Assembly: GCA_020850355.1 (NCBI GenBank)
Contig: JADZEX010000037.1
Location: forward strand, 62,001-126,000
Source: Fimbriimonadaceae bacterium
GTDB taxonomy: Bacteria > Armatimonadota > UBA10988
Reading direction: 5' to 3'
Length of the DNA: 64,000 nt
Notes under the pieces: generated by a model
The model's database searches: none
The model's input: the letters and a program-made list of their open reading frames with translations, nothing else
Told to the model about the DNA's origin: nothing
Program-made: the position numbers and the translations under genes
Part shown: piece by piece, positions 1-64,000 of the stretch
Position numbering within the stretch: the stretch's first letter is position 1
How the letters are laid out: each line of letters starts with the position of its first letter

Positions 1-581
1 TTCGGGTGCTCCAGCACACGCTTCGCCATGATCTTGCTGGCGCGCAGCTCATCGCGGCGGTGGATCATGGTCACCTTGCTGGCGAACTTGGTGAGGAAGG
101 TAGCTTCTTCGCAGGCGCTGTCGCCGCCGCCCACCACGACAATCTCCTGGCCGCGGTAGAAGGCCCCGTCGCAGGTCGCGCAGGCCGTCACGCCGTGGCC
201 CCAGAGCTCGCTCTCGCCCGGCACACCGAGCCGGCGGGGGGTGCTGCCAGTGCAGATGATCACCGCCTTGCCGTGATAGGTCTCCCCACCCGCGGTGACC
301 GCGAAGGGGCGTTGCGAGAAGTCGACGGCGGTCACCCGCTCGATCTTCACCTCGGTCCCGAAGCGGCGCGCCTGTTGCTCCATGCGCTCCATCAGCTCGG
401 GGCCCAGGATGCCCTCCGGGAAGCCGGGGTAGTTCTCGACCTCAGTGGTCATCGCCAACTGTCCGCCCAGCTCATTGCCCGTGAAGAGCAGCGGCCGCAG
501 GTCGGCGCGGGCGGCGTAGGTCGCCGCGGTCCAGCCGGCGCAACCCGCTCCCAGCACGATCACCTCCCGAACGTCCGCCAT
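1..581 (-). CDS. trxB: Thioredoxin reductase (3' end cut by window edge)
   Basis: NADPH-dependent FAD enzyme that reduces thioredoxin in the cytoplasm. The reverse strand reads MADVREVIVLGAGCAGWTAA, giving an FAD-binding GxGxxG at residues 11-16. The redox pair is Cys134-Ala-Thr-Cys137 in ACATCDGAFY, followed by an NADPH-binding VVVGGGDSA. About 193 residues are present, and the C-terminal third lies beyond the left edge. The ATG at 581 is preceded by GGAGAAGGAG, a good ribosome binding site. The gene lies 38 bases downstream of the RNA methyltransferase gene in the same direction, so it may be the last gene of that operon. Family assignment is secure from the redox motif and the FAD and NADPH sites. 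Confidence 0.95.
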   Translation of the reverse strand, partial: MADVREVIVLGAGCAGWTAATYAARADLRPLLFTGNELGGQLAMTTEVENYPGFPEGILGPELMERMEQQARRFGTEVKIERVTAVDFSQRPFAVTAGGETYHGKAVIICTGSTPRRLGVPGESELWGHGVTACATCDGAFYRGQEIVVVGGGDSACEEATFLTKFASKVTMIHRRDELRASKIMAKRVLEHP

Positions 582-619
582 GTCTCGCTCCTTCTCCCGA
601 TAGCCTAGCCCGCGGGCTC

Positions 620-1423
620 CTACGCGTCAACGCACCGGGTTGGTTCCCGGTCGTCGGCCCGCTGGCGCAGCGCCTCGTAGAGCAGCGCGCCAGCCGCCAC
701 GGTGACGTTCAACGAGCTCGCCGCGCCGTGCATCGGCAGCCGCAGCAGGGCCTCGCAGGCGGCCGCCGTGGCCGGCTCCAGGCCGCTCGATTCGTTGCCC
801 ACCAGCAGCCCCAGCGGCCCGCGCAGATCGGCCTCCCAGGCCGACGCCGTGGCCCTCGCGCTGCTGCCGTAGACGCGCACCCCGGCCGCCTGCAGCCGCG
901 CCAGCTCGGCCGGCAGGTCGGCGCACAGCACCAGCGGTTGGCGCAAGATGCTGCCGGTGCTGGAGCGCACCGCGGGCCGCCCGAAGGGATCGGCGCTGCG
1001 GTCGCCCAGCACCAGCGCGGCGCAGCCGGCCGCCTCGGCGGTCCGCAACAGCACTCCCACGTTGCGCGGGTCCTGGATGTTCTCGGCCAGCAGCAACAAC
1101 CCGCGGCCGGGCGCCTGCGGCAGCAGCTCGCGCCGGGCCACCCCAACCGCGGTGACGGCGGTCTCGTAGTCGGTGCCCGACAACCTGGTCAGCAGCCGCG
1201 GCGCGATGGTCAGCAGCGGCACGCTCGCGCTGCGCAGCTCGCTCGCGAGGTCAGCCGCGCTGGGGAGCAGCAGGACCGACTCCAGCCGCTGGGCCGCCAG
1301 CGCCTGCCGCACCAGCTTCTCACCTTCCACCAGATACTGCCCCCGCGCCGCCCGGCCGAGCGCCGTGGTCAGTTCGGCAGCCGCCACGAACGCTGGCTCG
1401 CGGGGATCCTGAATCGCAGCCAT
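620..1423 (-). CDS. SpoU/TrmH-family RNA 2'-O-ribose methyltransferase
   Basis: Predicted SAM-dependent methyltransferase acting on a tRNA or rRNA ribose, 267 aa. The N-terminal ~100 residues look like the L30e-like substrate-binding domain (QYLVEGEKLVRQAL). The C-terminal SPOUT domain carries the three family motifs: NIQDPRNVG, LVGNESSGLEP and LPMHGAASSLNVTVAAG. The ATG at 1423 overlaps the stop of the upstream GH127 gene as TGATG, which fixes the start and indicates translational coupling. Position-specific function (RlmB, TrmH or other) cannot be told from the sequence. The pairing with a glycosidase is probably operonic convenience rather than function. Confidence 0.92.
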   Translation of the reverse strand: MAAIQDPREPAFVAAAELTTALGRAARGQYLVEGEKLVRQALAAQRLESVLLLPSAADLASELRSASVPLLTIAPRLLTRLSGTDYETAVTAVGVARRELLPQAPGRGLLLLAENIQDPRNVGVLLRTAEAAGCAALVLGDRSADPFGRPAVRSSTGSILRQPLVLCADLPAELARLQAAGVRVYGSSARATASAWEADLRGPLGLLVGNESSGLEPATAAACEALLRLPMHGAASSLNVTVAAGALLYEALRQRADDREPTRCVDA

Positions 1424-3666
1424 CAGCGCTCCCAGGCCTGCAGCTCGGCGCAACTGCTGAAGCTCTGCGCCGGGCGATCGCCGCTCGCCGGCACGCCGAC
1501 CACCCGCACGGCGACCAGCCGTTGCGGCGCGCAGCGGACCTCGAACGGCTGGCCAGGCGTCAGCCCGGCGGGGCTCCCGGCGGTGGTGGCCGGGTAGTCG
1601 GTGAGCTCGCCGAGCAGCAGCCAGGGCCCGCCCGGCAGCGCCTGACCCTCGACCCGCGGCGCGGAGTTGCGGCGGTCGAACCAGCCGCCGTCGTGGTAGA
1701 CCGCGCCGTGACGGAAGACGACCCGGCCGACCGTCGCGGGGGCGCGCAGTTCGACCGCGTACCAGTCGAGGTCTTGCCAACGGCCATCGAAGGTGACCCG
1801 CCACGTGTCGCCGCGCTGATCGCAGATGGATCCAGCCACATTGCCAGCGCGCGACCAGCTCTCGCGTCCGCCGCAGGTCAACGAGATCTCCGCCGCGCGT
1901 ACCGTCTCGGCGGCGGGCAGCCAGACCTGCTGCACCGCGCCGCTGCTGCCGGCCGCCGCGAACGGCCGCAGGCAGAGGCTGGCCGGGCCGGCCCAACCAG
2001 CGGGCGTCACCGCCGGCAGTTGCAGCCAGCGCTCGCCCGGCCAGGTCCGCGCCGCGGCCGGTGGCTCGACCACCGCGGCCGGGCCCTCGTCGGCGGTGAC
2101 CGCGGCGGCTGGCGGCAGGCCCGGGTTGACCGCCTCGTCGTAGGAGTAGACCAGCGGGCCGCGCCGGAACGCGGTTTGGCCGTGGTTGCCGTGCTGCCCG
2201 GCGAGCCGCTCGACGGGCAGATCCAACGCCGCCGCCAACGCGTCGCCGTCGCGCCAGACCCGCCGCAGCACCGCGTAGCCAGCTTCGGCGGCCACCTCGC
2301 ACGGCCGACCGTTGAGCAGCCAACGTGGTCGCTCGCCCGCCGGCAGCCGCACCGCCAGACTCAGTTCGAGCGGCTGCGAGACCGCCAGGCGGTAGCGCAG
2401 CGCCGGCTCGGTCGGATAGTCCGCCAACTGCTCGACCTGCACGGCGACCGCCCCAACGGTGGTTCGCAACCGGCTCGGTCCGTGGATTTGGGCGATCAGC
2501 TTGTCGCCCACCTGCCCCCAGCTCCACTGCGGCAGCCGCAGTACGGCGCGGGGGTTGCTCGAGACGCAGCAGTTGATGCCACGCCCGTAGGGCTTCGGAC
2601 CTTCCAGCGGCGTGAAGTAGCAAATCGAGCGGCCATCGGGGGTCTGCGAGCCGATCAGGTGGTTGTAGGCGAGGTTCTCCAAGGCCGCCGCGTACCGCGC
2701 CTCGCCGGTCAGTTCCAGCAGCGCCGCCGTCAACTGCGCCAGCGTCACCTGCGCGCAGTTCTCCGAGACCGCGCCGCTGTTGGGCAGGTGGTGGTCGGCC
2801 TGGAAGTGCTCCGACAGGGAGGTGCCGCCGGTGACCCAGGACTGCGTCGCCGCGATGTCGTCCCAGGCCCGGCGGCAGGCGGCCAGGTGGCGCGGCTCAC
2901 CGGTCAGACGGTACAGCTCGCTCAGGCCGACCAGGTTGCTGAGCAGTTCATAGGCCTTGGCATTGGCGGTCTGCTGCACTCGACCGTGGCCCAACAGCGA
3001 TTCCAGCAGGTGCGGGCCGTGAGGCTGGCTCCAGCCCGCCACAATCTGCTCTGCGAACAGCCGGTCGCGCGCGTCGCCGGAACACCGGTAGAGCCGCACC
3101 ACCGGTCCCAGGACACTGGTCGCAGCCATCCCAACGTGAGTCCCGCTGGCGATCAGGTCGCGCCCGCCGGGGCCGAAAGTCGTCCGGAGCAGCTCCCCAA
3201 TCCGCCGTGCGCCCTGCAGCGCCGCGCCGTCGCCGGTGGTCGTGTGGACCGCCAGCAGGCCGACCAGGCAGTACTTGTGGACCCAGACATCCCACGAGGT
3301 CCAGCGGTCGGCCGGCCGGTAGGTGCCCAGGTAACCGTCCGCTTCCTGGCAGGCCAGCAGCCCGGCGGTGACGCGCTCGAGCTTGGCCCGCAGCCGCGGG
3401 TCGCCGGTCTGCTGCCAGGCCAGACAGGCCGCGTCGAGGAACTTGCCGACGTGCTCGCCGATCCAGGCCTGCTCCCCGGGCCGCCGTCGAAAGCCAGCCA
3501 GCAGCGCGTCCTCGTCAACGTCCAGCAACCGGCCCAGCGCGGTGGCGGTGACCCGGCTGCCGAGCAGACCACCCAGCCGGACTGCCCCCGGCCCGGCCAC
3601 CGGCGCCACCGGCGCCACCGGCTCCACCAGCACGAGGCTGCCGCAGGCCATCAGGATCCAGATCAT
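1423..3666 (-). CDS. GH127 family glycosidase (beta-L-arabinofuranosidase-like, DUF1680)
   Basis: Predicted exo-glycosidase releasing beta-L-arabinofuranose or a related sugar, 747 aa. The N-terminus MIWILMACGSLVLV is hydrophobic and may be an uncharged signal or lipoprotein-like leader. An (alpha/alpha)6-barrel follows (LACQEADGYLGTY, LYRLTGEPRHL). In the GH127 enzyme HypBA1 a glutamate and three cysteines bind zinc, one of them the nucleophile. Here Glu302 and Cys304 (VSENCAQ) and Cys366-Cys367 (INCCVSSNP) fit those positions. The last ~250 residues are beta-rich and resemble an F5/8-type carbohydrate-binding module. The chosen ATG at 3666 has GGAGG upstream. It starts 91 bases from the divergent ceramidase-like gene, so the two may share a regulatory region. 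Confidence 0.85.
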   Translation of the reverse strand: MIWILMACGSLVLVEPVAPVAPVAGPGAVRLGGLLGSRVTATALGRLLDVDEDALLAGFRRRPGEQAWIGEHVGKFLDAACLAWQQTGDPRLRAKLERVTAGLLACQEADGYLGTYRPADRWTSWDVWVHKYCLVGLLAVHTTTGDGAALQGARRIGELLRTTFGPGGRDLIASGTHVGMAATSVLGPVVRLYRCSGDARDRLFAEQIVAGWSQPHGPHLLESLLGHGRVQQTANAKAYELLSNLVGLSELYRLTGEPRHLAACRRAWDDIAATQSWVTGGTSLSEHFQADHHLPNSGAVSENCAQVTLAQLTAALLELTGEARYAAALENLAYNHLIGSQTPDGRSICYFTPLEGPKPYGRGINCCVSSNPRAVLRLPQWSWGQVGDKLIAQIHGPSRLRTTVGAVAVQVEQLADYPTEPALRYRLAVSQPLELSLAVRLPAGERPRWLLNGRPCEVAAEAGYAVLRRVWRDGDALAAALDLPVERLAGQHGNHGQTAFRRGPLVYSYDEAVNPGLPPAAAVTADEGPAAVVEPPAAARTWPGERWLQLPAVTPAGWAGPASLCLRPFAAAGSSGAVQQVWLPAAETVRAAEISLTCGGRESWSRAGNVAGSICDQRGDTWRVTFDGRWQDLDWYAVELRAPATVGRVVFRHGAVYHDGGWFDRRNSAPRVEGQALPGGPWLLLGELTDYPATTAGSPAGLTPGQPFEVRCAPQRLVAVRVVGVPASGDRPAQSFSSCAELQAWER

Positions 3667-3696
3667 CGCCGCCTCCGCCGGGCAGTTCGCAGCCTG

Positions 3697-3713
3697 CCGC
3701 AGGGCTCCTGCGG
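3697..3713. promoter_or_regulatory. Short inverted repeat in divergent intergenic region (possible operator)
   Basis: CCGCAGG-GCT-CCTGCGG, a perfect 7-base inverted repeat, lies in the 91-base gap between the divergent GH127 and ceramidase-like genes. That is where a shared regulator would bind. No clear -35/-10 was found beside it, and chance palindromes are common in GC-rich DNA. Confidence 0.25.
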
Positions 3714-3757
3714 GAGGAACCGCCGCGGCGGCGCGAATCCACCGCCGGAGCCGCCTG

Positions 3758-5065
3758 ATGCCACTGCAAGTGGGTGCCGCGCAGATCGACATCACCCCGC
3801 CGCTGGGCTGCCACCTCGACGGCAACCTCACCGACCGGGTCGCCCTCAACCTGCACGACCCGCTGTACGCCAAGGCCATCGTCTGGGAACAGGACGGCCG
3901 CCGCGTTGGCGTGGTGGTCTGCGACCTGATCATCGTGACCCGTGAAATGGCCGACGAGGTCAAGCAACGGGTCCAGGCGGCGGTCGGCCTGCCGCCCGAG
4001 GCCTTGCTGGTGACCGCCACCCACACGCATTACGGGCCGGCGGTCTACGGCGCGCTGCTGACCCGGCGTGAGGAGTCCTACGTTGCCTGGGCCCCGCCAC
4101 GGATCGCCGATGCCGTGATCCAGGCCGTGCGCAGCCTGCAGCCGGCCGAGGTCGGCTGGGCCGTCGGATCCTGCGCCAGCGAGGTCTTCAACCGCCGCTT
4201 CCGGATGCGCGACGGCAGCGTCCAGACCAACGCGGGCGTGGGCAACCCCAAAATCGTCGGCGCCAACGGCCCGGCCGACCCGACCTTCAGCCTGCTGGTC
4301 GCCCGCACGCCCGAGGGCCGACCGCTGGCCGCGCTGGGCAATCTGGCCCTGCACTACGTCGGCTCGGCCAACGACGACGTCAGCGCCGACTACTTCGGCT
4401 ATTTCGCCGCCGGCCTGCAACGCTGCGCCGGCGCGCCGTTCGTGGCTGCCCTCACCAACGGCTGCTTCGGCGACCTCAACAACATCGACGTCCGCCGCCC
4501 CCGCCGCGCGCCCCACCCGTACCACCACACCCGGCGCGTCGGCGAAGTGGTCGCCGGCGAGGCCTGGAAGCTCTGGAACACCCTCTGGGAAGAGGACTAC
4601 CACGATGATCTGCCGTTGGCCTGGGCGCTGGAGCAGGTCCCGCTGACCCCTCGCCGACCGACCGCGGCCCAACTCAGCGCCGCCCGCGACTACCTCGCCA
4701 CCGCCCGCCCGGCCGCCGACTCCTGGGCCTACGCCTACGCGCTGGATCACCTCAAGATGGTCGACCAGCCCACCCAACTCAGCCTGCCGCTGCAAGTCCT
4801 GCGGATCGGCGAGGTCGCCCTGGCCGGTCTGCCGGGCGAGGTCTTCGCGGAGGTCGGCCTGGCGCTCAAGGCCGCCTCCCCCTACCCCGTGACGATGCCC
4901 ATTGGGCTGGCCAACGACACGGTCGGCTACGTCGCCCCCGACGAGCAGTTGGCGGTCGGCGGCTACGAGTGCACCCTCTGCCGCCACGTGGTGGCCCCGC
5001 CCGGGACGGTTCAGACCTGGCTGGCCACCCACGGCCGGCTGTTGCGGCAGACCTGGGGCTGCTAA
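3758..5065 (+). CDS. Neutral/alkaline ceramidase-like hydrolase, paralog 1
   Basis: 435 aa, related to the N-terminal domain of neutral/alkaline non-lysosomal ceramidases, which cleave N-acyl-sphingosines. The sequence begins MPLQVGAAQIDITPPLGCHL. It carries the zinc-ligand-like motif TATHTHYGP and later NGCFGDLNN, both typical of the family. It is much shorter than full ceramidases (roughly 650-700 aa) and shows no signal peptide, so true ceramide cleavage is doubtful. The substrate may be another amide or a glycan-linked group. It is paralogous to the gene at 9414-10727 (shared GEAWKLWNTLWEED and SEVFNRR), with the helicase gene between them. The ATG at 3758 is preceded by GGAG. Confidence 0.82.
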   Translation: MPLQVGAAQIDITPPLGCHLDGNLTDRVALNLHDPLYAKAIVWEQDGRRVGVVVCDLIIVTREMADEVKQRVQAAVGLPPEALLVTATHTHYGPAVYGALLTRREESYVAWAPPRIADAVIQAVRSLQPAEVGWAVGSCASEVFNRRFRMRDGSVQTNAGVGNPKIVGANGPADPTFSLLVARTPEGRPLAALGNLALHYVGSANDDVSADYFGYFAAGLQRCAGAPFVAALTNGCFGDLNNIDVRRPRRAPHPYHHTRRVGEVVAGEAWKLWNTLWEEDYHDDLPLAWALEQVPLTPRRPTAAQLSAARDYLATARPAADSWAYAYALDHLKMVDQPTQLSLPLQVLRIGEVALAGLPGEVFAEVGLALKAASPYPVTMPIGLANDTVGYVAPDEQLAVGGYECTLCRHVVAPPGTVQTWLATHGRLLRQTWGC

Positions 5066-5079
5066 CTCGCCCGGCACCA

Positions 5080-5096
5080 TGGCAAGTTCATTGCAT
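5080..5096 (+). promoter_or_regulatory. Sigma-54 (-24/-12) promoter for the helicase gene
   Basis: TGGCAAG-TTCA-TTGCAT matches the RpoN consensus TGGCACG-N4-TTGCW with one mismatch (C to A). The GG and GC elements have the required 12-base register. The predicted start of transcription is near 5107. That leaves a leader of about 24 bases holding the perfect Shine-Dalgarno AAGGAGG (5117-5123) before the GTG at 5131. The local AT-rich patch stands out in this GC-rich genome. The geometry matches the site at 19481-19496. Confidence 0.68.
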
Positions 5097-5130
5097 TTGA
5101 CATTTACGGGTTGTGCAAGGAGGTTTGGCC

Positions 5131-8100
5131 GTGGGGATCTACGTCTACGTCACGGACCGCTGTCGGAAGGACGCGCAGACGCACACGCTGCAGCCGGAGC
5201 TGGCCCGGGTACGGCAGCAGGTCGAGGCACAGCAGTCGGTGAGTTTCTTCGACCGCTTCCCCTACCCGTACCTGGTCAAGAAGCAGCTTGGGGGACGCAA
5301 CCGACGGCTGCTGGCGCAGGAGTTCGCGGTCGGTGAGCACCGGGTGTTGGTGCTCTTGGCGATCCTGATTCGAGGTGGGGCTGAGTACCAGCGGTTCGCC
5401 CAGGACCCGGTCGGCTTCGGCCAGCAGCAGTTTGGCGAGCTGATCGCGCAGCTCGACCTGCCGGCTTACCTGGCGGAACGGACGCAGACGGAGCCGCTGG
5501 CCAGCCTGCCCAAGCCCAGCGCAGCCGAGTATGACGTGCTCTACTCGGCGTTCGGCCACTGGCGTGACGCTGGACAGGATGAGCTGGTCTACGATGCGGG
5601 CCCCTGGGTCGACCGGACGCGTCAGGAGCTGGTCAGCAATCAGCTCAACCGCGTCCACGCCGCGTGTTGGCGAGCTTTGGAGGCGAGCGGTGGGGTGAGC
5701 GGCCAGGTGGTTGCCGAGCGACCCGACTGGCGCGTCTGGTTCTGGCGCGGGCCGGGTCACCTGGTGCTCTTGGATGTCACCACGAGTGGCGACGCGGCCC
5801 CGAGCTGGATTGCGGGATCGCCGTTCGGCACGGCCGGCGAGTGGTCGCAGGAGCACCAGCGCTGCTGTCGCCGAGCCTATCCGTCGCTGCTGCTGTATGA
5901 CGAGGACCTCTGGATCGAAGTGCAGAAAGAGCCGTTGGGGAACATGGCGCTGTCGCCGGAAGAGACGAAGGTGCTGGAAGGGATCCGCGGCAGCGGCAGT
6001 GGCGCCTTCCCGTTGTTCATCAATGGCCGCGCCGGCAGCGGCAAGTCGACCCTGCTGCAGTACCTGTTCGCGGATCTGCTCTTCTACCACCTCTCCAAGG
6101 ACGACCCGGAGCGGCTCCAGGTGCCGCTCTACCTGACAGCCAGCTTGGACTTGCTCGAGACCGCCAAAGGTCTGGTCGAACGACTGCTGCGCAGCGAGGC
6201 CGCGTTGCGTGTGCTGGGGGAGACCCACGACCCTGGCGAGCGGCAAGCCGTGGTCCAGCAGGCCTTCCAGCCGTTCCGCCGCTTCGCGCTGAGCCTGCTG
6301 CCAGCGGATCTGCTGCCGCGCTTTGGCGGCGACGGTTATGTCAGCTACGCCACGTTTCGACGACTCTGGCAGGAGCGCTACAACCATGTCCCAGAAGCCC
6401 GGACGCGCTACGGCGCCGACCTCTGCTGGCATGTCATCCGGAGCTACATCAAGGGACTGAACGCCGAGGACTACCTCGAGCCGGATGACTACCGACTGCT
6501 GCCAGAGCAGCGCAAGTCGGTTTCCGCCGAGGACTTTGCGCTGGTCCATGAGCGGGTCTGGAGGAGCTGGTACCAGCCCCTGACCGACCAGGGGGGATGC
6601 TGGGACGACCAGGATCTGGCGCGCTGTATCCTGGCCAACGACCTGGCCCAGCCGGTCTACCCGGCGGTCGTGTGTGACGAGGCCCAGGACTTCACCAGCA
6701 TCGAACTGGAGCTGATCCTGCGCTGCAACCTGTTCTCGGCGCGGGTGTTGTCCCCCCACCAGATACCGCGGGTGCCGTTCGCGTTTGCCGGGGACCCGTT
6801 CCAGACCCTCAACCCGACGGGCTTCCGTTGGGATGCCGTCAAAGCTGCCTTCCACGAGCGCTTCATCGACGAGCTGAACCGCGCTGGCGATGCGCCGGCG
6901 CTCGGCCTGAACTGCTGCGAGCTGGAGTACAACTACCGCTCCAGCGGACCCATTGTCCACCTTGGCAACTGGGTGCAGGCGCTCCGGGTGGCGCTGCTCG
7001 ACGACCCCGACGCCCGGCCCCAGAGGCCCTGGTCCGACGATCAGGCGGCCGCGCTGGTGGTCTGGTACAGCGCCGACGACCCACAGTTTTGGCGGGCGTT
7101 CGAGGAGCAGAGCGAGCTGGTCGTGATCGTGCCGTGCGGCGAGGGCGAAGAAGCCGACTATGTCGCCAACGACCCGCTGCTGAGCCGCCACATCGGCATC
7201 GAGAACGGCGTGCCCCTACGGGTCCTGAGCGCCGCTCGAGCCAAGGGTTGCGAGTACCCGGCCGTGCTGGTCTACGGCTTCGGCAGCGAGTCGCCAGTCG
7301 ATGTGCTGGCGGCGCTCGAAACCGAGGGCGTCGCCGCGGCCGGCGCCCCGCAACTGCCGTTGCAGTACTTCCTGAACCGGCTCTACGTCGCCGTCAGCCG
7401 CGCCAAACGGCGGTTGGTGGTGGTGGACAGTGGCCGCGGCCTGGAGCGGCTGTGGGCGGTCAGCCAGCGGGTCCGAGTGGACCAGCAGATCCTCCGGCGG
7501 ATCGGCCACGCCGCCGACCGCTGGGAGTCGTCGATGGCCTGCCTGACAGCCGGCCTACCAGACCAGCTCGGCGGCGATGTGGCCGGCGACCCGCAGGAGA
7601 ACGCCCGCAGCTTCGAGAGCGAGGGCGATCAGCGGCAGGACAGCTACCTGCTGCGCCAGGCAGCCGCGCTCTACCGCCGGGCAGGCAACGAGCTGAAGCA
7701 CCTCGAATGCGATGCCAAGGCGCTGGAGTACGACGGCAAGTACCTCGCCGCAGCGCCGGTCTACCAGCAGGCCCGGCACGATGGCGAGGCCATTCGCTGT
7801 TACTGGTTGGCCGGCCCGGAAGGCTGGCCGATCCTGGCCGCGCAAGGCTACCCGCCGCATCTGCCCTACCCGGACGAACGCCGCTGGGCCCACACCGTCG
7901 CCGTCGGCGCCAGCGACCAGGCCGCCACCGCCCTGGTCGAAGCGCTGGCGGCGCGCGCGGCGCAGGGCCTGACCCCGGATGAGTCGATCTGGTACCGCAC
8001 CTGGAGCCAGGCCCTGGCGGCGATCCTGGACGGCCGCGCGACGGTCGGGCAGATCGCGGATCGCTCGTTGGTCCGGCGTCTCGCCGGCGCCTTCGACCAG

Positions 8101-9414
8101 CTCGCGGCCGGCCGCCTGAAACTGCCCGACGGCGCCGCCGGAGCGGTCTATTACGACGCTGAGCGCTACCGGCAGGCGGTGCGCCACTGGGACCGGCTGC
8201 CTGCCAGAGACCGTCCGGAGGCCTACCAGATCGCCCAGGCCCAGCTCGCCGACTACCCCGCCAGCCTGCTGGCCTGGCAGCGCTGCAAGCGACCGGACCA
8301 GATGCTGCAGGTCTACCGCGAGCACCTCCAACTGGCGCTTGGCGTGACGGAAGCAGTACCGGTGCTGGAGGCCCTGCTGGCGGAGGGGACGCAGCTCGGG
8401 CAAGCCTACCGGCTCGCCTGGAACACGACCGGGTCGAGCCTGCTCCTGATCCTGCTCCAGCACCTCGTGGAGCGCGGCCGTCCGGAAGCGGCAGGCGTCC
8501 TGGAGGCCTTGGTCTACCGTCTGGTGGAAGTGGGCGACTTCGACCGGCTCCAAGCCGTCACCAGACCGCGGGGGTCCTTCGCCCCGGCCACGGACTTCGA
8601 GCGCGGCAGCCTGGCGACGTGGATCGCCGAACAACGCCTGTGCATCCAGAGTGCGCTGATCCGGGCGCTGGCGCGGTCAGAGCGGTTTGCCGAGATGGAC
8701 AGCGCGCGGCAGCAGGAGTTCGGCGCCTACCTCAACGAGCACCTGCGGGTGACGGAGTGGGAACGCTGGGCCCGCCATGTGACGATCCCCGAGGCCGGCG
8801 CCGCCATCGAGCGAGCTGGCAAGTTCACGGACTCGCTCAGCTTCTACGCCGCCGTGCTGCGGGACGACAACCTGGTTGACCACCACCGCCTGGCCCGGGA
8901 GCGGATGTGGCAGACCAAGCGCCGCCAGGTCGAGTATGAAAAGCGCCCCGGATCCGATCCAGGTCGCCTGCAGCGCGCCGAACGCGAGTTGCGGCAGCTC
9001 GACGCCGAGTTCTCGCCTCGGGAACGCGAGGCGATCCCGACCTACCCGGCGCTGCCACGCCTCGCCAACCCGTCGCTGCCGACTCTCGATCCAGCCCCCT
9101 TGGCGGCCGCCGCGTCGCCGTTTGAGAGCAGCCCCGTCGACCCCCAGTGGCTCCCGGACCGCCGTCGGCTCAATCTGCGCCACAGCGAGACCGGCGACAC
9201 CATCAGCGTGCGGCTCGCCGAGCGCATCTGCCAGGCTGACGTGGAGTTGGCTGTCGTCGGGCCGCTGCGGTGGGACTGCGCCGAGTGGGGTCTGCGCATC
9301 GAGCTGCTCGAGACGGCTGAGCAGGTGTTTGGCGTTGCCGTCACAATCTCCGATCAGCGGGCCGAGTTCCGGCTGCCCGAGGCCGACCCGCGCACCGCCG
9401 CAGGAGCCTCGTGA
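5131..9414 (+). CDS. UvrD-like superfamily 1 helicase with novel N-terminal region and C-terminal alpha-solenoid
   Basis: 1427-aa predicted SF1 helicase/translocase. A GTG start at 5131 is chosen because AAGGAGG lies 7 bases upstream; the in-frame GTG at 5113 precedes that site. Motifs: Walker A GRAGSGKST (Lys305), Walker B VVCDEAQD (Asp516, Glu517), AGDPFQT (Gln558), EYNYRSSG (Arg603) and motif VI YVAVSRAKRRL (Arg757). Residues 1-290 precede the motor. Within them, a stretch with KKQLGGRNRRLL and AILIRGGAEYQRF resembles RelE/ParE-type toxin folds, which is inference. Residues ~770-1427 are helical and repeat-like (ALEYDGKYLAAAPVYQQA), as in TRANK1-type SF1 proteins. The stop overlaps the next start as TGATG. 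Function unknown; defence, RNA surveillance or stress response are all possible. Confidence 0.85.
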   Translation: MGIYVYVTDRCRKDAQTHTLQPELARVRQQVEAQQSVSFFDRFPYPYLVKKQLGGRNRRLLAQEFAVGEHRVLVLLAILIRGGAEYQRFAQDPVGFGQQQFGELIAQLDLPAYLAERTQTEPLASLPKPSAAEYDVLYSAFGHWRDAGQDELVYDAGPWVDRTRQELVSNQLNRVHAACWRALEASGGVSGQVVAERPDWRVWFWRGPGHLVLLDVTTSGDAAPSWIAGSPFGTAGEWSQEHQRCCRRAYPSLLLYDEDLWIEVQKEPLGNMALSPEETKVLEGIRGSGSGAFPLFINGRAGSGKSTLLQYLFADLLFYHLSKDDPERLQVPLYLTASLDLLETAKGLVERLLRSEAALRVLGETHDPGERQAVVQQAFQPFRRFALSLLPADLLPRFGGDGYVSYATFRRLWQERYNHVPEARTRYGADLCWHVIRSYIKGLNAEDYLEPDDYRLLPEQRKSVSAEDFALVHERVWRSWYQPLTDQGGCWDDQDLARCILANDLAQPVYPAVVCDEAQDFTSIELELILRCNLFSARVLSPHQIPRVPFAFAGDPFQTLNPTGFRWDAVKAAFHERFIDELNRAGDAPALGLNCCELEYNYRSSGPIVHLGNWVQALRVALLDDPDARPQRPWSDDQAAALVVWYSADDPQFWRAFEEQSELVVIVPCGEGEEADYVANDPLLSRHIGIENGVPLRVLSAARAKGCEYPAVLVYGFGSESPVDVLAALETEGVAAAGAPQLPLQYFLNRLYVAVSRAKRRLVVVDSGRGLERLWAVSQRVRVDQQILRRIGHAADRWESSMACLTAGLPDQLGGDVAGDPQENARSFESEGDQRQDSYLLRQAAALYRRAGNELKHLECDAKALEYDGKYLAAAPVYQQARHDGEAIRCYWLAGPEGWPILAAQGYPPHLPYPDERRWAHTVAVGASDQAATALVEALAARAAQGLTPDESIWYRTWSQALAAILDGRATVGQIADRSLVRRLAGAFDQLAAGRLKLPDGAAGAVYYDAERYRQAVRHWDRLPARDRPEAYQIAQAQLADYPASLLAWQRCKRPDQMLQVYREHLQLALGVTEAVPVLEALLAEGTQLGQAYRLAWNTTGSSLLLILLQHLVERGRPEAAGVLEALVYRLVEVGDFDRLQAVTRPRGSFAPATDFERGSLATWIAEQRLCIQSALIRALARSERFAEMDSARQQEFGAYLNEHLRVTEWERWARHVTIPEAGAAIERAGKFTDSLSFYAAVLRDDNLVDHHRLARERMWQTKRRQVEYEKRPGSDPGRLQRAERELRQLDAEFSPREREAIPTYPALPRLANPSLPTLDPAPLAAAASPFESSPVDPQWLPDRRRLNLRHSETGDTISVRLAERICQADVELAVVGPLRWDCAEWGLRIELLETAEQVFGVAVTISDQRAEFRLPEADPRTAAGAS

Positions 9415-10727
9415 TGCCCCTCCACGCCGGTACCGCCGAAGTTGCGATCACCCCGCCGCTGGGGACCGACTTGCAGGGCTACCTGACCCCGCGCGCGGCC
9501 GAGCGGGTGCATGACGATCTACGGGCCAAGGCGCTGGTGCTGGACGATGGGCAGCAGCGGGTGGCGCTGGTGGTCTGTGATCTGATTGCCGTGACCGCAG
9601 CGCTGACGGAGCCGGTGCGGGCGCGGGTGGCGGCGGAGGCCGGGGTGCCACCGGCCGGACTGCTGGTGAGCGCCACGCACACACACTTCGGGCCGAGCAC
9701 CATGAACATCGCGGCGACCGATCCGGCGGCCGGCTACCTGGCGGAGTTGCCGCAGCGGATTGGCGATGCCGTGGTGCTGGCGGCGCAGCGGCTGCGGCCG
9801 GCGCAGCTCGGGGTCGCCGTGGGAGCCTGCCCCAGCGAGGTCTTCAACCGGCGCTACCACCTGACCGACGGCCGCGTGGTCTTCAATCCGGGGTACCAGA
9901 GCCCGTTGATCGACCGGGTGGCGGGGCCGACTGATCCGACCTTCACGCTGCTGGCGGTGCGGTCGGCCGAGGGCGAACCGCTGGCGGCCTTCGCCAATCT
10001 GGCCTTGCACTACGTCGGGGCGCCGGCGCTGGATATCACCGCCGACTACTTCGGCGCATTTGCCGGCGCGTTGCAGCGCTGCGCGGGGGCGCCGCTGACC
10101 GTGCTGCTGTCCAACGGCTGTCAGGGCGACCTCAACAACTGCAACTTCGGTCGCCCGGCGCCGCGGCGGCGGCACGCCTACCACGCCATCGAGCGCGTCG
10201 CCAACGTCGCGGCCGGCGAGGCCTGGAAGCTCTGGAACACGCTCTGGGAAGAGGACTTCCGCGACGACCTGACGTTGGCCGCCGCCACCGCCACGGTGAC
10301 GGTGCAGCCGCGGCGCCCGAGTGCGGCGCAGGTGGCCGCGGCGCGCGACTACCTGGCGCGGCCGGCCGCCGAGCAGGAGACCTGGCCGGCGGTCTACGCC
10401 CGCGAGCACCTGGCGATGGCCGAGCCGAGCTGGCCGCAGGAGATCCCGTTCTTGTTGCAGGCGTTGCGGCTGGGCGAGGTGGGGCTCTGTGGGATCCCGG
10501 CCGAGCCGTTCTGCGAGATCGGCCTGGCGCTGCGCGAGCGGTCGCCGCTGCAGCCGGTAGTGCCGGTCGGCCTGGCCAACGACATGGTCGGCTACCTGCC
10601 GACTGCCCGGCACTACGAGCTGGGCGGCTATGAGACCGACCTCTGCCGCTGGGCCTACGCCCCCCGTGGCACCGCCGAGGCGTGGGTCGACCAGCTCGTC
10701 GCCCTGCTGGGTCAGGTGGCGGTCTGA
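9414..10727 (+). CDS. Neutral/alkaline ceramidase-like hydrolase, paralog 2
   Basis: 437-aa paralog of the protein at 3758-5065 and almost the same length. It shares the start (MPLHAGTAEVAITPPLG), the zinc-ligand-like SATHTHFGP, NGCQGDLNN, and AGEAWKLWNTLWEEDF. No signal peptide is visible. The ATG at 9414 overlaps the helicase stop (TGATG) and has AGGAG 7 bases upstream. A GTG at 9411 is also possible but sits too close to that site. Coupling means that any transcript from the sigma-54 promoter at 5080 also reads this gene. The tail converges with the PhnP-like gene, with 16 bases of overlap. Substrate unknown; ceramidase-like by family only. Confidence 0.82.
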   Translation: MPLHAGTAEVAITPPLGTDLQGYLTPRAAERVHDDLRAKALVLDDGQQRVALVVCDLIAVTAALTEPVRARVAAEAGVPPAGLLVSATHTHFGPSTMNIAATDPAAGYLAELPQRIGDAVVLAAQRLRPAQLGVAVGACPSEVFNRRYHLTDGRVVFNPGYQSPLIDRVAGPTDPTFTLLAVRSAEGEPLAAFANLALHYVGAPALDITADYFGAFAGALQRCAGAPLTVLLSNGCQGDLNNCNFGRPAPRRRHAYHAIERVANVAAGEAWKLWNTLWEEDFRDDLTLAAATATVTVQPRRPSAAQVAAARDYLARPAAEQETWPAVYAREHLAMAEPSWPQEIPFLLQALRLGEVGLCGIPAEPFCEIGLALRERSPLQPVVPVGLANDMVGYLPTARHYELGGYETDLCRWAYAPRGTAEAWVDQLVALLGQVAV

Positions 10728-11503
10728 TCCAAGGTGACCGGCAAGGTCAGCCCGTCGTAAGCGAGGCGCACGCCCGCCGGCAGATCGGCCTCGGCGGTGG
10801 TGGCGTCGTAGTCGTGCGTCAGGTGGGTCAGCCAGGCCTGCTGCGGCCGGATCCGCGCGATCGCCGCCAGGGCTTCGTCCAGGTTGTGATGCGTGCGATG
10901 CTCGCGGTAGCGCAAGCCGTCGATCACCAGGTGGCGCAGGCCACGCAGCAGCGGCAAGGACTCGTCGGGCACCTGCTTGACGTCCGGCAGGTAGGCCAGG
11001 TCGCCGATCCGGACCCCAATCGTCGGGATGTTGCTGTGGATCACCGGCACCGGTTGCAGCGGCAGACCGGCCAGCGGGCTGGCTGCCGGCGGCCCGGCCA
11101 GCGGGCACAGCTCAAAGCTGGGGGTGAACGACCCGGCGCTGCTCTCACCGAAGGCGTAGGAGTAGATCCGGCGGACGGCGTCCAGGACGGGCGGCTGCGC
11201 CCAGATCGGCATCGGGCGTTTCTGGTGTAAGATGAACAGCCGCAGGTCGTCGAGGCCGAGCAGGTGATCGGCGTGCTCGTGGGTCAGGACCACCGCGTCG
11301 AGGCGTTCGAGACCAGCACGCAGGGCCTGTTGGCGAAAGTCCGGGCCGCAATCGACCAGCACCCGGGTCTCGCCCGCGCGGAGCAGCAGGCTGCAGCGGA
11401 GGCGCTGGTTGCGGGGATCGGTCGACTGGCAGACGGCGCAGCGGCAGCCCAGGAACGGCACGCCGACCGAGGTGCCGGTGCCCAGCAAGACGGCCTCAAT
11501 CAC
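10712..11503 (-). CDS. Metallo-beta-lactamase-fold phosphodiesterase, PhnP-like
   Basis: 263-aa metal-dependent hydrolase. The N-terminus reads GTGTSVGVPFLGCRCAVC, the glycine-rich and cysteine signature of PhnP-type phosphoribosyl cyclic phosphodiesterases, where the cysteines bind a structural zinc. The catalytic motif HEHADH lies in LTHEHADHLLGLDDL, with later ligands in PVIHSNIPT and HRTHHNLDEAL. No other phosphonate genes are nearby, so a general cyclic-phosphodiester or housekeeping role is more likely than phosphonate use. The start is a GTG at 11503, divergent from the unknown gene at 11551. Confidence 0.88.
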   Translation of the reverse strand: MIEAVLLGTGTSVGVPFLGCRCAVCQSTDPRNQRLRCSLLLRAGETRVLVDCGPDFRQQALRAGLERLDAVVLTHEHADHLLGLDDLRLFILHQKRPMPIWAQPPVLDAVRRIYSYAFGESSAGSFTPSFELCPLAGPPAASPLAGLPLQPVPVIHSNIPTIGVRIGDLAYLPDVKQVPDESLPLLRGLRHLVIDGLRYREHRTHHNLDEALAAIARIRPQQAWLTHLTHDYDATTAEADLPAGVRLAYDGLTLPVTLDQTAT

Positions 11504-11550
11504 AGCATCACCTCACCGGGGCGATGCGACCGCGGGGACAGGATTCCTCT

Positions 11551-12513
11551 ATGGCTGAGTGGCGGCGAGTCGGTTGGCAGCAGATGCAGGCCGTGGTGCC
11601 GGCCGAGTGGTTCCTCTCGAAGATTGGCACCGACCGCACCGCGGGCGAGCTCTGGCTGGCCGACGAGGCGATGCCCCGGCTGCAGGTGAAGTGGCTGGAC
11701 ACCGCCAAGCAGAAGAGCATCGATCCGAGCGTGACCCTGGAGAACTACCTTCGCCAACTGGAGAAGCAGGCCAAGAAGCGCAGCCAGCGGTTCGGCAGCG
11801 AGCGCGGCCTGAAGCTGATCGGCAAGGGCAAGCGCGACATTTCCAGCCTGGAGGGGTTCCACTGGTCGGCCGAGACGCAGGCCTATGGGGTGATCTGGTA
11901 CTCCCCCAGCGCGCAGCGGGTGACCCTGGCACAGGTCAATGGCGCCCTGGACGACCCGGCTTGCCGCACCGTCGCGCGGCAGGTGCTCGGCTCACTGACC
12001 GACACCGCCGACGCGGAGGGCGACCTCTGGACGGCCTACGATCTGGAGTGCCGCCTGGCCAGCGACTGGGTGCTGACGGGCCAGCGCATGGAGACCGGCC
12101 GCACCGAGCTGCGCTTCGGCTGGCAGAAGGACACCGTCTCATTCAGCCGCGTCGGGCTGGCCGAGATCGCCTTGCAGCGCGCCGGCGACCTGGGCGACTG
12201 GGCCTTCAGCCAGTGCTACAAGGAGTGGAGCAGCTTCCGCCTGGAACGCGCGGTCGGGCAGTGGCAGGGCCACCCGGCGGTGACCTTCGTGGGGCCGCGG
12301 CGTAGCCTGGGCGAGCGAGCCCGCCAACGCTGCTTCCGGTTCGTCGGCCTGCCCTACCCGTTCCTGCTGGCGGCCCGCGTCTGGCACTGTGTCGAGCGCA
12401 ACTGCCTCTACCTGGTCGAGACCATCCGCGACCGGCGGAGCCCGGACCGGCTGGACAGCTTCTGCGCGACCGTCCCCGACAGCCCGGCCGCGCTGCCCGC
12501 CCCGAAGCTGTGA
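11551..12513 (+). CDS. Unknown protein, 320 aa
   Basis: Not recognised. The sequence is rich in tryptophan and basic residues: it starts MAEWRRVGWQQMQAVVPAEW, has a lysine-rich patch (KQAKKRSQRFGSERG) and ends in a proline-rich tail. There is no signal peptide or membrane segment, so it is probably cytosolic. The ATG at 11551 is preferred over 11524 because AGGA lies just upstream and the homology-like composition starts there. The stop overlaps the GTG of the methyltransferase gene (GTGA), so the two are translationally coupled and may work together, for example as a recognition partner. That link is inference. Confidence 0.75.
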   Translation: MAEWRRVGWQQMQAVVPAEWFLSKIGTDRTAGELWLADEAMPRLQVKWLDTAKQKSIDPSVTLENYLRQLEKQAKKRSQRFGSERGLKLIGKGKRDISSLEGFHWSAETQAYGVIWYSPSAQRVTLAQVNGALDDPACRTVARQVLGSLTDTADAEGDLWTAYDLECRLASDWVLTGQRMETGRTELRFGWQKDTVSFSRVGLAEIALQRAGDLGDWAFSQCYKEWSSFRLERAVGQWQGHPAVTFVGPRRSLGERARQRCFRFVGLPYPFLLAARVWHCVERNCLYLVETIRDRRSPDRLDSFCATVPDSPAALPAPKL

Positions 12514-13295
12514 TTGCGGTCTGCGCCGGCAAGCAGGAACGGCTGGCCGACCTGGCGTTGGCGGCCCAACTGGCGGCGGCGATGGCCGGCCGGCTGGTCC
12601 GCCGGCAGGGCCGCAGTGTGGCCGAGCTGCTGGCGACCGAGGAGCTGCCCGGGGTGGTGCTGGTGACCGGTGGCGAGCCGGTCTGGCAGCCAGCCTCCGG
12701 GCCGACTTTCGCCTGGCACCCCAACATGGCGGTCCCGCGGCTGCGGGCCGCCGCTGGCGGCGGACAGCGTGACACGCTGCGGCAGGCACTGGGACTGCAG
12801 CCCGGTGACTGCGTGGTCGACGCGACCCTCGGCCTGGCCGCCGACGCGCTGGTGGTCAGCCAACTGGTCGGCCCGCGCGGGCGGGTGGTGGGGATCGAGG
12901 CGTCCCCGGTGATCGCGGCGCTGGTGCGCCATGGGCTGGCGACGCGCCAACACGCCCTGGCCCCGGCGATGCGCGCGATTGAGGTGCTGGCCGGTGACCA
13001 CCTCGATTGGCTGCACGATCCCCTGCTGACGACGGCCGGCTGCGACGCGGTGTTGTTCGACCCGATGTTCGACCGACCGTTGCCCGACGCGGTTGGCCTG
13101 GCCGGACTACGCACGCTGGCCTGCGAGCAGCCGCTGCGGCCCGCGGCGCTGGAGGCGGCTCGCCGCCTGGCGCGGCGCGCGGTGGTCGTCAAAGGGCGCC
13201 TCGGCGACCCGCTCTTTGAAGCCCTGCCAGCGAGCCGGCGACTGGCCGGGAGTCGCGCCCGTTTCGGCTTCGCGGTCTTCGAGCCGCTGGCGTGA
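12510..13295 (+). CDS. Class I SAM-dependent methyltransferase (RsmJ-like)
   Basis: 261-aa Rossmann-fold methyltransferase. The SAM-binding motif I is VVDATLGLAADALVVSQLVG, followed by GRVVGIEASPVIAALVRHG. Motif IV is CDAVLFDPMFD, which resembles the DPMYP-type motif of RsmJ, the 16S rRNA m2G1516 methyltransferase, though RsmJ orthology is not certain. The N-terminus (AVCAGKQERLADLALAAQLA) looks like a small lead-in domain. The GTG start at 12510 overlaps the preceding stop, so expression is coupled to the unknown 320-aa protein. Confidence 0.8.
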   Translation: MIAVCAGKQERLADLALAAQLAAAMAGRLVRRQGRSVAELLATEELPGVVLVTGGEPVWQPASGPTFAWHPNMAVPRLRAAAGGGQRDTLRQALGLQPGDCVVDATLGLAADALVVSQLVGPRGRVVGIEASPVIAALVRHGLATRQHALAPAMRAIEVLAGDHLDWLHDPLLTTAGCDAVLFDPMFDRPLPDAVGLAGLRTLACEQPLRPAALEAARRLARRAVVVKGRLGDPLFEALPASRRLAGSRARFGFAVFEPLA

Positions 13296-13349
13296 CAGCG
13301 ACCGGCGCCGCGCGCCACGTTAGGTCAGCGGCACCAGGAGGCGGCGACG

Positions 13350-13724
13350 ATGGAAGTGTGGGATGACCTGCGGCGGGGTGCCCGGGCGGTGGTCGATGAG
13401 GGCCGCCGGCTGGGCGAAGTGGCGCGTCTGAAGGCGCAGTTGGCCCTCTTGGAGGGCCGCCGGCAGGACCGTCTGGCGGACCTCGGGCGGGCGGCCATGG
13501 AACTCCAGGCGCAGGGCACACTCCAACACGAGGGACTGACGGCCGCCAGCAGCGCGGTCGCGGCGGTCGACACCGAGCTGGCCGCCTTGCAGGCCGAGTT
13601 GGCCGCGCTGACCGCGGAGGCGCCGCCGGCGACGGGCAGGAGCTGTAGGGGCTGCGGGGAACCCGCCGCCGGTGGAGATCGGTTCTGTCGGCAGTGTGGG
13701 GCGCCGCTCCAGGGAGATGCTTGA
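13350..13724 (+). CDS. Small coiled-coil protein with C-terminal zinc ribbon
   Basis: 124 aa. Residues ~15-90 are alanine, leucine and glutamate rich and read as a coiled coil (LAALQAELAALTAE). The C-terminus holds two CxxC knuckles, SCRGCGEP and RFCRQCGAP, a zinc ribbon of the zf-ribbon type common in small regulatory or scaffold proteins. AGGAGG lies 9 bases before the ATG. The stop overlaps the next gene as TGATG. The next gene is also a small coiled-coil protein, so the two may form a complex. Function unknown. Confidence 0.75.
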   Translation: MEVWDDLRRGARAVVDEGRRLGEVARLKAQLALLEGRRQDRLADLGRAAMELQAQGTLQHEGLTAASSAVAAVDTELAALQAELAALTAEAPPATGRSCRGCGEPAAGGDRFCRQCGAPLQGDA

Positions 13725-14119
13725 TGGGCAGTTTCTTCGACCGCTTCAAAGACTTCGACGGCCTCAAGGCCCAGGCCGAGGATTTGCTGGAACAGGGCCT
13801 GGCAGCCGGCCGGCGACAAGCGGCGCTGGCCAAGCTGAAGGTCCGCCTGTACGACCTCGACCGGCGGATGAACGCCGAGTTCCGGGTGCTCGGCGAGAAG
13901 GTCTGGGAGCAGCACGAAGCCGGCAGTCTCAGCGCCGACAGCCTGAGCGGCGCGTTCGCGGTGCTGGAAGCGGTCTCCGACGAGATGGAAGACGCCAAGG
14001 AGGAGCTGCAGGACCTGCTGCGGCAGGCCAAAGATGGCGCCGCCGAGGCGGCCGAGGCAGCCGAGCGGCGCCTGGAGCCCGAGCCCCCGCGTGGCAGCGA
14101 CCGCGCGCCACTGGAGTAA
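13724..14119 (+). CDS. Small coiled-coil protein, unknown function
   Basis: 131 aa, starting MGSFFDRFKDFDGLKAQAED. The body is charged and helical (DEMEDAKEELQDLLRQAKDG) with a proline-rich tail. Upstream, in-frame ATG 13694 lies inside the previous gene, so ATG 13724 is chosen; it overlaps the previous stop (TGATG) and has AGGGAG before it. There is no membrane segment or zinc site. It is likely a partner of the zinc-ribbon protein encoded just before it, judging from coupling and similar helical makeup. Confidence 0.72.
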   Translation: MGSFFDRFKDFDGLKAQAEDLLEQGLAAGRRQAALAKLKVRLYDLDRRMNAEFRVLGEKVWEQHEAGSLSADSLSGAFAVLEAVSDEMEDAKEELQDLLRQAKDGAAEAAEAAERRLEPEPPRGSDRAPLE

Positions 14120-14122
14120 CTG

Positions 14123-14779
14123 GTGCAGGGTCTGATCCTGGAGGGCATCCCGGCGGTGGGCAAGTCCCGCGCCCTGGCGGCGCTGCGGGCGCGGCCGTCG
14201 TTTCAGGGCCGGGCCAGCACGCTGGTGCTTGGCGAGCAGTACACCGAGCGCGCCGTTGAAGCCGTCGAGGATGTCGCCGCGGTGCGCTACGAGCGGCTGA
14301 TGTACCGCCTGCTGGCGGCCCTCGAACCGCTCCGCGTGTTGAGCGTCGAAGGGCGCGTCTTTCAAGGCAGCGGCGCCGCCCGGCGGCTGCGGTATGTCTT
14401 CGAGCGCTTCCACCTGACCACGGTGGTGCTCCACGCCGGCGGCGACCAGACGATGCTGCGGCGGATCGAGAACACCCTGCGGGTCTACCAGCCGCAGGTG
14501 GTGCTGCTGACGGTGTCGCCCGAGGAGCTGTCGCCCCGGCTGCGCGATACGCTGAGCCGCCGGCCGCCCTGTTGGGAGCGTTACCTCGAACGCTTCGGCG
14601 CCACCTGGGACGACATCGTCGGCGGGTTGCTGGCGCTGCAGGATGAGTACCGGCGCGCGCTCGCTGCCAGCATCCTGCCGCATCTGGAGCTGAACATCAG
14701 CCAGCTCGGCGAAGCCGCGGTGGCCGCCCGGCTGGATGCCCTGCTCGACGCCGCCGAAGTGCCCGACGCCGCCGACTGA
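14123..14779 (+). CDS. P-loop NTPase, nucleotide-kinase-like
   Basis: 218 aa. The Walker A motif GIPAVGKS sits at residues 8-15, giving the layout of thymidylate/adenylate-type kinases. A later SRRPPCWERYLERFG stretch resembles a lid region. No clear substrate signature is present. It has a GTG start at 14123, four bases after the preceding stop, with GGAG upstream. It closes the plus-strand run that begins at 11551. It could phosphorylate a nucleotide, or act as a regulatory NTPase for the neighbouring coiled-coil proteins; neither can be decided from sequence. Confidence 0.7.
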   Translation: MQGLILEGIPAVGKSRALAALRARPSFQGRASTLVLGEQYTERAVEAVEDVAAVRYERLMYRLLAALEPLRVLSVEGRVFQGSGAARRLRYVFERFHLTTVVLHAGGDQTMLRRIENTLRVYQPQVVLLTVSPEELSPRLRDTLSRRPPCWERYLERFGATWDDIVGGLLALQDEYRRALAASILPHLELNISQLGEAAVAARLDALLDAAEVPDAAD

Positions 14780-14780
14780 G

Positions 14781-15479
14781 CTACCCCAGTTCGCGCCGCA
14801 GCGCCTCCAGATAGGCCCCTTCGGCCGCGGCGCGTTGAGCCAGGTCGCGGCGCGTCGTCTCGAAGAAGGCCTGCTCGCGCCAGGCGGCGTGGGCGGGGGC
14901 CAGCGCCTCGTAGGCGCCGGGGGCCAGCTCCGGCGGCAGGCCCTGGGCGGCCAGGTAGCTCAGCGACCGGGCGATGAACAGCGCACCGTGCAAGTCCAGC
15001 GCGTTGGCGTCCCAGAGCAACTGCTGCTCGGGCAGCCAGGCCTGCTGCGGCTCGTCGCTGGCGGCGATCCAGCGCGCGATGCGGTTGACCTGCTCCGGCG
15101 GCAGCCAGGCGGGCAGCTCCCGCGCCGCCAGAGCCGCGCCCGCCAACTGGTGACCGTCGCCCGCCTGGGTGTGCGCCAGGTCGTGCCACAGCGCGGTCAC
15201 GAACAACGCCGGGGCGTCGATCCGGGCCGACAGATCCTCGGCCGCGGCCAGCCGCAGAGCCTGCCGGGCGACGCGCAGGCCGTGCTGCCAGGCGTAGCCG
15301 GCCGGCCGGCCGAGCCCCGGCGCCGGCGCGACGGCCACCTCGACCGCGCGGCGCACCAGCGGCGCCAGGTGGTGGGCGCTGACGAACGGCCGCAGGTCCG
15401 CTGCGAAGTGCAGCGGGTCGGCCTGCCAGGCCGTCAGGTCGGCCGCAATCTGGGCGGCCGCCAGCCGCAGGACGTCCAT
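14781..15479 (-). CDS. HD-domain phosphohydrolase
   Basis: 232-aa predicted metal-dependent phosphohydrolase. The HD signature is WQHGLRVARQAL, then ALWHDLAHT, with the further histidine in GDGHQLAGAAL and an aspartate in ASDEPQQ. That spacing fits small HD proteins that act on nucleotides or related phosphates. It starts four bases after the argB stop and is very likely co-transcribed with argB, but nothing ties it to arginine synthesis. The 3' end nearly abuts the convergent P-loop gene. Confidence 0.82.
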   Translation of the reverse strand: MDVLRLAAAQIAADLTAWQADPLHFAADLRPFVSAHHLAPLVRRAVEVAVAPAPGLGRPAGYAWQHGLRVARQALRLAAAEDLSARIDAPALFVTALWHDLAHTQAGDGHQLAGAALAARELPAWLPPEQVNRIARWIAASDEPQQAWLPEQQLLWDANALDLHGALFIARSLSYLAAQGLPPELAPGAYEALAPAHAAWREQAFFETTRRDLAQRAAAEGAYLEALRRELG

Positions 15480-15483
15480 CGGC

Positions 15484-16371
15484 TCAGGGCAGCGCCGCAG
15501 CGTCTTTGGCGATCAGGGTACCGATCCCGCGGTCCGTGAAGATCTCCATCAGCAGCCCGTGCTCGATCCGCCCGTCGATGATGTGGACCCGTGGCACGCC
15601 GCCCTGGCTGGCCTCCAGGCAGGCGGCGACCTTCGGGATCATGCCGCCATCGATGGTGCCGTCGGCGATCAGATCGCCCACCTCGGCGGCGGTGATCCGG
15701 CCGACCAGCGAGCCCTCGTCGCGCGGGTCGCGCAGGATGCCGCGAACATCCGTCAGCATCACGAACTTCGCGGCGCCCAGCTCGGCGGCGACCCGGCCCG
15801 CGAGCGTGTCGGCATTGATGTTGTAGCTGGTCCCATCCACCCCGACGCCGATGCTCGAGAGCACCGGGATGTAGCCGTGGTCGACCAGCAGACGGATCAG
15901 ATCGGGCCGGATGCTGACGATGTCGCCGACAAAGCCGAGATCGATCGGCTGGCCTTCGTGGGTCTCCAGCTTGCGCGCCAGGATGCTGCGGTCGTCCTTG
16001 CCGCTCAGGCCGACCGCCCGGCCGCCGGCCTGGTTGAGGCCATCGACGAGGTCCTTGTTGATCTTGCCGCCGAGCACCATTTCGGCGACTTCCATGGTGC
16101 CCTGATCGGTCACCCGCAGCCCGCGCACGAACTCCGGCTGCATGCCGAGGCGCTTCATCAACGCCGACACCTCGGGGCCGCCGCCGTGGACCAGCACCGG
16201 CCGCATGCCGACGTACCAGAGTAGCACAATGTCCTGCAGCACGGCAGCCTTGAGCTGGTTGTCGACCATCGCCGCGCCGCCGTACTTGATCACCACCACG
16301 GCGTCGTGGAACTTGCGGATGTAGGGCAGTGCCTCCACCAAGGTCTGGGCCCGCGCCGCCAACTGCTCCAT
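15484..16371 (-). CDS. argB: Acetylglutamate kinase
   Basis: 295 aa, the usual length. It phosphorylates N-acetyl-L-glutamate in the second step of arginine biosynthesis in the cytoplasm. The amino-acid-kinase fold shows VVVIKYGGAAM, the substrate loop LVHGGGPEVS, MLTDVRGIL, and GGMIPKVAACLEA. The N-terminal extension before VVIKYGG is long enough to form the helix used for hexamer assembly and arginine feedback in many bacteria. No other arginine genes are in the window. A candidate promoter lies at 16420-16448. The HD gene follows in the same operon. Confidence 0.96.
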   Translation of the reverse strand: MEQLAARAQTLVEALPYIRKFHDAVVVIKYGGAAMVDNQLKAAVLQDIVLLWYVGMRPVLVHGGGPEVSALMKRLGMQPEFVRGLRVTDQGTMEVAEMVLGGKINKDLVDGLNQAGGRAVGLSGKDDRSILARKLETHEGQPIDLGFVGDIVSIRPDLIRLLVDHGYIPVLSSIGVGVDGTSYNINADTLAGRVAAELGAAKFVMLTDVRGILRDPRDEGSLVGRITAAEVGDLIADGTIDGGMIPKVAACLEASQGGVPRVHIIDGRIEHGLLMEIFTDRGIGTLIAKDAAALP

Positions 16372-16419
16372 GGCTCTCTCCCGCTTCGCCCGCCGGCTGC
16401 CTGCCTGCCGGCTCGGCCC

Positions 16420-16448
16420 ATCCTAGCACCGCCCACCGCTTCTGACGA
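16420..16448 (-). promoter_or_regulatory. Candidate sigma-70 promoter for argB
   Basis: Read on the minus strand: TCGTCA, 17 bases, TAGGAT; each hexamer matches 4 of 6 consensus positions. It lies about 50 bases before the argB start. Moderate support because the -35 is weak. Confidence 0.4.
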
Positions 16449-16460
16449 GGGGCCGCAGGC

Positions 16461-16489
16461 TTGACGCGAGGGCCGCCGGTCGCTAGACT
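16461..16489 (+). promoter_or_regulatory. Sigma-70 promoter for the GH88 operon
   Basis: TTGACG, 17 bases, TAGACT. The -35 matches 5 of 6 and the -10 matches 4 of 6 consensus positions, with ideal spacing. Transcription would start near 16497, about 25 bases before the GTG of the GH88 gene. Confidence 0.6.
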
Positions 16490-16521
16490 CCGGCCGGTTA
16501 GAGGCCGGAAAGGACCGCACC

Positions 16522-17646
16522 GTGACCCCTGTCGCCGTCGACCGCAGTGCGCTGCGGCAGCGTTTGGAAATGGCCCTGGCCTTCGCGCAGCAGCAGGTGC
16601 GGGGCCTGGTGGAACGTGACCCCGACTACTACCCGATGTACACGGTCAACGGCCAATGGCGGCACGGCGGCGAGCGGTGGACCAACTGGTGCGAGGGCTT
16701 CCTGCCCGGCATGATGTGGGTCTTCGCGAAGCGCAGCGGCGACGCCTGGTGGCGCCAGACCGCCGAGCGCTACACCGTGGCGCTGGATTCCCGCCAACAC
16801 GACCGCCACGTCCACGACCTCAACTTCGTGCTCGGCTCCAGCTACGGCCGCTGGTACGACCTGACCGGCGACCCTGCGCTGCAGCAGGTGCTGATCACCG
16901 CGGGCGAGACGATGGGGCTGCGCTTCAAGGAAGCCGGCGGCTACCTCCGCAGTTTTGTCAGCGACGATTCGCTGTTCATCGACATCATGATGAACGTCGG
17001 GATTCTGTTCCGGTCGGCGGCCGCCAGCGGCAACGCCGAACTGCGCCGCCGGGCCGACACGCATTGCGCCACCAGCCGGCGCTACCTTGTCCGCGGCGAC
17101 GGCTCCACGGCCCACGAGGCGATGTTCGACCTGACCACCGGCGAGTGCCTGCGGCAGACCACCCACCAGGGCTACCGCGGCGACAGTTGCTGGGTCCGCG
17201 GCCTGGCCTGGTCGCTCTACGGCTTCGCCAGCAGCTACGGCTACACCGGCAACCCGGATTACCTCGAGACCAGCCGCCAGAACGCCACCTGCCTGCTGCG
17301 CGGGCTACCCGACGACGGCGTCAGCCCGTACGATTTCGATGCGCCGGCGGAGGCGCGGCCGATCGACACCTCCGGCTCGGCCATCGGCGCCGCCGGGTTG
17401 CTCAAGCTGGCGAGCGTGGTGGGCGATGCGGCGGCCGCCGCAGAGTACCGCGCCGCCGCCTTCCAGATCCTCGGGGCGCTCTGCGAGCCGGCCTGGCTGG
17501 CGCACCAGACGCCGGGCTGGGAGGGCATCTTGAAAGCCCAGGTCTACCACCTGCACAAGCAACTCGGCGTCGGCGAGAGCTGCATGTTCGGCGACCACTT
17601 CTTTGTCGAAGCGGTCGACGCCGCGCTGACGCTCCTGGAGGCCTGA
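16522..17646 (+). CDS. GH88 unsaturated glucuronyl/galacturonyl hydrolase
   Basis: 374-aa enzyme that hydrates the 4,5-unsaturated uronic acid left by polysaccharide lyases. The two catalytic aspartates of the family fit Asp99 (HDLNF) and Asp154 (FIDIMMN). Aromatic sugar-binding segments follow (TNWCEGFLPGMMW, GDSCWVRGLAW). No signal peptide is visible, so it probably acts on imported oligosaccharides in the cytoplasm. It has a GTG start with AAAGGA upstream. It is followed one base later by a Gfo/Idh/MocA gene, suggesting a uronate pathway. It could serve the products of the heparinase-like lyase at 22771-25155. Confidence 0.9.
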   Translation: MTPVAVDRSALRQRLEMALAFAQQQVRGLVERDPDYYPMYTVNGQWRHGGERWTNWCEGFLPGMMWVFAKRSGDAWWRQTAERYTVALDSRQHDRHVHDLNFVLGSSYGRWYDLTGDPALQQVLITAGETMGLRFKEAGGYLRSFVSDDSLFIDIMMNVGILFRSAAASGNAELRRRADTHCATSRRYLVRGDGSTAHEAMFDLTTGECLRQTTHQGYRGDSCWVRGLAWSLYGFASSYGYTGNPDYLETSRQNATCLLRGLPDDGVSPYDFDAPAEARPIDTSGSAIGAAGLLKLASVVGDAAAAAEYRAAAFQILGALCEPAWLAHQTPGWEGILKAQVYHLHKQLGVGESCMFGDHFFVEAVDAALTLLEA

Positions 17647-17647
17647 G

Positions 17648-18643
17648 GTGGCCGACGCCGGCTGGCACCTCGTGCAGGTCGGCTGCGGCGGCTTCGGACG
17701 TTACCATCTGCAGGTCTGGCGCAAGCACCCGGCCGTTGCGCAAGTCACCGTGCTTGGTCGCGACCTCGCCCGGCTGGCGCCGCTGGAGGCCGAGTTGGGC
17801 TGCGCCGTGACCACCGACCCGGCGGTCCTCGCGACAGCCGACCTGGTCGATCTGGTGACCCCGCCAGACACGCATTACGCCCTGGCGTCCGCCGCGCTGG
17901 CGCAGGGCCGGCCGACCATCGTCGAGAAGCCGCCCTGCCGCACCGCCGCCGAGGCCCGCCGGCTGGCCGAGCTGGCCGGCGCCATCCCGCTCTACTGCGT
18001 TCAGAACCTCTGCTGGTCGCCCGTCTGGCAACGTGTCAAGGAGCTGCTGGCCAGCGGCGTGATCGGCCAGCCGCGGCTGTCGCTCTGGCCGGTGCTGACC
18101 GACCAGCGGCGGCTGCTGACGGGGGGCGACTTCCGCTCCGAGGCGGCCCGCGGCGGTGGGGCCCTGCTCGACGGCGCCATCCACTACGCCTACCTGGTCC
18201 CGTGGGTCCTCGGCGCGCCGATCCGCGCCGTCACCGCCTGGGCCGGCCAACTGGCGGCGTCGCCACCGGCGGGCGAGGACACCGGTCTGGCGGTCTGGCA
18301 GGTGGGTGAAGGAGTCGCCCAACTGACCTACTCCTGGGCCGTCGCCGACCCGCCCCGCTCGGCCGCGGCGACGCTGATCGGCGACAAGGGCACTTTGCTG
18401 GTGCCCCGCTCGGCGAAGCAGCCGCTGGAGCTGCTGCAAGGTCGCCAGGTCCACCAACTTGACCTCGGGCCCTGGCAGACGACCTCGCGCAACGACCTCG
18501 GCAACTGCCTCGGCCATTACCTCGACTGCGCGCGGCAGCAGGCGGCGCCGCAGACGAGCTGGGCCGCGGCGGTGCAAGCGCAGGAGGTGATCGAGGCGAC
18601 CCTCGCCGCGGCGGCCAGCGGCCATCGGCAGGTCGTGCCGTGA
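17648..18643 (+). CDS. Gfo/Idh/MocA family oxidoreductase
   Basis: 331-aa NAD(P)-dependent sugar or sugar-acid dehydrogenase. The Rossmann motif QVGCGGFGRYH sits at the N-terminus. The family motif with the catalytic lysine is VEKPPC, followed by the alpha/beta C-terminal domain (GGGALLDGAIHYAYL). The GTG start lies one base after the GH88 stop. The GTGA overlap at the end couples it to the membrane protein gene. Its neighbours suggest it oxidises or epimerises a sugar released by GH88; the exact substrate cannot be read from sequence. Confidence 0.88.
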   Translation: MADAGWHLVQVGCGGFGRYHLQVWRKHPAVAQVTVLGRDLARLAPLEAELGCAVTTDPAVLATADLVDLVTPPDTHYALASAALAQGRPTIVEKPPCRTAAEARRLAELAGAIPLYCVQNLCWSPVWQRVKELLASGVIGQPRLSLWPVLTDQRRLLTGGDFRSEAARGGGALLDGAIHYAYLVPWVLGAPIRAVTAWAGQLAASPPAGEDTGLAVWQVGEGVAQLTYSWAVADPPRSAAATLIGDKGTLLVPRSAKQPLELLQGRQVHQLDLGPWQTTSRNDLGNCLGHYLDCARQQAAPQTSWAAAVQAQEVIEATLAAAASGHRQVVP

Positions 18644-19407
18644 ACCACCCGGTGTTCCGCGACTGGTGGCGGCTGGCGCGCGGACTGCTGGCCGGCTGTG
18701 CCCTGGGGCACTTCCTGGTGACCGCTGACCTGACCGCCGGGCCGCTGCTTCTGGCACTGGCGATGGCGCTGCTGCTCGGTTGGTTCACCTGGGGCGAACT
18801 CAGCCTGCCGCGGGTCGACCTGCCGGAGTCCGCGGCCACTTTGCAGGACTGGGTCGCGGTGCTGGCCGCACTGGCCGACCTGCCGACGCCCCGGATCACC
18901 GTAGTCGCCGCTGCCAGCGGTGCCTTCGATCCGCCGGAGTCGCTGAATCTGGCTGGCGAGGTGGTCTTCGCGACGGGCGACCTGGAGACCCACGAGCTGT
19001 CGCACCACCTGGCGCAAGCGGCCCGACAGCTCGCCGTAGCCCAGGCACCGCCGCGCTACAGCGCCGCTGGACTGCTGGCCAGCGGTGTTGGCCTCGGGCT
19101 GCTGACCGGCCTGCTCCAGCGCAGTGGCGGCGCCTGGTGGGCCGCCCTACTGGCCATCGGCGGTCTGTTCGCGCTGGGGGCGCTGATCGTGGCCCGCGGC
19201 ACCAGCGCTCAGGAACTGCGTGGCCAGCGGATCGAGCAGCGCGCCCGCGAACTGCTCGGCCTGCTCCGCGACCGCCACCCCGAGGCCTTTGCCGACTTGC
19301 TCGCCCGGCAGGGCCTGGCGCCCGCCGCGAGCGACCTGATCCAACTTCAGGACCACCCCACCCCGCCCCGCGCCTGCGACCACGACGCTCCGCCGCCGGC
19401 TGGCTAA
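18640..19407 (+). CDS. Membrane protein with HELSH motif (possible M48-like metalloprotease)
   Basis: 255 aa. The hydrophobic segment at ~10-50 (AGCALGHFLVTADL, LLLALAMALLLGWF) and the pair at ~150-185 (GLGLLTGLL, WAALLAIGGLFALGALIVA) are membrane helices. Between them lies VVFATGDLETHELSHHLAQAA, cut here to its core HELSHH: a HExxH zinc motif in the same context as M48 proteases (after a short strand, before a helix hairpin). The protein is shorter than HtpX and the third zinc ligand is not obvious, so catalytic activity is uncertain. The GTG start overlaps the previous stop. Confidence 0.65.
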   Translation: MNHPVFRDWWRLARGLLAGCALGHFLVTADLTAGPLLLALAMALLLGWFTWGELSLPRVDLPESAATLQDWVAVLAALADLPTPRITVVAAASGAFDPPESLNLAGEVVFATGDLETHELSHHLAQAARQLAVAQAPPRYSAAGLLASGVGLGLLTGLLQRSGGAWWAALLAIGGLFALGALIVARGTSAQELRGQRIEQRARELLGLLRDRHPEAFADLLARQGLAPAASDLIQLQDHPTPPRACDHDAPPPAG

Positions 19408-19426
19408 GCCAGTTCACCTTCAGGCG

Positions 19427-19477
19427 ACAGAGCCGTCTGTAAATCGTGGAAGAGTGCCCCTAGCGAAATCGAGCTAG
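19427..19477 (+). promoter_or_regulatory. Two inverted repeats upstream of the sigma-54 promoter (candidate activator sites)
   Basis: ACAGA-GCCG-TCTGT (19427-19440) and CTAGC-GAAATCGA-GCTAG (19460-19477) are perfect 5-base-arm dyads. They lie about 70 and 35 bases before the predicted start of transcription. Sigma-54 promoters need an upstream-bound AAA+ activator, so dyads here are worth noting. The arms are short and could be chance. Confidence 0.3.
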
Positions 19478-19480
19478 AGC

Positions 19481-19496
19481 TGGCACGGCATTTGCA
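19481..19496 (+). promoter_or_regulatory. Sigma-54 (-24/-12) promoter for the PEP-CTERM gene
   Basis: TGGCACG-GCAT-TTGCA is a perfect match to the RpoN consensus TGGCACG-N4-TTGCW with correct 12-base register. Predicted transcription start is near 19507. The 24-base leader contains GGCGGAGG before the ATG at 19531. In Proteobacteria, PEP-CTERM genes are known to be driven by RpoN with the PrsK/PrsR system, so the position upstream of a PEP-CTERM gene fits known biology. Confidence 0.8.
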
Positions 19497-19530
19497 GAGC
19501 AGCTCCAGCGACTAGTGGCGGAGGCTTCGA

Positions 19531-20220
19531 ATGCGGCGAGTGCTTTGGATGGTGGTGGTGCTGGTCCCCGGTCTGGTGCAGGCTGGTCCGGTGGTCAATG
19601 GCAACTTCGAGACCGGCAGCCTGAACCCGTGGGTCGGCAGCACCGACCCAGCGGCGTTGCGCGACCCGAAGGTCACCAACGGCGCGGCCGGCGGCGGCAT
19701 CAACGGGATCAGCGGCAGCAAGTACGACGACTTCGCGGTGCTCGACACGACCGACCCATCCGGCAACATCTCCGGCCAGACCTGGTGGTCCAGCATCACG
19801 CAGACCGGCGTCACGCTCGGCGGCGTCACCGGCACGCTGCAGTTCAAGCTCACCGACCCGAGCGACCCAACGGTGCCGACCGGCAACCAGTCGGGGCTGC
19901 TGCTTGACAACATCCGGGTGGTCAACAACAACAGCCTGGCCTGGGACTGGTACGCGCTGACCAAGAAGGACCAGGCGCGCAACGACTACTACCAGGTGCT
20001 GTTCAACCACCAGGAGCTGTTCCGCTTCAACTACACCAGCTCGTTGATGCCGACCGGCAACTACGGCGGCGGCGGCGGCACCAACTTTGGGCCGTTCAGT
20101 TACGGCACCTGCTGGCAGAGCAGCACCGTCACGGTGCCGCCGGTGCCGGAGCCGGCCACCTGGATGCTGCTCGGCCTGGCCCTGCTGCCGGTGGCTCGCG
20201 CCCGGCGCCGCCGCCGCTAG
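19531..20220 (+). CDS. PEP-CTERM sorted surface protein
   Basis: 229 aa. A signal peptide (MRRVLWMVVVLVPGLVQAGP) is followed by a secreted domain opening VVNGNFETGSLNPWVG, which resembles carbohydrate-binding or choice-of-anchor domains. The body ends in a glycine run and then the sorting tail: VPEPATW, a hydrophobic helix and RARRRRR. Exosortase would cleave at the PEP motif and anchor the protein at the envelope. No exosortase gene is in the window. The gene has its own sigma-54 promoter and a strong terminator hairpin, so it is a single-gene transcription unit. Role is probably in matrix or surface display; ligand unknown. Confidence 0.93.
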   Translation: MRRVLWMVVVLVPGLVQAGPVVNGNFETGSLNPWVGSTDPAALRDPKVTNGAAGGGINGISGSKYDDFAVLDTTDPSGNISGQTWWSSITQTGVTLGGVTGTLQFKLTDPSDPTVPTGNQSGLLLDNIRVVNNNSLAWDWYALTKKDQARNDYYQVLFNHQELFRFNYTSSLMPTGNYGGGGGTNFGPFSYGTCWQSSTVTVPPVPEPATWMLLGLALLPVARARRRRR

Positions 20221-20278
20221 GTTTCCGGGGGGCCTGCGCCACCGGAGTGCGCCGCGGTCACCATCGACCCGGCGCCAC

Positions 20279-20318
20279 ACCACCGCCGTCACGCCGAGGG
20301 GGCCGTGACGGCGGTGGT
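20279..20318 (+). terminator. Strong hairpin after the PEP-CTERM gene
   Basis: A perfect 15-base inverted repeat (ACCACCGCCGTCACG and its complement) around a 10-base loop. It is followed by CTGTTGGG rather than a T-run. It sits about 60 bases after the stop, so it is probably a transcription terminator or mRNA-stabilising hairpin. Confidence 0.7.
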
Positions 20319-20375
20319 CTGTTGGGAAGGTGCCGCACCGCCGTCGTCCAAGCGGTCCGGGCAGCGGAGCCCGCG

Positions 20376-21758
20376 ATGATCGCTTCGATGCTGCTGCTGG
20401 CCAACCTCGCCGTCGAGCCTCTCCCACCGCGCGTCGGGCCGCGACCGCGGCCCGCGCTGGAAGTCGGACAACGCCGCGAGCTGTTCGTCGACGCCGCCCT
20501 GATCGATGGCTTCAGCGGCAGCGCCCGGCGGGTGCTGCACCACCCCGTCCCGGCCAACGCCGCGCTCACCCTCGACGGGGCTGCCGAGGGGCCGACGTCG
20601 GCATACTTCACCGTGCTGCGCGATGGGGACCTGGTCCGGCTCTACTACCGCGGCCAGGGCGGTGAGGCCGGCCGCGAAGTAACCTGCTACGCCGAGAGCC
20701 GCGACGGTCTGCTCTTCACCAAGCCCGCCCTCGGGCTGGTCGAGCACGCCGGGTCGAAAGCCAACAACATCGTCTGGGCCGGGGCTGGCACGCACAACTT
20801 CTCGCCGTTCCTCGACAGCCGCCCCGGATGTCCGCCCGAGGAGCGCTACAAGGCCGTCGGCGGCGGCCCCCTGCTGGGCTTCGTCTCGCCCGACGGCCTG
20901 CACTGGCGTCTGCTGCGGCCGGAGCCGATCCTCACCAAGGGCGCCTTCGACAGCCACAACGTGGCCTTCTGGGACCCCACTCGCGAGCAGTACGTCTGCT
21001 ACTTCCGCACCTTCAAGGACGGCGTGCGCTGGATCACCCGCGCCACCTCGCCCGACTTTCGCACCTGGTCGGAGCCGGTCGACCTGACCTTCGGCGACGC
21101 GCTGCCGGAGCACCTCTACACCAACAACATCGTGCCCTACGACCGCGCGCCGCACCTGCTGCTGGGCATTCCGGCGCGCTTCCTGCCCGACCGGCGGAAA
21201 GACCCGCAGCACCCCGTTCCTGGTATCAGCGACGCGGTGCTGCTGGCCAGCCGCGACGGCCTGGCCTTCGAGCGTTGGCGGGAGGCCTTCCTGCGCCCCG
21301 GCCCCGACCCCCTAAGCTGGACCGACCGCACCAACTACCCGGCCTGGGGCATCATCCAGACCTCGCCGACCGAGCTCTCGATCTACTGGACCGAGCATTA
21401 CCGCCACCCCGACCTGAAGCTCCGTCGCGGCACCTTGCGACTGGACGGCTTCGTCTCCGTGGGAGCGGATATGTCTGGCGGCGAGCTGCTGACGGCACCG
21501 TTCACCTTCACCGGCCGCCGCCTGCTGGTCAACTACGCCACCAGCGCCGCTGGCAGTCTGCGCTTCGAGCTCTGCGACGAAGCCGGCGAGCCGCTCCTTG
21601 GCCTGGCCTACGCCGACAGCGAGCTGCTCTACGGCGACGAACTGCAGCACGCCGTCACCTGGCAGGGCGGGGATCTGGCCAGCCAGGCGGCCCGGCCAGT
21701 CCGCCTCCGCGTGGCGCTGCGGGATGCGGATCTGTACAGCCTGCGGTTCGCGGAGTGA
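20376..21758 (+). CDS. Secreted five-bladed beta-propeller glycosidase-like protein (GH32/43-type)
   Basis: 460 aa from ATG 20376, which has GCGGAG upstream. The short hydrophobic start MIASMLLLANLAVEPL may be a signal peptide. The body shows repeated blades of the GH32/GH43 kind: LVRLYYRGQ, CYAESRDGL, FVSPDGLHW, FDSHNVAFWDP, YVCYFRTFKDG, ITRATSPDFRTW. The C-terminal ~100 residues are a beta-sandwich (LRFELCDEAGEPL), as in GH32 enzymes. Catalytic acids were not identified, and many such proteins in Planctomycetes and Armatimonadota have unknown substrates. It stands alone between a terminator and an AT-richer gap. Confidence 0.75.
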   Translation: MIASMLLLANLAVEPLPPRVGPRPRPALEVGQRRELFVDAALIDGFSGSARRVLHHPVPANAALTLDGAAEGPTSAYFTVLRDGDLVRLYYRGQGGEAGREVTCYAESRDGLLFTKPALGLVEHAGSKANNIVWAGAGTHNFSPFLDSRPGCPPEERYKAVGGGPLLGFVSPDGLHWRLLRPEPILTKGAFDSHNVAFWDPTREQYVCYFRTFKDGVRWITRATSPDFRTWSEPVDLTFGDALPEHLYTNNIVPYDRAPHLLLGIPARFLPDRRKDPQHPVPGISDAVLLASRDGLAFERWREAFLRPGPDPLSWTDRTNYPAWGIIQTSPTELSIYWTEHYRHPDLKLRRGTLRLDGFVSVGADMSGGELLTAPFTFTGRRLLVNYATSAAGSLRFELCDEAGEPLLGLAYADSELLYGDELQHAVTWQGGDLASQAARPVRLRVALRDADLYSLRFAE

Positions 21759-22362
21759 GCGCGGGCGGCCGGCAGGCAGTTTGGCTACCACCTGAGCTGA
21801 AGACGCGGTCGGCAGCAGGGAGCCCGGCCACAGCGCACGACAGCTTGAGATCACCCAAGACGGCGAACCCGAATGGTGCAAGGCGCGCTCGAAACTCTAT
21901 TCCTGTGCTCTCAGCGACCAGCAGTTCGCCGTCATTGTAAGGTGAGTTGGGGCCATAGGGCGCAGAGGTCCAGAGCCGGCGCGGCGCAATGTCATTGGGC
22001 GCGTACGCACACTCCGGAATGCAGACACCGGCGCGGGCAATGACGGCATGCCCGGATCCAGATAGCACATTGCGATCTTGGTAGACTCCGCTGATGGGCG
22101 GCGAGTGGCGTTGAACCTTCGCCCACACTTCTGGCAGCTCGCCCTGAATGGCGAATCGCCAGTGGAAGCGCACTTGGCGGACCGTCCCGCCCGCCGCGTC
22201 GGCGCCGTGGCCGCAGCGCGTAGCTGCCAGCACCTCCTGCGCCGGCGGCTGCACGTTGAGCCGAGGCACCGGCCGCAAGCCCCTGCCGCCGCGCGGGGGC
22301 GGCGCACACTACTTTGGTGCTGCTGGTCGGCTGCTGTTGGGCCGATCCCAGGGAGGTTGCGA
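21759..22362. other. 604-base intergenic region, less GC-rich, no confident gene
   Basis: The longest gap without a called gene. It is visibly poorer in GC than its surroundings, especially around 21830-22110. A minus-strand frame from 22278 stays open through the gap and into the antisense of the upstream gene (to 21655). It contains protein-like stretches such as VRFHWRFAIQGELPEVWAKV and YGPNSPYNDGELLVAES. Its third codon positions are only about 64% G/C over the stretch I counted, unlike real genes here. It also has no sensible end of its own. It may be a decayed or imported gene remnant. No promoter or repeat was identified. Confidence 0.45.
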
Positions 22363-22767
22363 ATGGCACTGAAGTCGAGCAAAGTAACGGTCGAGGAGTA
22401 CCTGGCCGACCTGGATCATCCTGCCCGGCCGACGGTCGAGACGTTGCGGGCGGCGATCCTCAGATTGGATCCGTCGATCCGCGAAGAGGTCAAGTGGAAC
22501 GCGCCGAGCTTCGCGCTGGACGACCACTTTGCCACCTTCCGGCTGCAACCGGCGCCCACCTGCCACCTGGTGCTGCATACTGGGGCCAAGAAGAAGGCCA
22601 TCCCGCAGGAGTTTCGGCTGGTCGACCCGCTGGGCCTGGCCCGGTGGGCCGCGGTGGATCGGTGCGTGATCGTCCTGCCGGCCGCCACCACGCCAGAGCA
22701 CCTGGCAGCGGTCGTTGATCTGGTCAGCCAGTGGCTGGCGCAGATCTGCCGGCGCCCGCCGGCCTGA
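22363..22767 (+). CDS. DUF1801 domain protein
   Basis: 134 aa, starting MALKSSKVTVEEYLADLDHP. It has the DUF1801/YdhG-like pattern: a helical start, REEVKWNAPSFALDDHFATF (the conserved W-x-x-P-x-F region) and a short C-terminal strand-helix (RCVIVLPAATTPEHLAAV). Such proteins are small, cytosolic and of unknown biochemical role. AGGGAGG 6 bases before the ATG fixes the start. It converges with the heparinase-like gene, with three bases between the stops. Confidence 0.85.
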   Translation: MALKSSKVTVEEYLADLDHPARPTVETLRAAILRLDPSIREEVKWNAPSFALDDHFATFRLQPAPTCHLVLHTGAKKKAIPQEFRLVDPLGLARWAAVDRCVIVLPAATTPEHLAAVVDLVSQWLAQICRRPPA

Positions 22768-22770
22768 GGC

Positions 22771-25155
22771 CTACCCGCCGCTGTCGCGCCCCGTCTCGAC
22801 GCCAGCGGTCGTCTGCCAGACCACCGTGATCCGCGCGGTGGAGCGCAGTTCGCCGCTGGCCACGGTGGCCGCCGTGGCGTTGCGGAAGAGCACCACGGCG
22901 CGCTGTTCGGACCAGCCCAGCTCGAGCGCCTGCCCGCCGTCTGCCGGCAGCAGCCGGGTCGTGGGCAGCGGTGCCGGGGCGGTTGTCGGGCTCGGCAGCA
23001 GCACCGTCACGAACTGCGTCGCGGCAGCCTTGGGGGCCACCGCTGCGAGGTGCCAGGCGTTAGTGTAGTTGCCCCCGAGCACCGTCTCGGGCTCCGGGAC
23101 GTAGCGGTCGTCCTGCCGGAAGGTCAGCCCCGCCGGCGCCAGGAAGCGCGTTTCGAGAGTCGCCAGCGGCCGGCTGGTCAGCACGGTCTGCTGCGGCTGG
23201 TCGATGGTCATCTGGTCCAGGGCGTGCAACCAAAACTCGAAAGCCCGCGGCTCGGCGGCGGCCAGCTCGTCGCGCAGCACGAAGACGCCCGGCCGGAGGT
23301 GGACCAGGTCGCGGACGGCACGGCTCAGGCGCCCGCCGTAGGCCGCCGTGGCGTCGGCGCTGCAAAGGTCCACCCGCGGCGTGCTGCGGAAGCCGTCGAT
23401 CCGGCCCTTGGCCGCCCAGCCGCGGTCCTGCCCCTGGCCGTCATCGTGGGTGATGCCGCACTTGGCCTTGGTGGAGCGCGTCCACTGGTCGTGATGCGGG
23501 CTGCCGTAGCTGGGGTAGTAACCGGTCGGGATGGCCAGCGGCTCGCCGTAGGCTTCGAGCGTGAAGCAGTTCTGGTCGTTGTGGCCGTGGCTGACCGTAC
23601 CGTAGGGCGAGCTGCGCAGCAGGAAGGCGACATCCTGGGTGGCCTCGGCGAGGTTGGTGTGGAGCGTCACCAGGCCGACCCCAGGGAAGTGCCGGCTGGG
23701 CGGCAGGTCGGTCGGCGGGACACCTCGCAGGCTGCTGTCCTGCAGCGTGATGCCCATCACATCCGCGCCGCCATCGCGGCGGCACTGCTCGGCGTACCAG
23801 CGCAGATGCGGGTCGCGGGTCAGGGTGCTGAACCAGTAGAGCAGGTCCCCGGCGGGCCCGGCCGCCGCCTGGTTGCCATCGCCGAAAGGACTCAGCCGGC
23901 TGGCCGGTGGGGTCAGGTAGAAGCGGTAGTAGGGGGTCTGGTGCAGGAACGGGCGACGTGCGATGTCGATCCCGGTGGCGTTGCGCAGCGCCACCACGTA
24001 GTGCAGGCCAAACGACATGTAGGCCGACCAGTAGCCGGGCCCTTCGTTCCAGCCGCCGTCGTCGGCGCCCCAGGCGGGCCAGACACCCCAGAAGATGCGG
24101 GTGATGTAGTCCAACCACTCCCGCGCCTCGGGCCACTCGTTGGCGAACGCCAGCGCCGCCTCGCCCAGGAAGCCGATGATCCGGCCGGCATGACTCTCGT
24201 ACGGGTTGTTTTCGTACGGTCGCCGCCGCAGGAGCTTGTAGAACTCCGCGGCCCGCACGCGGATGCACTGCTCGATGGCGGCGCGTTCGGTCGGCGTGTA
24301 CAGCTCGGCGGTCCAGTCGTAGGCTCGCACGCCGCGCATCATCAGCCACATCGCCGGCTCGTCGTTGTGGGTGACGGCGGTGCTGCCGAGGGGATCCCAC
24401 CCGCAGAAGTGCAGCACCCGCCGGCGGGCTTCCTGACCGCAGGCCTCGTCGCGCAGCAGCAGCCAGGCCAAGGCCGCCTGCTCCATCTGGTCTTGCGGCG
24501 GACGCGTGTCGCGGAAAATCTTGACGTACTGCCAGCGTCGCTCGTCGGCTGTGCCGGTCAGTTTGGCCGGTTCCGGCGGCAACTCGGCGCCGATCGTCGG
24601 GACGACCTGCCGCCGCAGCCGCTCGGCTTTCGACTTCAGATCGCCTTCGCGGGCGCGCTGCTGGTAGTCGGCGAGCTGGGCGGCGGTGATGAACAGCCGC
24701 GGCCGGGCCGCCGGCACCTGCAGCGCATCGCGGCCGGGGTAGACCCACTGCGGCAGGTCGGCGGCCACGGTGAAGCGCCGGGCGCGGCTCCAGACGGTCG
24801 GCTGACCCGCCTGATCGACACCGTAGCGCCAGTACCACTCGCCCGGCGCGAGGGGCTGGTCGAGCATCTCGGCGCACCAGATCAGGCCCTGGCGGTCGAC
24901 CTGCGGGGTGGCGCAGTCGGCGCTGCGGGCGACCTGGACGCGGTAGGTGACCTCCCCCGAGGGCAGCCAGCGCAGCGGCGGCGGGTTGGTGGTCACCGCC
25001 TGCCCGTCGGCCGGGTGGTACGGCAGGTTGCGACCGAGTTCGGGCTCCCGGTCGACGCGCAGTGCCTCCGGCAAGGCGGTCCCCTCCCCAGCGCCGTCGG
25101 CGGCTCGGGCCGCCAGGCAGACCAGGCCAAGCAGCCCGAGCCATCCGAGGTGCAT
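22771..25155 (-). CDS. Secreted heparinase II/III-like polysaccharide lyase (DUF4962)
   Basis: 794 aa with a signal peptide (MHLGWLGLLGLVCLAARAAD). A beta-sandwich (DUF4962-like, TNPPPLRWLP) comes first, then an alpha/alpha toroid (YENNPYESHAGRIIGFLGEA, GGWNEGPGYWSAYMSFG). The C-terminal heparinase II/III beta-sandwich holds HGHNDQNCFTLEAYGEP, the conserved catalytic-region histidine motif. Members cleave uronic-acid-containing polymers such as heparin, heparan, alginate or rhamnogalacturonan by beta-elimination. Last gene of the four-gene operon with the MFS transporter, GH172 enzyme and unknown secreted protein. Its unsaturated products would suit the GH88 enzyme at 16522. Substrate not determinable. 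Confidence 0.85.
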   Translation of the reverse strand: MHLGWLGLLGLVCLAARAADGAGEGTALPEALRVDREPELGRNLPYHPADGQAVTTNPPPLRWLPSGEVTYRVQVARSADCATPQVDRQGLIWCAEMLDQPLAPGEWYWRYGVDQAGQPTVWSRARRFTVAADLPQWVYPGRDALQVPAARPRLFITAAQLADYQQRAREGDLKSKAERLRRQVVPTIGAELPPEPAKLTGTADERRWQYVKIFRDTRPPQDQMEQAALAWLLLRDEACGQEARRRVLHFCGWDPLGSTAVTHNDEPAMWLMMRGVRAYDWTAELYTPTERAAIEQCIRVRAAEFYKLLRRRPYENNPYESHAGRIIGFLGEAALAFANEWPEAREWLDYITRIFWGVWPAWGADDGGWNEGPGYWSAYMSFGLHYVVALRNATGIDIARRPFLHQTPYYRFYLTPPASRLSPFGDGNQAAAGPAGDLLYWFSTLTRDPHLRWYAEQCRRDGGADVMGITLQDSSLRGVPPTDLPPSRHFPGVGLVTLHTNLAEATQDVAFLLRSSPYGTVSHGHNDQNCFTLEAYGEPLAIPTGYYPSYGSPHHDQWTRSTKAKCGITHDDGQGQDRGWAAKGRIDGFRSTPRVDLCSADATAAYGGRLSRAVRDLVHLRPGVFVLRDELAAAEPRAFEFWLHALDQMTIDQPQQTVLTSRPLATLETRFLAPAGLTFRQDDRYVPEPETVLGGNYTNAWHLAAVAPKAAATQFVTVLLPSPTTAPAPLPTTRLLPADGGQALELGWSEQRAVVLFRNATAATVASGELRSTARITVVWQTTAGVETGRDSGG

Positions 25156-25158
25156 CGT

Positions 25159-26310
25159 CTACTCCTGCGGCATCCCGCCAGGCATCGCCGGCATCGCGGC
25201 CAGCATCTTGCCGCCGAGCATGCCGTTGAACGAGGTCTTGGTCTGCACCCGCGGCAGCGGCTGACCTTCGGGCAGGGCCACGCCGGGACCGTACCCGACC
25301 ATCTGCATCATCGCCATCTCGCAGCCGTCGAAGATCCCGGCCGTGACGTTCACCGTGAGCTTGTCGCCGGGCATCATCTGCGTCTTCTCGACCATCGCCC
25401 GGACCTGCGCCATCTCGAGGTAGTCCCACATCATACCTGGGTCCTCGCGCACCTCGCTGGAACTCCAGATGATGATGGTGTCGCGGCCGACCATGCCGGT
25501 GATCTGGGCGTGCAGTCCGAGGCACGTCGGGATCGGCTTCCACTGAAAGCCGAGGCTCTTCTTGAGGTCCGGAATCTTCGCCAGGTCGGGCTTGGTGAAG
25601 CTGATCGGCTCCAGGAAGTTCAGCTCCGGCGGCACCGTGATGCTGATGTTGCCGGTGTAGCTGCTGGTCAGCGCGTAGGTGCCCTCCAGCTTGGCGTCCG
25701 CGGCGATCTTGCCGGGCTGTTTGGCAGTTGGCCAGTAGCCGGTGGTCCAGCCATCCTTGTAGAAGTACTCGTCGCCGCCGGCCTTGGCCATTTCGGCCAT
25801 GTCGGCGCGCTGGGCCGGGTCCATCTTCTCCCAGGTGATCTCGGTGACCTCGGGCTGGCCCGGCTTGACGGTGGCGGAGTCACCCCAGTAGCGCTTGATG
25901 GTGAACTTCCCGGGCATCCCGGGCGGCGGCGCGGTCGTCGTGCCGGGGCTGCCTGTGGTACCGCCGGCCGGCCGCGGGCGGTAGAGCTCCAGGTCCAGCC
26001 GCGGGCCTTGCTTCAGGCCAGCGGGCGCGGCGCAGACCGCGGTGGCACCAGCGGGCGCCAGGGTCGGCGACCAGAGCCGCATCGACAGCTTCCGCTGCGG
26101 CCCGGCGCCCAGCAGCATCGCGCGCTGCTCGGCCGGCAGCATGTCGAGCATCTTCGGGTCAAGCCCCTGTAACATGGCGCTCATGTCGGGTTGCCCGGCG
26201 TTCTTCTGCGTCACCGTCTCGGCAAAGATGCCGTAGAAGGCCTGGTTTTCGGCGGCGCCGGTCAGACCCACCAGAGCCAGGCCGAGCACGATCCAGCGGA
26301 TTCGTCGCAT
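25159..26310 (-). CDS. Secreted protein of unknown function
   Basis: 383 aa with a signal peptide (MRRIRWIVLGLALVGLTGAAE). Methionine-rich stretches occur at both ends (KMLDMLPAEQRAML, GKMLAAMPAMPGGMPQE), and a proline/glycine linker (GTTTAPPPGMPG) separates two halves. The C-terminal half is beta-rich (YTGNISITVPPELNF, RDTIIIWSSSEVRED). No family recognised. GAGGAG lies before the ATG. It sits between the GH172 gene (25 bases) and the heparinase-like gene (3 bases), so it probably binds or handles the same glycan in the periplasm or outside the cell. Confidence 0.75.
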   Translation of the reverse strand: MRRIRWIVLGLALVGLTGAAENQAFYGIFAETVTQKNAGQPDMSAMLQGLDPKMLDMLPAEQRAMLLGAGPQRKLSMRLWSPTLAPAGATAVCAAPAGLKQGPRLDLELYRPRPAGGTTGSPGTTTAPPPGMPGKFTIKRYWGDSATVKPGQPEVTEITWEKMDPAQRADMAEMAKAGGDEYFYKDGWTTGYWPTAKQPGKIAADAKLEGTYALTSSYTGNISITVPPELNFLEPISFTKPDLAKIPDLKKSLGFQWKPIPTCLGLHAQITGMVGRDTIIIWSSSEVREDPGMMWDYLEMAQVRAMVEKTQMMPGDKLTVNVTAGIFDGCEMAMMQMVGYGPGVALPEGQPLPRVQTKTSFNGMLGGKMLAAMPAMPGGMPQE

Positions 26311-26335
26311 GAGGTTCTCCTCCCTCGCCCCTACG

Positions 26336-29155
26336 TCAGTCGCCGACCCGCACCACCCGCAGGTAGTCGAGCCCCATCAGATAGCCCTGTGACAGCTCGT
26401 GCTTGTCGACCGCCTGCAACCCGAAACGATGCACCCCGGCGGTCAGCTCGAAGGTGCCCAGATCCAGCTCGGGCGTCTGCAGCACCGCGGGGGTGTAGGT
26501 GTCCACCGGCGGTCCGACCGACTTCCCATCGAGCAGCGCCTGCACCTCGGCATAGTCCCACGACGTGGTCAGCCGCCAAGAGAGCCGGTACTTCCCAGAC
26601 GTCGGCAGATGCAGCGCGATTTCGGCCAGGGCCTGGTGTTGCGCCGGCTGCATCCACAGATGGTGGTTGCCGATCCACTGCGGCCCGAGGTCTTGGATGC
26701 GCGGCTGACAGCCCCGGCTCCCCATCACCATCGCCCAGGCCCCGGGGGCGCTGTCGGGGTGCAGGATCTTCGGCAGCCAGACGAAGTAATCGAGGCCGAC
26801 ATGCGTCGCCGTCGCCGCCGGGTTGCGGCCGACGACCCGCAACTCGACCTGCCGCGTCCCGGCGGGGAGCATCCCCAACGGCAGCGGGTGCGCGGCCGGC
26901 TGCTTCTGCGGCGCGTAGAGGTCGAACGCCGGGCCGAGCGGGCGGTCGGCCACGAAGGCCTGCACGATCCCGGCGCCGGGGCCGTTCATCGCCCGCAGGC
27001 CGAGCACGTAGGGCTGCTTCGGCGTGGGCAGCTCCAGGCTCAGGATGGCGCCCACCCCGCCCGCGTGCCACTCCAGGATGCGCCCTCCGCTGGGGCCGAC
27101 CAGCGGCCCGCTGGCGTGCAGCGGCTCCCCGCCCCCAGTGGTCTGTCGAGCGGGCAGTTCCTCGGCCTCCATCGCCTCCTCGGCGCGCGGTGCCGGATGG
27201 AGCTGCAACGCATCGACCACGACCCGCCCGGCGGCCGTGGCGGTCAGGATCAGCCGGTTGGGGCCGGCCGGCAGAACCACCGGCTCGAACCGCTGCAGGC
27301 CCTGCTGCGCCGCCCCGGCCGGCCGCAGCACCTGGTCGCCCAGACGCAACTCCAGGGGTGCGGTGCTGATCGCCGGGAGCAGCAGCGCCGGTTGCCAGAC
27401 GCCCCCTTGGGCGACCTCGACCGTCGCCTCCCCGATTGGGCCCCCGGCGACCGTGCCGAAGTCGACCGCCAGCTCGCGGTTGAACGCCTCCGGCAGGCCA
27501 GCGTCGCTCAGCCGGGCCAGGCGCGGGTCGAACAGCTCCTCGGCCTCACGGCAACCTGGCACCGCGCGCCCCAGGCCGCGCAGCGCGTCGGCCGTCAGCG
27601 GGGCGAACAGGTCGCGCCGCCAGGGCTGCGGGCCGGGCGCCACTCCGGGCCGTGCCGCGCCGACGTACTGCTGGCCGGCCAGTTCGTCCAGCGGCGGGCT
27701 GGTCTCGGCCTGGTACCAGTAGGCTACCGAGCTGTAGCCGTACTCCGGCACGCCGCCCCAGATGCCGTTCGGGCCGTAGTTCTCGATGGTCATCCGCAGC
27801 CGCTTCGTGAAGGGGATCGCATCGACCAGGTGCCAGCGGTAGTTCCAGGTCCGGTCGCCCTGCTGGTAGCTGCAGCCGTAACTGGCGCCAGGCAGGTAGC
27901 GGATGCCCCAGGCGTCGCCGAAGTAGTCCTCGCTGCCGGTGCCCACCCAGGGCGGGAACTGCTCGTCGTCGACCCAGACCTTCTCGTCGCCCTCACCCCA
28001 CCAGCCTGGGATCGGGTGGTGCACCTGCAGGCTGGTGCCGACGAGGTGCCCCCGACCGGCGGTCTCGATGAACGGGTAATCGAAGGTGCCGCTCCGCGGT
28101 TCGTTACGCCAGCGCGCGTAGAACAGACAGTCGTCGGCCGGCGGCTGATAGGGCGCCGTCTGCACTTCGTAGGTGACCGTGGCCGGTTGGCTCAGGAAGC
28201 TGCTGAGAGTCAGCTCCGCGGAGCGGCGGTAGGGCATCGTGAACCAGCAGTAGCCCTCACCGTCGACGCAGCCGATGGGCAGCGCGGCGCAGTCGGCTGG
28301 GGCGCCGTCGAGCGCGAAGAACGGCCCCAGCGGCGTCCAGACCTGCGGCCACGGCGAGCCGTCCCAGACCGCCCGCAGGACCAGCTTGCGCCAGGCCTCG
28401 CGCTCGGTCGAGGCGACACGCACCCGCAGTCCGCGGATCTGTCCCGGCTGCCGGTCGACCAGCAACCGCGCGGTCGCGCCCGGAGCCAGGCGGACGGTCT
28501 GGCGGAGGCTGCGCTGTCCTGCCACCTGCGGTTTCGGGTCTGGTCCGCACTGGCCCCAGCGCTGCGCCAGGTGGCCCAGCTCGCGCTGCTCGTCGACGGT
28601 CAACTGCCGCCGAAAGGTGGGCACTTGCCAGTCGGCCGGGTACTGCCGCCAGTTGAAGTGGTAGAACTGCCCGTGGGCCCGGTCGGCGCAGATCTTCAGG
28701 CCCTTCGCGAAGGGGATCGGAAAGTAGAGGTCGCTGGCCGAGTTGGCGTCGCTGCGCTGGTAGGCCAGCGGCTTGCAGAACGGCACCAGCCGGCCGGTGA
28801 AGAGGTCGGCGAAGTCCACGTCGATCTGCGGGGAGGTGGCGCCATCGAAGTAGAACCGCAGGCGGCCGCGCGGATTGGCCGACCAGATCCGGAAGACACA
28901 GCCCGGCCCGGTGGCCTCGAACATCACCGCCTCGCCGTTCGGCTCCTCGCGCAGGTACTGCCCGGCGTCGGCATTGTAGCCCCAGTGCGTCTCCTCGGCG
29001 CGGTGCCAACTGGAGAACTGCCGACTGTGCTCCCCGGTCTGCAGCCGCGTCAGGCGGTCGAGATCAGTGTACTGGTGGAGCAGTTCCTGCCAGGTCAGGG
29101 TCCGGGCGCCGAGCGGCAGGGCACAGGCGAGCAGCAGACCGAGCGGTAGCCTCAT
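26336..29155 (-). CDS. GH172 / DUF2961 family secreted glycosidase
   Basis: 939 aa with a signal peptide (MRLPLGLLLACALPLGART). GH172 enzymes act on alpha-D-fructofuranosides, alpha-D-arabinofuranosides and difructose dianhydride. The DUF2961 double jelly-roll shows GPGCVFRIWSANPRGRL, LYFPIPFAKGLKI, and the active-site block WWGEGDEKVWVDD ... GTGSEDYFGD. Glu388 and Glu409 are 21 residues apart, the same spacing as the two catalytic glutamates of alpha-FFase1. The C-terminal ~350 residues add two CBM-like modules with similar YVLGLRAMNGPG and YRLSWRLTTSWD segments. It lies in an operon with the MFS, secreted and heparinase-like genes. Confidence 0.88.
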   Translation of the reverse strand: MRLPLGLLLACALPLGARTLTWQELLHQYTDLDRLTRLQTGEHSRQFSSWHRAEETHWGYNADAGQYLREEPNGEAVMFEATGPGCVFRIWSANPRGRLRFYFDGATSPQIDVDFADLFTGRLVPFCKPLAYQRSDANSASDLYFPIPFAKGLKICADRAHGQFYHFNWRQYPADWQVPTFRRQLTVDEQRELGHLAQRWGQCGPDPKPQVAGQRSLRQTVRLAPGATARLLVDRQPGQIRGLRVRVASTEREAWRKLVLRAVWDGSPWPQVWTPLGPFFALDGAPADCAALPIGCVDGEGYCWFTMPYRRSAELTLSSFLSQPATVTYEVQTAPYQPPADDCLFYARWRNEPRSGTFDYPFIETAGRGHLVGTSLQVHHPIPGWWGEGDEKVWVDDEQFPPWVGTGSEDYFGDAWGIRYLPGASYGCSYQQGDRTWNYRWHLVDAIPFTKRLRMTIENYGPNGIWGGVPEYGYSSVAYWYQAETSPPLDELAGQQYVGAARPGVAPGPQPWRRDLFAPLTADALRGLGRAVPGCREAEELFDPRLARLSDAGLPEAFNRELAVDFGTVAGGPIGEATVEVAQGGVWQPALLLPAISTAPLELRLGDQVLRPAGAAQQGLQRFEPVVLPAGPNRLILTATAAGRVVVDALQLHPAPRAEEAMEAEELPARQTTGGGEPLHASGPLVGPSGGRILEWHAGGVGAILSLELPTPKQPYVLGLRAMNGPGAGIVQAFVADRPLGPAFDLYAPQKQPAAHPLPLGMLPAGTRQVELRVVGRNPAATATHVGLDYFVWLPKILHPDSAPGAWAMVMGSRGCQPRIQDLGPQWIGNHHLWMQPAQHQALAEIALHLPTSGKYRLSWRLTTSWDYAEVQALLDGKSVGPPVDTYTPAVLQTPELDLGTFELTAGVHRFGLQAVDKHELSQGYLMGLDYLRVVRVGD

Positions 29156-29200
29156 GGCAGATCCCCGTGGCGGCGTTCGGCGCTGCCGCGGCGACTCCTG

Positions 29201-30541
29201 CTACGGCGACGCGCGGCGCGGTTCGCGCAGCAGCAGCGTGGTGTACAGCGCCATCGCGCCCAGCAGCAGGCCCAGCACATAGATCGCCGGGTAACCGTGG
29301 CGCTGCGCCAGCAAGGCCATCAGCGGCGGCGTGATGGCCAGCGCCGGGGCCGAGAAGCTCTGCAGGGCGCCAATGTAGAGTGGGGCTTCGGGGCCCTGGG
29401 CCAGCTCGTAGGTGTAGTTCAGCCCGCCGAGGTTGACGCCCGTCTGGCCCACCTCGCTGAGCGCGTTGACCGCGATCAGCCAGATCAGCACCACCGAGTT
29501 GGGCCCGCTGCCGGCAACCGCCTCGCCGATCAGGGGCGTCAGCGCCATCAGGCCGACCCCGGTCACCACGCAGGCCGTTCCCAGGCGGATGCAGACGCGG
29601 TTGCCGACCCGGTCGGAGAGGCGTGCCCAAACGACGTTCGAGGCGGCCGCCGCCAGGACGCTGGCGATCATGAACCAGCCGACGACCTGCGCCCCGAAGC
29701 CCAGTACCTTCATGGCGTAAGGCACGGACAAGCTGACCGGCACCCAGCCGGCCGGCGCGACCAGCCGGTACAAAATGTAGCGCTGGGCGTTCGGATCGCG
29801 GCGCAGCACCCGCCAGGCATGCCGCAGGTAGCCGCCGAAGTGCTCGGCCGGCCGCGGGCGCGGTTCCACTGGCGGCTCCTGGACCCGCATGAAGCAGGCC
29901 TGCGCCAGCATCAGGATGACCGCCGAAATCGCGAACAGCAGCGCGTAGTTGTAGGGAAACGGCCACGGGAAGCTGGGGCTGAGGACCCGCTTGACGAGGC
30001 CCCCCATCGCCAGGGCCAGCAGGCTGCCCAGGGCGATGCGTAGCCCGAACAGCCGACCGCGCCGGTGGGCCGGCACGGTGCGAATCACAATGTCGCCGAA
30101 GGCCACCACGCCGAGCCCGGTGCCGGCGCCGATCACGCCGATCAAGAGCAGGAACAACGTCGCCAGCAGCAGCGTCTGGCGATGCAGCGTGACCACCGCC
30201 AAGACCGCCAGCCAGGTGCCGACCCAGCGCACCGCCGCGCCGCGGATGTAGTAGGGCATCCGCGGTCGCCCGTCAGCCACCTGGTGCGAGGCGTAGAGCT
30301 GCGGCAAGGTCATGCTGGTCGGTTGGATGGCGATGGCCAGCCCGACCAGCCACTCGCGGCCGGTGAGGTCCGTCAGAAAGGCGGCGACCACCCGGCGCGG
30401 ATCGAACAGCGCGAAGGAGAGCTGGAACAGCACGCCGTTCAGGACGATCAGCCAGAAGGCGTGGTTGGGCTGCGAGAAGAGCCACGTCAGCCGCGCCCGG
30501 AAGACCTCGCGGCGCGCCGCGGTGCTGCTGGTCTGGGTCAT
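29201..30541 (-). CDS. MFS transporter
   Basis: 446 aa from the ATG at 30541. About 12 membrane helices are visible, for example AFWLIVLNGVLFQLSFALF, TLLLATLFLLLIGVIGAGTG and AIYVLGLLLGAMALYTTLLL. The cytosolic loop RTVPAHRRGRLFGLR resembles the conserved MFS motif after helix 2 or 8. The longer start at 30595 is rejected because the candidate promoter (30584-30611) would start transcription downstream of it. First gene of the operon with GH172, the secreted protein and the heparinase-like lyase, so it probably imports their sugar products. Confidence 0.85.
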   Translation of the reverse strand: MTQTSSTAARREVFRARLTWLFSQPNHAFWLIVLNGVLFQLSFALFDPRRVVAAFLTDLTGREWLVGLAIAIQPTSMTLPQLYASHQVADGRPRMPYYIRGAAVRWVGTWLAVLAVVTLHRQTLLLATLFLLLIGVIGAGTGLGVVAFGDIVIRTVPAHRRGRLFGLRIALGSLLALAMGGLVKRVLSPSFPWPFPYNYALLFAISAVILMLAQACFMRVQEPPVEPRPRPAEHFGGYLRHAWRVLRRDPNAQRYILYRLVAPAGWVPVSLSVPYAMKVLGFGAQVVGWFMIASVLAAAASNVVWARLSDRVGNRVCIRLGTACVVTGVGLMALTPLIGEAVAGSGPNSVVLIWLIAVNALSEVGQTGVNLGGLNYTYELAQGPEAPLYIGALQSFSAPALAITPPLMALLAQRHGYPAIYVLGLLLGAMALYTTLLLREPRRASP

Positions 30542-30583
30542 ATCCACCGCTACGACCTTGATCTTGCCGTCAAGTTGCGGCGC

Positions 30584-30611
30584 ATCGTAGCACACGCGGG
30601 CCGCCGGTCAA
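30584..30611 (-). promoter_or_regulatory. Sigma-70 promoter for the MFS-GH172-heparinase operon
   Basis: Read on the minus strand: TTGACC, 16 bases, TACGAT. Each hexamer is close to consensus. The predicted start is near 30576, giving a ~35-base leader to the ATG at 30541. Confidence 0.5.
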
Positions 30612-30628
30612 GGTCGCCAGCGACGGAT

Positions 30629-30658
30629 TTGACAGCCCGCCGGGCAGCCCGTTACGCT
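30629..30658 (+). promoter_or_regulatory. Candidate sigma-70 promoter for the zinc-ribbon membrane protein
   Basis: TTGACA (perfect -35), 18 bases, TACGCT (weak -10), about 40 bases before the ATG at 30698. Back to back with the divergent MFS promoter. Confidence 0.45.
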
Positions 30659-30697
30659 GGTCGCAGCGTCGTTGCGGCGGCGCACCGGGAGGTCGCG

Positions 30698-31096
30698 ATG
30701 CCGTTCGCCTTTGGTTGTCCCGCCTGCGGCCAGCGGCACGTCGCCGAACCACCGCAGATCGGCCAGGTCAGCCGCTGCGGCTGCGGCCAGGCCGTCATCG
30801 TGCCCGACCCCGGCCCGACGCCGGTCGATCCGATCACGGTGTTCGTCCCGTACCACAACCCGCGTGCCCTGGCCGCCTACTACCTGGGCGTCTTCTCGCT
30901 GATTCCCTGCCTCGGCTGTCCACTCGGCCTGGCGGCCCTCGGCCTCGGACTGGCCGGGCTGCGCCACAGCAACGCGGTGCCCACAGCCGGCGGGCGCCTC
31001 CACGCCTGGGTCGGCATCCTGGTCGGCGGGCTCTGCGGCGTCGTCAACACCATCCTCCTGGTGCTGGCGGTGGTCAGCCTCGCCCTCAACCGCTGA
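30698..31096 (+). CDS. DUF4190-like membrane protein with N-terminal zinc ribbon
   Basis: 132 aa. The N-terminus has a zinc ribbon of paired cysteines (GCPACGQRH, SRCGCGQAV). After a proline linker come two membrane helices (YYLGVFSLIPCLGCPLGLAA and HAWVGILVGGLCGVVNTILL, each part of a hydrophobic run) separated by GLRHSNAVP, the usual DUF4190 layout. GGGAGG precedes the ATG. Such proteins are thought to be small envelope or scaffold proteins, with no known activity. Converges with the RraA-like gene. Confidence 0.75.
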   Translation: MPFAFGCPACGQRHVAEPPQIGQVSRCGCGQAVIVPDPGPTPVDPITVFVPYHNPRALAAYYLGVFSLIPCLGCPLGLAALGLGLAGLRHSNAVPTAGGRLHAWVGILVGGLCGVVNTILLVLAVVSLALNR

Positions 31097-31111
31097 GGCC
31101 TCGCCCGCGCC

Positions 31112-31993
31112 TCACCAGGTCCGCTCGCGCAACAACTCGGCGATGGCCTCGCGCGGCACCGGCAGTTGGTCGGCGTGATGCTCCAGCCAGCCACTGAAGT
31201 CGACCTCGATCCGATCCGTCCAGCGGTCGTCGATCTGGCCAGGCGTGTAGATCCCCTCGCGCAGCCGCTGCTTGCCAAACGCGTCGCGCAAGCGCAGCAG
31301 CTCGGAGGTCTTGACGACCTGCTCCGTGAGCTGGGGCGGGATGAAGATCACGCCGTCGTCGCGCCCGAGCACCACATCGCCGGGCATCACCGTGGCCGGC
31401 CCGATCCGCAGCGGCGTGTTGACCCCCAACAGCATGATGGTCGGCGAGGCGAAGGTCGGGTGGACCCCGCGCACGAAGCTGGCGAAGCCGGTGATGCCGC
31501 GGATGCCGTCGATGTCACGCACCGCGGCGTCGTGGACCACCCCGTTGCCGCTGCGGGCGAACACCGCGGTGGCGAGATTGTCGCCAATCACCGGCCCCTG
31601 CTCGAGCTTGCCGAAGACGTCGGCGACGTACACATCACCGGGCTGCAGCAGGTCGATGGGCCAGGAGATCTGGTCGCCGACACAGCCCAGCCGCGCGCCC
31701 TTGGCCTCCATCAACTGCCGCAGGTCAGGCCGCCGGGGGAAGTAGGCCGCGGTCAGCGCCCGCCCGACCAGCACCTCGCCGGGATGCGTCGCCTGCCAGC
31801 CGCCGGCATACTGCCACGGAAACCCGGCTCCGCTGCAGACGCCCCAGGCTTGGGTGATCGTCACCGCCCGGAGCCGCTCCAACAGCTCCTCCGCGACTCG
31901 CGGTCGGCCGTCGGCGGAACGCTCGCCGGACCAGGCCGGGGTGTACTCGATGATCTCCGCTGGCGCCAGGTTCAGCGGCGCGAACTTCTCCAC
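31112..31993 (-). CDS. RraA-like protein (putative HMG-type aldolase / demethylmenaquinone methyltransferase-like fold)
   Basis: 293 aa. The RraA fold shows GDNLATAVFARSGNGVVHDA followed by AVRDIDGI, the Arg-Asp pair used by HMG/CHA aldolases for substrate and metal binding, and the C-terminal VVLGRDDGVIFIPPQL. Members of this fold split 4-hydroxy-4-methyl-2-oxoglutarate or decarboxylate oxaloacetate; true RNase E regulators are shorter. It follows the enolase-superfamily gene by 9 bases, and the pairing suggests a sugar-acid pathway: dehydration to a 2-keto acid, then aldol cleavage. That role is inferred from context. Confidence 0.82.
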   Translation of the reverse strand: MEKFAPLNLAPAEIIEYTPAWSGERSADGRPRVAEELLERLRAVTITQAWGVCSGAGFPWQYAGGWQATHPGEVLVGRALTAAYFPRRPDLRQLMEAKGARLGCVGDQISWPIDLLQPGDVYVADVFGKLEQGPVIGDNLATAVFARSGNGVVHDAAVRDIDGIRGITGFASFVRGVHPTFASPTIMLLGVNTPLRIGPATVMPGDVVLGRDDGVIFIPPQLTEQVVKTSELLRLRDAFGKQRLREGIYTPGQIDDRWTDRIEVDFSGWLEHHADQLPVPREAIAELLRERTW

Positions 31994-32002
31994 GGCCGTC
32001 TC

Positions 32003-33154
32003 CTACCGCTGCACCGTCACGGCGTAGTGGCCCTCGAGGTACGGAAAACGCTCGGCCACATCGGCCGCCAGCGTGGCGCCCAGCCCTGGCCCGGCCGGGA
32101 AGTGCAGGTAGCCGTCGGTGATGGTCGGTGGATCGGCCAGCAGGCCCCACTGCAGCGGCCCCTGGATCAGGCACAGCTCCAGCGGCCGTGCCGGCTGTTG
32201 CGCCAGGCTGGCCACCAAGCTGCCGTTAGCCAGGGCCATCAGCCCGTTGTGCCAACTGTGCGGCGCCACGCCCACACCGTAGCGCGCGGCGACCTGGGCG
32301 ATGCGCACCGCTTCGGTGAGCCCGCAGATCCCGACGTCCGGCTGCACGATGTCCAGCGCGCGGCGTTCCAGGTAGGGCCGGAACTGCTCCACCGTGGTGA
32401 AGGTCTCGCCGCCCGAGATCGGCATCGCCACCGCCGCGTTGAGCCGACCGTAGGCCTCGATCTGCGCCAGCGGCAGGGGCTCTTCGAACCAGGCGAAGCC
32501 GAGCCGGTCGAGCTCCCGCGCGATGGGCAGCGCCTGCTCCTCGGTAAGCCGGCAGTTCCCGTCGACCATCAGCTCCAGCCGCCCGCCAACCGCCGCGTGG
32601 ACGTCGCGGACCAGGCCCAGGAAGCGGTCGACGTCGACGCCGTCCCAGGACCAGTCGGTGCCGATCCGGAACTTCGCCGCGGTGTACCCGGCCGCCAGCG
32701 AGGCGACGGTTTCCTCGACCAGTTGCTCCGGCCGTCGTCGCCAGTCGTAGCGGCAGCCGCTGGAGGCGTACAGCCGGACTCGGTCCGGCGGGTCGGCCGT
32801 CAACAGGTCCACCACCCGGCAGCCCCGGATCTTGGCGCGCAAGTCCCACAGCGCGCAGTCGATCCCGGCGACGGCGGTATCGTAGGCCCAGTCGCGGCCG
32901 TTGGGGTGTGGCGCCAGCGTCGGATCCGCGGGATCGGCGCCGCACAGCTCTGGCGCCAGGAACTCGACCCAGCCCGCGATCCGGGTTGGGCCGCCGTAGG
33001 CACAGGCCTCACCGAACCCTTGCAGGCCGCTGTCGGTCTCGATCACGACGACGGCGGCGTCGGCTTTGAGACAACGGTACTGCGCGGTGATCCACTGCTC
33101 CTCGGGTTGATGCAGGCGGCTCAGGCAGACGGTGCGCACGGCGGTGATCTTCAC
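32003..33154 (-). CDS. Enolase-superfamily sugar-acid dehydratase (mandelate racemase type)
   Basis: 383 aa from a GTG at 33154, chosen because GAGGAG lies upstream and [11 protein letters not shown] is the usual start of the family. The barrel shows the general base AAKFRIG, metal ligands [16 protein letters not shown] and ISGGETFTT, then [11 protein letters not shown] and PHSWHNGL with the second catalytic histidine. That set is typical of sugar-acid dehydratases such as galactonate or galactarate dehydratase; the usual KxK is KxR here. Operon with the RraA-like gene 9 bases downstream. The substrate cannot be told. Confidence 0.87.
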
Positions 33155-33255
33155 GACTCGGCTCCTCGGGCGCGGCTGCCGGGGTGATTGTCCACCGCCA
33201 CGCCGAGGCCTCCCAGCCGCGCTGCCGGGCCGTGTCACAGCGGCCGGCCGCCCCC

Positions 33256-33285
33256 TTGAAGGCGACCATTCCTTTGTGGTAAGGT
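33256..33285 (+). promoter_or_regulatory. Possible sigma-70 promoter for the prepilin gene
   Basis: TTGAAG, 18 bases, TAAGGT, with a TG one base before the -10 (extended -10). It lies 56 bases before the ATG at 33342. The -10 is weak, so support is modest. Confidence 0.3.
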
Positions 33286-33341
33286 GTACTCGTCGTTTCA
33301 TCCCATACCGGGCGGTGCCACACTGCCCTGAGGAGTCGAAG

Positions 33342-34034
33342 ATGCACGGTTCCGCGCCCCGCAAGGGCTTCACTCTGATCGAGCTGCTCGTGGTGATTGC
33401 GATCATCGCGATTTTGGCCGCCATCCTGTTCCCCGTCTTCGCCAAGGCGCGTGAGAAGGCCCGCACCTCGTCCTGCTCCAGCAACCTCAAGCAGTTGTCG
33501 CTGGCGGCGCTGCAGTATGCGCAGGACTACGACGAGCGGTACGCCAACTCGGCGCTCCACCCGAACGGCACCACCGGCATCACCACGGCGCCGGGCACCG
33601 ATGCCTACAACACCTACGACGAGGTGCTGGCGCCCTACTGCAAGAACCAGCAGATGTTCCTCTGCCCGTCCGACCCGCTGCGCAGCGCCGGCGGCGTGCA
33701 GGCGCGCAGCTACTGCTGCAACCCGGTGGTGATGGGCAACGGTGACGACTCGCCGGCCTGGTGGGCGGCTGGCGGGCAGTGGGCGATCGGCCTGGCGCAG
33801 GTCAAGTCACCAGCCACGCTGATCATGTTCACCGAGCGCTGGGACAACTCCACCAACCGCATCATGGGCCGCGCCAACTACCACGTCACCGCGGTCTACG
33901 TCGGCAACATCACCCGCTTCAACGCGATCCACGGCGACACCGGCCAGGCCAACGTCGCCTTCTGCGATGGCCATGTGAAGGTCCTCAAGGCCAACATGAC
34001 CCTCGACCCGACCGATATGTGGCAGAACAACTAA
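33342..34034 (+). CDS. Type IV pilin-like / type II secretion pseudopilin with H-x-DG domain
   Basis: 230 aa. The prepilin peptidase motif is [19 protein letters not shown], with cleavage before Phe and Glu5 of the mature protein present. [12 protein letters not shown] and the [19 protein letters not shown] region follow, diagnostic of Armatimonadota-type prepilins. The C-terminus has an H-X-DG element, [16 protein letters not shown], with 11 residues between H and DG instead of the usual 9. Exported and assembled or displayed at the envelope; many paralogs usually occur per genome. GAGGAG precedes the ATG. It is a single-gene unit with a terminator at 34058-34092. No pilus assembly genes are adjacent. 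Confidence 0.93.
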
Positions 34035-34057
34035 CACAGACTTCCAGGAGATCGAAC

Positions 34058-34092
34058 CAGGCCGGGCCGTCCCTCGCGGGCGGCCCGGCCTG
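34058..34092 (+). terminator. Terminator-like hairpin after the prepilin gene
   Basis: CAGGCCGGGCCG and its exact complement form a 12-base stem, extended by three inner pairs around a five-base loop. It starts 23 bases after the stop and is followed by TCGGTTGGGG. It could also close the convergent minus-strand operon. Confidence 0.7.
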
Positions 34093-34128
34093 TCGGTTGG
34101 GGTCCCGCCGCCGCCCGGCGGCACGCCG

Positions 34129-35220
34129 CTATGAGCGGCCGGCGATGCTGTCGACGTCGAAGCGGTCGTCGTCGACGAAGTAGCGCACGCGCGTCTTCTT
34201 GTACTCCTTGGTGGAGTACAGCAGCGCGTACTCGGTGACACCGGTGGCGTCGCGGATCGCCTCCACGACATCCTCGCAGTCGCGGCTGTGGCGACCGTGG
34301 ATCATCGTGAACACCGAGTAGGGCCAGTCAGGGTAGGTCGGTCGGTGGTAGCAGTGGCTGACCGCCCGGAAGGCCGCCATCTGCTCGCCGACCAGGTCGA
34401 TCCGCTCCGGCGGCACCACCCAGACTCCCATCGCGTTGGCCCGGAAGCCCGCCGCACGGTGGTGCAGGACGGCGGCGTAGCGGCGCAGTTGGTTGTTTGC
34501 CAGCATCGCTGTGGCGATCGCGAACAGCTCGGCAGCAGCCAGGCCGCTGCCGGCCACCAGGTCGGCGAAGGGCTCCGCGGTCACCGGCAGGTCGCGTTGC
34601 AGCAACCGCACCGCGGTCAGCTCAGGGGGGCTGAGTGTTGGGGTGACCACTTCCTTGAGCCAGGCCTGCGCCGACCGTCGCCCGATGTTGTCCTCGTCCG
34701 CCTCGGTCGCCGTCGCCGCCTGGCGGCCGGTCATGTCGAGGTTGACGCCGATCTTGAACAGCTTGATGGTCGGCAGCAGCCAGGTCTGCTGCGGCCGCGC
34801 CTTCGCCGCCAGGGCCGCGACCTCGCCATCCAGCGTCTTGCTGGGCGGGACCGCGATCGTGAACCAGAGGTTGAAGGCGTGGTTGCGCTTGTAGTTGTGG
34901 CTGACCCCGGGGTGCTGGTTGATCACCGCTGCCCCGGCCTCCAGGTCGTCGGGATCGAAACGCATCGCCACCAGCGAGCTGCGGTAACCCAGCCGCCGGC
35001 TATCGAAGATCGCCGAGATCTGCCGCAACACCTTGCCGGCTTTCAGCTCCGTCACCCGCCGCAACACCTCGTCGTGCGCCAGGCCGAGCCGCTCGCCGAC
35101 TGCGGCGAAGGGCTGGTCGACCAACGGGAAGCCCGTTTGCAACTCGTTCAGGAGGCGCTGATCCAACTCGTCGGGCTGGTACGGTCGGGGATCCACCACG
35201 CTGCTCTGTTCGCTGGCCAT
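34129..35220 (-). CDS. Fused siroheme decarboxylase (AhbA-AhbB / NirDL-like, Lrp/AsnC fold)
   Basis: 363 aa made of two Lrp/AsnC-type modules. The first has NHAFNLWFTIAV preceded by GVSHNYKR; the second has YHRPTYPDWPYSVFTMIHGR. These are the signatures of siroheme decarboxylases, which convert siroheme to didecarboxysiroheme in the alternative (siroheme-dependent) heme pathway or in heme d1 synthesis. In many organisms AhbA and AhbB are separate; here they are one chain. The ATG at 35220 is chosen over upstream starts that run into holA. It starts 15 bases after the holA stop. No ahbC, ahbD or nir genes are in the window. Confidence 0.85.
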   Translation of the reverse strand: MASEQSSVVDPRPYQPDELDQRLLNELQTGFPLVDQPFAAVGERLGLAHDEVLRRVTELKAGKVLRQISAIFDSRRLGYRSSLVAMRFDPDDLEAGAAVINQHPGVSHNYKRNHAFNLWFTIAVPPSKTLDGEVAALAAKARPQQTWLLPTIKLFKIGVNLDMTGRQAATATEADEDNIGRRSAQAWLKEVVTPTLSPPELTAVRLLQRDLPVTAEPFADLVAGSGLAAAELFAIATAMLANNQLRRYAAVLHHRAAGFRANAMGVWVVPPERIDLVGEQMAAFRAVSHCYHRPTYPDWPYSVFTMIHGRHSRDCEDVVEAIRDATGVTEYALLYSTKEYKKTRVRYFVDDDRFDVDSIAGRS

Positions 35221-35234
35221 GCTGTCAGTATGCC

Positions 35235-36470
35235 TCAGGACTCCAACCATGTCGCCCACTCGGCCGTCGCTCCCGACGATATTCGGGTACACAAGTCTAC
35301 CACGAGCAGTTCGAGTTCGGCGGCTGGCTCGAGATGGCTGGTCTTGATGGCGAGGTCGGTCTGCAGGAGCCGCTCCAGCGCCGCCTCGAGCTGTGCGCTG
35401 GTCAGTTGACGGGCGACCCGGAGGGTCTTCCAGAGCGGGTAGTAGTGCTGCGTCAGCAGGCTCACCTTGCCTTCGAGCGGCAGCACCTCGGCGGCGGCGG
35501 TTTTCCAGCGGTCCAGCAAGGTGCTGCCCCCGCTGGGGGTCAACAGCACGCGGTTGAAGTCGTAGGCATTGCCGTCGATGGCCCGCGCCGGCAGGAGGTC
35601 CTGGTCGAGCAGCCAGCGGGCCTGCAACAGCAATCGGAACTGGCGCTGCAGCATCCTCGCGACCATCAGCGGTTCGGCGTGCTGCCCCAGCAAGCCGGCC
35701 AACTGTCCGAGTGCGGCGCGGGTTTGGCCCTCGGCGACGGCGTCGACCAACTCGAAGACGCTCAGCTCCGCGGTTGGCGCGACCATTGCGCGCACATCGC
35801 GCAGCGTGATCGTGTCGTCGTCGTCGACATAGCAGATCAGCTTGTCGAGCTCGCTGCTGAGCGCCATGGCGTCAGGGCCGACCCGGCTGAAGAGCTCCCC
35901 AAACGCCTCGCTCGGCAGGCGCTTGCCGGCAGCGGCGAGGTGCTCCTCCACGAAGGTGCGGACCTCGGCTTCGTTCTTCAGCGCCGGAAACTCCAGCACC
36001 ACGCCACTCGTCAGGACCTGCTTACTGAGGCCGAGGCGGCGGTCGATGGCGCTGGGCACTTCCAGCAGCAGGGTCAGATCATCCAACAGCCCGGCCGCCA
36101 GGCGAGCCCGCAGCGGCTCGGCGTTGTCGCTGCAACCGGCGACGAACCAGGGCGCCTGGCGCACCAGCACGACGCGGCGCGGCTCGTCGTCGAACAAGAA
36201 GCCGGCTGACTCCAGGGCCGCGGCGACGGTGCCGGCGGTGGTCTGGCGGCCGTCGAAGACGGTCAGCCCGGTGTCGCGGCGGGCCACCGGCAAGAGGCGG
36301 TCCAGAATGCCCTGCAGAGTCACCTGGCGTTGCAGGTCGTCGGCGCCAGCCAGCAGGTAGACGGCCTGCCCGGCGCCCCGCTCCAAGGCCTCGAGCGCGC
36401 TCCGCACCAGCTCGCGGGCGCCGCGCCAGGTGACCTGCTGGGCGGCGCGATCCGGCGGTGCGCCGCGCAT
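35235..36470 (-). CDS. holA: DNA polymerase III delta subunit
   Basis: 411 aa. The delta subunit loads the beta clamp as part of the clamp loader. The N-terminal AAA+-like domain opens AVYLLAGADDLQRQVTLQGI. DGRQTTAGTVAAALESAGFL and RVVLVRQAPWF follow, typical of HolA, then SSELDKLICYV and the C-terminal collar region (LLTQHYYPLWKTLRVARQL). HolA has no active Walker A, and none is present here. The ATG at 36470 overlaps the kinase gene stop (TGATG). The length is slightly above the usual ~340 aa, mainly in the N-terminus and in DDDDTITLRDV. Confidence 0.88.
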   Translation of the reverse strand: MRGAPPDRAAQQVTWRGARELVRSALEALERGAGQAVYLLAGADDLQRQVTLQGILDRLLPVARRDTGLTVFDGRQTTAGTVAAALESAGFLFDDEPRRVVLVRQAPWFVAGCSDNAEPLRARLAAGLLDDLTLLLEVPSAIDRRLGLSKQVLTSGVVLEFPALKNEAEVRTFVEEHLAAAGKRLPSEAFGELFSRVGPDAMALSSELDKLICYVDDDDTITLRDVRAMVAPTAELSVFELVDAVAEGQTRAALGQLAGLLGQHAEPLMVARMLQRQFRLLLQARWLLDQDLLPARAIDGNAYDFNRVLLTPSGGSTLLDRWKTAAAEVLPLEGKVSLLTQHYYPLWKTLRVARQLTSAQLEAALERLLQTDLAIKTSHLEPAAELELLVVDLCTRISSGATAEWATWLES

Positions 36471-38845
36471 CAGCCGCTCACCCGGGCCAGGGCCCCCAGC
36501 AGATCGTCCAAGGTACACGGCAGCGGGACCAGCACCACGCCGGGCCCCGGCTGCCCCGGTCCGCGGCCGAGCACGACGGTCGGCCCGACCGGCACGGCGC
36601 AGGAGCCGCTGACGATCCGCACGCTGGCGGCCTCGTCCGCCGGCGCCACCGGCACCCCAGCCGCCGCCAGGGCCGCGCTGACCGCCGGGCCGAGCGGGTC
36701 GGGCAGCTCGATGCGGACGGCGCCGGGCAGGCCGGCCGCCAGGTCGCCGCTGGGCTCCGCCGCGCCGACCGGCAGGTAAACTTCGACACAGGTCCCGGCG
36801 CCTTCGCCAGCGGTCAGTTCAACGCGCCCCCCGACGCCGCGGGCCACGCCGACCACCAGACTGAGCCCCAGGCCCTGGTGGCCTGGCTTGGTGCTGAAGA
36901 ACGGATCGACGGCCTGCCGCAGCGCCGCTTCGCTCATCCCGGGGCCGCTGTCGGTGACCCGCAGCACGACCGGCTGCCCGTCGTGGCGACTGGTCTCGAT
37001 GGTCACCGGCCCGCCGTCGGCCAACGCCTCGACGGCATTGCGCAGCAGCTCGCGCAACAGCTCCGCCGCGTCGCTGGCGGCCAGCGCCACGGGCGGCAGG
37101 GTCGGCAGCAGGTCGGCCTCGACATCGACCGTCGCCGGGAAGCTGCTGCTGGCCAACTCCTGGCGCACCACCGCGTTGAGGTCGCAGGAAGCTCGGCAGC
37201 CCATCCCCGCCGCCGCGAAGCGGCTCAACCGCCGGGCTTCCCGGACGGCCGCCTCGGCCGCCTCACGCAATCCCCGGTCGCCACTCCGCGCCGCCTGCAG
37301 CGCCAGCACCGTGAGCGCGGTGTCGTGCGGCGTCGCCAGCCCGCCGGCCAGCCGCCAGACCGCTTCCTGGCGCTCCGCCGCCACGGTCCGCTCACGCGCC
37401 TCGCGTTCGGCGGTGACGTCGATCACGGCCTCCAGCACGCCCAGCCGCTGCCCGTCGGCGTCGACGATCGGGGCGAACAGCAGGCTGTAACGCCGGCCGT
37501 CGAGGCTGCCCGGCACGTCCTCGCGCAAGACCGGCTCGTCGCGGTCGAGGGCTTCGCGCAGACCGCACCAGGGGCAGGCGTCGGAGTTGCCAAACAGGCC
37601 GATGTAGCAGTGACTGCCGGTGACTTGCCGCCGCCGCCGCTGGTAATGCCAGGCGTTGGCGTCGCGCACCACCAGGTCCGGCGTGATCAGCGCCAGGCCC
37701 ATCCCGGCCTGGTCGAACAGGCTGCGGTACTTGCGGCGACCTTCTGCCACCGCGCGTTCCAGCTCGCTGCGACTGGTGATGTCGGAGCCGAGGCCGACGG
37801 TGCCGAGGAAGGCGCCATCGTCACCGTAGCGCCCGACGGCGCTGATCTCGAACTCGCGGCGGGCGCCGTCGCGCCCGGTGAGGGCCACCCGGATCGCCTT
37901 CGCGGCGCGGTCGTCGGTGCGCCGCTCGCCGAACATCCGACCGACGCGCTCCCGCTCCCGCGGGTCCATGATCGCCGCGAAATGCTGCCCCAGCAACTCG
38001 GCCGGCGTGAACCCGAGCACCGCCGCGGCCGCCGGGCTGACTTCCTGGAAGCGGCCGTCGGAGTCCAGTTGGTACTCCAGCGCGGTGACTTCACCGGTCA
38101 CCGTGCGGGCCATGCCATCGGACCCGATGTACCGGCCGTCCTGGTCATAGACGCCGGTGCTGCTGACCTCGAACTCGCGCAGGCTGCCGTCGGCGGCCTG
38201 CAGGTGGATCCGGGCCCGCCGCGTGGCGCGGTCATCGGTGCGCCGTTCCTGAATGAAGTAGCTGAACCGCTCGGCGTCTTCCGGCCGCATCAGGATGCTG
38301 TGATGCTGGCCGATCAGGTCGGCCTTGCGGTAGCCCAGAAGCTCCGCGGCGAGGTGGTTGATGTCGGTGATGCGCCCCTCGATGTCGGTGCTGTAGACCA
38401 GCGACGGCACATCCTCGGCCGCCTCGGCGTAGTTCGCCAGAGCTGTCGCGCGGCGTTCGTCCTCGGCCGCCTTGGCGCGCAGGTAGCCGCTCAGGAAGCG
38501 GGTCCGGCCCGCTTCGAGCAAGGCCACCGGGTCCACGTCACCGGTGTCGGTGACCCCGTGCAGGTCGCGCACCTGGGCCGCCAAGGTGTCGAGTCCCAGC
38601 ACCGCCGCCTCGACCCGCAAGGCATTGCCGGCCCGCGCCTCGCGGTCGGCCAGGGCGGCCATCTGCTCCTCGAAGTGGCTCGTCTCGCCCTGCGAGAGGG
38701 CCACCAGGAAGGCGTTGTAGCTGGTCTTGACGAGGTACTCGGCCTCGTGGCGAGCGAGGTTGCTGCCGCTGGCGGTCAACTGCTCCAGCGCCTCGTTGAC
38801 CAGGTCGCCGCGACCGCGGCGCAGCACCGTCAGCAGCCGCAGCAT
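36470..38845 (-). CDS. Soluble multi-PAS sensor kinase with degenerate phosphoacceptor region
   Basis: 791 aa, no membrane helix. Order: RsbRD-like N-terminal helical domain (1-~125), three PAS domains (~140-265, ~265-385, ~395-510), a dimerisation region, HATPase (ELLRNAVEAL, DSGPGMSEAAL, KPGHQGLGLS), and a C-terminal receiver-like remnant without the phospho-aspartate. PAS3 has SDACPWCGLREAL, where CxxC could bind metal. In the H-box, where NtrB-type kinases read IAHDFNN, this protein reads GGLATPHDTALTV: Thr505 aligns with the phosphoacceptor and a histidine lies at 507. Autophosphorylation is therefore uncertain. Both ends overlap neighbours as TGATG (tsaD, holA). Confidence 0.8.
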   Translation of the reverse strand: MLRLLTVLRRGRGDLVNEALEQLTASGSNLARHEAEYLVKTSYNAFLVALSQGETSHFEEQMAALADREARAGNALRVEAAVLGLDTLAAQVRDLHGVTDTGDVDPVALLEAGRTRFLSGYLRAKAAEDERRATALANYAEAAEDVPSLVYSTDIEGRITDINHLAAELLGYRKADLIGQHHSILMRPEDAERFSYFIQERRTDDRATRRARIHLQAADGSLREFEVSSTGVYDQDGRYIGSDGMARTVTGEVTALEYQLDSDGRFQEVSPAAAAVLGFTPAELLGQHFAAIMDPRERERVGRMFGERRTDDRAAKAIRVALTGRDGARREFEISAVGRYGDDGAFLGTVGLGSDITSRSELERAVAEGRRKYRSLFDQAGMGLALITPDLVVRDANAWHYQRRRRQVTGSHCYIGLFGNSDACPWCGLREALDRDEPVLREDVPGSLDGRRYSLLFAPIVDADGQRLGVLEAVIDVTAEREARERTVAAERQEAVWRLAGGLATPHDTALTVLALQAARSGDRGLREAAEAAVREARRLSRFAAAGMGCRASCDLNAVVRQELASSSFPATVDVEADLLPTLPPVALAASDAAELLRELLRNAVEALADGGPVTIETSRHDGQPVVLRVTDSGPGMSEAALRQAVDPFFSTKPGHQGLGLSLVVGVARGVGGRVELTAGEGAGTCVEVYLPVGAAEPSGDLAAGLPGAVRIELPDPLGPAVSAALAAAGVPVAPADEAASVRIVSGSCAVPVGPTVVLGRGPGQPGPGVVLVPLPCTLDDLLGALARVSG

Positions 38846-39882
38846 CAGGCCACCTCCCGCCCGGCCCAGGCCCCCGGCGCCGGCAGCGGCAGGCCGGAAG
38901 CGACTCCGAGCGTCAACGCATCGGGCCCGCCGCGCTGCGACCGGTGGTAGCCGGCGCAGGCGATCATCGCCGCGTTGTCCGTGCAGTAGCGCAGCGGCGG
39001 CAGCGACAGCGTCAGGCCGGCCGCCACGGTGGCTTCCTGCAGTGCCCGGCGCAGCCCAACACTGGCCGCCACGCCGCCGCAGACCGCCAGGTGGCCGACG
39101 CCCTGCTCCCGCGCGGCGCCGAGGCTCTTGCGCACCAGGACCTCCACCACGGCCTGCCGGAAGGAGGCGCAGAGGTCGGCCAGGCGGTCGGCCACACCGA
39201 CTGCGCCGAGCTCCTCGCAGACCCGCACGACGGCGGTCTTGAGTCCCGAGAAACTGAACTCCGGGCTGCCGTCCAGCCAGGCCCGCGGGAACGCGAAGGC
39301 CTGGGGATCGCCCTGCTCGGCCAACTGGTCGAGCCGCGGGCCGCCCGGGTACGGCAGGCCCAGCAGCCGGCCGACCTTGTCGAAGGCCTCCCCGGCGGCA
39401 TCGTCGCGGGCCCGGCCGAGCACCTCGTAGTGGCCGTGGTCGCGCACCAGGATCAGGTCGCTGTGGCCCCCCGAGGCAATCAGCGTGAGGTGTGGCAGCG
39501 GCGGGGCGGGCGGTTCGAGGTAGTTGCTGTAGAGGTGGCCCTCGAGGTGGTTGATGCCGTACAGCGGCAGGTCATTGGCCAGCGCCAGGGCCTTGGCCGC
39601 GCAGACCCCGACCAGCAGCGAGCCGACCAGTCCCGGCCCGTGGGCGACCGCCACGCCGGCCAGCTCGCCGGCGGTCAGGCCGGCGTCGGCCAAGGCCGCG
39701 CGGACCACCGGCAGCAGCGCCTCGAGGTGCATCCGTGACGCCAGCTCCGGGACCACGCCGCCAAACACCGCGTGGGCCGCCAACTGCGAGGCAACCACAT
39801 TCGAGACGAGGCCGCCCGGTCCGTAGACCGCGGCGGCCGTTTCGTCACAACTGGACTCGATGCCGAGGATGCACTGCCCCAT
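38845..39882 (-). CDS. tsaD: tRNA threonylcarbamoyladenosine transferase subunit TsaD
   Basis: 345 aa, standard length. Together with TsaB and TsaE it transfers threonylcarbamoyl-AMP to A37 of ANN-decoding tRNAs. It begins MGQCILGIESSCDETAAAVY. The metal-binding histidines are in NHLEGHLYSNYL (HxxxH), and the ASKHA fold motifs include AHGPGLVGSLLVG, LIASGGHSDLI and VCGGVAAS. The ATG at 39882 was chosen from family start conservation. The stop overlaps the start of the PAS kinase gene (TGATG). Confidence 0.96.
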   Translation of the reverse strand: MGQCILGIESSCDETAAAVYGPGGLVSNVVASQLAAHAVFGGVVPELASRMHLEALLPVVRAALADAGLTAGELAGVAVAHGPGLVGSLLVGVCAAKALALANDLPLYGINHLEGHLYSNYLEPPAPPLPHLTLIASGGHSDLILVRDHGHYEVLGRARDDAAGEAFDKVGRLLGLPYPGGPRLDQLAEQGDPQAFAFPRAWLDGSPEFSFSGLKTAVVRVCEELGAVGVADRLADLCASFRQAVVEVLVRKSLGAAREQGVGHLAVCGGVAASVGLRRALQEATVAAGLTLSLPPLRYCTDNAAMIACAGYHRSQRGGPDALTLGVASGLPLPAPGAWAGREVA

Positions 39883-39936
39883 CGCCGACGCTGCTCCACC
39901 GCAGCAGGTTACCACACTGGCCGCGGCGCCGGACCC

Positions 39937-41010
39937 TCAGGGGCGCGGATCGAAGTGCCAGTTGGCCGGCAGGCCCCAGCGGTAGACGGAGCTGCTGGTG
40001 GTGGTGGTGGTGTCGCCGTTGAACCGGGTGTTGGGGTAGCCGGAGCTGTCGCGCTGGCCACCGATGCGGATCCCTGGCAGTGTGAGCGTCCCGTTGCCAC
40101 CCAGGTTGAGCCCCAGTCCACCGACACTCAGACCGTTGCCGTCAGTGCTGAAGGGTACCCCGCCGAGGTTGCCGGAGAGCGTCCCGCTGGTCTCTTCACG
40201 CTGCCGGTCGCGGAACAGGTCCTCGGGGTTGGTCCCATACGGCACCCGCAGGTAGGCTGGCCGCCGCGGCTGCACGATGGTGCCGTTCGGCGCAACGATC
40301 GTCCCGCCGGGCGTGACGATGGTGCCGTTGGGCATGATGATGGTGCCGCTCTTGGTGACCCGTGCGTCGGGCGGCAAGTTGCGGTAGGGGTCGCCGCGGT
40401 CGCCGCCAGCGGCCGCGCCGCCGGCACCCTGGCCGGGCTGCTGCAGCGTGCCATCCGGCCCGATGTAAGCCCCGCCCAGCAGGGCCGCCATCTCGGCCGG
40501 CGTGCGGTAGTTCAGCCCGATCACCTCGCGCCGTTTGGCGGCCGGTTGCGTGGTCCCGCCCGCGACCTCCCCAGGCCCGCCGACCAGCGGGGCGTCGCCG
40601 GGGGTCGGCGCCGGAGTTGCCGGCAGGGCGCCGCCCGGCGCGGCACCGGGCAACAGCGCGGCGGCACCGGTGGCGGCCGGCTCAACCGCCGGGAGGGGCC
40701 GCAGGATGAAGACATCTTCAATGAGCCGCACCTCACAGCCCAGCGTGCGGGCGATCAGCCGCAGAATCTTGTCGATGGCCTCGTCTTGGAAGCGCGCCGT
40801 GAGCCCGCCGTCGACGCCGGTGGCGACCACGAAATCGATGCCGGTGCGGGCGGTCAGTTGGCGCAACGCCTCGCGGACCGGCACGTCGACCCACTCGACG
40901 CTGACGCGCGGCACCGCCGCGGCGGCGGGCGCGGCCGGCGCGGCGGGTTGCTGCGCCAGGGCCGGCAGACCGGCCAGCAGTATCAGACCCCAGACCAGGA
41001 CGCGGCGCAT
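39937..41010 (-). CDS. Secreted protein with secretin/TonB N-terminal (STN) domain and GTI repeats
   Basis: 357 aa. Signal peptide MRRVLVWGLILLAGLPALAQ, then an alanine/proline linker. An STN domain follows (VSVEWVDVPVREALRQLTAR, then TLGCEVRLIEDVFIL), as at the N-terminus of PilQ and GspD-type secretins and TonB receptors. No secretin beta-barrel follows. Residues ~230-255 carry four 7-residue repeats (SGTIIMP, NGTIVTP, GGTIVAP, NGTIVQP). The C-terminus is Gly/Asn-rich (GGLGLNLGGNGTLTLPG). The ATG at 41010 has GGAG upstream. It lies 54 bases before tsaD on the same strand. It may be a pilus accessory protein; unproven. Confidence 0.75.
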   Translation of the reverse strand: MRRVLVWGLILLAGLPALAQQPAAPAAPAAAAVPRVSVEWVDVPVREALRQLTARTGIDFVVATGVDGGLTARFQDEAIDKILRLIARTLGCEVRLIEDVFILRPLPAVEPAATGAAALLPGAAPGGALPATPAPTPGDAPLVGGPGEVAGGTTQPAAKRREVIGLNYRTPAEMAALLGGAYIGPDGTLQQPGQGAGGAAAGGDRGDPYRNLPPDARVTKSGTIIMPNGTIVTPGGTIVAPNGTIVQPRRPAYLRVPYGTNPEDLFRDRQREETSGTLSGNLGGVPFSTDGNGLSVGGLGLNLGGNGTLTLPGIRIGGQRDSSGYPNTRFNGDTTTTTSSSVYRWGLPANWHFDPRP

Positions 41011-41238
41011 CTCGTTCTCCAGGCAGGCGTGTCGCTCGCACGGTGTGGGACAGGACGTGGGCAGCGTCGCGACCGACAACCACCACCGGACTCCAACGAC
41101 TCGTCCGGCCAGGTCCTTCACTACCATCATAGTGCCCCGGCGGGCGCGGCGCTACACCCGGCGCCTGCGGCCGGCCGCAGCCGACGCGGTCGGCAGGACG
41201 CTCGTCCTGGCCGGCGAACACGGCGGCAGGAAGTAGAC

Positions 41239-42591
41239 ATGGGCCTCCCGACTGACGTGCGCGTCGTAGCGCTGGAACCGTTGACCGCAGAGAGCGTCTT
41301 CCGAACGCCGCTGAAGTTCGGCGGGCAGGTGGTGACGCACTCCCTGAACCACGGCGTCCGCCTGACGGTCGAGACGCGCGACGGCCGCACCGCGACCGGC
41401 GAAGGGTGGATGCCAGCCGGCAGCGTCTGGGGCTTTCCGAGCCAACTCGTCAGCGGCCCGACCGCGGCGGCCGTGGGGCACGAGCTGTTCCAGCGGGCCG
41501 TCGCCGCGACGGCGAGTTGCCAGGAGTACGGCCACCCCATCGACCTGGCGCTGGGGCTGGAGCCCACCTGGCTGGACCTGGCGGCCAGCCTGAGCGCCGC
41601 CCATCAACTCGGCGAGCCGATCCCGCTGCTCTACGCGCTGGTCTGCACCAGCCCCATCGATGCGGCGCTGCACGATGCCTACGGCAAGGCGCTGGGCCGC
41701 AACGTCTACGACTGCTACGGTCCGGAGTTCCTCCCGCGGGACCTGTCGCACTACCTGACCCCCGCCTACGCCGGCCAGTGGCTCGACCGCTACACGTTAC
41801 GGCAGCCCCAGGCCTGGATGCCGCTGTACCACCTGGTTGGCGCGCTCGACCCGCTGACGCCGAGTGATGTCGCCCAGCCGATCGGCGATGGCCTGCCCGA
41901 GGACCTGCTGGAGTGGATCGCCTGGGACGACCTGACGCACCTCAAGATCAAGCTCAACGGCGACGATGTCGAGTGGGACGCGCAGCGCGTGGCCGGCGTC
42001 GAACGCGCTGCGAGCGAGGGCATGGCCCGGCTCGGGCGCGACACCTGGACCTACAGCCTCGACTTCAACGAGCGCTGCCGCAACGTTGACTACATTCTGG
42101 AGTTCCTGGCCCGCACCGCCGAGCTGGCGCCGACGGCCTTCGCGCGCGTCGCCTACATCGAGCAGCCGACGGCCCGCGACCTGCGGGCGCATCCCGAGAA
42201 CAAGATGCACCGCGCCGCGGCCATCAAGCCGGTCGTGATCGACGAGAGCCTGACCAACCTGGAGAGCTACGAGCTGGCCAAGGAGCAGGGCTACAGCGGA
42301 GTCGCCCTGAAGACCTGCAAAGGCCAGTCGCACGCCCTGCTGCTCGGCGCGGCCGCCCAGCACGATGGGCTGTTCCTGTGCGTGCAGGACCTCACCTGCC
42401 CCGGCGCGGCGTTCCTGCACTCGGCCGGCCTGGCCGCGCGGATGCCGACGATCACCGCGATCGAGGGCAATGCCCGGCAGTTCTGCCCCGGCAGCAACGC
42501 GGCCTGGGCGGCGGTCTACCCCAGCCTCTTCAAGCCCACCGGCGGCCGCATCCAGACGGGCTTGCTGACCAAAGCCGGCCTGGGTCATTGA
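41239..42591 (+). CDS. Enolase-superfamily enzyme (muconate lactonizing / mandelate racemase type)
   Basis: 450 aa from ATG 41239 (AGGAAG upstream). The barrel has LTHLKIKLNG (KxK general base), TYSLDFNERCRN and YIEQPT (metal ligands), VIDESLTN and GVALKTCKGQS, a second catalytic lysine of the kind used by muconate lactonizing enzymes and dipeptide epimerases. The C-terminal LTCPGAAFLHSAGLAARMP resembles sugar-acid or racemase members. Substrate unknown. Divergent from the STN-domain gene across a 228-base gap in which no convincing promoter was found. Confidence 0.82.
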   Translation: MGLPTDVRVVALEPLTAESVFRTPLKFGGQVVTHSLNHGVRLTVETRDGRTATGEGWMPAGSVWGFPSQLVSGPTAAAVGHELFQRAVAATASCQEYGHPIDLALGLEPTWLDLAASLSAAHQLGEPIPLLYALVCTSPIDAALHDAYGKALGRNVYDCYGPEFLPRDLSHYLTPAYAGQWLDRYTLRQPQAWMPLYHLVGALDPLTPSDVAQPIGDGLPEDLLEWIAWDDLTHLKIKLNGDDVEWDAQRVAGVERAASEGMARLGRDTWTYSLDFNERCRNVDYILEFLARTAELAPTAFARVAYIEQPTARDLRAHPENKMHRAAAIKPVVIDESLTNLESYELAKEQGYSGVALKTCKGQSHALLLGAAAQHDGLFLCVQDLTCPGAAFLHSAGLAARMPTITAIEGNARQFCPGSNAAWAAVYPSLFKPTGGRIQTGLLTKAGLGH

Positions 42592-42594
42592 GTC

Positions 42595-42623
42595 TTGAAG
42601 GCACCGCCGCGCCGCGCTATAAT
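42595..42623 (+). promoter_or_regulatory. Strong sigma-70 promoter for 42688 gene
   Basis: TTGAAG, 17 bases, TATAAT. The -10 is a perfect match, the -35 matches 4 of 6 positions and spacing is ideal. Predicted start near 42630, with a leader of ~58 bases. It begins just after the stop of the enolase-superfamily gene. Confidence 0.75.
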
Positions 42624-42687
42624 GCGTTGGGTTTCGGCTACCCTGCTTGACCTGGGCAGCGGCCCGAGCTGAACTCAAGGACCATCG

Positions 42688-43068
42688 ATGGCGGGGATCA
42701 CGTCCGAGGCATTCCGTCGCAGCGTGCTGGCCGATACCGCGGTGGGAGCCTTGTTGCGCCAAACGGCTGCCGCGGTGACGCTGCCGGAGGAGCCGATCCG
42801 AGCGCGCTTTGTCACCTTGCCGCCGGGAGAAGTCGGCGAGCAGTTGGCGGCCTACGCCCTCTGGCGGCTGCTCGGTCTGGAGTCGGACAACCGCCGCGAG
42901 GAGGCCGCCACGACCTGGCTCGAGCGGCGCCTGGCGTTGACTCGATTGCTGTTGGCCGATGGGCTGGCGGCCGGTGAAGTGGACCTGCTGCTGTCGGCAC
43001 TGCTGCCGCGGCTGGCCGCCAACCAGGTGCTCTTCGACCGCATCGTCGACCGGTTCCTGGGCCTCTGA
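42688..43068 (+). CDS. Unknown small helical protein
   Basis: 126 aa, starting MAGITSEAFRRSVLADTAVG. Almost entirely alpha-helical by composition (EQLAAYALWRLLGLE, RRLALTRLLLADGLAAGEVD, LLLSALLPRLAANQVL). No membrane segment, signal peptide or metal site. It is driven by the strongest sigma-70 promoter in the window and has AAGGA before the ATG. The next gene (43142) follows 73 bases later, so the two may be co-transcribed. No family recognised. Confidence 0.7.
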   Translation: MAGITSEAFRRSVLADTAVGALLRQTAAAVTLPEEPIRARFVTLPPGEVGEQLAAYALWRLLGLESDNRREEAATTWLERRLALTRLLLADGLAAGEVDLLLSALLPRLAANQVLFDRIVDRFLGL

Positions 43069-43141
43069 TCGAGCGGCTCGCCGCGCGTAGCGGCAGGATC
43101 CCCGAGCCGCCCGCGCGAACTGGGGGCCTGGAGATCGTGCG

Positions 43142-44131
43142 ATGCTGCCCGAGGATACGCTCACCAACCCGCGCCTGAGTTTGCGTCCGCACCACCTGGT
43201 CTGTACGGTCTGCCTGGCAGGTGGCAACGCCTGCCCAGCGATCGATCACGCCGCCGGCCAGGCCGCGCTGACGGCGATTCGCACCGACCCGACCGTCGCG
43301 ATTCGGCTGCGGACCGAGGTCGACGCCGTGCCGCACTTCCGGACCTGGACGCCCGAGGTGATCGCCACGCTGCGGCAGACGGCGGTTGACCGTAAGCGCG
43401 ACCTGGACGTCCTGCAGCGGCTTGGGCTGGCCCCCGGCGACACGCGGCGGGCGCGCTACCTCTACAGCCTGCTGTTCGACCGGATCCCCACCACCGCCGG
43501 GCTCTGCGCCCACGACACCCCCGGCTGGGAAGGCTGCGAGCTGGCCGGCAATGGGGTCTACGAGCGACTCCGCGCGGCGGGCTGGAGCACCGTCACCAAC
43601 CTCCGCTCGCAGGCCGAGAAGGACGCCGTGCGCGCCGCGGCAGCCCCGGCCGTGGCCCGCGGCGAACGCCTCTACCTGCGCCCGCACCACCTGATGTGCC
43701 TCTCCTGTTGGCTGCAGGGCGAGCCACGCAGCGACCTGCGGCCGGAGGATCTGCTGACGGAGGTCTGCCAGCGGATTCGCGCCGAGCCGGCCGTGCCGGT
43801 GGTGCTGGTCGAGGGGCAATGCCAGGCCTGCGACAACTGCGATGGCTTCCATCCTGCCAACGGCCGCTGCGTCCACGACTGCGGGCTGCTGCGGGACTAC
43901 AAGAAGGACCTCGACTTGTTCTGTCGCCTCGGCCTGCTGCCGGGCGACTGCCTCCCGGCCAACGAACTGCTCCGGCGGATCTTCGAGGTGATCGGCTCGA
44001 CCCGCCAGATCTGCGGGTATGGCGACGGCGTGGTGCGGTCGCAGGAGTGGGTGATCTGCAGCAGCCCGACCGGCAACCCGGGCTACGATGCGACGCGCGA
44101 GGCTTACCTGGCGGGCGAATCGCCCTTCTGA
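43142..44131 (+). CDS. Tandem DUF1284-like cysteine-rich protein
   Basis: 329 aa built of two homologous modules. Each opens with LRPHHL-x-C (residues 14-21, LRPHHLVC; residues 179-186, LRPHHLMC) and continues into a cysteine-rich section; in the second this is GQCQACDNCDGFHPANGRC, then HDCGLLRDYKKDLDLFCRLG. DUF1284 proteins are usually single modules of ~140 aa with this RPHHLLC start and a CxxC-containing end, so metal binding (zinc or iron-sulfur) is likely. Duplication into one chain is unusual. A TGGAG precedes the ATG. The tail overlaps the convergent membrane protein gene by 28 bases. Confidence 0.72.
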   Translation: MLPEDTLTNPRLSLRPHHLVCTVCLAGGNACPAIDHAAGQAALTAIRTDPTVAIRLRTEVDAVPHFRTWTPEVIATLRQTAVDRKRDLDVLQRLGLAPGDTRRARYLYSLLFDRIPTTAGLCAHDTPGWEGCELAGNGVYERLRAAGWSTVTNLRSQAEKDAVRAAAAPAVARGERLYLRPHHLMCLSCWLQGEPRSDLRPEDLLTEVCQRIRAEPAVPVVLVEGQCQACDNCDGFHPANGRCVHDCGLLRDYKKDLDLFCRLGLLPGDCLPANELLRRIFEVIGSTRQICGYGDGVVRSQEWVICSSPTGNPGYDATREAYLAGESPF

Positions 44132-44604
44132 GGGATCGCTCCGCGGCTGTCGAGGGCGCTGATCCGGTAGCCGAGCACCAGCAGCGGGTCGTCGTTCGGG
44201 TTCAGGCGCACCGTGCAGCGGGCTGTGCCGTGCGCGCAGGAGAGGACGTACTCCCAGGTCAGGCTGCTGCTGGCGGCGTCGTAGGCGGTCAGGCCCTGCA
44301 CCTCGACCTGCGTCAAGGCGCCGAGGCCGCTCCGAACCTTCTGCCACTCGGCATCGAAGACCGGCCGGCGGATCGCCTGCTGCCGGGCGGGCAGCAGCAT
44401 CGCCCAGGCCTGGTCGAGGCTGCCGCCGGCGGCCTGCTGCAGGAACGTCTGCCCGGTGCTGATCAGGCGGCCAGCCTTGCGGCTGCTGCTGACCAACAAC
44501 AGCAGCAGCCCGGCCAACGACAGTGTCAGCACCAGGCCACAGCCGAGGGCCAGCCGGCGGCGCGAGCGGGCGGGCGGCAGAGTGGCAGCCTCGACCGTGG
44601 CCAT
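44104..44604 (-). CDS. Single-pass membrane protein, unknown function
   Basis: 166 aa from the ATG at 44604, which overlaps the moaE stop (TGATG). An alanine/proline/arginine-rich cytosolic start precedes one membrane helix (ALGCGLVLTLSLAGLLLLLV) at ~20-40. The C-terminal domain outside the membrane (WAMLLPARQQAI ... SLTWEYVLSCAHG) resembles NTF2-like or DUF4878-type extracytoplasmic domains, with two cysteines. Coupling to moaE suggests co-expression, but no direct molybdenum-cofactor role is evident. The tail overlaps the convergent DUF1284-like gene by 28 bases. Confidence 0.68.
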   Translation of the reverse strand: MATVEAATLPPARSRRRLALGCGLVLTLSLAGLLLLLVSSSRKAGRLISTGQTFLQQAAGGSLDQAWAMLLPARQQAIRRPVFDAEWQKVRSGLGALTQVEVQGLTAYDAASSSLTWEYVLSCAHGTARCTVRLNPNDDPLLVLGYRISALDSRGAIPQKGDSPAR

Positions 44605-45029
44605 CAGCGGTTCTCCTGCGGTTCCGGGCCGATCCACTCGCTGTCGCCGGTGGCCCAGGTCTCGTGCTTCCAGATCGGCACGTCGTGCTTGATCTGATCC
44701 ATGATCCAGCGGCAGGCCTCGAACGCCTCCCCGCGGTGGGCGCTCGAGACCACCACCGCGACCGCCGCCTCGCCGATTTCGAGGCGACCCAGGCGGTGGG
44801 CCACGGCGGCCCGGGCGATGGGCCAGCGCTCGGCGGCGGCGGCCAGCAGGCGCTGCAGCTCGGCCTCGGCCATCGGCTCGTAGGCCTCGTAGACCAGGTG
44901 GCTGGTGGCCCGACCGCGGTGGTGGTTGCGGACCGTGCCCACGAAGGTCAGCACGGCGCCGGCGGTCGGGTCGGCGACGGCCCGCTCCAGGGCGCTGACG
45001 TCCAATGGCGCGGTCGTCAGGACGACCAT
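44604..45029 (-). CDS. moaE: Molybdopterin synthase catalytic subunit
   Basis: 141 aa. MoaE uses the thiocarboxylate of MoaD to put the dithiolene sulfurs into precursor Z. Family features: GAVLTFVGTVRNHHRG, LVYEAYEPMAEAEL, HRLGRLEIGEAAVAVVVSSA, and IWKHETWATG with the catalytic lysine. The ATG at 45029 is chosen because GGAGG lies 5 bases upstream; the GTG at 45041 precedes it. It follows moaD with a one-base gap. The rest of the cofactor pathway (moaA, moaC, moeA) is not in the window. Confidence 0.93.
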   Translation of the reverse strand: MVVLTTAPLDVSALERAVADPTAGAVLTFVGTVRNHHRGRATSHLVYEAYEPMAEAELQRLLAAAAERWPIARAAVAHRLGRLEIGEAAVAVVVSSAHRGEAFEACRWIMDQIKHDVPIWKHETWATGDSEWIGPEPQENR

Positions 45030-45030
45030 C

Positions 45031-45270
45031 TCAACCTCCACTGACCGGTGGGATCACGGCCACTTCATCGCCCTCGTGGAGCGGCTGCTCGGCCGGGGCG
45101 TAGACCCGGTTGACCGCCAGCCCACGGAGTTGGAACGCGGCCAGCCCCGGCTGCAGCTCGCAAAGGGCTGCCCAGGCGGTGCCGACGGTCGCCTCGGCCG
45201 GCAGGTCCAACTCCCGCTGGGCGCCCAACAGCTCGCGCGCCGCCGCGAACGCCCGGACCACGATTCTCAT
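45031..45270 (-). CDS. moaD: Molybdopterin synthase sulfur carrier subunit
   Basis: 79 aa, ubiquitin-like beta-grasp. It starts MRIVVRAFAAARELLGAQRE and ends VIPPVSGG, the C-terminal Gly-Gly that is adenylated and thiocarboxylated. Its ATG overlaps the stop of the sulfatase-like gene (ATGA), and moaE follows one base after its stop. The pair is intact and ordinary; only its partner upstream is surprising. Confidence 0.93.
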   Translation of the reverse strand: MRIVVRAFAAARELLGAQRELDLPAEATVGTAWAALCELQPGLAAFQLRGLAVNRVYAPAEQPLHEGDEVAVIPPVSGG

Positions 45271-46571
45271 GGGTTGCCCTCCGCTCCGGCCCACCACTGC
45301 CGCCCGCGCTGACTGGCCTGCCAGTTGCGCGCCGGCGCCGGGGTGTAGCCCTGCTCGGTGAACGGGTCGCCGGTGCTCTCCATCCACTCGTCTAGCATGG
45401 CGCGCAGCTCACGCATCGTCGGCTCGCTGGTCGGCTCGGCGGCCAGATTGTGTTGCTCCCAGGGGTCCTCGTGCAGGTCGTACAGCTCCTCAGCGGGTCG
45501 CGCCACGAGGTACCGGTTGGCCAGCGCGCGGGCCGTCCCGCAGTGCTCCGGCAGCAGGTCGCCGGGGAGCGTCAACAACGGCCCGGGGCGCAGGTTGCGG
45601 AGGTACTTCCAGCGCTCGGTCCGCACCGCCCGCTGGGGATCGTAGTCGTCGTGCCAGTCCTGCTCGGCGAAGATCCACTGGCGGTGCTGGGTGGTGCGAC
45701 CCTCCCAGAGTCCGCGCAGGCTGCGTCCATCGAGCCCGCGGGGGCGCGCCAGGCCGCAGCAGTCGAGCACCGTCGGCGCCAGGTCGATCTGGCTGCTCAG
45801 CGGGCGGACCCGCCGGCCGGCCGGCAGGTGGCCGGGCCAACGGGCCAGGAGCGCGGTCCGCAGGCCGCTGTCGTAGAGCGTCGCCTGGCAGCGGGGAAAG
45901 GGGATGCCATGGTCCGCCGTGAAGATCAGCAGCGTGTCGGCGTCCCGGCCACTGGCCTCGAGCGCCGCCAGGACCCGCCCCAGGGCGGCATCGATCGCCC
46001 CCAAGTGCTGGTACAGCCCGACCAGGTCCTGTCGCACCAGCGGCGAGTCCGGCCAGATCGGTGGCACGCGGACCGTGGCCGGATCGACCGAGCCGTCGGG
46101 CTCGTCCCAGCGGCGGTGCGCCTCGAAGGTGCCGATCTCCAGGTACCACGGCTGCTCGCGCGGCTGCGCCAGGAACAGCGCCGCCTGCTCGGCGCAGGCG
46201 GCGGCGCGGGTCGCCGGAGGCACCTCGTGGTAGCCCAGCGAGGCGGTCTCGCGCCGGATCTGCTGCAGCCCGCAGAGCGCCGTGTGGTAGCCCTCGCCGG
46301 CCAGCCACTGCACCAGACAGCGCTCGCCAGCCGGCAGGTCCCAGCCCTGGTTGACCAGCCCCATGAGGCCATTGACGTGGGGGTACCGCCCGGTCTGAAT
46401 CGAGCCCCGGGCGGGGCTACCGAGCGGACAGGTGGCGAAGTGCTGCTCACCCAGCACGCCCTCGGCGGCCAGCCGGTCGAGGTGCGGCGTGGCCACCGTG
46501 CGGTCGCCGTACGGCCCACAGGTGGTGCCGAGGCCGTGCACGGTCCAGAGAATCACGTTCGGGCGTCGCAA
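45267..46571 (-). CDS. Sulfatase-family protein lacking key catalytic residues
   Basis: 434 aa from a TTG at 46571, chosen because GGAGG lies 8 bases upstream and MRRPNVILW is the usual sulfatase start. The alkaline-phosphatase/sulfatase fold is clear: FTADHGIPFP, LYDSGLRTALLARWPG, LRGLWEGR, and LYDLHEDPWEQHNL. The formylglycine motif C/S-x-P-x-R reads GSPAR, so Gly51 replaces the catalytic Cys/Ser; Cys48 lies three residues before it. The first metal-ligand block, normally DD, reads VHGLG. The lysine before TLYD is Gln (RCQATLYD). Probably inactive as a sulfatase, perhaps a binding protein or a different hydrolase. No signal peptide. Coupled to moaD. Confidence 0.8.
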   Translation of the reverse strand: MRRPNVILWTVHGLGTTCGPYGDRTVATPHLDRLAAEGVLGEQHFATCPLGSPARGSIQTGRYPHVNGLMGLVNQGWDLPAGERCLVQWLAGEGYHTALCGLQQIRRETASLGYHEVPPATRAAACAEQAALFLAQPREQPWYLEIGTFEAHRRWDEPDGSVDPATVRVPPIWPDSPLVRQDLVGLYQHLGAIDAALGRVLAALEASGRDADTLLIFTADHGIPFPRCQATLYDSGLRTALLARWPGHLPAGRRVRPLSSQIDLAPTVLDCCGLARPRGLDGRSLRGLWEGRTTQHRQWIFAEQDWHDDYDPQRAVRTERWKYLRNLRPGPLLTLPGDLLPEHCGTARALANRYLVARPAEELYDLHEDPWEQHNLAAEPTSEPTMRELRAMLDEWMESTGDPFTEQGYTPAPARNWQASQRGRQWWAGAEGNP

Positions 46572-46678
46572 GAGGCGGCCCTCCAACCGGATTCTGACCG
46601 CCCGTCGGCCGCTCCGCAACCGGTTTGTCACAACGGTCGGCCGTGCGACGGGGCATATTCTGACCGGAGGGTCATTGA

Positions 46679-47659
46679 ATGAAGCGCTCGTGGTGGCTGC
46701 TGTGGTTGGTCTCGGCGGCGGGTGCGGCGCCGGCCAGCCTCTGCCCGAACGGCAGCTTCGAGGCGGCGCTGGCCGACGGCTTGCCGCCGCACTGGACCAA
46801 GGTCGAGGAGACCACCGAGAACCTCACCTGCCGCCTGCAGGCCGGCAAGGTCGGCCAGGCGGTGGCCGTCACGGCGCAGGGCGGCACCAACGGCCTGGCC
46901 TCGCCGCGGCTGGCGGTCGACCGGACGCAGACCTACCTCGCGGGCGCCTGGGTGAAGCTGCCGGAGGACTGCTCGGCCAACCTCAAGTTCGCGCTGGGCG
47001 ACGCCAGGCGAGCTTGGACCAGCACCGGCATCACGGCGGTCCGGGGCACCGGCGAGTGGCAGGAGATCCGTATCCAGGACCGCCTCGACGAGTGGGCCGA
47101 GGTCACCCACCTGGGCGTCGAGGTGACCTTTTTCGGCGAGGGTACTGCGCTGTTCGACGAAGTCGAGCTGCTGGCCGTGCCGAAGCTGGCGGGCAACCCG
47201 CAGATCCTGCGGAGCGGCAATCTGGAGTCCGGCGCCGACCGGCCGGATGGCTGGTACCGCCCGCTCTCCGCCGACAATCAGCCGGTGCTGTTCGGCTGGT
47301 TGCCGGAGGCGGCTCACTCCGGCGCGCGCGGGGTCCGCGTCAGCGGTGGCATCGGTGGCGGCGTCTGGCTGAACCAGGGCGTCGACTGCGAGGCCGACAC
47401 CGTCTACACGCTCACCGCGTGGGTCAAGGTGACCGCCGGCACGGCCCGCCTGCGGGTGGTGCAGCTCCATAACCGCGAGGATGTTGGGCAGGTCGAGTCC
47501 GAGGCTCTGGCAGTCGGCGATTGGCGCCAGGTCAGGATGACCTTCCGCAAGACCCCCGAATGGCCGGCGACGCACCATATCGCGGTCGGCATCTGGGTCC
47601 CGCCCGACGCCGCAGCCGACGTCGACGAGTTCGTTTTGGACGCCAAACCCGCCCCCTAG
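46679..47659 (+). CDS. Secreted protein with two CBM4/9-like carbohydrate-binding modules
   Basis: 326 aa with signal peptide MKRSWWLLWLVSAAGAAPA. Two jelly-roll modules follow. Module 1 opens LCPNGSFEAALADGLPPHW and contains YLAGAWVKLPEDCSANLKF. Module 2 opens SGNLESGADRPDGWYRP and contains YTLTAWVKVTAGTARLRV. Both ends (ALFDEVELLAV, DVDEFVLDA) match CBM4/9 family closing strands. No catalytic domain. CCGGAGG precedes the ATG. Probably binds polysaccharide outside the cell. The 107-base gap to the divergent sulfatase-like gene has no clear promoter. Confidence 0.82.
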   Translation: MKRSWWLLWLVSAAGAAPASLCPNGSFEAALADGLPPHWTKVEETTENLTCRLQAGKVGQAVAVTAQGGTNGLASPRLAVDRTQTYLAGAWVKLPEDCSANLKFALGDARRAWTSTGITAVRGTGEWQEIRIQDRLDEWAEVTHLGVEVTFFGEGTALFDEVELLAVPKLAGNPQILRSGNLESGADRPDGWYRPLSADNQPVLFGWLPEAAHSGARGVRVSGGIGGGVWLNQGVDCEADTVYTLTAWVKVTAGTARLRVVQLHNREDVGQVESEALAVGDWRQVRMTFRKTPEWPATHHIAVGIWVPPDAAADVDEFVLDAKPAP

Positions 47660-47787
47660 GCCCGCCAGGTAACACGCCGACGACAGGCCGGTAACGGCGT
47701 TAGATCCCCGTCAGTGAGCCTTAATGCCAGACCCCCCCTGCCGCGAGCGAAGATACCGGCAGGCGGGGACGGGCAAGGAGGCGAGCG

Positions 47788-48114
47788 ATGACGGACAAGC
47801 GCAGCGGCCAGACGACGCGGCGGATCGATTGGTGGATCTGGATGACGCTCGCGTTGACGGCGAGCCTGGCGGGGGCCCAGGGGACGTCGTCACCGCAGAC
47901 CGCCGCCGCGGGCCGCTACGCCGCCGACGCTCGCCTCCTGACCGTCCCGTTCGCCGCGCGGCGCGAGGCCGGGTCGCGGCGCCCGCTCGACCTGATCTTC
48001 CCGTCGCGGTGGCAGATGTGGCCACCGGCGACCGACCTCACCGGACGATCCGCCGCCACGGCGCCCGCGCCCGGCGGCACGGTGAGCGCCTGGCAGACAC
48101 GCAACTTGCGCTGA
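47788..48114 (+). CDS. Small secreted protein, unknown function
   Basis: 108 aa. A signal peptide with basic start (MTDKRSGQTTRRIDWWIWM and a hydrophobic LALTASLAGAQG) is followed by a short alanine-, arginine- and tryptophan-containing tail (DLIFPSRWQMWPPATDL). The perfect AAGGAGG 6 bases before the ATG supports translation. No family recognised, and such a short ORF could still be spurious. A stem-loop terminator lies 90 bases after the stop. Confidence 0.6.
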   Translation: MTDKRSGQTTRRIDWWIWMTLALTASLAGAQGTSSPQTAAAGRYAADARLLTVPFAARREAGSRRPLDLIFPSRWQMWPPATDLTGRSAATAPAPGGTVSAWQTRNLR

Positions 48115-48203
48115 CGCCAGCCTCGCAGTTTCTCGGCCTCGGGGGGCACAGACCGGCCCGCGGACAGGAGATCTGGCATACGCCGGCCGGCTCGGGGACA
48201 GGT

Positions 48204-48231
48204 TGCCCGCTTCCTGCACAGGAGGCGGGCA
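48204..48231 (+). terminator. Stem-loop terminator before the DinG-family gene
   Basis: TGCCCGCTTCCT and AGGAGGCGGGCA form a 12-base stem with one G-T pair around a GCAC tetraloop. No T-run follows. It closes the transcription unit of the small secreted protein. Confidence 0.55.
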
Positions 48232-48254
48232 GCCTGGCGTCACAGCCTGTATCC

Positions 48255-48284
48255 TTGACAGCGGGCCGCCCGCGACCCTAAGCT
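48255..48284 (+). promoter_or_regulatory. Promoter for the DinG-family helicase gene
   Basis: TTGACA (perfect -35), 18 bases, TAAGCT (weak -10). The spacer begins with the palindrome GCGGGC-C-GCCCGC, a possible operator. The -10 is 26 bases before the ATG at 48310. Confidence 0.45.
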
Positions 48285-48309
48285 AGCCCTGTTCCACCGC
48301 GAGTTCTGC

Positions 48310-51147
48310 ATGCCCGCCGTTTTCGTCGCCCTCGATCTGGTGCGGCCGTCCGTCGACCGGGTCGACGTCGCGGCAGTCGTGCGCGACGAGCACGGCGACC
48401 GCGCCGTCTGCTGGATGATCGGCTACGACCCGCTGGCCGTCGCGGCGCGGGCCAAGAGTCAGGACGCCGAGACCCTCGCCGCGGCCAGCCTGGACGAGGT
48501 GGCGCGCGGGCTGCTGGAGCGGGCCGAAGGGGCCCCCTGGCTGGTCTGCGGGTTGGATGACGCGCTGGCCACCTGGCGCGACGCCGACCAGACCGGGGTC
48601 CTCGACACCACGCCCACGGTCGACCTGGGCGATCTGCTGGCGCTGGCACAACCCGCCTCCGGGGCCCGCGACCTGGGGGCCTTCGCGCTGGCGGCCGGGC
48701 TGTCCGAGACCGACCAGAACCCGCCGCGCGGCCTGCCGACGGCGGAACGGCTGGTGGCCCTGCACGACGCCGTCCCGGCGCTGGTGGCCGCGCGGCCGGC
48801 GGCCGTGCGCGAGGAGGTCGGTGAGCTGTTACGGCGGGCCGGCAGTCCCTTGGCCCCGCTCTGGGCCCAGGGCAACGCGGCCCGCCGGGCCGACGAGCCG
48901 CTGACCTGCGACGCGCTGCTCCGGGAGCGGCTACGGGAGCTGACGCCGCCGGCCGCAGAGCCGCGCGAGCTGCCCACGCCGACGCCGCTGGAGCCCGCCG
49001 AGGTGGCCGCCTGGCTGGGCCAGCAGGGCCCGGTCGCCGCGGCGATGGCGGCCTATGAGGACCGGCCCGGACAGCTCGCGATGGCCGATGCGGTGGCCAC
49101 GGCGTTCAACGAAGGGCACTGCCTGCTGGTCGAAGCCGGCACCGGCACCGGCAAATCGATCGCCTATCTGGCGCCGGCGCTGCGCTGGGCGGTGCGCAAT
49201 GGCACGCCGGTGGTCGTCAGCACCAACACCAAGAACCTGCAAGACCAACTCTGCCGCAAGGACCTGCCGCTGTTGCAGCGCTGCCTGCCGCTGGAGTTTC
49301 GCGCTGAGCTGGTGAAAGGTCGCGGCAACTACTTGTGCGTCGAGAAGCTGCTCCGCGAACTGGGCGACGCCACCTTGCTGCCGTTTGAGGACCAGCTCTG
49401 GCAACTGGCCTGCGTGTTGAGCTGGGCGACCGCCACCGCCAGCGGCGACCTGGACGAGCTGCCGCCCTGGCTGAGCTGGCGCTACCCGAAGTTGGAGGGC
49501 TACGCCCGCACCCTGGCCAGCGACTCGGAGAGCTGCACCGCCCTCAGCGCCCGCAACCACCCGTGTTTCGCCACGGTCGCCCGGCGGCGCGCGCAAGAGG
49601 CCGATCTGCTGGTCGTCAACCACGCCCTGGCCCTGGCCAACGCCACCACCGAGGTGCTGCCGCCGTTCGAGTATCTGGTGCTCGACGAGGCCCACAACCT
49701 GGAGGACATCGCCACCGAGGCGTTCGGGCTGAACTTCGAGCGCTGGCAACTGCTGCGGATGGTGCGCGAGGTCGGCCCCAGCCGCGACGTCCGCAGCCTG
49801 AACCAGCGGCTGCGCCGGCTGTTCGAGTCGCAGGGCGAGCTGGGCAGCGATCTGCTGGCGGTGGTGACGGCGCTGGAGCAGGCGGTCACCCGAGTCCAGG
49901 AACGGCTGGAGGAGCTGGGTCAGCAACTCGGCGGCCTGGTGATGCACCGCCGGCAACGGACGGTTGAGGAGCTGACCCGGTCGGAGCGGCTGCGTCTGGA
50001 GGCGAGTGTCTACGAAGGCGCCCTCGGCGAGTCGCTGGCGACGGCAGCCGAGAACCTGCGGCTGGCCCTGAGCGCGGTGGTGCAGGAGCTGACCCGGCTG
50101 ACCGTCGGCCTGCAGGCTCTCAGTGGCGAGGGCGACGGTGACCTGGCCACGCTGCGCGTCCAGGCGCAAGGCCGCCTGCAGGAGTGGACGGCGGCCGGCA
50201 CGACGCTCGACGTGCTGCGTAGCCTGACCGACCCGCAGTACGTCTACTGGCTGGAGTTCGTGCTGCGGCGCGACAACTGGGAGTGGCGCCTGCGGGCGGC
50301 ACCCATCGATCCGGGCCGGGCGCTGGCCGATCACCTCTACGCCAAGGTCTCGGCGGTGGTCTTGACCAGCGCCACCTTGACCGTCAACAACCGCTTCGAC
50401 TACTTCGCGTCGCGCCTCGGGTTGCGGCAGCCGGAGGTGGTCGACCGCTTCACCCACCTGCGCGTGCCGTCGGGCTTCGACTACCAGCGGCAGGTGCTGC
50501 TGGCCCTGCCGTCCAACATCGCCCTGCCGCACGAGGAGCCGTTCGAGAGGCACTGCTTGCGGGCGGTCGAGGAGATCTGCCGCCTCTTGGACGGCCGCAC
50601 CCTGGTACTCTACACGGCGGCCGGACCGATGCGGCGGGCGCAGGCCTTCCTGCAGCCCCGACTCGCGGCGATTGGCATCGAGACGCTTTGTCAAGGTGTC
50701 TCCGGGCCGCGTCATGTCTTGGCGGAACGCTTCCGCCGGCAGGAGCATTCGGTGCTGCTGGGCACGCGGAGTTTCTGGGAAGGGATCGACGTGCCGGGCG
50801 ATGCCCTGCGGTGTGTGGTAATCGTCAAGCTACCGTTTGCGGTGCCTGACGACCCGGTGCATCAGGCGCGCTGCGAGAAGATCGAAGCCCATGGGGGCGA
50901 CGCCTGGCGGAGCTACTCGATCCCGCAGGCGGTGATTCTGTTCAAGCAGGGCTTCGGCCGCCTGATCCGGACGGCGACCGACCGCGGGGCGGTGATTTGC
51001 CTGGACCGTCGGTTGCTCGAAAAGTCCTACGGCCAGGCGTTCTTGCGCAGCGTGCCGGGTTATTGTGAAGCGTTTGACGCGTGGTCTCAGGTCAAGGAAC
51101 GAGTGCGCGCATGGTTCGATCAGCCCTCCACCGCGGTCCGGCGCTGA
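48310..51147 (+). CDS. DinG/XPD-like superfamily 2 helicase
   Basis: 945 aa. Predicted 5'-to-3' ATP-dependent DNA helicase for repair or R-loop removal. The N-terminal ~240 residues match no domain I recognise with confidence. The motor has Walker A EAGTGTGKSIAYL, then VSTNTKNLQDQL, DLLVVNHALALAN, DEAH box LVLDEAHNLED, and the C-terminal VLTSATLT, FWEGIDVPGD and FGRLIRTATDRG. Cysteines in RGNYLCVEKLL, LACVLSW and SESCTALSARNHPCF fall where DinG and XPD hold a 4Fe-4S cluster, so a cluster is likely but not certain. The last 37 bases overlap the next gene. Confidence 0.88.
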   Translation: MPAVFVALDLVRPSVDRVDVAAVVRDEHGDRAVCWMIGYDPLAVAARAKSQDAETLAAASLDEVARGLLERAEGAPWLVCGLDDALATWRDADQTGVLDTTPTVDLGDLLALAQPASGARDLGAFALAAGLSETDQNPPRGLPTAERLVALHDAVPALVAARPAAVREEVGELLRRAGSPLAPLWAQGNAARRADEPLTCDALLRERLRELTPPAAEPRELPTPTPLEPAEVAAWLGQQGPVAAAMAAYEDRPGQLAMADAVATAFNEGHCLLVEAGTGTGKSIAYLAPALRWAVRNGTPVVVSTNTKNLQDQLCRKDLPLLQRCLPLEFRAELVKGRGNYLCVEKLLRELGDATLLPFEDQLWQLACVLSWATATASGDLDELPPWLSWRYPKLEGYARTLASDSESCTALSARNHPCFATVARRRAQEADLLVVNHALALANATTEVLPPFEYLVLDEAHNLEDIATEAFGLNFERWQLLRMVREVGPSRDVRSLNQRLRRLFESQGELGSDLLAVVTALEQAVTRVQERLEELGQQLGGLVMHRRQRTVEELTRSERLRLEASVYEGALGESLATAAENLRLALSAVVQELTRLTVGLQALSGEGDGDLATLRVQAQGRLQEWTAAGTTLDVLRSLTDPQYVYWLEFVLRRDNWEWRLRAAPIDPGRALADHLYAKVSAVVLTSATLTVNNRFDYFASRLGLRQPEVVDRFTHLRVPSGFDYQRQVLLALPSNIALPHEEPFERHCLRAVEEICRLLDGRTLVLYTAAGPMRRAQAFLQPRLAAIGIETLCQGVSGPRHVLAERFRRQEHSVLLGTRSFWEGIDVPGDALRCVVIVKLPFAVPDDPVHQARCEKIEAHGGDAWRSYSIPQAVILFKQGFGRLIRTATDRGAVICLDRRLLEKSYGQAFLRSVPGYCEAFDAWSQVKERVRAWFDQPSTAVRR

Positions 51148-54100
51148 GCTGGCGTTGGCTCTGGCTGCTGCCCATCCTGCTGCCGGCGGCCGCGGCCGAA
51201 CCGGCCGACGACGGTCGGCTGCGCCTGCTGACGCAATGGAACGACGACTACCTGTTCGTCGCCGTGGTCGTCGAGGACCTCCACCTGGTGGGTCGTCACG
51301 GCCGCCCCGGCAGTCCGGTCTGGCTCGACGACGACATTGAGATCTTCCTAACCAGCAACACCGGCAACGCGCGGTTGGACAGCGACTGCCACTGGCTCGG
51401 CATGTCGGCGGCGGGCGGGCTGCTGTTCCGGCGCGGCGACCGGCGCGGCGACGGCGACTGGGTGGCGGCCGAGACCGACCTCCTGGCGGCCCGCTTCCGC
51501 CAGTCGTTGCAGCTCCGCGGCACGCTCAACGACCGCCGCGACGCCGACAGCGGCTGGCAGGTCGAATGCGCCATCCCCTGGCGGGCGCTGCAGGTCGCGC
51601 CGCCAACCGTTGGCCAGGCCTGGCGCTGCAACCTGGTGTTGCATCGGCGCGGTCAACGCGACCTGCGCTACAGCTACTTCCCGGCGGCCCGCGCGGCCGA
51701 GGCGACCAACCGGCCGGCCACCTGGGGCCGGCTGATCTTCCGTGAGCAGAACCCGGGGATCGTCGCGGGCGAGGCCAACGAGATCGTCTGCCCGCGGGCC
51801 GCGCCGCCGCAACGCGTCGGCGACCGCACGGTGCCGCGACCGCTGGTCGATGGGCGCCTGGCCGACGGGGAGTGGCCGCTGCTCTACCGCGCCGATGCGG
51901 AGTTCGAGGCGTCGCACTGCGTGGCGCTGAAGCCGGAGCTGTACGGCGACCCGCCGGCCGCGATGCGGCGGCTCCCGGCGGGCTGTGAGTTGGAGGGTCA
52001 GGACTTGCCGCCGGCCACCGCACCCGCCGCCTGGCAGGGCGAGCGACTGGTGCTGGCGACCTACTACCTGGACGACCTGCCGGCGCGGCAGCAGCCGCTC
52101 GGCACCCATCCTTACGAGGGCCTCGGGCCGTGGAACTCGGCCCGGCGGCCGGGTTACCATTACGACTTGCTGACCGCTGCCGCGCGGGCCGGCGTCGACG
52201 CGCTGGTGGTGCGCTACCCGGCTGGCGACCCGGCGGCCGAGCAGGCCCTCGGGGCTTTGCTGCAGGCGGCCTGGGAGGCCCGGCGACAACGCCAGACCGT
52301 GCCGCAGTTGGCCGTGCTGGTACCGCTGGCCAGCCTCGCCAACTGGGTTGGCGCGCCGGTCGACCTGACGCAGGCCCTGACTGCCGAAGCGCTCTACCGC
52401 ACGGTCCGCGAGTTCTACGCGCGGGTGCCGCCGGAGCTGCGCCTGCAGCTCCCCGACCGTGGCCGGCTGACCTGCCTCGTGGCGCTCGATGATCCGCTGC
52501 CCGGGCTACGGGCCGACGCGCTCTTCCGGCGGTGGTGCGAAGCCCGCTTCCAGGCCGAGTTCGGCGCCGGTCTGCGCTGGCTCGGTGGCAGCGGTTGGGA
52601 ACGCCGCGCCGGGCCGTTCGACGGTTACGTGCAGTTCGACGCCGGCCGCGGCGGGCAGGTGGCCCTGGCGCCCTGGGCCACCGCCGCCGTCGGACCGGGC
52701 CTCGCCAACTTCGGCGAGGCGCCGGCCTGGCGCGACCGGGACGGCATTCGGACCTTCCGCGCCGACCTGACGCGGGTCCTGCGGACACCGCCCGAGCTGC
52801 TGCTGCTGCAGAGCTGGAACGGCTTCCGGCAGGGCGACGCGCTGGTGGCGACCCAGGAGTTTGGGCGACAGCACGAGGCCGCCGTGCGGGTCGCGGCGCT
52901 GCAGTTCAACTCGCCGCAGGACGGCGGCTGGATCGCCAAGCTCCGCCGTACCGACCTGCCGCCGCGCCTGGTCGCCGGGCAGCCGCTGACGGTGATGGTC
53001 CAACTGGCCAACGGCGGTCTCCGCGAGTGGACGCTGGAAGAGCAGGTGCAGCTCACCTACCGCTGGTATAGCGAACGACCCGAGCCGGTGCTGAAGCCCG
53101 ATGGCAGCCCGCTCACCGACAGCCGCGGCCAGCCGCTGGAGCGACTCCTCGCGCTCTCGGACGAAGGTCGCCGGAGCAACTTCCTGGTGCCGCCGCTGCC
53201 GACCGGCGAACTGCAGTGTCCGCTCGAGGTCGAGGCGCGCGACCGCCACGGGCAGCCGCTGCCGCCGGGGCGCTATCGGCTGCGCTTCGATGCCGTGGCC
53301 GGGCAGATCGACAGCCAGGTGCCGCTGCTCGACGATCGCGGCAATCCGGTGCTGGACGAGAAGGGCAAGCCGCGGACCCGGGCCGTCAGTCTGCCGCGCT
53401 GGTTCAGCGTCACCGGCGACCCGACCAGCGATCTGCTGGTCGAGGTGATCGCTCCGGAGCAGGCGCCGGCGGTCAGCGGCCACGTGCTGGCGGCCGGGCT
53501 GCCGCCGCGCTTGGAGCAGGGCGGCGCGCAGCCGCTGCTGGTGGCGGTGCGCAACGAAGGTCGTGAGCCGTGGGACGAACGGGTGCAGCTCGGCTACCGC
53601 TGGGTGCAGTGCAGCCCGCGCGATCCCTGCGCCATCGAACCGGCGCCGCAAGCCATCGGCGAGTGGAGCCCCGGCGGCAGCGTCATCGGCCTGCTGAACG
53701 CCGCCGGCCGCGCCGCCTGGGAACGGATTGGCGAAACGCCCGGGGTGGCCCGCCCCGCCTTCGAGCCGCGGCGCAGCGTTGCCGCGGGCGAGCGGCTGGA
53801 GGTGCCGCTGAGCCTGCCGGTCAGCCTGCCAGGCGGCCGCCCCTGGCCGGCGCCCAGCCCGGCGGCGCGTTGGCGGTTGCAGTTGGCGTTGCTGCGCGAC
53901 GGGCAGCCGTTGCCGGCGTGCCGGCCGTGGGAGCAGCAGGTCGAGCTGCTGGCTCGCGACTGGGGCGTCGACTTCGCGGCCGTCAGCGCTCCCGACACGG
54001 CACGCGGCGGGGAGCCACTGGCGGTCGAGGCGCGCCTCAGCAACACCGGTCGCAGCCCCTGGCCGGCCGGCTGCGCGGTGGCCTGGCACTGGTTCTACTG

Positions 54101-54962
54101 GGACGGCGAGCCGCTCCAACGGGATGTCAAACGGCTGCCGTTGCCCGGCCCGGTGGCGGCCGGGGCCAGTGTGGCCGTGGCCGGCCCGTTGCCGGCGCCG
54201 GCCTTTCCGGGGCAGTACCACCTGGTCGCCGAACTGCTGCTGCCGGGCGAGGTCTGGAGCAGCGACGCCCCGGCCACGCGGCGGCGTGATCTGGGGCGCA
54301 CGACGGTCGTCGTGACGCGCGGCGAGGTGCGGCTGATCGACCTTGCGGCGGTGGCCACGGTGGCCGGGATCGTCAGCAGTGCGAACCGCCAGAAGGGCGA
54401 CTTTGACGGCGCCGGGCGGGCCTTGCCGGCCGAGTTGGTCCCGCCGGGCGCCGAGGACTCCGCCGCCGGGCTGTACCCGTCAGGCTACCGCCAACGCGGG
54501 GCCGCCAACTGGCAGCGGACCGTTGGATTCTGGTACCCCGCGGCGGGCAGCGCCGCTTCCGTGGTGGTCCCGGCCGGCCAAAGCGTCGCCCTGCCGACGG
54601 GCCGCTACCGGCGCCTGCACCTGCTGCTGGCGGCGGTCGGCGACGACCTCGAGACGACCTTTGCGGTGGTTCCGGCCGACCGTCGCAATGACGAACCGGC
54701 CGTGGCCCTGGCCCCGACCTGGGTCACTGCCTGGACCAGCGCCCCGCGGCACGGCGAGCTGGTCGGGCTGCAGGTGCCGGTGCAGCGGGGCCGCGATGGC
54801 GACAACCCGCAGCAGCCCTGCTGGTTGCACCACCTGGTGCTGCCGACGCCCAGCGACCGCCCGCTGGCCGCCCTGCTGCTGCCGCGCGAGCCCCGGCTGC
54901 GGCTGGTGGCACTGACCGCGGAACCGCTGCCGTTGCCACCGCCGGGTCCGCCGGCGCCGTAG
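51111..54962 (+). CDS. Large secreted protein: CBM9-like domain, GH99/GH71-like barrel and beta-sandwich repeats
   Basis: 1283 aa. Signal peptide MVRSALHRGPALSWRWLWLL plus hydrophobic tail. Then a DOMON/CBM9-type domain (~40-220: LFVAVVVEDLHL, WLDDDIEIFLTS). From ~320-600 a TIM-barrel-like region (LVLATYYLDDLPARQQPLGT, AGVDALVVRYPAGDP, LLLQSWNGFRQGDAL) matches GH99/GH71-type barrels, whose closing motif is usually a SWNEW-like sequence; SWNGF here lacks that glutamate. The C-terminal ~650 residues are CARDB/Ig-like beta-sandwiches (LTVMVQLANGGLREW, LAVEARLSNTGRSPW). ATG 51111 (AAGGAA upstream) lies inside the end of the helicase gene, an unusual overlap for unrelated products. Likely a glycan-binding or hydrolysing surface protein. 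Confidence 0.72.
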   Translation: MVRSALHRGPALSWRWLWLLPILLPAAAAEPADDGRLRLLTQWNDDYLFVAVVVEDLHLVGRHGRPGSPVWLDDDIEIFLTSNTGNARLDSDCHWLGMSAAGGLLFRRGDRRGDGDWVAAETDLLAARFRQSLQLRGTLNDRRDADSGWQVECAIPWRALQVAPPTVGQAWRCNLVLHRRGQRDLRYSYFPAARAAEATNRPATWGRLIFREQNPGIVAGEANEIVCPRAAPPQRVGDRTVPRPLVDGRLADGEWPLLYRADAEFEASHCVALKPELYGDPPAAMRRLPAGCELEGQDLPPATAPAAWQGERLVLATYYLDDLPARQQPLGTHPYEGLGPWNSARRPGYHYDLLTAAARAGVDALVVRYPAGDPAAEQALGALLQAAWEARRQRQTVPQLAVLVPLASLANWVGAPVDLTQALTAEALYRTVREFYARVPPELRLQLPDRGRLTCLVALDDPLPGLRADALFRRWCEARFQAEFGAGLRWLGGSGWERRAGPFDGYVQFDAGRGGQVALAPWATAAVGPGLANFGEAPAWRDRDGIRTFRADLTRVLRTPPELLLLQSWNGFRQGDALVATQEFGRQHEAAVRVAALQFNSPQDGGWIAKLRRTDLPPRLVAGQPLTVMVQLANGGLREWTLEEQVQLTYRWYSERPEPVLKPDGSPLTDSRGQPLERLLALSDEGRRSNFLVPPLPTGELQCPLEVEARDRHGQPLPPGRYRLRFDAVAGQIDSQVPLLDDRGNPVLDEKGKPRTRAVSLPRWFSVTGDPTSDLLVEVIAPEQAPAVSGHVLAAGLPPRLEQGGAQPLLVAVRNEGREPWDERVQLGYRWVQCSPRDPCAIEPAPQAIGEWSPGGSVIGLLNAAGRAAWERIGETPGVARPAFEPRRSVAAGERLEVPLSLPVSLPGGRPWPAPSPAARWRLQLALLRDGQPLPACRPWEQQVELLARDWGVDFAAVSAPDTARGGEPLAVEARLSNTGRSPWPAGCAVAWHWFYWDGEPLQRDVKRLPLPGPVAAGASVAVAGPLPAPAFPGQYHLVAELLLPGEVWSSDAPATRRRDLGRTTVVVTRGEVRLIDLAAVATVAGIVSSANRQKGDFDGAGRALPAELVPPGAEDSAAGLYPSGYRQRGAANWQRTVGFWYPAAGSAASVVVPAGQSVALPTGRYRRLHLLLAAVGDDLETTFAVVPADRRNDEPAVALAPTWVTAWTSAPRHGELVGLQVPVQRGRDGDNPQQPCWLHHLVLPTPSDRPLAALLLPREPRLRLVALTAEPLPLPPPGPPAP

Positions 54963-55022
54963 CGCCAGCGGGCGACCACCGGCCGGTCGACGCGTCACAA
55001 CGTCGACCGGAGATGGTCGGCC

Positions 55023-56756
55023 GTGTCATCCTTGCGCCGCTTGCTCTGCTACCTGCGCCCGTACCGCCGCAGCATCGTGATCAGCCTGCTTTGCCTGCTG
55101 CTCAGCACGCCGGCACAGCTCTTTCCGCCGCTGGTCTGGAAGTACATCGCCGATACCGTGATCGCCGCGCAGCAGCAGCAGCAACTCGGCCCGGCGCTGC
55201 TGCTGATGCTGGTGGTGCAACTGCTGGCGGTGGCCCTGGAGTCCTGGCGCGGCTACAGCCTGGGCGTGGTCGGCCAGCAGTTCGTCTACGACCTGCGTGA
55301 GGTGCTCTACACGCGGATCCAGGCCCACTCGCTGCGCTTCTTCCACGACCGGCGCAGCGGCGACCTGGTGTCGCGCGCCATCGCCGACGTCGACTCCCTG
55401 CAGGAAGTCGTGATCAACGGCGTCGACAACATCGTTGCCAGCGGCCTGCAGTTTGTCGGCGTCGCCGTGATCATGGTCTGGCTGAACTGGCAGGTCGGCC
55501 TGTTGACGCTGCTGCCGATGGGCGGCGTGGCGCTGCTGGTCTGGTTCTACAACCGCCGCGTGCGGGGCCTCTACCGGCGCATCCGCGACCGCCTTGGGGA
55601 TGTCTCGGCGAAGCTGCAGGAGAACCTGCTGGGCATCCTGGTGATCAAGGCCTTCGCCCGCGAAAAGCACGAAATCACGCGCTTCCTGGCCGAGAATCAA
55701 CGCTACCTCGGCGAAGCCCGCAAGGGCGTGCTGGCGCGCAGCGTCTACTTCCCAGCGGTGCGCACCGTGGGGTTCCTCAGCAGCATGGTGATGATCGGAG
55801 TCGGTGCGCTGTTCATCCTGCGCGGGCAGTTCACCGTTGGCGACCTGCTGGCGTTCCGCAGCTACTGGTGGCAGCTCTTCTTTCCAGTCTTCAGCCTGGC
55901 GCAGATCAACGAGATGCTGCAACGCGCCAACGCCGCGGCCAGCCGGATCTGGGAGGTGCTCGACGAGCCGCTGGAGATCGTCGACGCCCCGGCGGCGGTG
56001 GCCCTGCCGACGGTCCGGGGCGCCCTGGCGCTGGAGGGCGTCAGCTTCGGCTACCAGGCCGCGCAGCCGGTGCTCTGCGGCGTTGACCTGACGGTGCCGC
56101 CCGGCGGCCGGCTCGGCGTGGTTGGGCCGTCTGGTTCGGGCAAGTCGACCCTCTTGGCGCTCTTGCTACGGCTCTACGACCCAACCGCCGGCCGGCTCCG
56201 GCTGGACGGTCACGATCTGCGGGAGCTGACCCAGGAGTCGCTGCGGCGGTCGATGGCCGTGGTCACCCAGGAACCGTTCCTGTTCAACGACAGCATCCGC
56301 GCCAACATCGTCTACGGCCGGCCCGAGGCAACCGCCGAGGAGATCGAAACGGCGGCCCGGCAGGCCAACGCGCACGACTTCATCGGCGAGCTGCCGGACG
56401 GCTACGAGACGGTCGTCGGCGAGCGCGGTGTGAAGCTGTCGGGCGGTCAGAAGCAGCGCCTCTGCATCGCGCGGGCCTTTCTCGCCGACCCGCGGGTGCT
56501 GTTGCTGGACGAGGCGACCGCCGCCGTGGAGCCGGAGAGCGAGGCCATCATCCAGGCGGCGCTGGAACGCCTGATGGTCGGCCGGACCACGGTGATCGTC
56601 TCGCACCGCCTCTCGATGGTCCGTGACTGCAGCCCGATTCTGGTGGTCCGGCACGGCGCGATCGACGAGCAGGGCAGCCATGAGGAGCTGCTGGCGCACG
56701 ACGGCTGGTACGCGCGGATGTACCGCTTGCAGATGAGAGTCGGCGACGATGTCTAG
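55023..56756 (+). CDS. ABC exporter half-transporter (MsbA-like, fused membrane and ATPase domains)
   Basis: 577 aa, homodimer-type exporter of the ABCB/MsbA class. Six membrane helices occupy ~1-320 (IVISLLCLLLSTPAQLFPPL, LLLMLVVQLLAVALE), including the cytosolic LFFHDRRSGDLVSR and ENLLGILVIKAFAREKHE. The ATPase domain has Walker A GPSGSGKST, signature LSGGQKQR, Walker B VLLLDEATAAVE (the usual S after AT is A) and switch SHRLSMV. Substrates in this class are lipids, lipid-linked sugars, peptides or drugs. The GTG start at 55023 has GGAG upstream. It is preceded by a large secreted-protein gene and followed by a broken Tat gene that overlaps its stop. Confidence 0.92.
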   Translation: MSSLRRLLCYLRPYRRSIVISLLCLLLSTPAQLFPPLVWKYIADTVIAAQQQQQLGPALLLMLVVQLLAVALESWRGYSLGVVGQQFVYDLREVLYTRIQAHSLRFFHDRRSGDLVSRAIADVDSLQEVVINGVDNIVASGLQFVGVAVIMVWLNWQVGLLTLLPMGGVALLVWFYNRRVRGLYRRIRDRLGDVSAKLQENLLGILVIKAFAREKHEITRFLAENQRYLGEARKGVLARSVYFPAVRTVGFLSSMVMIGVGALFILRGQFTVGDLLAFRSYWWQLFFPVFSLAQINEMLQRANAAASRIWEVLDEPLEIVDAPAAVALPTVRGALALEGVSFGYQAAQPVLCGVDLTVPPGGRLGVVGPSGSGKSTLLALLLRLYDPTAGRLRLDGHDLRELTQESLRRSMAVVTQEPFLFNDSIRANIVYGRPEATAEEIETAARQANAHDFIGELPDGYETVVGERGVKLSGGQKQRLCIARAFLADPRVLLLDEATAAVEPESEAIIQAALERLMVGRTTVIVSHRLSMVRDCSPILVVRHGAIDEQGSHEELLAHDGWYARMYRLQMRVGDDV

Positions 56757-56963
56757 CTGGAACCGCCGCCAGTTCGTCGGCGCCGCGGCCGCTACGGCCT
56801 GAGTGGGCGCCTCACCCACGGGGCGGCGGCCGCCAGACACTGGCCAGCCCAGGTCGAGTCGGCGGTCAAGGGCGGCGAGGGGCTGCAGCGGGGGCCCTAC
56901 CGCGCCATCTACCAGATGGGCATGGGTCTGCTGGCGCAGCTCCTCGCCGCCCTCGAACCTTAG
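56749..56963 (+). pseudogene. Frameshifted gene with Tat signal start
   Basis: ATG 56749, inside the stop region of the ABC gene, reads MSSWNRRQFVGAAAATA and then TGA (56800-56802). The RR-x-F-V and alanine run is a Tat signal peptide cut off in its hydrophobic core. Reading on in the shifted frame gives LSGRLTHGAAAARHWPAQVE, then GPYRAIYQMGMGLLAQLLAALEP and TAG at 56961-56963. A single missing base around 56797-56800 would join them into a ~70-aa Tat protein, or this is the remains of a longer gene with an internal deletion. The downstream part matches nothing I recognise. It is either a true pseudogene or a sequencing indel. Confidence 0.55.
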
Positions 56964-57406
56964 CGCAACTGGGGGTCGTGACTGCGGATGATCTCCACGT
57001 CGCCGCTGCCGTTGCGGCGGTAGACCGAAATCCGCTCCCAGGCCGTGTTGGCGTCGTTCGGGACGAAGATCCGCAACTGGTCGTCGCCGTCTTCGAGCCG
57101 GAACGGCAGTTGCTCGTCCGGGTCGGTGTTGCTGTGGTCGACCCGGATCTCGTCCCCCCAGATGCTCCAGGTCCCGCTGTCGCCGGTCGAGTCGCTCCAG
57201 TCGCCGTCCGAGTAGAGTGTGAAGGTGAAGCCGTTGGTGACCTCGTCGTAGGTCACGCCGCTGTCGTCGGACTGCGCGCGGAGAATCCAGGTGCCCGCCA
57301 TCCGAGAGCGGATGTCACCGCCACCGCCACCGCCGCCGCAGCCCGCCAGGGCCAGGGCACCGACGCCCCCCAGGACCACCATCCACCGTCGCCAGGTACG
57401 CATCAT
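56960..57406 (-). CDS. Lipoprotein with lipocalin-like beta domain
   Basis: 148 aa. The signal peptide ends in the lipobox LALAGC (LGGVGALALAGCGGGGGGG), so it is lipidated at Cys and membrane anchored. The glycine spacer is followed by a small beta-barrel-like domain (GTWILRAQSDDSGVTYDEV, FTLYSDGDWSDS, GTWSIWGDEIRV), similar to lipocalin-like or DUF-type lipoproteins found in Armatimonadota and Planctomycetes. The ATG at 57406 (of two consecutive ATGs) has GGAG upstream. Function unknown. It converges with the Tat pseudogene, overlapping by four bases. Confidence 0.8.
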   Translation of the reverse strand: MMRTWRRWMVVLGGVGALALAGCGGGGGGGDIRSRMAGTWILRAQSDDSGVTYDEVTNGFTFTLYSDGDWSDSTGDSGTWSIWGDEIRVDHSNTDPDEQLPFRLEDGDDQLRIFVPNDANTAWERISVYRRNGSGDVEIIRSHDPQLR

Positions 57407-57463
57407 CGCTCTCCGCTCTGTCTGTGCTGACGCTGCCACGCCGCGGAGGTCAACGCGGCCTTG

Positions 57464-57844
57464 TTAACGCGCCGCAACGCCCGGCAGTTCGCACGCTCCG
57501 CCGAGGCAGTGGCGGCGCCGCGCGATCTGCCGGTAGACCCAATCGGCGGCCTGCCGCAGGCCGGGCAGATAGTACCACGGGCTGAGCAGGCGCAGCAGCG
57601 GATGCAGGCGCAGCAACTCGGCCAGCGCTGCCGCGCCGCCGTGCCACTGGTCCCCGACCACCAGCACCATCTGCCGCTCGGTTTCGGCCTCGCCAAGCTG
57701 CGTGTAGCGCTGCTGCGCTTCCGCCGAGCCGCTCGGCACAGCCTCGAAGCGGTCGCCCACCAGCCGCCGCAGCCGGGCCACGCTGGCGATGCAGAAGCGG
57801 CAGGTGCCGTCGTAGAGTAGAGTCGGCCGGGGCGCTTCGTTCAT
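57464..57844 (-). CDS. DCC-family thiol-disulfide oxidoreductase-like protein (DUF393)
   Basis: 126 aa. The family start LLYDGTCRFCIASVARLRRL holds the DGxCxxC motif in which the cysteines form a thioredoxin-like redox pair. It ends with LSPWYYLPGLRQAADWVYRQ and IARRRHCLGGAC. DCC proteins occur in many bacteria with unknown substrates. The gene is divergent from the isomerase-like gene, whose two possible starts are 9 or 51 bases away. Confidence 0.88.
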   Translation of the reverse strand: MNEAPRPTLLYDGTCRFCIASVARLRRLVGDRFEAVPSGSAEAQQRYTQLGEAETERQMVLVVGDQWHGGAAALAELLRLHPLLRLLSPWYYLPGLRQAADWVYRQIARRRHCLGGACELPGVAAR

Positions 57845-57895
57845 CTGGTCAGTATGGTTGCAGGAGATGCAACCCGTCCGTCCAAGCCCGCCGGC

Positions 57896-58732
57896 ATGGA
57901 CATCCAACTGGGCATCTGGAACCTCAACTGGTCGCACTTCACCTTCGAGGAAGCCCTCGCGGGGATCCGTGCCACCGGCTACTCTGTGGTCAGCCTGTAC
58001 CCTGCTCACAGCGACGGGCCGTGCTACACCGAGGAGTTCACCGACTCGCAGATCGATGCGCTGAAGGACCGGCTCGAGGCCTGCGGCCTGACCTGCGCGA
58101 TGCTGATGGCCGTCAACCCGACCGCCAGCCGCGATGCCGCGCGACGGCGGATCGACATGGCGCAGCGCATGGGTGTGCCCTATCTCTGCGCCACCGGGAC
58201 CTGGGAGTGGGTGACCTTCCTGCAAGAGCGCAAGAGCGACGACGTCCTGCGCGCCGAGCACGAGGCCTACGTCAGCGCCTGGCGCGAGGTGATCGGCCAC
58301 GCCGCCGACGCCGGCGTGACGGTCACCCTGAAGCCCCACGGCGGCAACAGCGCCACCGGCGCCATCCTCAAGGCGACCATCGACGACGTCGGCTCCCCAG
58401 CCTTCCAGGCCTCGGTCGACGCCGGCAACGTGCGCTTCTATGAGGGACTCGACCCGGTGGCCGACGTCGACCCGATTCTGCCGCATGCCCGCACGATGTG
58501 CCTCAAAGACCACTCCGGCCCACGCGGCCACGCCGACTTTCCGATCATCGGCGACGGCGGGGTCGACCATCCGTGGTTGCTGCGTAAGCTGCAGGAGGCC
58601 AGCTTCAGCGGCCCGATGCTGATCGAGCGCTTCGACGGCGGCAGTGGCCGGACCGGCATCAACTACCACACGGTCTGCCAGCGCGCGGTGATCAGCCGGG
58701 AGAACATCCTGCGGATCGCGGCCGGGGTCTAG
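57896..58732 (+). CDS. Sugar phosphate isomerase/epimerase-like TIM barrel
   Basis: 278 aa from ATG 57896, starting MDIQLGIWNLNWSHFTFEEA. The xylose-isomerase-like barrel shows GIRATGYSVVSLYPAH, GVPYLCATGTWEW, VTVTLKPHGGNSATG, FQASVDAGNVRFYEG, CLKDHSGPRGHADF and MLIERFDGG. The aligned Glu/His/Asp/Glu residues fit the metal site of the family. Members isomerise or dehydrate sugars or inositols. The alternative ATG at 57854 leaves only 9 bases to the divergent DCC gene and has no ribosome site, but neither start has a clear one. Substrate unknown; stands near the hopanoid genes without evident link. Confidence 0.85.
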   Translation: MDIQLGIWNLNWSHFTFEEALAGIRATGYSVVSLYPAHSDGPCYTEEFTDSQIDALKDRLEACGLTCAMLMAVNPTASRDAARRRIDMAQRMGVPYLCATGTWEWVTFLQERKSDDVLRAEHEAYVSAWREVIGHAADAGVTVTLKPHGGNSATGAILKATIDDVGSPAFQASVDAGNVRFYEGLDPVADVDPILPHARTMCLKDHSGPRGHADFPIIGDGGVDHPWLLRKLQEASFSGPMLIERFDGGSGRTGINYHTVCQRAVISRENILRIAAGV

Positions 58733-58737
58733 CCAGC

Positions 58738-59892
58738 TCAGTCCAGCGGTTGCAGCGTACCATCGGCCCGCAGCCGGTAACGGCGGCCGGCCCAGGTGAT
58801 GGTCTGCCGCAGGTAGGCGCCCCAGAAGGTCAGCCACTCCAGCAGGTCGACCACCGGCAGCAGCCACGGGGCGCGGGCCAGGTCGTCGACGCGCAGCCAG
58901 CGGTTGAGCTGGGCAGCCAGGACGAGTCGCAGGCCGGCCACCGCCACCAAGAGGCCCCAGGCCCAGGCCGCCGTCGGGTGCAGCAGCGCCAGGCAGGCCG
59001 CCCAGGGCAACGGGTGGCAGGCGATCACGCCGCCAAACTCGCGCGGCCGGCAGCGCCGGATGGTGCGCGTCCAGCGCTGGATCCGGTGGAACGCCGCGCC
59101 GAGGCTCTCGTTCGGCATGAAGCGGTCGAAGAGCTGGGGCAGCACCACCGTGTGGTAGCCCAGCCGACTGGCCCGCCAGCCCAGCTCGTAGTCGTCGGCC
59201 AGGGCGTCGGCGAAGCCCAGGAACCCGCCCGCCTCGCGCAGCACCGCCCGGCGCTGAGCCATCGTGGTGCCAATCGCCCAGTGGACGCCGGTCGTGACGG
59301 TCGCGGCCATCCACTGCGGCAGGTAAGCGAAGGCGTAGTGCAGCGTGATCACCCGCGCGCCGAGGGTCTGCGACTCGATCCCGCGCGGCAGGGCGGTCAC
59401 CGTGCCCACGGCCGGGTCCAGCAGCGGCGGCACGACCTGCCGCAGCCAGTCGGCCGGCACCCGCACGTCGGCGTCGGCGATCACCAGCAACTCGTGGCTG
59501 GCCGCCTCGGCGAGGTGGTGCATGATGCTGGTCTTGCGGTTGGCGCCGCGCAGCTCGGCGTACTCCAGCCGGATCGGCACCTGCGGAAACTCGCGCCGCA
59601 ACTGCTCGACCACCGCCACGACCGGGTCGTCGCGCCGCAGCGTGCCGAACAGCAGCTCCACCTCGCCGGGATAATCGAGCTGGCAGTACGACCGGAACGC
59701 CGCCAGCGTCTCCGGCCGGGCGCCCTCGACCGGCTTCAGCACACTGACCGGCGGTGCCGGCGAGGGCAACGGCGCGCTGGCAGGTCGGGCAAACCAGCGC
59801 CGCGTGGCCCGGTGACTGAGCACCAGGAAGCCGAGGCTGGCGAGCAGCAGGACGGCGCAGACCAGGCTGGCCACGCCGTGCAGGGCGCTCAT
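58738..59892 (-). CDS. hpnI: Hopanoid GlcNAc glycosyltransferase HpnI (ceramide glucosyltransferase-like, GT21)
   Basis: 384 aa, membrane anchored: N-terminal helix (ASLVCAVLLLASLGFLVLSH) and C-terminal helices (AWGLLVAVAGLRLVLAA). GT-A domain with PPVSVLKPVEGARPETL, then ADADVRVP (DxD) and HRIQRWTRT (the Q/RxxRW motif of processive/GT21 enzymes). HpnI transfers N-acetylglucosamine to bacteriohopanetetrol, the first step of cyclitol-ether hopanoid synthesis. The identity rests mainly on GT21 features plus the neighbouring hpnJ. The ATG overlaps the stop of the small transporter gene (ATGA). Confidence 0.85.
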   Translation of the reverse strand: MSALHGVASLVCAVLLLASLGFLVLSHRATRRWFARPASAPLPSPAPPVSVLKPVEGARPETLAAFRSYCQLDYPGEVELLFGTLRRDDPVVAVVEQLRREFPQVPIRLEYAELRGANRKTSIMHHLAEAASHELLVIADADVRVPADWLRQVVPPLLDPAVGTVTALPRGIESQTLGARVITLHYAFAYLPQWMAATVTTGVHWAIGTTMAQRRAVLREAGGFLGFADALADDYELGWRASRLGYHTVVLPQLFDRFMPNESLGAAFHRIQRWTRTIRRCRPREFGGVIACHPLPWAACLALLHPTAAWAWGLLVAVAGLRLVLAAQLNRWLRVDDLARAPWLLPVVDLLEWLTFWGAYLRQTITWAGRRYRLRADGTLQPLD

Positions 59893-60254
59893 GAGACGCC
59901 CGCGGAGCGGCCGACCAGAGTCACCCCCACCACGATGCAGACGATCCCCAGCCAGCGGTCGAGGCGCATCGGCTCGCCCAGCCACCAGTACTCCAGCAGC
60001 GGCAGCACCGCGAAGTTAAGTCCGGTGGCGGGGATCACGACGCTCGCCGGCCACGTCCGCAGCGCTGCCCAGACGCCGCACTGCTGGCCGATCATCAGGA
60101 CCATGCCGCCGGCCATCGCCAGCGCCCGGAAGCCGGCGCTGTGGGCCGAGCTGGCGGCCGGGGTCATCCCGACACGGAACAGGATGTTGCCCACCGACAG
60201 CCCGCCGACCACGCCGCACAGCAGAGCCACCGTGCGCCAGGTGCCCAGGGCCAT
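59889..60254 (-). CDS. Small EamA/SMR-like membrane transporter
   Basis: 121 aa with four predicted membrane helices (VALLCGVVGGLSVGNILF, ALAMAGGMVLMIGQQCGVWA, SVVIPATGLNFAVLPLLEYW, WLGIVCIVVGVTLVGRS). WLGEPMRLDRWLGI is the usual EamA/SMR repeat end. It has the size and topology of ArnE/ArnF, small flippases for lipid-linked aminoarabinose. It is placed between hpnJ (TGATG overlap) and hpnI (ATGA overlap), so it is tightly coupled to hopanoid sugar synthesis; a lipid-linked sugar or hopanoid flippase role is inference. Confidence 0.75.
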   Translation of the reverse strand: MALGTWRTVALLCGVVGGLSVGNILFRVGMTPAASSAHSAGFRALAMAGGMVLMIGQQCGVWAALRTWPASVVIPATGLNFAVLPLLEYWWLGEPMRLDRWLGIVCIVVGVTLVGRSAGVS

Positions 60255-61711
60255 CAGCCGGCGCAGCTTTCGCAGGCCACGGTCTCGGTGGACTTGTCCT
60301 TGCGCTTGTTGAAGAAGCCGAGGAACTGCCGGCCCTCCCGCAGCCGCCGGCGGCGCAGGTCACGGTCGGTCAGCATCGGCTTCACCAGCCGCCAGATCAC
60401 CCGCGGGCGGAAGTAGTACTGCTTGTAGAAGCGGTCCACCGCGGCGTCCATCTGCTCGGCGCTGATGGCCGGGTAGGAGATCGCCGGGATCTGCACGCCG
60501 GCCGCGTTGAGCAGCGGCTGGCCGTCGAACCAACCGTTGTCGACCGCCTGCTGGTACATCTCCGTCCCCGGATAGGGCGCCGCCAACGAGACCTGCAGGC
60601 TCTCGGGGTCCATCTCCTTGGCGAACCGGATGGTCTCCTCGATGGTCTCGGGAGTCTCGCCCGGCAGGCCGAAGATGAAGCAGCCGTGGATCGCCAGATC
60701 GAGGGTCTTGCAGTGCGCCACGAACTCCCGGATGCGGTCCAGCCGGGTGCCCTTGCGGATGTTGTTGAGGATCTGCTGGTTGCCACTTTCGAAACCGACC
60801 AGCAGCAGCCGGCAGCCGTTCTCCTTCATGACCCGGAGCGTGTCGTAGCTCACGTTCGGCTTGGCGTTGGCACTCCAGGGCACCCCGACCGGGCCGATCC
60901 GCTCGGCGATTGCGATGGTCCGCGCGGCGTTGTCGGTGAAGGTGTCGTCGTTGAAGAAGATCTCTTTGACCTCAGGCCACAACTGCGGCACCCGCTGGAA
61001 CTCCTCCACAGCGCGGTCCACCGACTGCACCCGGTAGTCATGCCCGCCAATCGTCTGCGGCCAGAGGCAGAAGGTGCACTTGCTGCGGCAGCCGCGGCCG
61101 GTGTAGAGCGACATGTAGGGGTGCGGCATGTAGCCGTTGAAGTACTTGCTGATGTCGAGGTCACGCTTGTAGACGTCGAGCACCGACGGCACCACATCGA
61201 GGTCCGGCGGCTCGGGTCGCCGCGGGTTGTGGACCACCTGCCCCTCGCGCCGCCAGCTCAGCCCGGCGATGTCGGCCAGCTCGCGGCCCTGGGCCACTTC
61301 CAGCAACGTGAAGACCAGCTCGCCGCCGCACACGAAGTCAATCGCCGGGCTGCTCTCCAGGCTGAGGTCGGGACAGATCACCGTCTGCGCCCCGCACAAG
61401 CCGATCATCTGGTCGGGGTTCTGCGACTTCAGCGCCTCGGCGAAGCGCACATCGTTGCGGAAACCGGGCGTGCTGGTGTGGATCACCACCAGCTCGTAGT
61501 CGCGCGCCGCGGCCAGCACGGTCTCGGGACTCAGCCCGTGCGGCGGGGCATCGATCAGCTTGCTGCCCGGCACCATCGCCGCCGGCTCCGCCAGCCAGTG
61601 CGGGTACCAGAACGAGGTGATCTCCCGGCTATTCTGGTACCGCGCCCCTGCCCCGCCGTCAAACCCCTCGTAGGACGGCGCATTCAGAAACAGCGTCTTC
61701 TTGACATCCAC
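60254..61711 (-). CDS. hpnJ: Radical SAM hopanoid cyclitol synthase HpnJ
   Basis: 485 aa. The N-terminal B12-binding-like domain opens VDVKKTLFLNAPSYEGFDGG and contains REITSFWYPHWLAEPAAMVP, both typical of HpnJ. The radical SAM core has CRSKCTFC (CxxxCxxC, 4Fe-4S), then IFFNDDTFTDN and LLLVGFESGNQQ. The C-terminus ends KSTETVACESCAG. HpnJ performs the ring contraction that turns the glucosamine ether of bacteriohopanetetrol into the cyclitol ether. The start is a GTG at 61711, with GGAG 9 bases upstream. The deacetylase hpnK and the squalene-hopene cyclase are not in the window. Confidence 0.9.
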   Translation of the reverse strand: MDVKKTLFLNAPSYEGFDGGAGARYQNSREITSFWYPHWLAEPAAMVPGSKLIDAPPHGLSPETVLAAARDYELVVIHTSTPGFRNDVRFAEALKSQNPDQMIGLCGAQTVICPDLSLESSPAIDFVCGGELVFTLLEVAQGRELADIAGLSWRREGQVVHNPRRPEPPDLDVVPSVLDVYKRDLDISKYFNGYMPHPYMSLYTGRGCRSKCTFCLWPQTIGGHDYRVQSVDRAVEEFQRVPQLWPEVKEIFFNDDTFTDNAARTIAIAERIGPVGVPWSANAKPNVSYDTLRVMKENGCRLLLVGFESGNQQILNNIRKGTRLDRIREFVAHCKTLDLAIHGCFIFGLPGETPETIEETIRFAKEMDPESLQVSLAAPYPGTEMYQQAVDNGWFDGQPLLNAAGVQIPAISYPAISAEQMDAAVDRFYKQYYFRPRVIWRLVKPMLTDRDLRRRRLREGRQFLGFFNKRKDKSTETVACESCAG

Positions 61712-61781
61712 CAGCACGATCTCCAGCCGGGCGAGCGTTCCCAGGCCGCGAGGATCATTGTAGGGCGCCCGCTGGGTAGGG

Positions 61782-62265
61782 TCAACGCGGGCGCGGCTGG
61801 CGTCTAACCGTTGCGGCTGGCGAGCCGGGGCAGCCCGAGCTGTGGCCCTTCTGGCGACCCTCCAACAACGACGAATGCTCCGGGCCGCGGTAGACCTTGC
61901 CCACCGGCCGCAGCAGGGCGCCGTTCTTGAAGTCGTCAATCAGTAGCTTGTCGTCGCTGCAGAGCAGCCGGGCTCCCGTCACTTGGGCCAACGCAACCAC
62001 GTGCGGGTCGTCGGAGCTGCACGCTGCCCGCACGGCCTCCGTGGCTTCGTCCACCTGGGCGGCGTCGGCAAGGTGGGCCTTGCCGGCACGTTTTAGCTCT
62101 TGCAGCATCTGCGCGGCCTGCTTCACCCGCAACAGTTCGGTGGCCAGCCGGCCACCGAACACGAGCCGGCCGTGTGGGCCGCGCAGCCAGGTCCAGACCG
62201 GCTTGAAGCGCTGGTCCTGGTCGAACCACCTGGGCTGCCATGTTGGCGTCAATCAGCAGGCACAT
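61782..62265 (-). pseudogene. PIN-domain nuclease gene with one-base frameshift near its start
   Basis: ATG 62265 reads MCLLIDANMAAQV, a classic PIN start with the metal-binding Asp. The following FDQDQRFKPVWTWLRG and SDDPHVVALAQVTGA, then RLLCSDDKLLIDDF, sit in the next frame. Removing one C (one G on the coding strand) near 62225-62226 (CAGGTGG) joins them into a ~160-aa PIN ribonuclease/toxin-like protein; the last ~25 residues are low-complexity. The start overlaps the ATPase stop by 17 bases, so the two genes are coupled. It may be a real inactivation, programmed shift or assembly error. PIN domains are RNA/DNA-cutting effectors in toxin-antitoxin and defence modules. Confidence 0.7.
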
Positions 62266-63526
62266 ACGGCGCCTCGAGGCCCAGGAAGCGGGCCTGCTCC
62301 TGGAGGAAGAACTGCCGGTAGCCCGGCGGCGCGCCGTCCAAGTTGCCTTGTCGGTCCAGGTGGATCGGATGCACCTGCACCTCGGCGCCCTGCCGCTCGA
62401 AGTAGAGAATCACGACCTCCTCGGGACGCAACCCGCGGCCTTCGCGGACATCCAGGCAGACCCGGTCGATCAGGTAGTCGCTGTGCGTCTCGACGACGAG
62501 CTGCCGTCCGCTCCGCACCAGGCTGCCGAAGAAGGTGCCCAACTCGGCCTGCGCCCGGGGGTGCAGGTGGACCTCGGGCTGCTGCAGCAGGAACCAGGTG
62601 CCTGGTTCGGTCCGCAGGCAGTCCAGGAGCATCGGCAGGACCTGGCTGACCCCGTAGCCGACATCCACCAGATTGGCGGTCCGACGTTGACCGGCGATCT
62701 TGACATGGATCTGGAACGGATCGCTGTCCCGCTTGCGCGGTCGCTCGACAGCGATGTCCTCCAGCAGACCGCAGGCGTGGCCAAAACGCACAATCGCGTC
62801 GCGCAGGGGCTGCCACTCGGTCGGGTCCCCGCCGGCCAGCCTCGCCAGCAGCATCGGCATGTGCTCGCCCGTCGCGACGGGGGTATTGCGCACGGGATCG
62901 TAGGTGCGGCGCGGCGCGCTCCGGATCGGGGCGTAGGCGAAGGGCCGTCTGGCCGCCATCCAGCCCATCTGTTCCGCGATCTCGGATGCCAGCCGGGTAA
63001 CGCCATTCTCGGTCTGGCCAGCCGTGATCCGCGAGAGCGTCAGTGGGAGCGCATCGTCCTGTCTGGCGCCAGGAGCTTCGAGCGCGTGCCACGGTGCGCG
63101 CAGGACTTCCCGCCACGCCACTGCCAAGGTGCCGTCTACGGTTCGCTGCACCCGCATCTCCCAGCAGTCGGTCCCGAAAGTGCTCTCCACGATGCCCGGC
63201 TGGCCAGAAACTGCTTCGAAGGCGGCTTCCACCCGAAGCTCAGGTGCGCCTGGGCCAGTTGCATCGAGGCAGATTGAGAATCTCGGGGCGCGCTTGCCCT
63301 GGCCGCCGTGGTACCGCGAGACCTCGTTGAACGATCCAAGGCGGAACGGCTCCTCATTGAAATCGAGGTCGCGCCTGCCGCTGGCGAGGTCCCACGCCAG
63401 CCGTAGCAGCGCCAGGAAACTGGTCTTCCCGGTGCTGTTCTCGCCCACCAGAATCGTGAGCGGCGCCAACGGGGCGTCGACCTTTTGGAAGCAGCGCACA
63501 TCGCGCAACTGCAGCGTCAGCATCAT
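62249..63526 (-). CDS. AAA/ABC-type ATPase with DUF3696 C-terminus, partner of PIN protein
   Basis: 425 aa. Walker A GENSTGKTSF (Lys34), ABC-like signature region VDVGYGVSQVLPMLL, Walker B WFLLQQPEVHLHPRAQ (Glu318) and switch VVETHSDYLIDR, followed by the DUF3696 end (HPIHLDRQGNLDG, PPGYRQFFLQEQARFLG). This SMC/Rad50/OLD-like class of ATPase pairs with nucleases in defence systems (PARIS, Septu, Gabija). No nuclease domain is in this chain; the adjacent PIN protein would supply it. ATG at 63526, or 63523. Upstream are a sigma-70 promoter and a palindrome, suggesting autoregulation. Confidence 0.85.
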   Translation of the reverse strand: MMLTLQLRDVRCFQKVDAPLAPLTILVGENSTGKTSFLALLRLAWDLASGRRDLDFNEEPFRLGSFNEVSRYHGGQGKRAPRFSICLDATGPGAPELRVEAAFEAVSGQPGIVESTFGTDCWEMRVQRTVDGTLAVAWREVLRAPWHALEAPGARQDDALPLTLSRITAGQTENGVTRLASEIAEQMGWMAARRPFAYAPIRSAPRRTYDPVRNTPVATGEHMPMLLARLAGGDPTEWQPLRDAIVRFGHACGLLEDIAVERPRKRDSDPFQIHVKIAGQRRTANLVDVGYGVSQVLPMLLDCLRTEPGTWFLLQQPEVHLHPRAQAELGTFFGSLVRSGRQLVVETHSDYLIDRVCLDVREGRGLRPEEVVILYFERQGAEVQVHPIHLDRQGNLDGAPPGYRQFFLQEQARFLGLEAPYVPAD

Positions 63527-63553
63527 GGCGCTCGATTCCCGGCCTCACGCCGG

Positions 63554-63568
63554 AGTCACGCAGTGACT
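63554..63568. promoter_or_regulatory. Operator-like palindrome at the ATPase-PIN promoter
   Basis: AGTCAC-GCA-GTGACT, six-base perfect arms with a three-base spacer, overlapping the -10 (63566-63571) and the predicted start of transcription. A repressor bound here would block transcription. Confidence 0.4.
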
Positions 63569-63594
63569 GTAGCGGGCGGCACCCGGCCGGTCAA
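63566..63594 (-). promoter_or_regulatory. Sigma-70 promoter for the ATPase-PIN operon
   Basis: Minus strand: TTGACC, 17 bases, TACAGT. The -35 matches 5 of 6 and the -10 matches 4 of 6 consensus positions. It lies 40 bases before the ATG at 63526, so the pair has its own promoter. Confidence 0.55.
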
Positions 63595-63601
63595 GCGGGC
63601 G

Positions 63602-64000
63602 TCACAGCCAGCGGCGGACCTGTTGGCGGTAGGCCTCGTACTCGGCTCCGAAGCGGGCGGCCAGCATGCGCTCCTCAACCACGATCACACGACGCGTGAG
63701 CAGTGCGACGAAGACCGGCGGCACCAGCCAGGGGCTGAGGGTGCCCCAGCCGACCGCGCCGGCGACCAGGTAGAGCAGCAGCGCGAAGTAGATCGGGTTG
63801 CGACTGTGCCGGTAGAGCCCCGTGGTGATCAGCGCCTGGGAGGGCTGGAACGGTTCGATGGTGGTGCGGTGGATCCGGAAGTGCCACGCCGCGGCGACGG
63901 CGAGCAGGGTGGCGACGGCTGCCAGCGCGGCGCCGGCGGTTATCCAGGGCGGGCCCCAGAGGGTCGCCAGCGGGAGCTGGCGGTGTAGCAACCACTGCAG
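63602..64000 (-). CDS. Isoprenylcysteine carboxyl methyltransferase-like protein (5' end beyond window)
   Basis: About 132 C-terminal residues visible, membrane protein of the ICMT/PEMT family. Three or four hydrophobic segments (WITAGAALAAVATLLAVAAA, YFALLLYLVAGAVGWG, VPPVFVALLTRRVIVV) surround the family core GLYRHSRNPIYFA, and the C-terminus ERMLAARFGAEYEAYRQQVRRWL matches the cytosolic SAM-binding end. Members methylate isoprenylated or lipid-like substrates; bacterial ones have mostly unknown targets. The frame stays open to the right edge, so the start lies outside; a TTG at 63991 is unlikely to be it. Confidence 0.85.
   Translation of the reverse strand: MQWLLHRQLPLATLWGPPWITAGAALAAVATLLAVAAAWHFRIHRTTIEPFQPSQALITTGLYRHSRNPIYFALLLYLVAGAVGWGTLSPWLVPPVFVALLTRRVIVVEERMLAARFGAEYEAYRQQVRRWL

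Follow-up and report, generated by a model that had tools for sequence, protein, structure and literature searches.

Sigma-54 keeps its promoters very tightly off. Among described systems, NtrC-type sigma-54 promoters such as that of the PEP-CTERM gene pepA, which is under RpoN1, are close to the locus described here; RpoN-dependent transcription of PEP-CTERM genes is documented in Aquincola (PMC9850573). The candidate promoter of an SF1 helicase gene in an Armatimonadota genome, located in a window of 64,000 nucleotides (the whole stretch of DNA that was analysed, to which positions refer unless a locus is named), is like them in its -24/-12 element and in the kind of activator encoded, and the same element also precedes PEP-CTERM genes in this genome. 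It differs in that the target is an SF1 helicase and the element carries one mismatch. The RtcR-controlled rtcBA operon shares a sigma-54 promoter placed before a nucleic-acid enzyme, but the genome studied here lacks RtcR, an activator with a CARF-like domain, and has no linked RNA ligase; its RtcB is encoded on a separate contig (C97) and its activators are of the phospho-receiver type. The N terminus of the helicase resembles RelE, YoeB and HigB toxins and Cami1 in its predicted fold and, it seems, in the arrangement of its conserved basic residues and tyrosine, whereas the domain here forms one protein with a helicase and a helical scaffold, without an antitoxin gene or a CARF domain. UvrD/Rep-type SF1 helicases share the Walker A, Walker B and UvrD_C_2 motifs with the gene product, which differs in its weak profile scores and its extra N- and C-terminal domains.

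The -24/-12 element and its genomic calibration

Positions 5080-5095 probably form a functional sigma-54 (RpoN) promoter that would make the helicase conditional on a phosphorylation-gated NtrC-type activator (Table 1). Compared with TGGCACG-N4-TTGCW, the element has a single mismatch, C to A at position 6, and an exact GG-GC spacing of 10 bp, and it lies in the gap before the helicase gene and is oriented towards it. Taking C5094 as -12 places the predicted +1 at A5106, a purine, and gives a short leader of 25 nt before a GTG start that agrees with homologues. Since the upstream ceramidase-like gene A ends at 5065, core promoter and leader fit within the 65-bp gap. The genome has ~71% GC and this spacer 54%, a value as low as which is reached by only 2.3% of intergenic windows of 65 bp. 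The sequence-only reading had described a one-mismatch RpoN match with exact spacing, a local AT-rich patch and a leader with a perfect AAGGAGG, all of which are borne out; its central claim, that the SF1 helicase gene is under a sigma-54 promoter, is probably correct, being in line with the sequence anatomy, with the genome statistics and with a gene set that includes RpoN and NtrC-type activators. Among the points against a sigma-54 promoter are a TTGACA hexamer lacking a -10 partner at 5097-5102, just upstream of the predicted start, and the fact that no inverted repeat stands out as an activator-binding site in the preceding 160 bp, a stretch that is mostly coding. No sigma-70-type promoter was matched in 4900-5200.

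Table 1 Features of the helicase locus, in window coordinates.
Feature	Position	Strand	Remarks
Ceramidase-like gene A, upstream neighbour	3758..5065	+	PF04734
Sigma-54 -24/-12 element (candidate), TGGCAAG-TTCA-TTGCA	5080..5095	+	GG = -25/-24, GC = -13/-12; next base T
Predicted transcription start, A	5106	+	Inference: C5094 = -12, +1 lies 12 nt downstream
Shine-Dalgarno sequence AAGGAGG, perfect	5117..5123	+	7 nt before GTG 5131; read from sequence
SF1 (UvrD-like) helicase gene, 1427 aa, GTG start	5131..9414	+	
Predicted N-terminal RelE/YoeB/HigB-like domain, aa 1-90	5131..5400	+	AlphaFold, Foldseek, conservation
Walker A GRAGSGK, aa 299-305	6025..6045	+	Invariant in alignment of homologues
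Walker B DEAQD, aa 516-520	6676..6690	+	Invariant in alignment of homologues
SF1 C-terminal motif LNRLYVAVSRAK, aa 748-759	7372..7407	+	UvrD_C_2
C-terminal helical (TPR-like) solenoid, ~aa 820-1301, then small beta domain, ~aa 1346-1408	7588..9351	+	AlphaFold, mean pLDDT 76
Ceramidase-like gene B, downstream neighbour	9414..10727	+	PF04734; translationally overlapped with helicase

Genome statistics rest on ~0.8 Mb of the genome and on pattern searches of the whole 6.67-Mb assembly (G000). A scan of the window allowing two mismatches was uninformative (10 matches found, 11.7 expected), and with one mismatch allowed the whole genome holds 53 sites compared with 37 for the reversed pattern. Genes were called around 50 of the 53 sites with at most one mismatch, and nearly all sites in gaps are oriented towards the next gene. 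Within the ~0.8 Mb, five sites with no more than one mismatch fall in gaps and all five point at a gene, compared with an expectation of 0.26 sites so oriented when the consensus is permuted 200 times; one of the five comes from a stretch chosen for its already-known site, so the fair count is four. Shuffling the 65-bp spacer yields a site with at most one mismatch at an indicative p = 4e-4. The narrower pattern TGGCANG-N4-TTGCA occurs 10 times in 6.67 Mb, the helicase site included, and its reversed control not at all; 9/10 of these sites, again including that of the helicase, lie in gaps and are correctly oriented at the next gene, gaps making up ~6% of the DNA. Mismatches at position 6 account for 5 of 7 well-placed one-mismatch sites compared with ~2 of 38 others (Fisher p = 3e-4, likewise indicative). 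For one-mismatch sites only, scaling of the permutation result attributes ~2 of 7 genome-wide to chance, so the class is not clean. All site counts depend on a simple gene caller and on subclasses picked after the data had been viewed, and the p-values are to be read as indicative; for example, one site (L016) lay inside a gene by the first calls and in a gap after the gene caller was retrained. Placement and orientation are informative and the two-mismatch count is not; by this calibration, a chance origin of the 5080-5095 element is unlikely.

Sigma-54 machinery and other candidate targets

The genome encodes a complete RpoN (L001), with AID, CBD and DBD and an NCBIfam rpoN_sigma match above cut-off, and three NtrC-type activators, each with REC, AAA+ and Fis-type domains. 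The sigma-54-contacting loop reads GAFTGA in L008 and GSFTGA in L010, which shares a contig with the helicase at a distance of ~185 kb; in L009 (gene 1066-2418) GAYTDA replaces GAFTGA, so that this protein may be unable to open sigma-54 complexes. Given RpoN and these three activators, the element is best read as a sigma-54 promoter gated by a phosphorelay, and the phospho-receiver domains of the activators suggest that the signal, if the promoter is used, would most likely come from a histidine kinase. We found no report of sigma-54 in Armatimonadota in the literature searched, which is not proof of absence. A second RpoN-like protein (L002, G000:C62:64565-67915, gene 1435-2835, minus strand) has an unfamiliar N terminus and only its DNA-binding domain is recognised; the profile part that it matches (16-147) is also matched in four genomes of the same family and order (G001, G002, G003 and G004).

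Genes behind the other sites include those for two PEP-CTERM proteins, an exopolysaccharide glycosyltransferase, NrfH and a PAS/histidine-kinase-like protein. PEP-CTERM and exopolysaccharide genes belong to classes for which control by RpoN is known or predicted; part of the target list thus looks coherent, with the helicase as the odd one out. One perfect sigma-54 site, TGGCACGGCATTTGCA, lies in the window itself at 19481-19496, 34 bp before a PEP-CTERM gene (19531-20220). TAGC/GCTA words occur within ~25 bp upstream of the element at 5 of the 10 other sites (L014, L015, L017, L018 and L036). With the helicase site included (6/11), such words are more frequent near sigma-54 sites than in gaps generally (p ~2e-4 for a pattern picked post hoc), and they are perhaps an activator-binding word.

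The helicase protein, its family and its locus

The SF1 motifs of the helicase are invariant among three Armatimonadota homologues. In the AlphaFold model, residues 1-90 have a pLDDT of 93-98 and the order beta-alpha-alpha-beta strands-alpha. The best Foldseek matches of the N terminus are RelE2, RelE1, YoeB, Cami1 (a CRISPR-linked RelE ribonuclease) and HigB2, with E ~2e-3 to 2e-2, probabilities up to 1.00 and, for the single-domain toxins, TM-scores by target length of ~0.5-0.7. That the E-values stay modest, with a best value of 1.8e-3, reflects a match that covers only ~90 of 292 residues. Homologues keep residues K50, R59, R81 and Y86 with few or no exceptions, and this set may be the counterpart of K54, R61, R81 and Y87 of E. 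coli RelE. Sequence profiles gave no Pfam match for aa 1-279 and no PDB sequence match. The N terminus is predicted to have a RelE/YoeB/Cami1-like fold, and no other independent hint points as well to an action of the helicase on RNA or the ribosome. This domain, which the sequence-only reading had missed, is in our view a more interesting finding than the promoter. No antitoxin gene is adjacent, the neighbours being ceramidase-like, and the helicase gene matched no PADLOC model. No report of a RelE-SF1 helicase fusion was found in the literature searched, which is likewise not proof of absence. A more distant relative (L006 259-1968, G021:C14) is a UvrD-like helicase with, by eye, a RelE-like N terminus; a stop breaks its frame, and the sequence immediately downstream encodes TPR-like repeats.

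Searches with the single protein returned no relatives, whereas an alignment query returned 138 public-genome stretches encoding relatives, from which 80 loci were kept. The family (~1430 aa) is patchily distributed, with full-length homologues in many phyla, including Planctomycetota, Acidobacteriota, Verrucomicrobiota, Pseudomonadota, Cyanobacteria and Bacteroidota. It is rare in its own phylum (6/291 genomes, the present one included), and the helicase was not found in three genomes of the same family and one of the same order. Sites of the -24/-12 type upstream of 81 distant homologues showed no excess over shuffles or the reverse strand, and the homologues among them in the same-phylum genomes G039, G013, G177 and G213 likewise lack the element upstream. 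None of the 81 is a close homologue, identity to the helicase being at most ~40-44%, so this absence shows that the link is not general and not that it is false here; judged by sequence, the sigma-54/helicase link would be confined to this genome, the family as a whole lacking it. No widespread partner gene was detected among ORFs of at least 80 aa at homologue loci, where neighbour clusters are small (2-6 loci) and many are among related Cyanobacteria. No phage relatives were matched, and plasmid matches were weak only. In G039, the gene just before that of the helicase (L004 484-1452, G039:C167) encodes a protein with a zinc finger (zf-HC2) and a zinc ribbon, and 46 bp separate the two genes.

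The helicase gene is a single-gene cassette between two ceramidase-like paralogues, and its stop codon overlaps the start of gene B as TGATG. Homologues of A and B adjoin on one contig in a family relative (G002), without the helicase. With a GC3 at the 8th percentile, the helicase gene is mildly low in this measure. Most simply, helicase and leader would have entered as a unit, loss in G002 being the alternative.

Alternative readings and proposed action

That the 5080-5095 match arose by chance in a spacer of low GC content, with the gene read from the transcript of ceramidase-like gene A or from a non-consensus sigma-70 promoter, is unlikely. The missing conservation upstream of homologues, the short spacer within a co-directional gene row and the TTGACA hexamer would all fit it; the permutation controls, the 9/10 placement of the motif and the lack of any sigma-70-type match speak against it. 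Should the promoter be real, the helicase might belong to a sigma-54 regulon of PEP-CTERM and exopolysaccharide genes, switched on, for example, at surface attachment. This variant is possible but doubtful: the best other sites precede such genes, a PEP-CTERM gene with a perfect site is 14 kb away and activators are few enough in this genome that they are probably shared, but the paired TAGC/GCTA words are missing at the helicase save for one GCTA at the gene A stop codon, and no functional link connects such genes with the helicase. A damage-sensing circuit like that of RtcR is highly improbable. Sigma-54 control and a RelE-like domain would suit an RNA-damage theme and RtcB is present in the genome, but RtcR is absent, no activator gene adjoins the helicase and the three activators are phospho-receiver types. 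The likeness to RtcR-controlled RNA repair drawn in the sequence-only reading falls on the same grounds, RtcB lying on a contig other than that of the helicase. PF06956, the RtcR profile, was absent from this genome and present in the E. coli control of the same search, and the RtcR link was rejected.

What the protein does invites a further reading, in which it is a solitary, horizontally acquired defence gene whose RelE-like effector is coupled to a helicase sensor. This is plausible without being probable. The family is patchy across phyla and absent from the three same-family genomes and the one same-order genome, and here its one member is flanked by two paralogues that adjoin each other in a relative, with a predicted RelE fold and no conserved neighbours; against this stand the lack of a PADLOC model, of defence-gene neighbours at this locus and of phage relatives, and the weakness of the plasmid matches. 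A combined view, in which the antitoxin-free RelE-helicase is a transcriptionally restrained stress or defence enzyme that targets ribosomes or mRNA, with sigma-54 silence replacing the antitoxin, is quite improbable.

Under the preferred reading of a phosphorelay-gated sigma-54 promoter, a partner kinase would phosphorylate an NtrC-type activator, which would open the promoter so that the helicase is made on demand. The action proposed for the protein is tentative and much less certain than the promoter. The RelE-like domain may bring the helicase to ribosomes or mRNA, where it would either dock at the ribosomal A site or cleave the message, and the ATPase may remodel the complex; the helicase, induced by a two-component signal, would have as its substrate stalled ribosomes, mRNA or some other complex of nucleic acid and protein. 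If the promoter is used, a RelE-like SF1 helicase is made only on the command of an AAA+ activator, which offers a direct handle on when a widespread but patchy, uncharacterised helicase family is needed, and in this Armatimonadota genome a nucleic-acid enzyme joins surface, polysaccharide and nitrite-reduction genes among the candidates for sigma-54 control. Such tight silencing could also be a sensible hold on a potentially toxic RelE domain that has no antitoxin. The overlapping stop and start codons would place ceramidase-like gene B under the same conditional control as the helicase. Ceramidase-like (PF04734-type) paralogues are numerous in this genome (16 matches in G000) and in its relatives.

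Follow-up and report, generated by a model that had tools for sequence, protein, structure and literature searches.

A predicted sigma-54 promoter before a PEP-CTERM gene, and a putative sigma-54 matrix regulon in Armatimonadota

The PEP-CTERM locus

The window analysed here is a stretch of 64,000 nucleotides (G000:C38:62001-126000, G000 being the genome under study). It carries a gene for a predicted secreted PEP-CTERM protein, preceded on the same strand by an exact match to the sigma-54 promoter consensus. The features of the locus are as follows.

19466-19468, + strand: short A-tract located 13-15 nt ahead of the -24 element, where 21 sites from the family and order are A-rich
19481-19487, + strand: -24 element TGGCACG of the predicted sigma-54 promoter, read directly
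19488-19491, + strand: four-base spacer GCAT between the -24 and -12 elements
19492-19496, + strand: -12 element TTGCA, four bases (GCAT) past the -24 element, read directly
19507, + strand: predicted transcription start, 12 nt past the C of the -12 element
19520-19524, + strand: ribosome-binding site GGAGG, read directly, fitting the ATG at 19531
19531-20220, + strand: gene for a secreted PEP-CTERM protein of 229 aa (open reading frame and PF07589 match)

The TGGCAC-N5-TTGC core is correctly spaced and lies upstream of the gene. The sequence-only reading had placed an exact -24/-12 consensus 35 bases from the ATG, and this was confirmed at 19481-19496, with 34 bases between the end of the site (19496) and the ATG (19531). 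The predicted start follows from the standard -24/-12 geometry, which we take to hold here; if transcription does begin near 19507, the GGAGG would fall inside a 24-nt leader.

In a profile search the encoded protein matched PF07589 with 22.5 bits, above the cut-off of 20.7. The sorting tail (residues 204-229) of this secreted protein combines a C-terminal PEP motif, a hydrophobic stretch and a basic tail, and by eye the start of the protein resembles a signal peptide. Upstream on the same strand lie genes for a GFO/IDH/MocA oxidoreductase and for a protein that has no Pfam match, and the gene at 18640-19407 reads in the same direction as the PEP-CTERM gene. Neither a sigma-70-like promoter nor a + strand terminator was found between positions 18500 and 20500 of the window. 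Elsewhere in the window, at 5080-5095, a sigma-54-like site with one mismatch, TGGCAAGTTCATTGCA, lies 18 nt before an open reading frame of no assigned function.

Exact sites in the genome and its close relatives

When one mismatch was allowed, the window alone contained two matches against 0.82 expected, a number that 17 of 100 shuffles reached and that is not significant. The exact consensus occurs four times in the whole 6.67-Mb genome, against no occurrences of a reversed-pattern control. These four sites are located as follows.

Exact site 1: 34 nt before the start of the window PEP-CTERM gene
Exact site 2: 53 nt before a second PEP-CTERM gene, which lies at C96 and gives the genome's strongest PF07589 match
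Exact site 3: 40 nt before a PF02397 EPS priming transferase (glycosyltransferase) gene at C86
Exact site 4: before a gene at C86:215137 for a protein without a Pfam match above cut-off

Two of the three PEP-CTERM genes in the genome have an exact site; given the observed density of sites, the chance of one lying no farther than 100 nt away at two or more of three genes is about 3e-9. By eye, no such site lies upstream of the third above-cut-off PEP-CTERM gene (C19), and no sigma-54 site was found at the genome's own TPR-exosortase operon.

We picked twenty regions around exact sites within the family and order, with G001, G002 and G004 supplying 15. The priming transferase is preceded by an exact site in G000, G001, G002 and G004, and when the four promoter regions were aligned little was conserved except the promoter itself. 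Exact sites also lie upstream of a poly-export/SLBB (EPS-export) gene in G001, a PrsT gene in G004 (318.8 bits; cut-off 312.2), and a PEP-CTERM gene in G002 that encodes a homologue of the C96 protein (55% over 240 aa). Both G001 and G002 have exact sites before genes for receiver proteins and before one for a small membrane protein, and the G000 counterpart of each has a site with one mismatch. The remaining regions precede a flgB-like flagellar gene in G005 or a phosphatase-like gene in G019 (both by eye), are unclear, or lie inside coding sequence. G002 also encodes a homologue of the window protein itself (45% identity over 231 aa), and its gene has a site with two mismatches lying 43 nt away from a start codon.

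Twenty-one sites, 18 of them exact, were compared for flanking sequence. A was present at 53 of 105 positions from -15 to -11 (11-15 nt before the -24 element), compared with 13% in 20 coding-type one-mismatch control sites, and a pyrimidine preceded the TGG in 20 of the 21 sites, compared with 15 of the 20 controls. In one relative, G001, neither PEP-CTERM nor exosortase was matched, yet exact sites are retained upstream of the priming transferase and the export protein. We therefore read the gene set as an EPS/matrix regulon that would include PEP-CTERM proteins where these are present, and EPS assembly is likely to be its core.

Distribution of sites and RpoN across the phylum

As the sequence-only reading had anticipated, the genome encodes RpoN (TIGR02395, 285.3 bits; cut-off 277.35) together with AAA+ activators, three of them of the NtrC type (C4, C19 and C38). 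It also encodes the exosortase that this reading had proposed to search for, in a single copy (G000:C21; PF09721, 171 bits; TIGR02602, 130.8 against a cut-off of 105.55). A divergent RpoN-like protein is encoded as well (L002 1438-2754, - strand, G000:C62). It matches the C-terminal part of RpoN only, with 65 bits against the cut-off of 277, and has an RpoN-box-like sequence, SRRTVAYHR; its N-terminal half looks unrelated. Partial RpoN matches of this kind were seen in about twelve of the phylum's genomes, including some that lack canonical RpoN.

We surveyed 61 genomes of the phylum for exact sites, using the reversed motif as control. In the 38 genomes whose RpoN is full or nearly so, 181 exact sites were counted against 49 control matches. 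In the 17 genomes with no RpoN match there were 9 sites and 12 control matches, and in the six genomes with only the divergent RpoN-like form there were 9 and 4.

PEP-CTERM genes were then scored in ten chosen genomes, a good site being one with a score of at least 19 of 22 and an in-frame start within 220 nt. This covered 60 of the 65 PEP-CTERM matches; three of the five left out were open frames shorter than 60 aa. Good sites preceded 23 of 33 PEP-CTERM genes in genomes with RpoN and 0 of 26 in genomes without an RpoN match, while the reversed motif preceded 3 of 33 and 3 of 26, respectively. At a score of at least 21 the counts were 12 of 33 and 0 of 26. Fisher's test gave p values of 9e-9 (score of at least 19) and 6e-4 (score of at least 21), treating genes as independent although genes of one genome are not. 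The results for individual genomes were as follows.

Genomes with RpoN: G038 12/14, G048 7/9, G002 2/2, G012 1/2, G010 1/4, G005 0/2
Genomes without RpoN: G015 0/9, G043 0/11, G050 0/6
Genome with the divergent RpoN-like form only: G004 0/1, the upstream DNA being cut by a contig end

Together with the second PEP-CTERM gene at C96, the many relatives with sites bear out the suggestion that -24/-12 elements would be found before other PEP-CTERM genes. The link is not universal. Several genomes with RpoN and many PEP-CTERM matches are almost without exact sites (matches and exact sites, respectively: G029, 61 and 1; G042, 38 and 1; G016, 28 and 1; G006, 29 and 2; G033, 19 and 1), and these belong to families f14 and f4. 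A crude scan of 16 further genes, mostly tail matches to the window PEP-CTERM protein from other phyla, found no exact site upstream; it is uninformative, because PEP-CTERM tails are common to unrelated proteins.

The survey yielded 199 exact sites in total, and the gene context was examined at some of the 150 that were listed. In six genomes 14 of the 41 exact sites read precede PEP-CTERM genes by the tail rule, including 6 of 12 in G038. Priming transferases stand behind exact sites in six genomes of the survey, G038 and G025 among them, and an XrtA-type polysaccharide deacetylase stands behind one in G012 (312.5 bits; cut-off 276.2). In G004 the operon order is site, priming transferase, exosortase, glycosyltransferase, and in G038 it is site, priming transferase, chain-length/kinase protein, glycosyltransferase, exosortase, EpsI (the glycosyltransferases and EpsI were labelled by eye). 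EPS/exosortase operons lie behind exact sites on the same strand in G025 and G057, and in G058 an exosortase lies directly behind the site. Among the 150 listed sites, five have an exosortase downstream of them within 6.1 kb on the same strand compared with 0.12 expected, the distance having been set after the data were seen. The sites are associated with PEP-CTERM, EPS and exosortase genes, and their presence tracks RpoN.

Exact sites in G025 lie at 1253948, 1501118, 3116462, 3202014 and 3208269. Genes behind exact sites in this genome encode a priming transferase, a receiver-PilZ protein, a chain-length/kinase protein and two secreted proteins with TPEL tails. The two secreted proteins (L264 1323-1877 and L269 1234-1791, both - strand) end in STPEL, a hydrophobic stretch and a basic tail and have no family match; the tails are possibly a variant sorting signal for the single exosortase of G025. 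Receiver-PilZ proteins are also found behind exact sites in G038 and G012, and proteins of this c-di-GMP type recur behind exact sites in several families (L157, L166, L270, L273 and L290, the last by similarity to L307), a hint that the regulon may be linked to c-di-GMP. Genes for cold-shock-like proteins (by eye) follow exact sites in families f5 and f9 (L093, L271, L294, L297 and L302). Within one genus, the upstream regions of different sites (L298/L304 and L288/L291) share stretches of 36-69 nt, one of 43 nt being identical; these are either repeats or shared activator regions.

Candidate activators, alternative readings and the putative regulon

We consider it very probable, from the pattern of sites and genes, that the site at 19481-19496 is a sigma-54 (RpoN) promoter driving the PEP-CTERM gene, and that this gene is one target of an Armatimonadota extracellular-matrix regulon comprising EPS and exosortase-sorted proteins. 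RpoN-polymerase would sit at the -24/-12 elements as a closed complex until a sensor kinase switches on an NtrC-type AAA+ activator. The activator would then open the complex, and transcription from the site would start near 19507. The activator itself is presumably distinct from PrsR or has diverged beyond recognition as such.

A PEP-CTERM/EpsH regulon with -24/-12 sites (motif 2), PrsK, PrsR and PrsT has been described in Proteobacteria, and in the consulted parts of that paper the motifs are common, among its genomes, to Proteobacteria only (Haft et al. 2006, PMC1569441). As described there, that system resembles the one here: PEP-CTERM genes are preceded by -24/-12 sites, the genome contains EPS genes and an exosortase, and there is a PrsT-like TPR protein. 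It differs in that the present organisms are Armatimonadota with no PrsR at cut-off, in that simple counts did not reveal motif 1 here (an enhancer that precedes the -24/-12 elements by about 63 nt), and in that here the priming transferases and exosortase operons themselves carry sites. The TPR protein beside the G000 exosortase scored 131.3 to PrsT (TIGR02917) against a cut-off of 312.2.

The circuit could be nothing other than the PrsK/PrsR system of Proteobacteria, acquired by inheritance or transfer, whose PrsR has diverged below the cut-off. The best candidate activator, G000:C4:9211-10536, follows a HAMP-PAS histidine kinase gene, has a 62%-identical relative in the same order in G004, and scored 425.3 bits to the PrsR family (TIGR02915, cut-off 502.6); the other two activators of the genome scored 387 and 373.4. 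PrsT in G004 and the XrtA-type deacetylase in G012, both over their cut-offs behind exact sites, also fit such an origin, as does the contig-edge activator of G055 described below. Against it, the C4 activator scored higher to AtoC (451) than to PrsR (425), and the kinase beside it reached only 88 to PrsK (TIGR02916) against a cut-off of 300. For the second activator-adjacent kinase, PrsK was not among the 25 best families (the two kinases beside activators were the only ones compared). The PrsR cut-off was reached in 0 of 61 genomes, whereas 7 of 13 other genomes, drawn from named loci as a positive control, reached 590-693 bits. Simple counts in the 170-nt stretches upstream of four site sets revealed neither a dyad in common nor a clearly shared k-mer that could serve as an activator-binding motif. 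We therefore regard this origin as unlikely. Since no PrsR above cut-off was found in the 61 genomes, the activator probably differs from PrsR or has diverged from it, and the PrsK/PrsR control that the sequence-only reading had in mind appears not to be present in its recognisable proteobacterial form.

The most PrsR-like activator of the survey is a contig-end fragment in G055 (L192 1-2603, G055:C405), which matches profile positions 84-444 with 462.8 bits. The gene immediately downstream encodes a TPR lipoprotein that matches PrsT weakly (116.5 against 312.2), and the intact G055 protein might exceed the PrsR cut-off.

That the divergent RpoN-like paralogue (G000:C62), and not canonical RpoN, reads these promoters seems very improbable. 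The paralogue does occur beside canonical RpoN in G000, G001 and G002, and G004, which has the divergent form only, carries exact sites before its priming transferase and PrsT. However, with G004 at 88% completeness, its assembly may lack a canonical rpoN that the organism has. Four of the six divergent-form-only genomes (G003, G035, G040 and G014) contain 0, 0, 0 and 1 exact sites, and in a fifth, G028, none of the open reading frames downstream of its five exact sites was EPS- or PEP-CTERM-like by an ORF heuristic.

Equally little probability attaches to a chance match in GC-rich DNA with the gene read from another promoter or by read-through: the one-mismatch count in the window is not above chance, and the same-strand upstream gene without a detected + strand terminator (18500-20500) would allow read-through to contribute, but the exact pattern is rare genome-wide and enriched before PEP-CTERM genes, its presence depends on RpoN across genomes, homologous genes retain sites, and a sigma-70-like promoter was not found in 18500-20500.

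The predicted sigma-54 promoter has a counterpart at the pepA gene of Aquincola tertiaricarbonis, for which an RpoN1-dependent transcript start has been mapped (PMC9850573). According to the parts of that report consulted, pepA is likewise a PEP-CTERM gene with a promoter beginning TGGCAC, and is linked to matrix (floc) formation. Aquincola differs in being a proteobacterium with annotated PrsK/PrsR and a mapped start, whereas the start here is predicted from sequence. The operons behind the sites also resemble the XrtA-type EPS/exosortase operon (NCBIfam TIGR03006, TIGR03007, TIGR03013 and TIGR03025) in containing a priming transferase, chain-length/kinase protein, glycosyltransferase, exosortase, EpsI and deacetylase; they differ in that most components fall below the XrtA-specific cut-offs and lie behind sigma-54 sites. 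In a term search, exosortase was absent from the main texts of PMC4072686 and PMC4959169, and PEP-CTERM from the passages of them that were consulted. In the open-access literature searched, a scope outside which most subscription papers fall, no relevant paper was found that links Armatimonadota (or Armatimonadetes) to PEP-CTERM, exosortase, rpoN or sigma-54.

These comparisons support a sigma-54/PEP-CTERM link wider than the Proteobacteria, as had been proposed from the window: sites before PEP-CTERM genes follow RpoN. The proposal had tied that link to exosortase sorting, and in this respect the control appears broader, since EPS genes keep their sites in a relative without an exosortase match. 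The same type of promoter precedes surface-protein and EPS genes across much of Armatimonadota, seemingly with a different activator protein.

A fuller picture, which we offer tentatively, is of a widespread Armatimonadota sigma-54 matrix regulon in which exosortase/EPS operons, PEP-CTERM cargo and c-di-GMP-linked receiver-PilZ proteins would be switched together by an activator other than PrsR. The sigma-54 link would then belong to EPS assembly first and to sorting second, and sigma-54 control of PEP-CTERM genes would be older than the proteobacterial system or have evolved twice. Sites that track RpoN and cover EPS and exosortase genes in Armatimonadota suggest that matrix assembly is recurrently placed under tightly gated, enhancer-dependent control, and they provide hints to the function of many unannotated genes that lie behind such sites.
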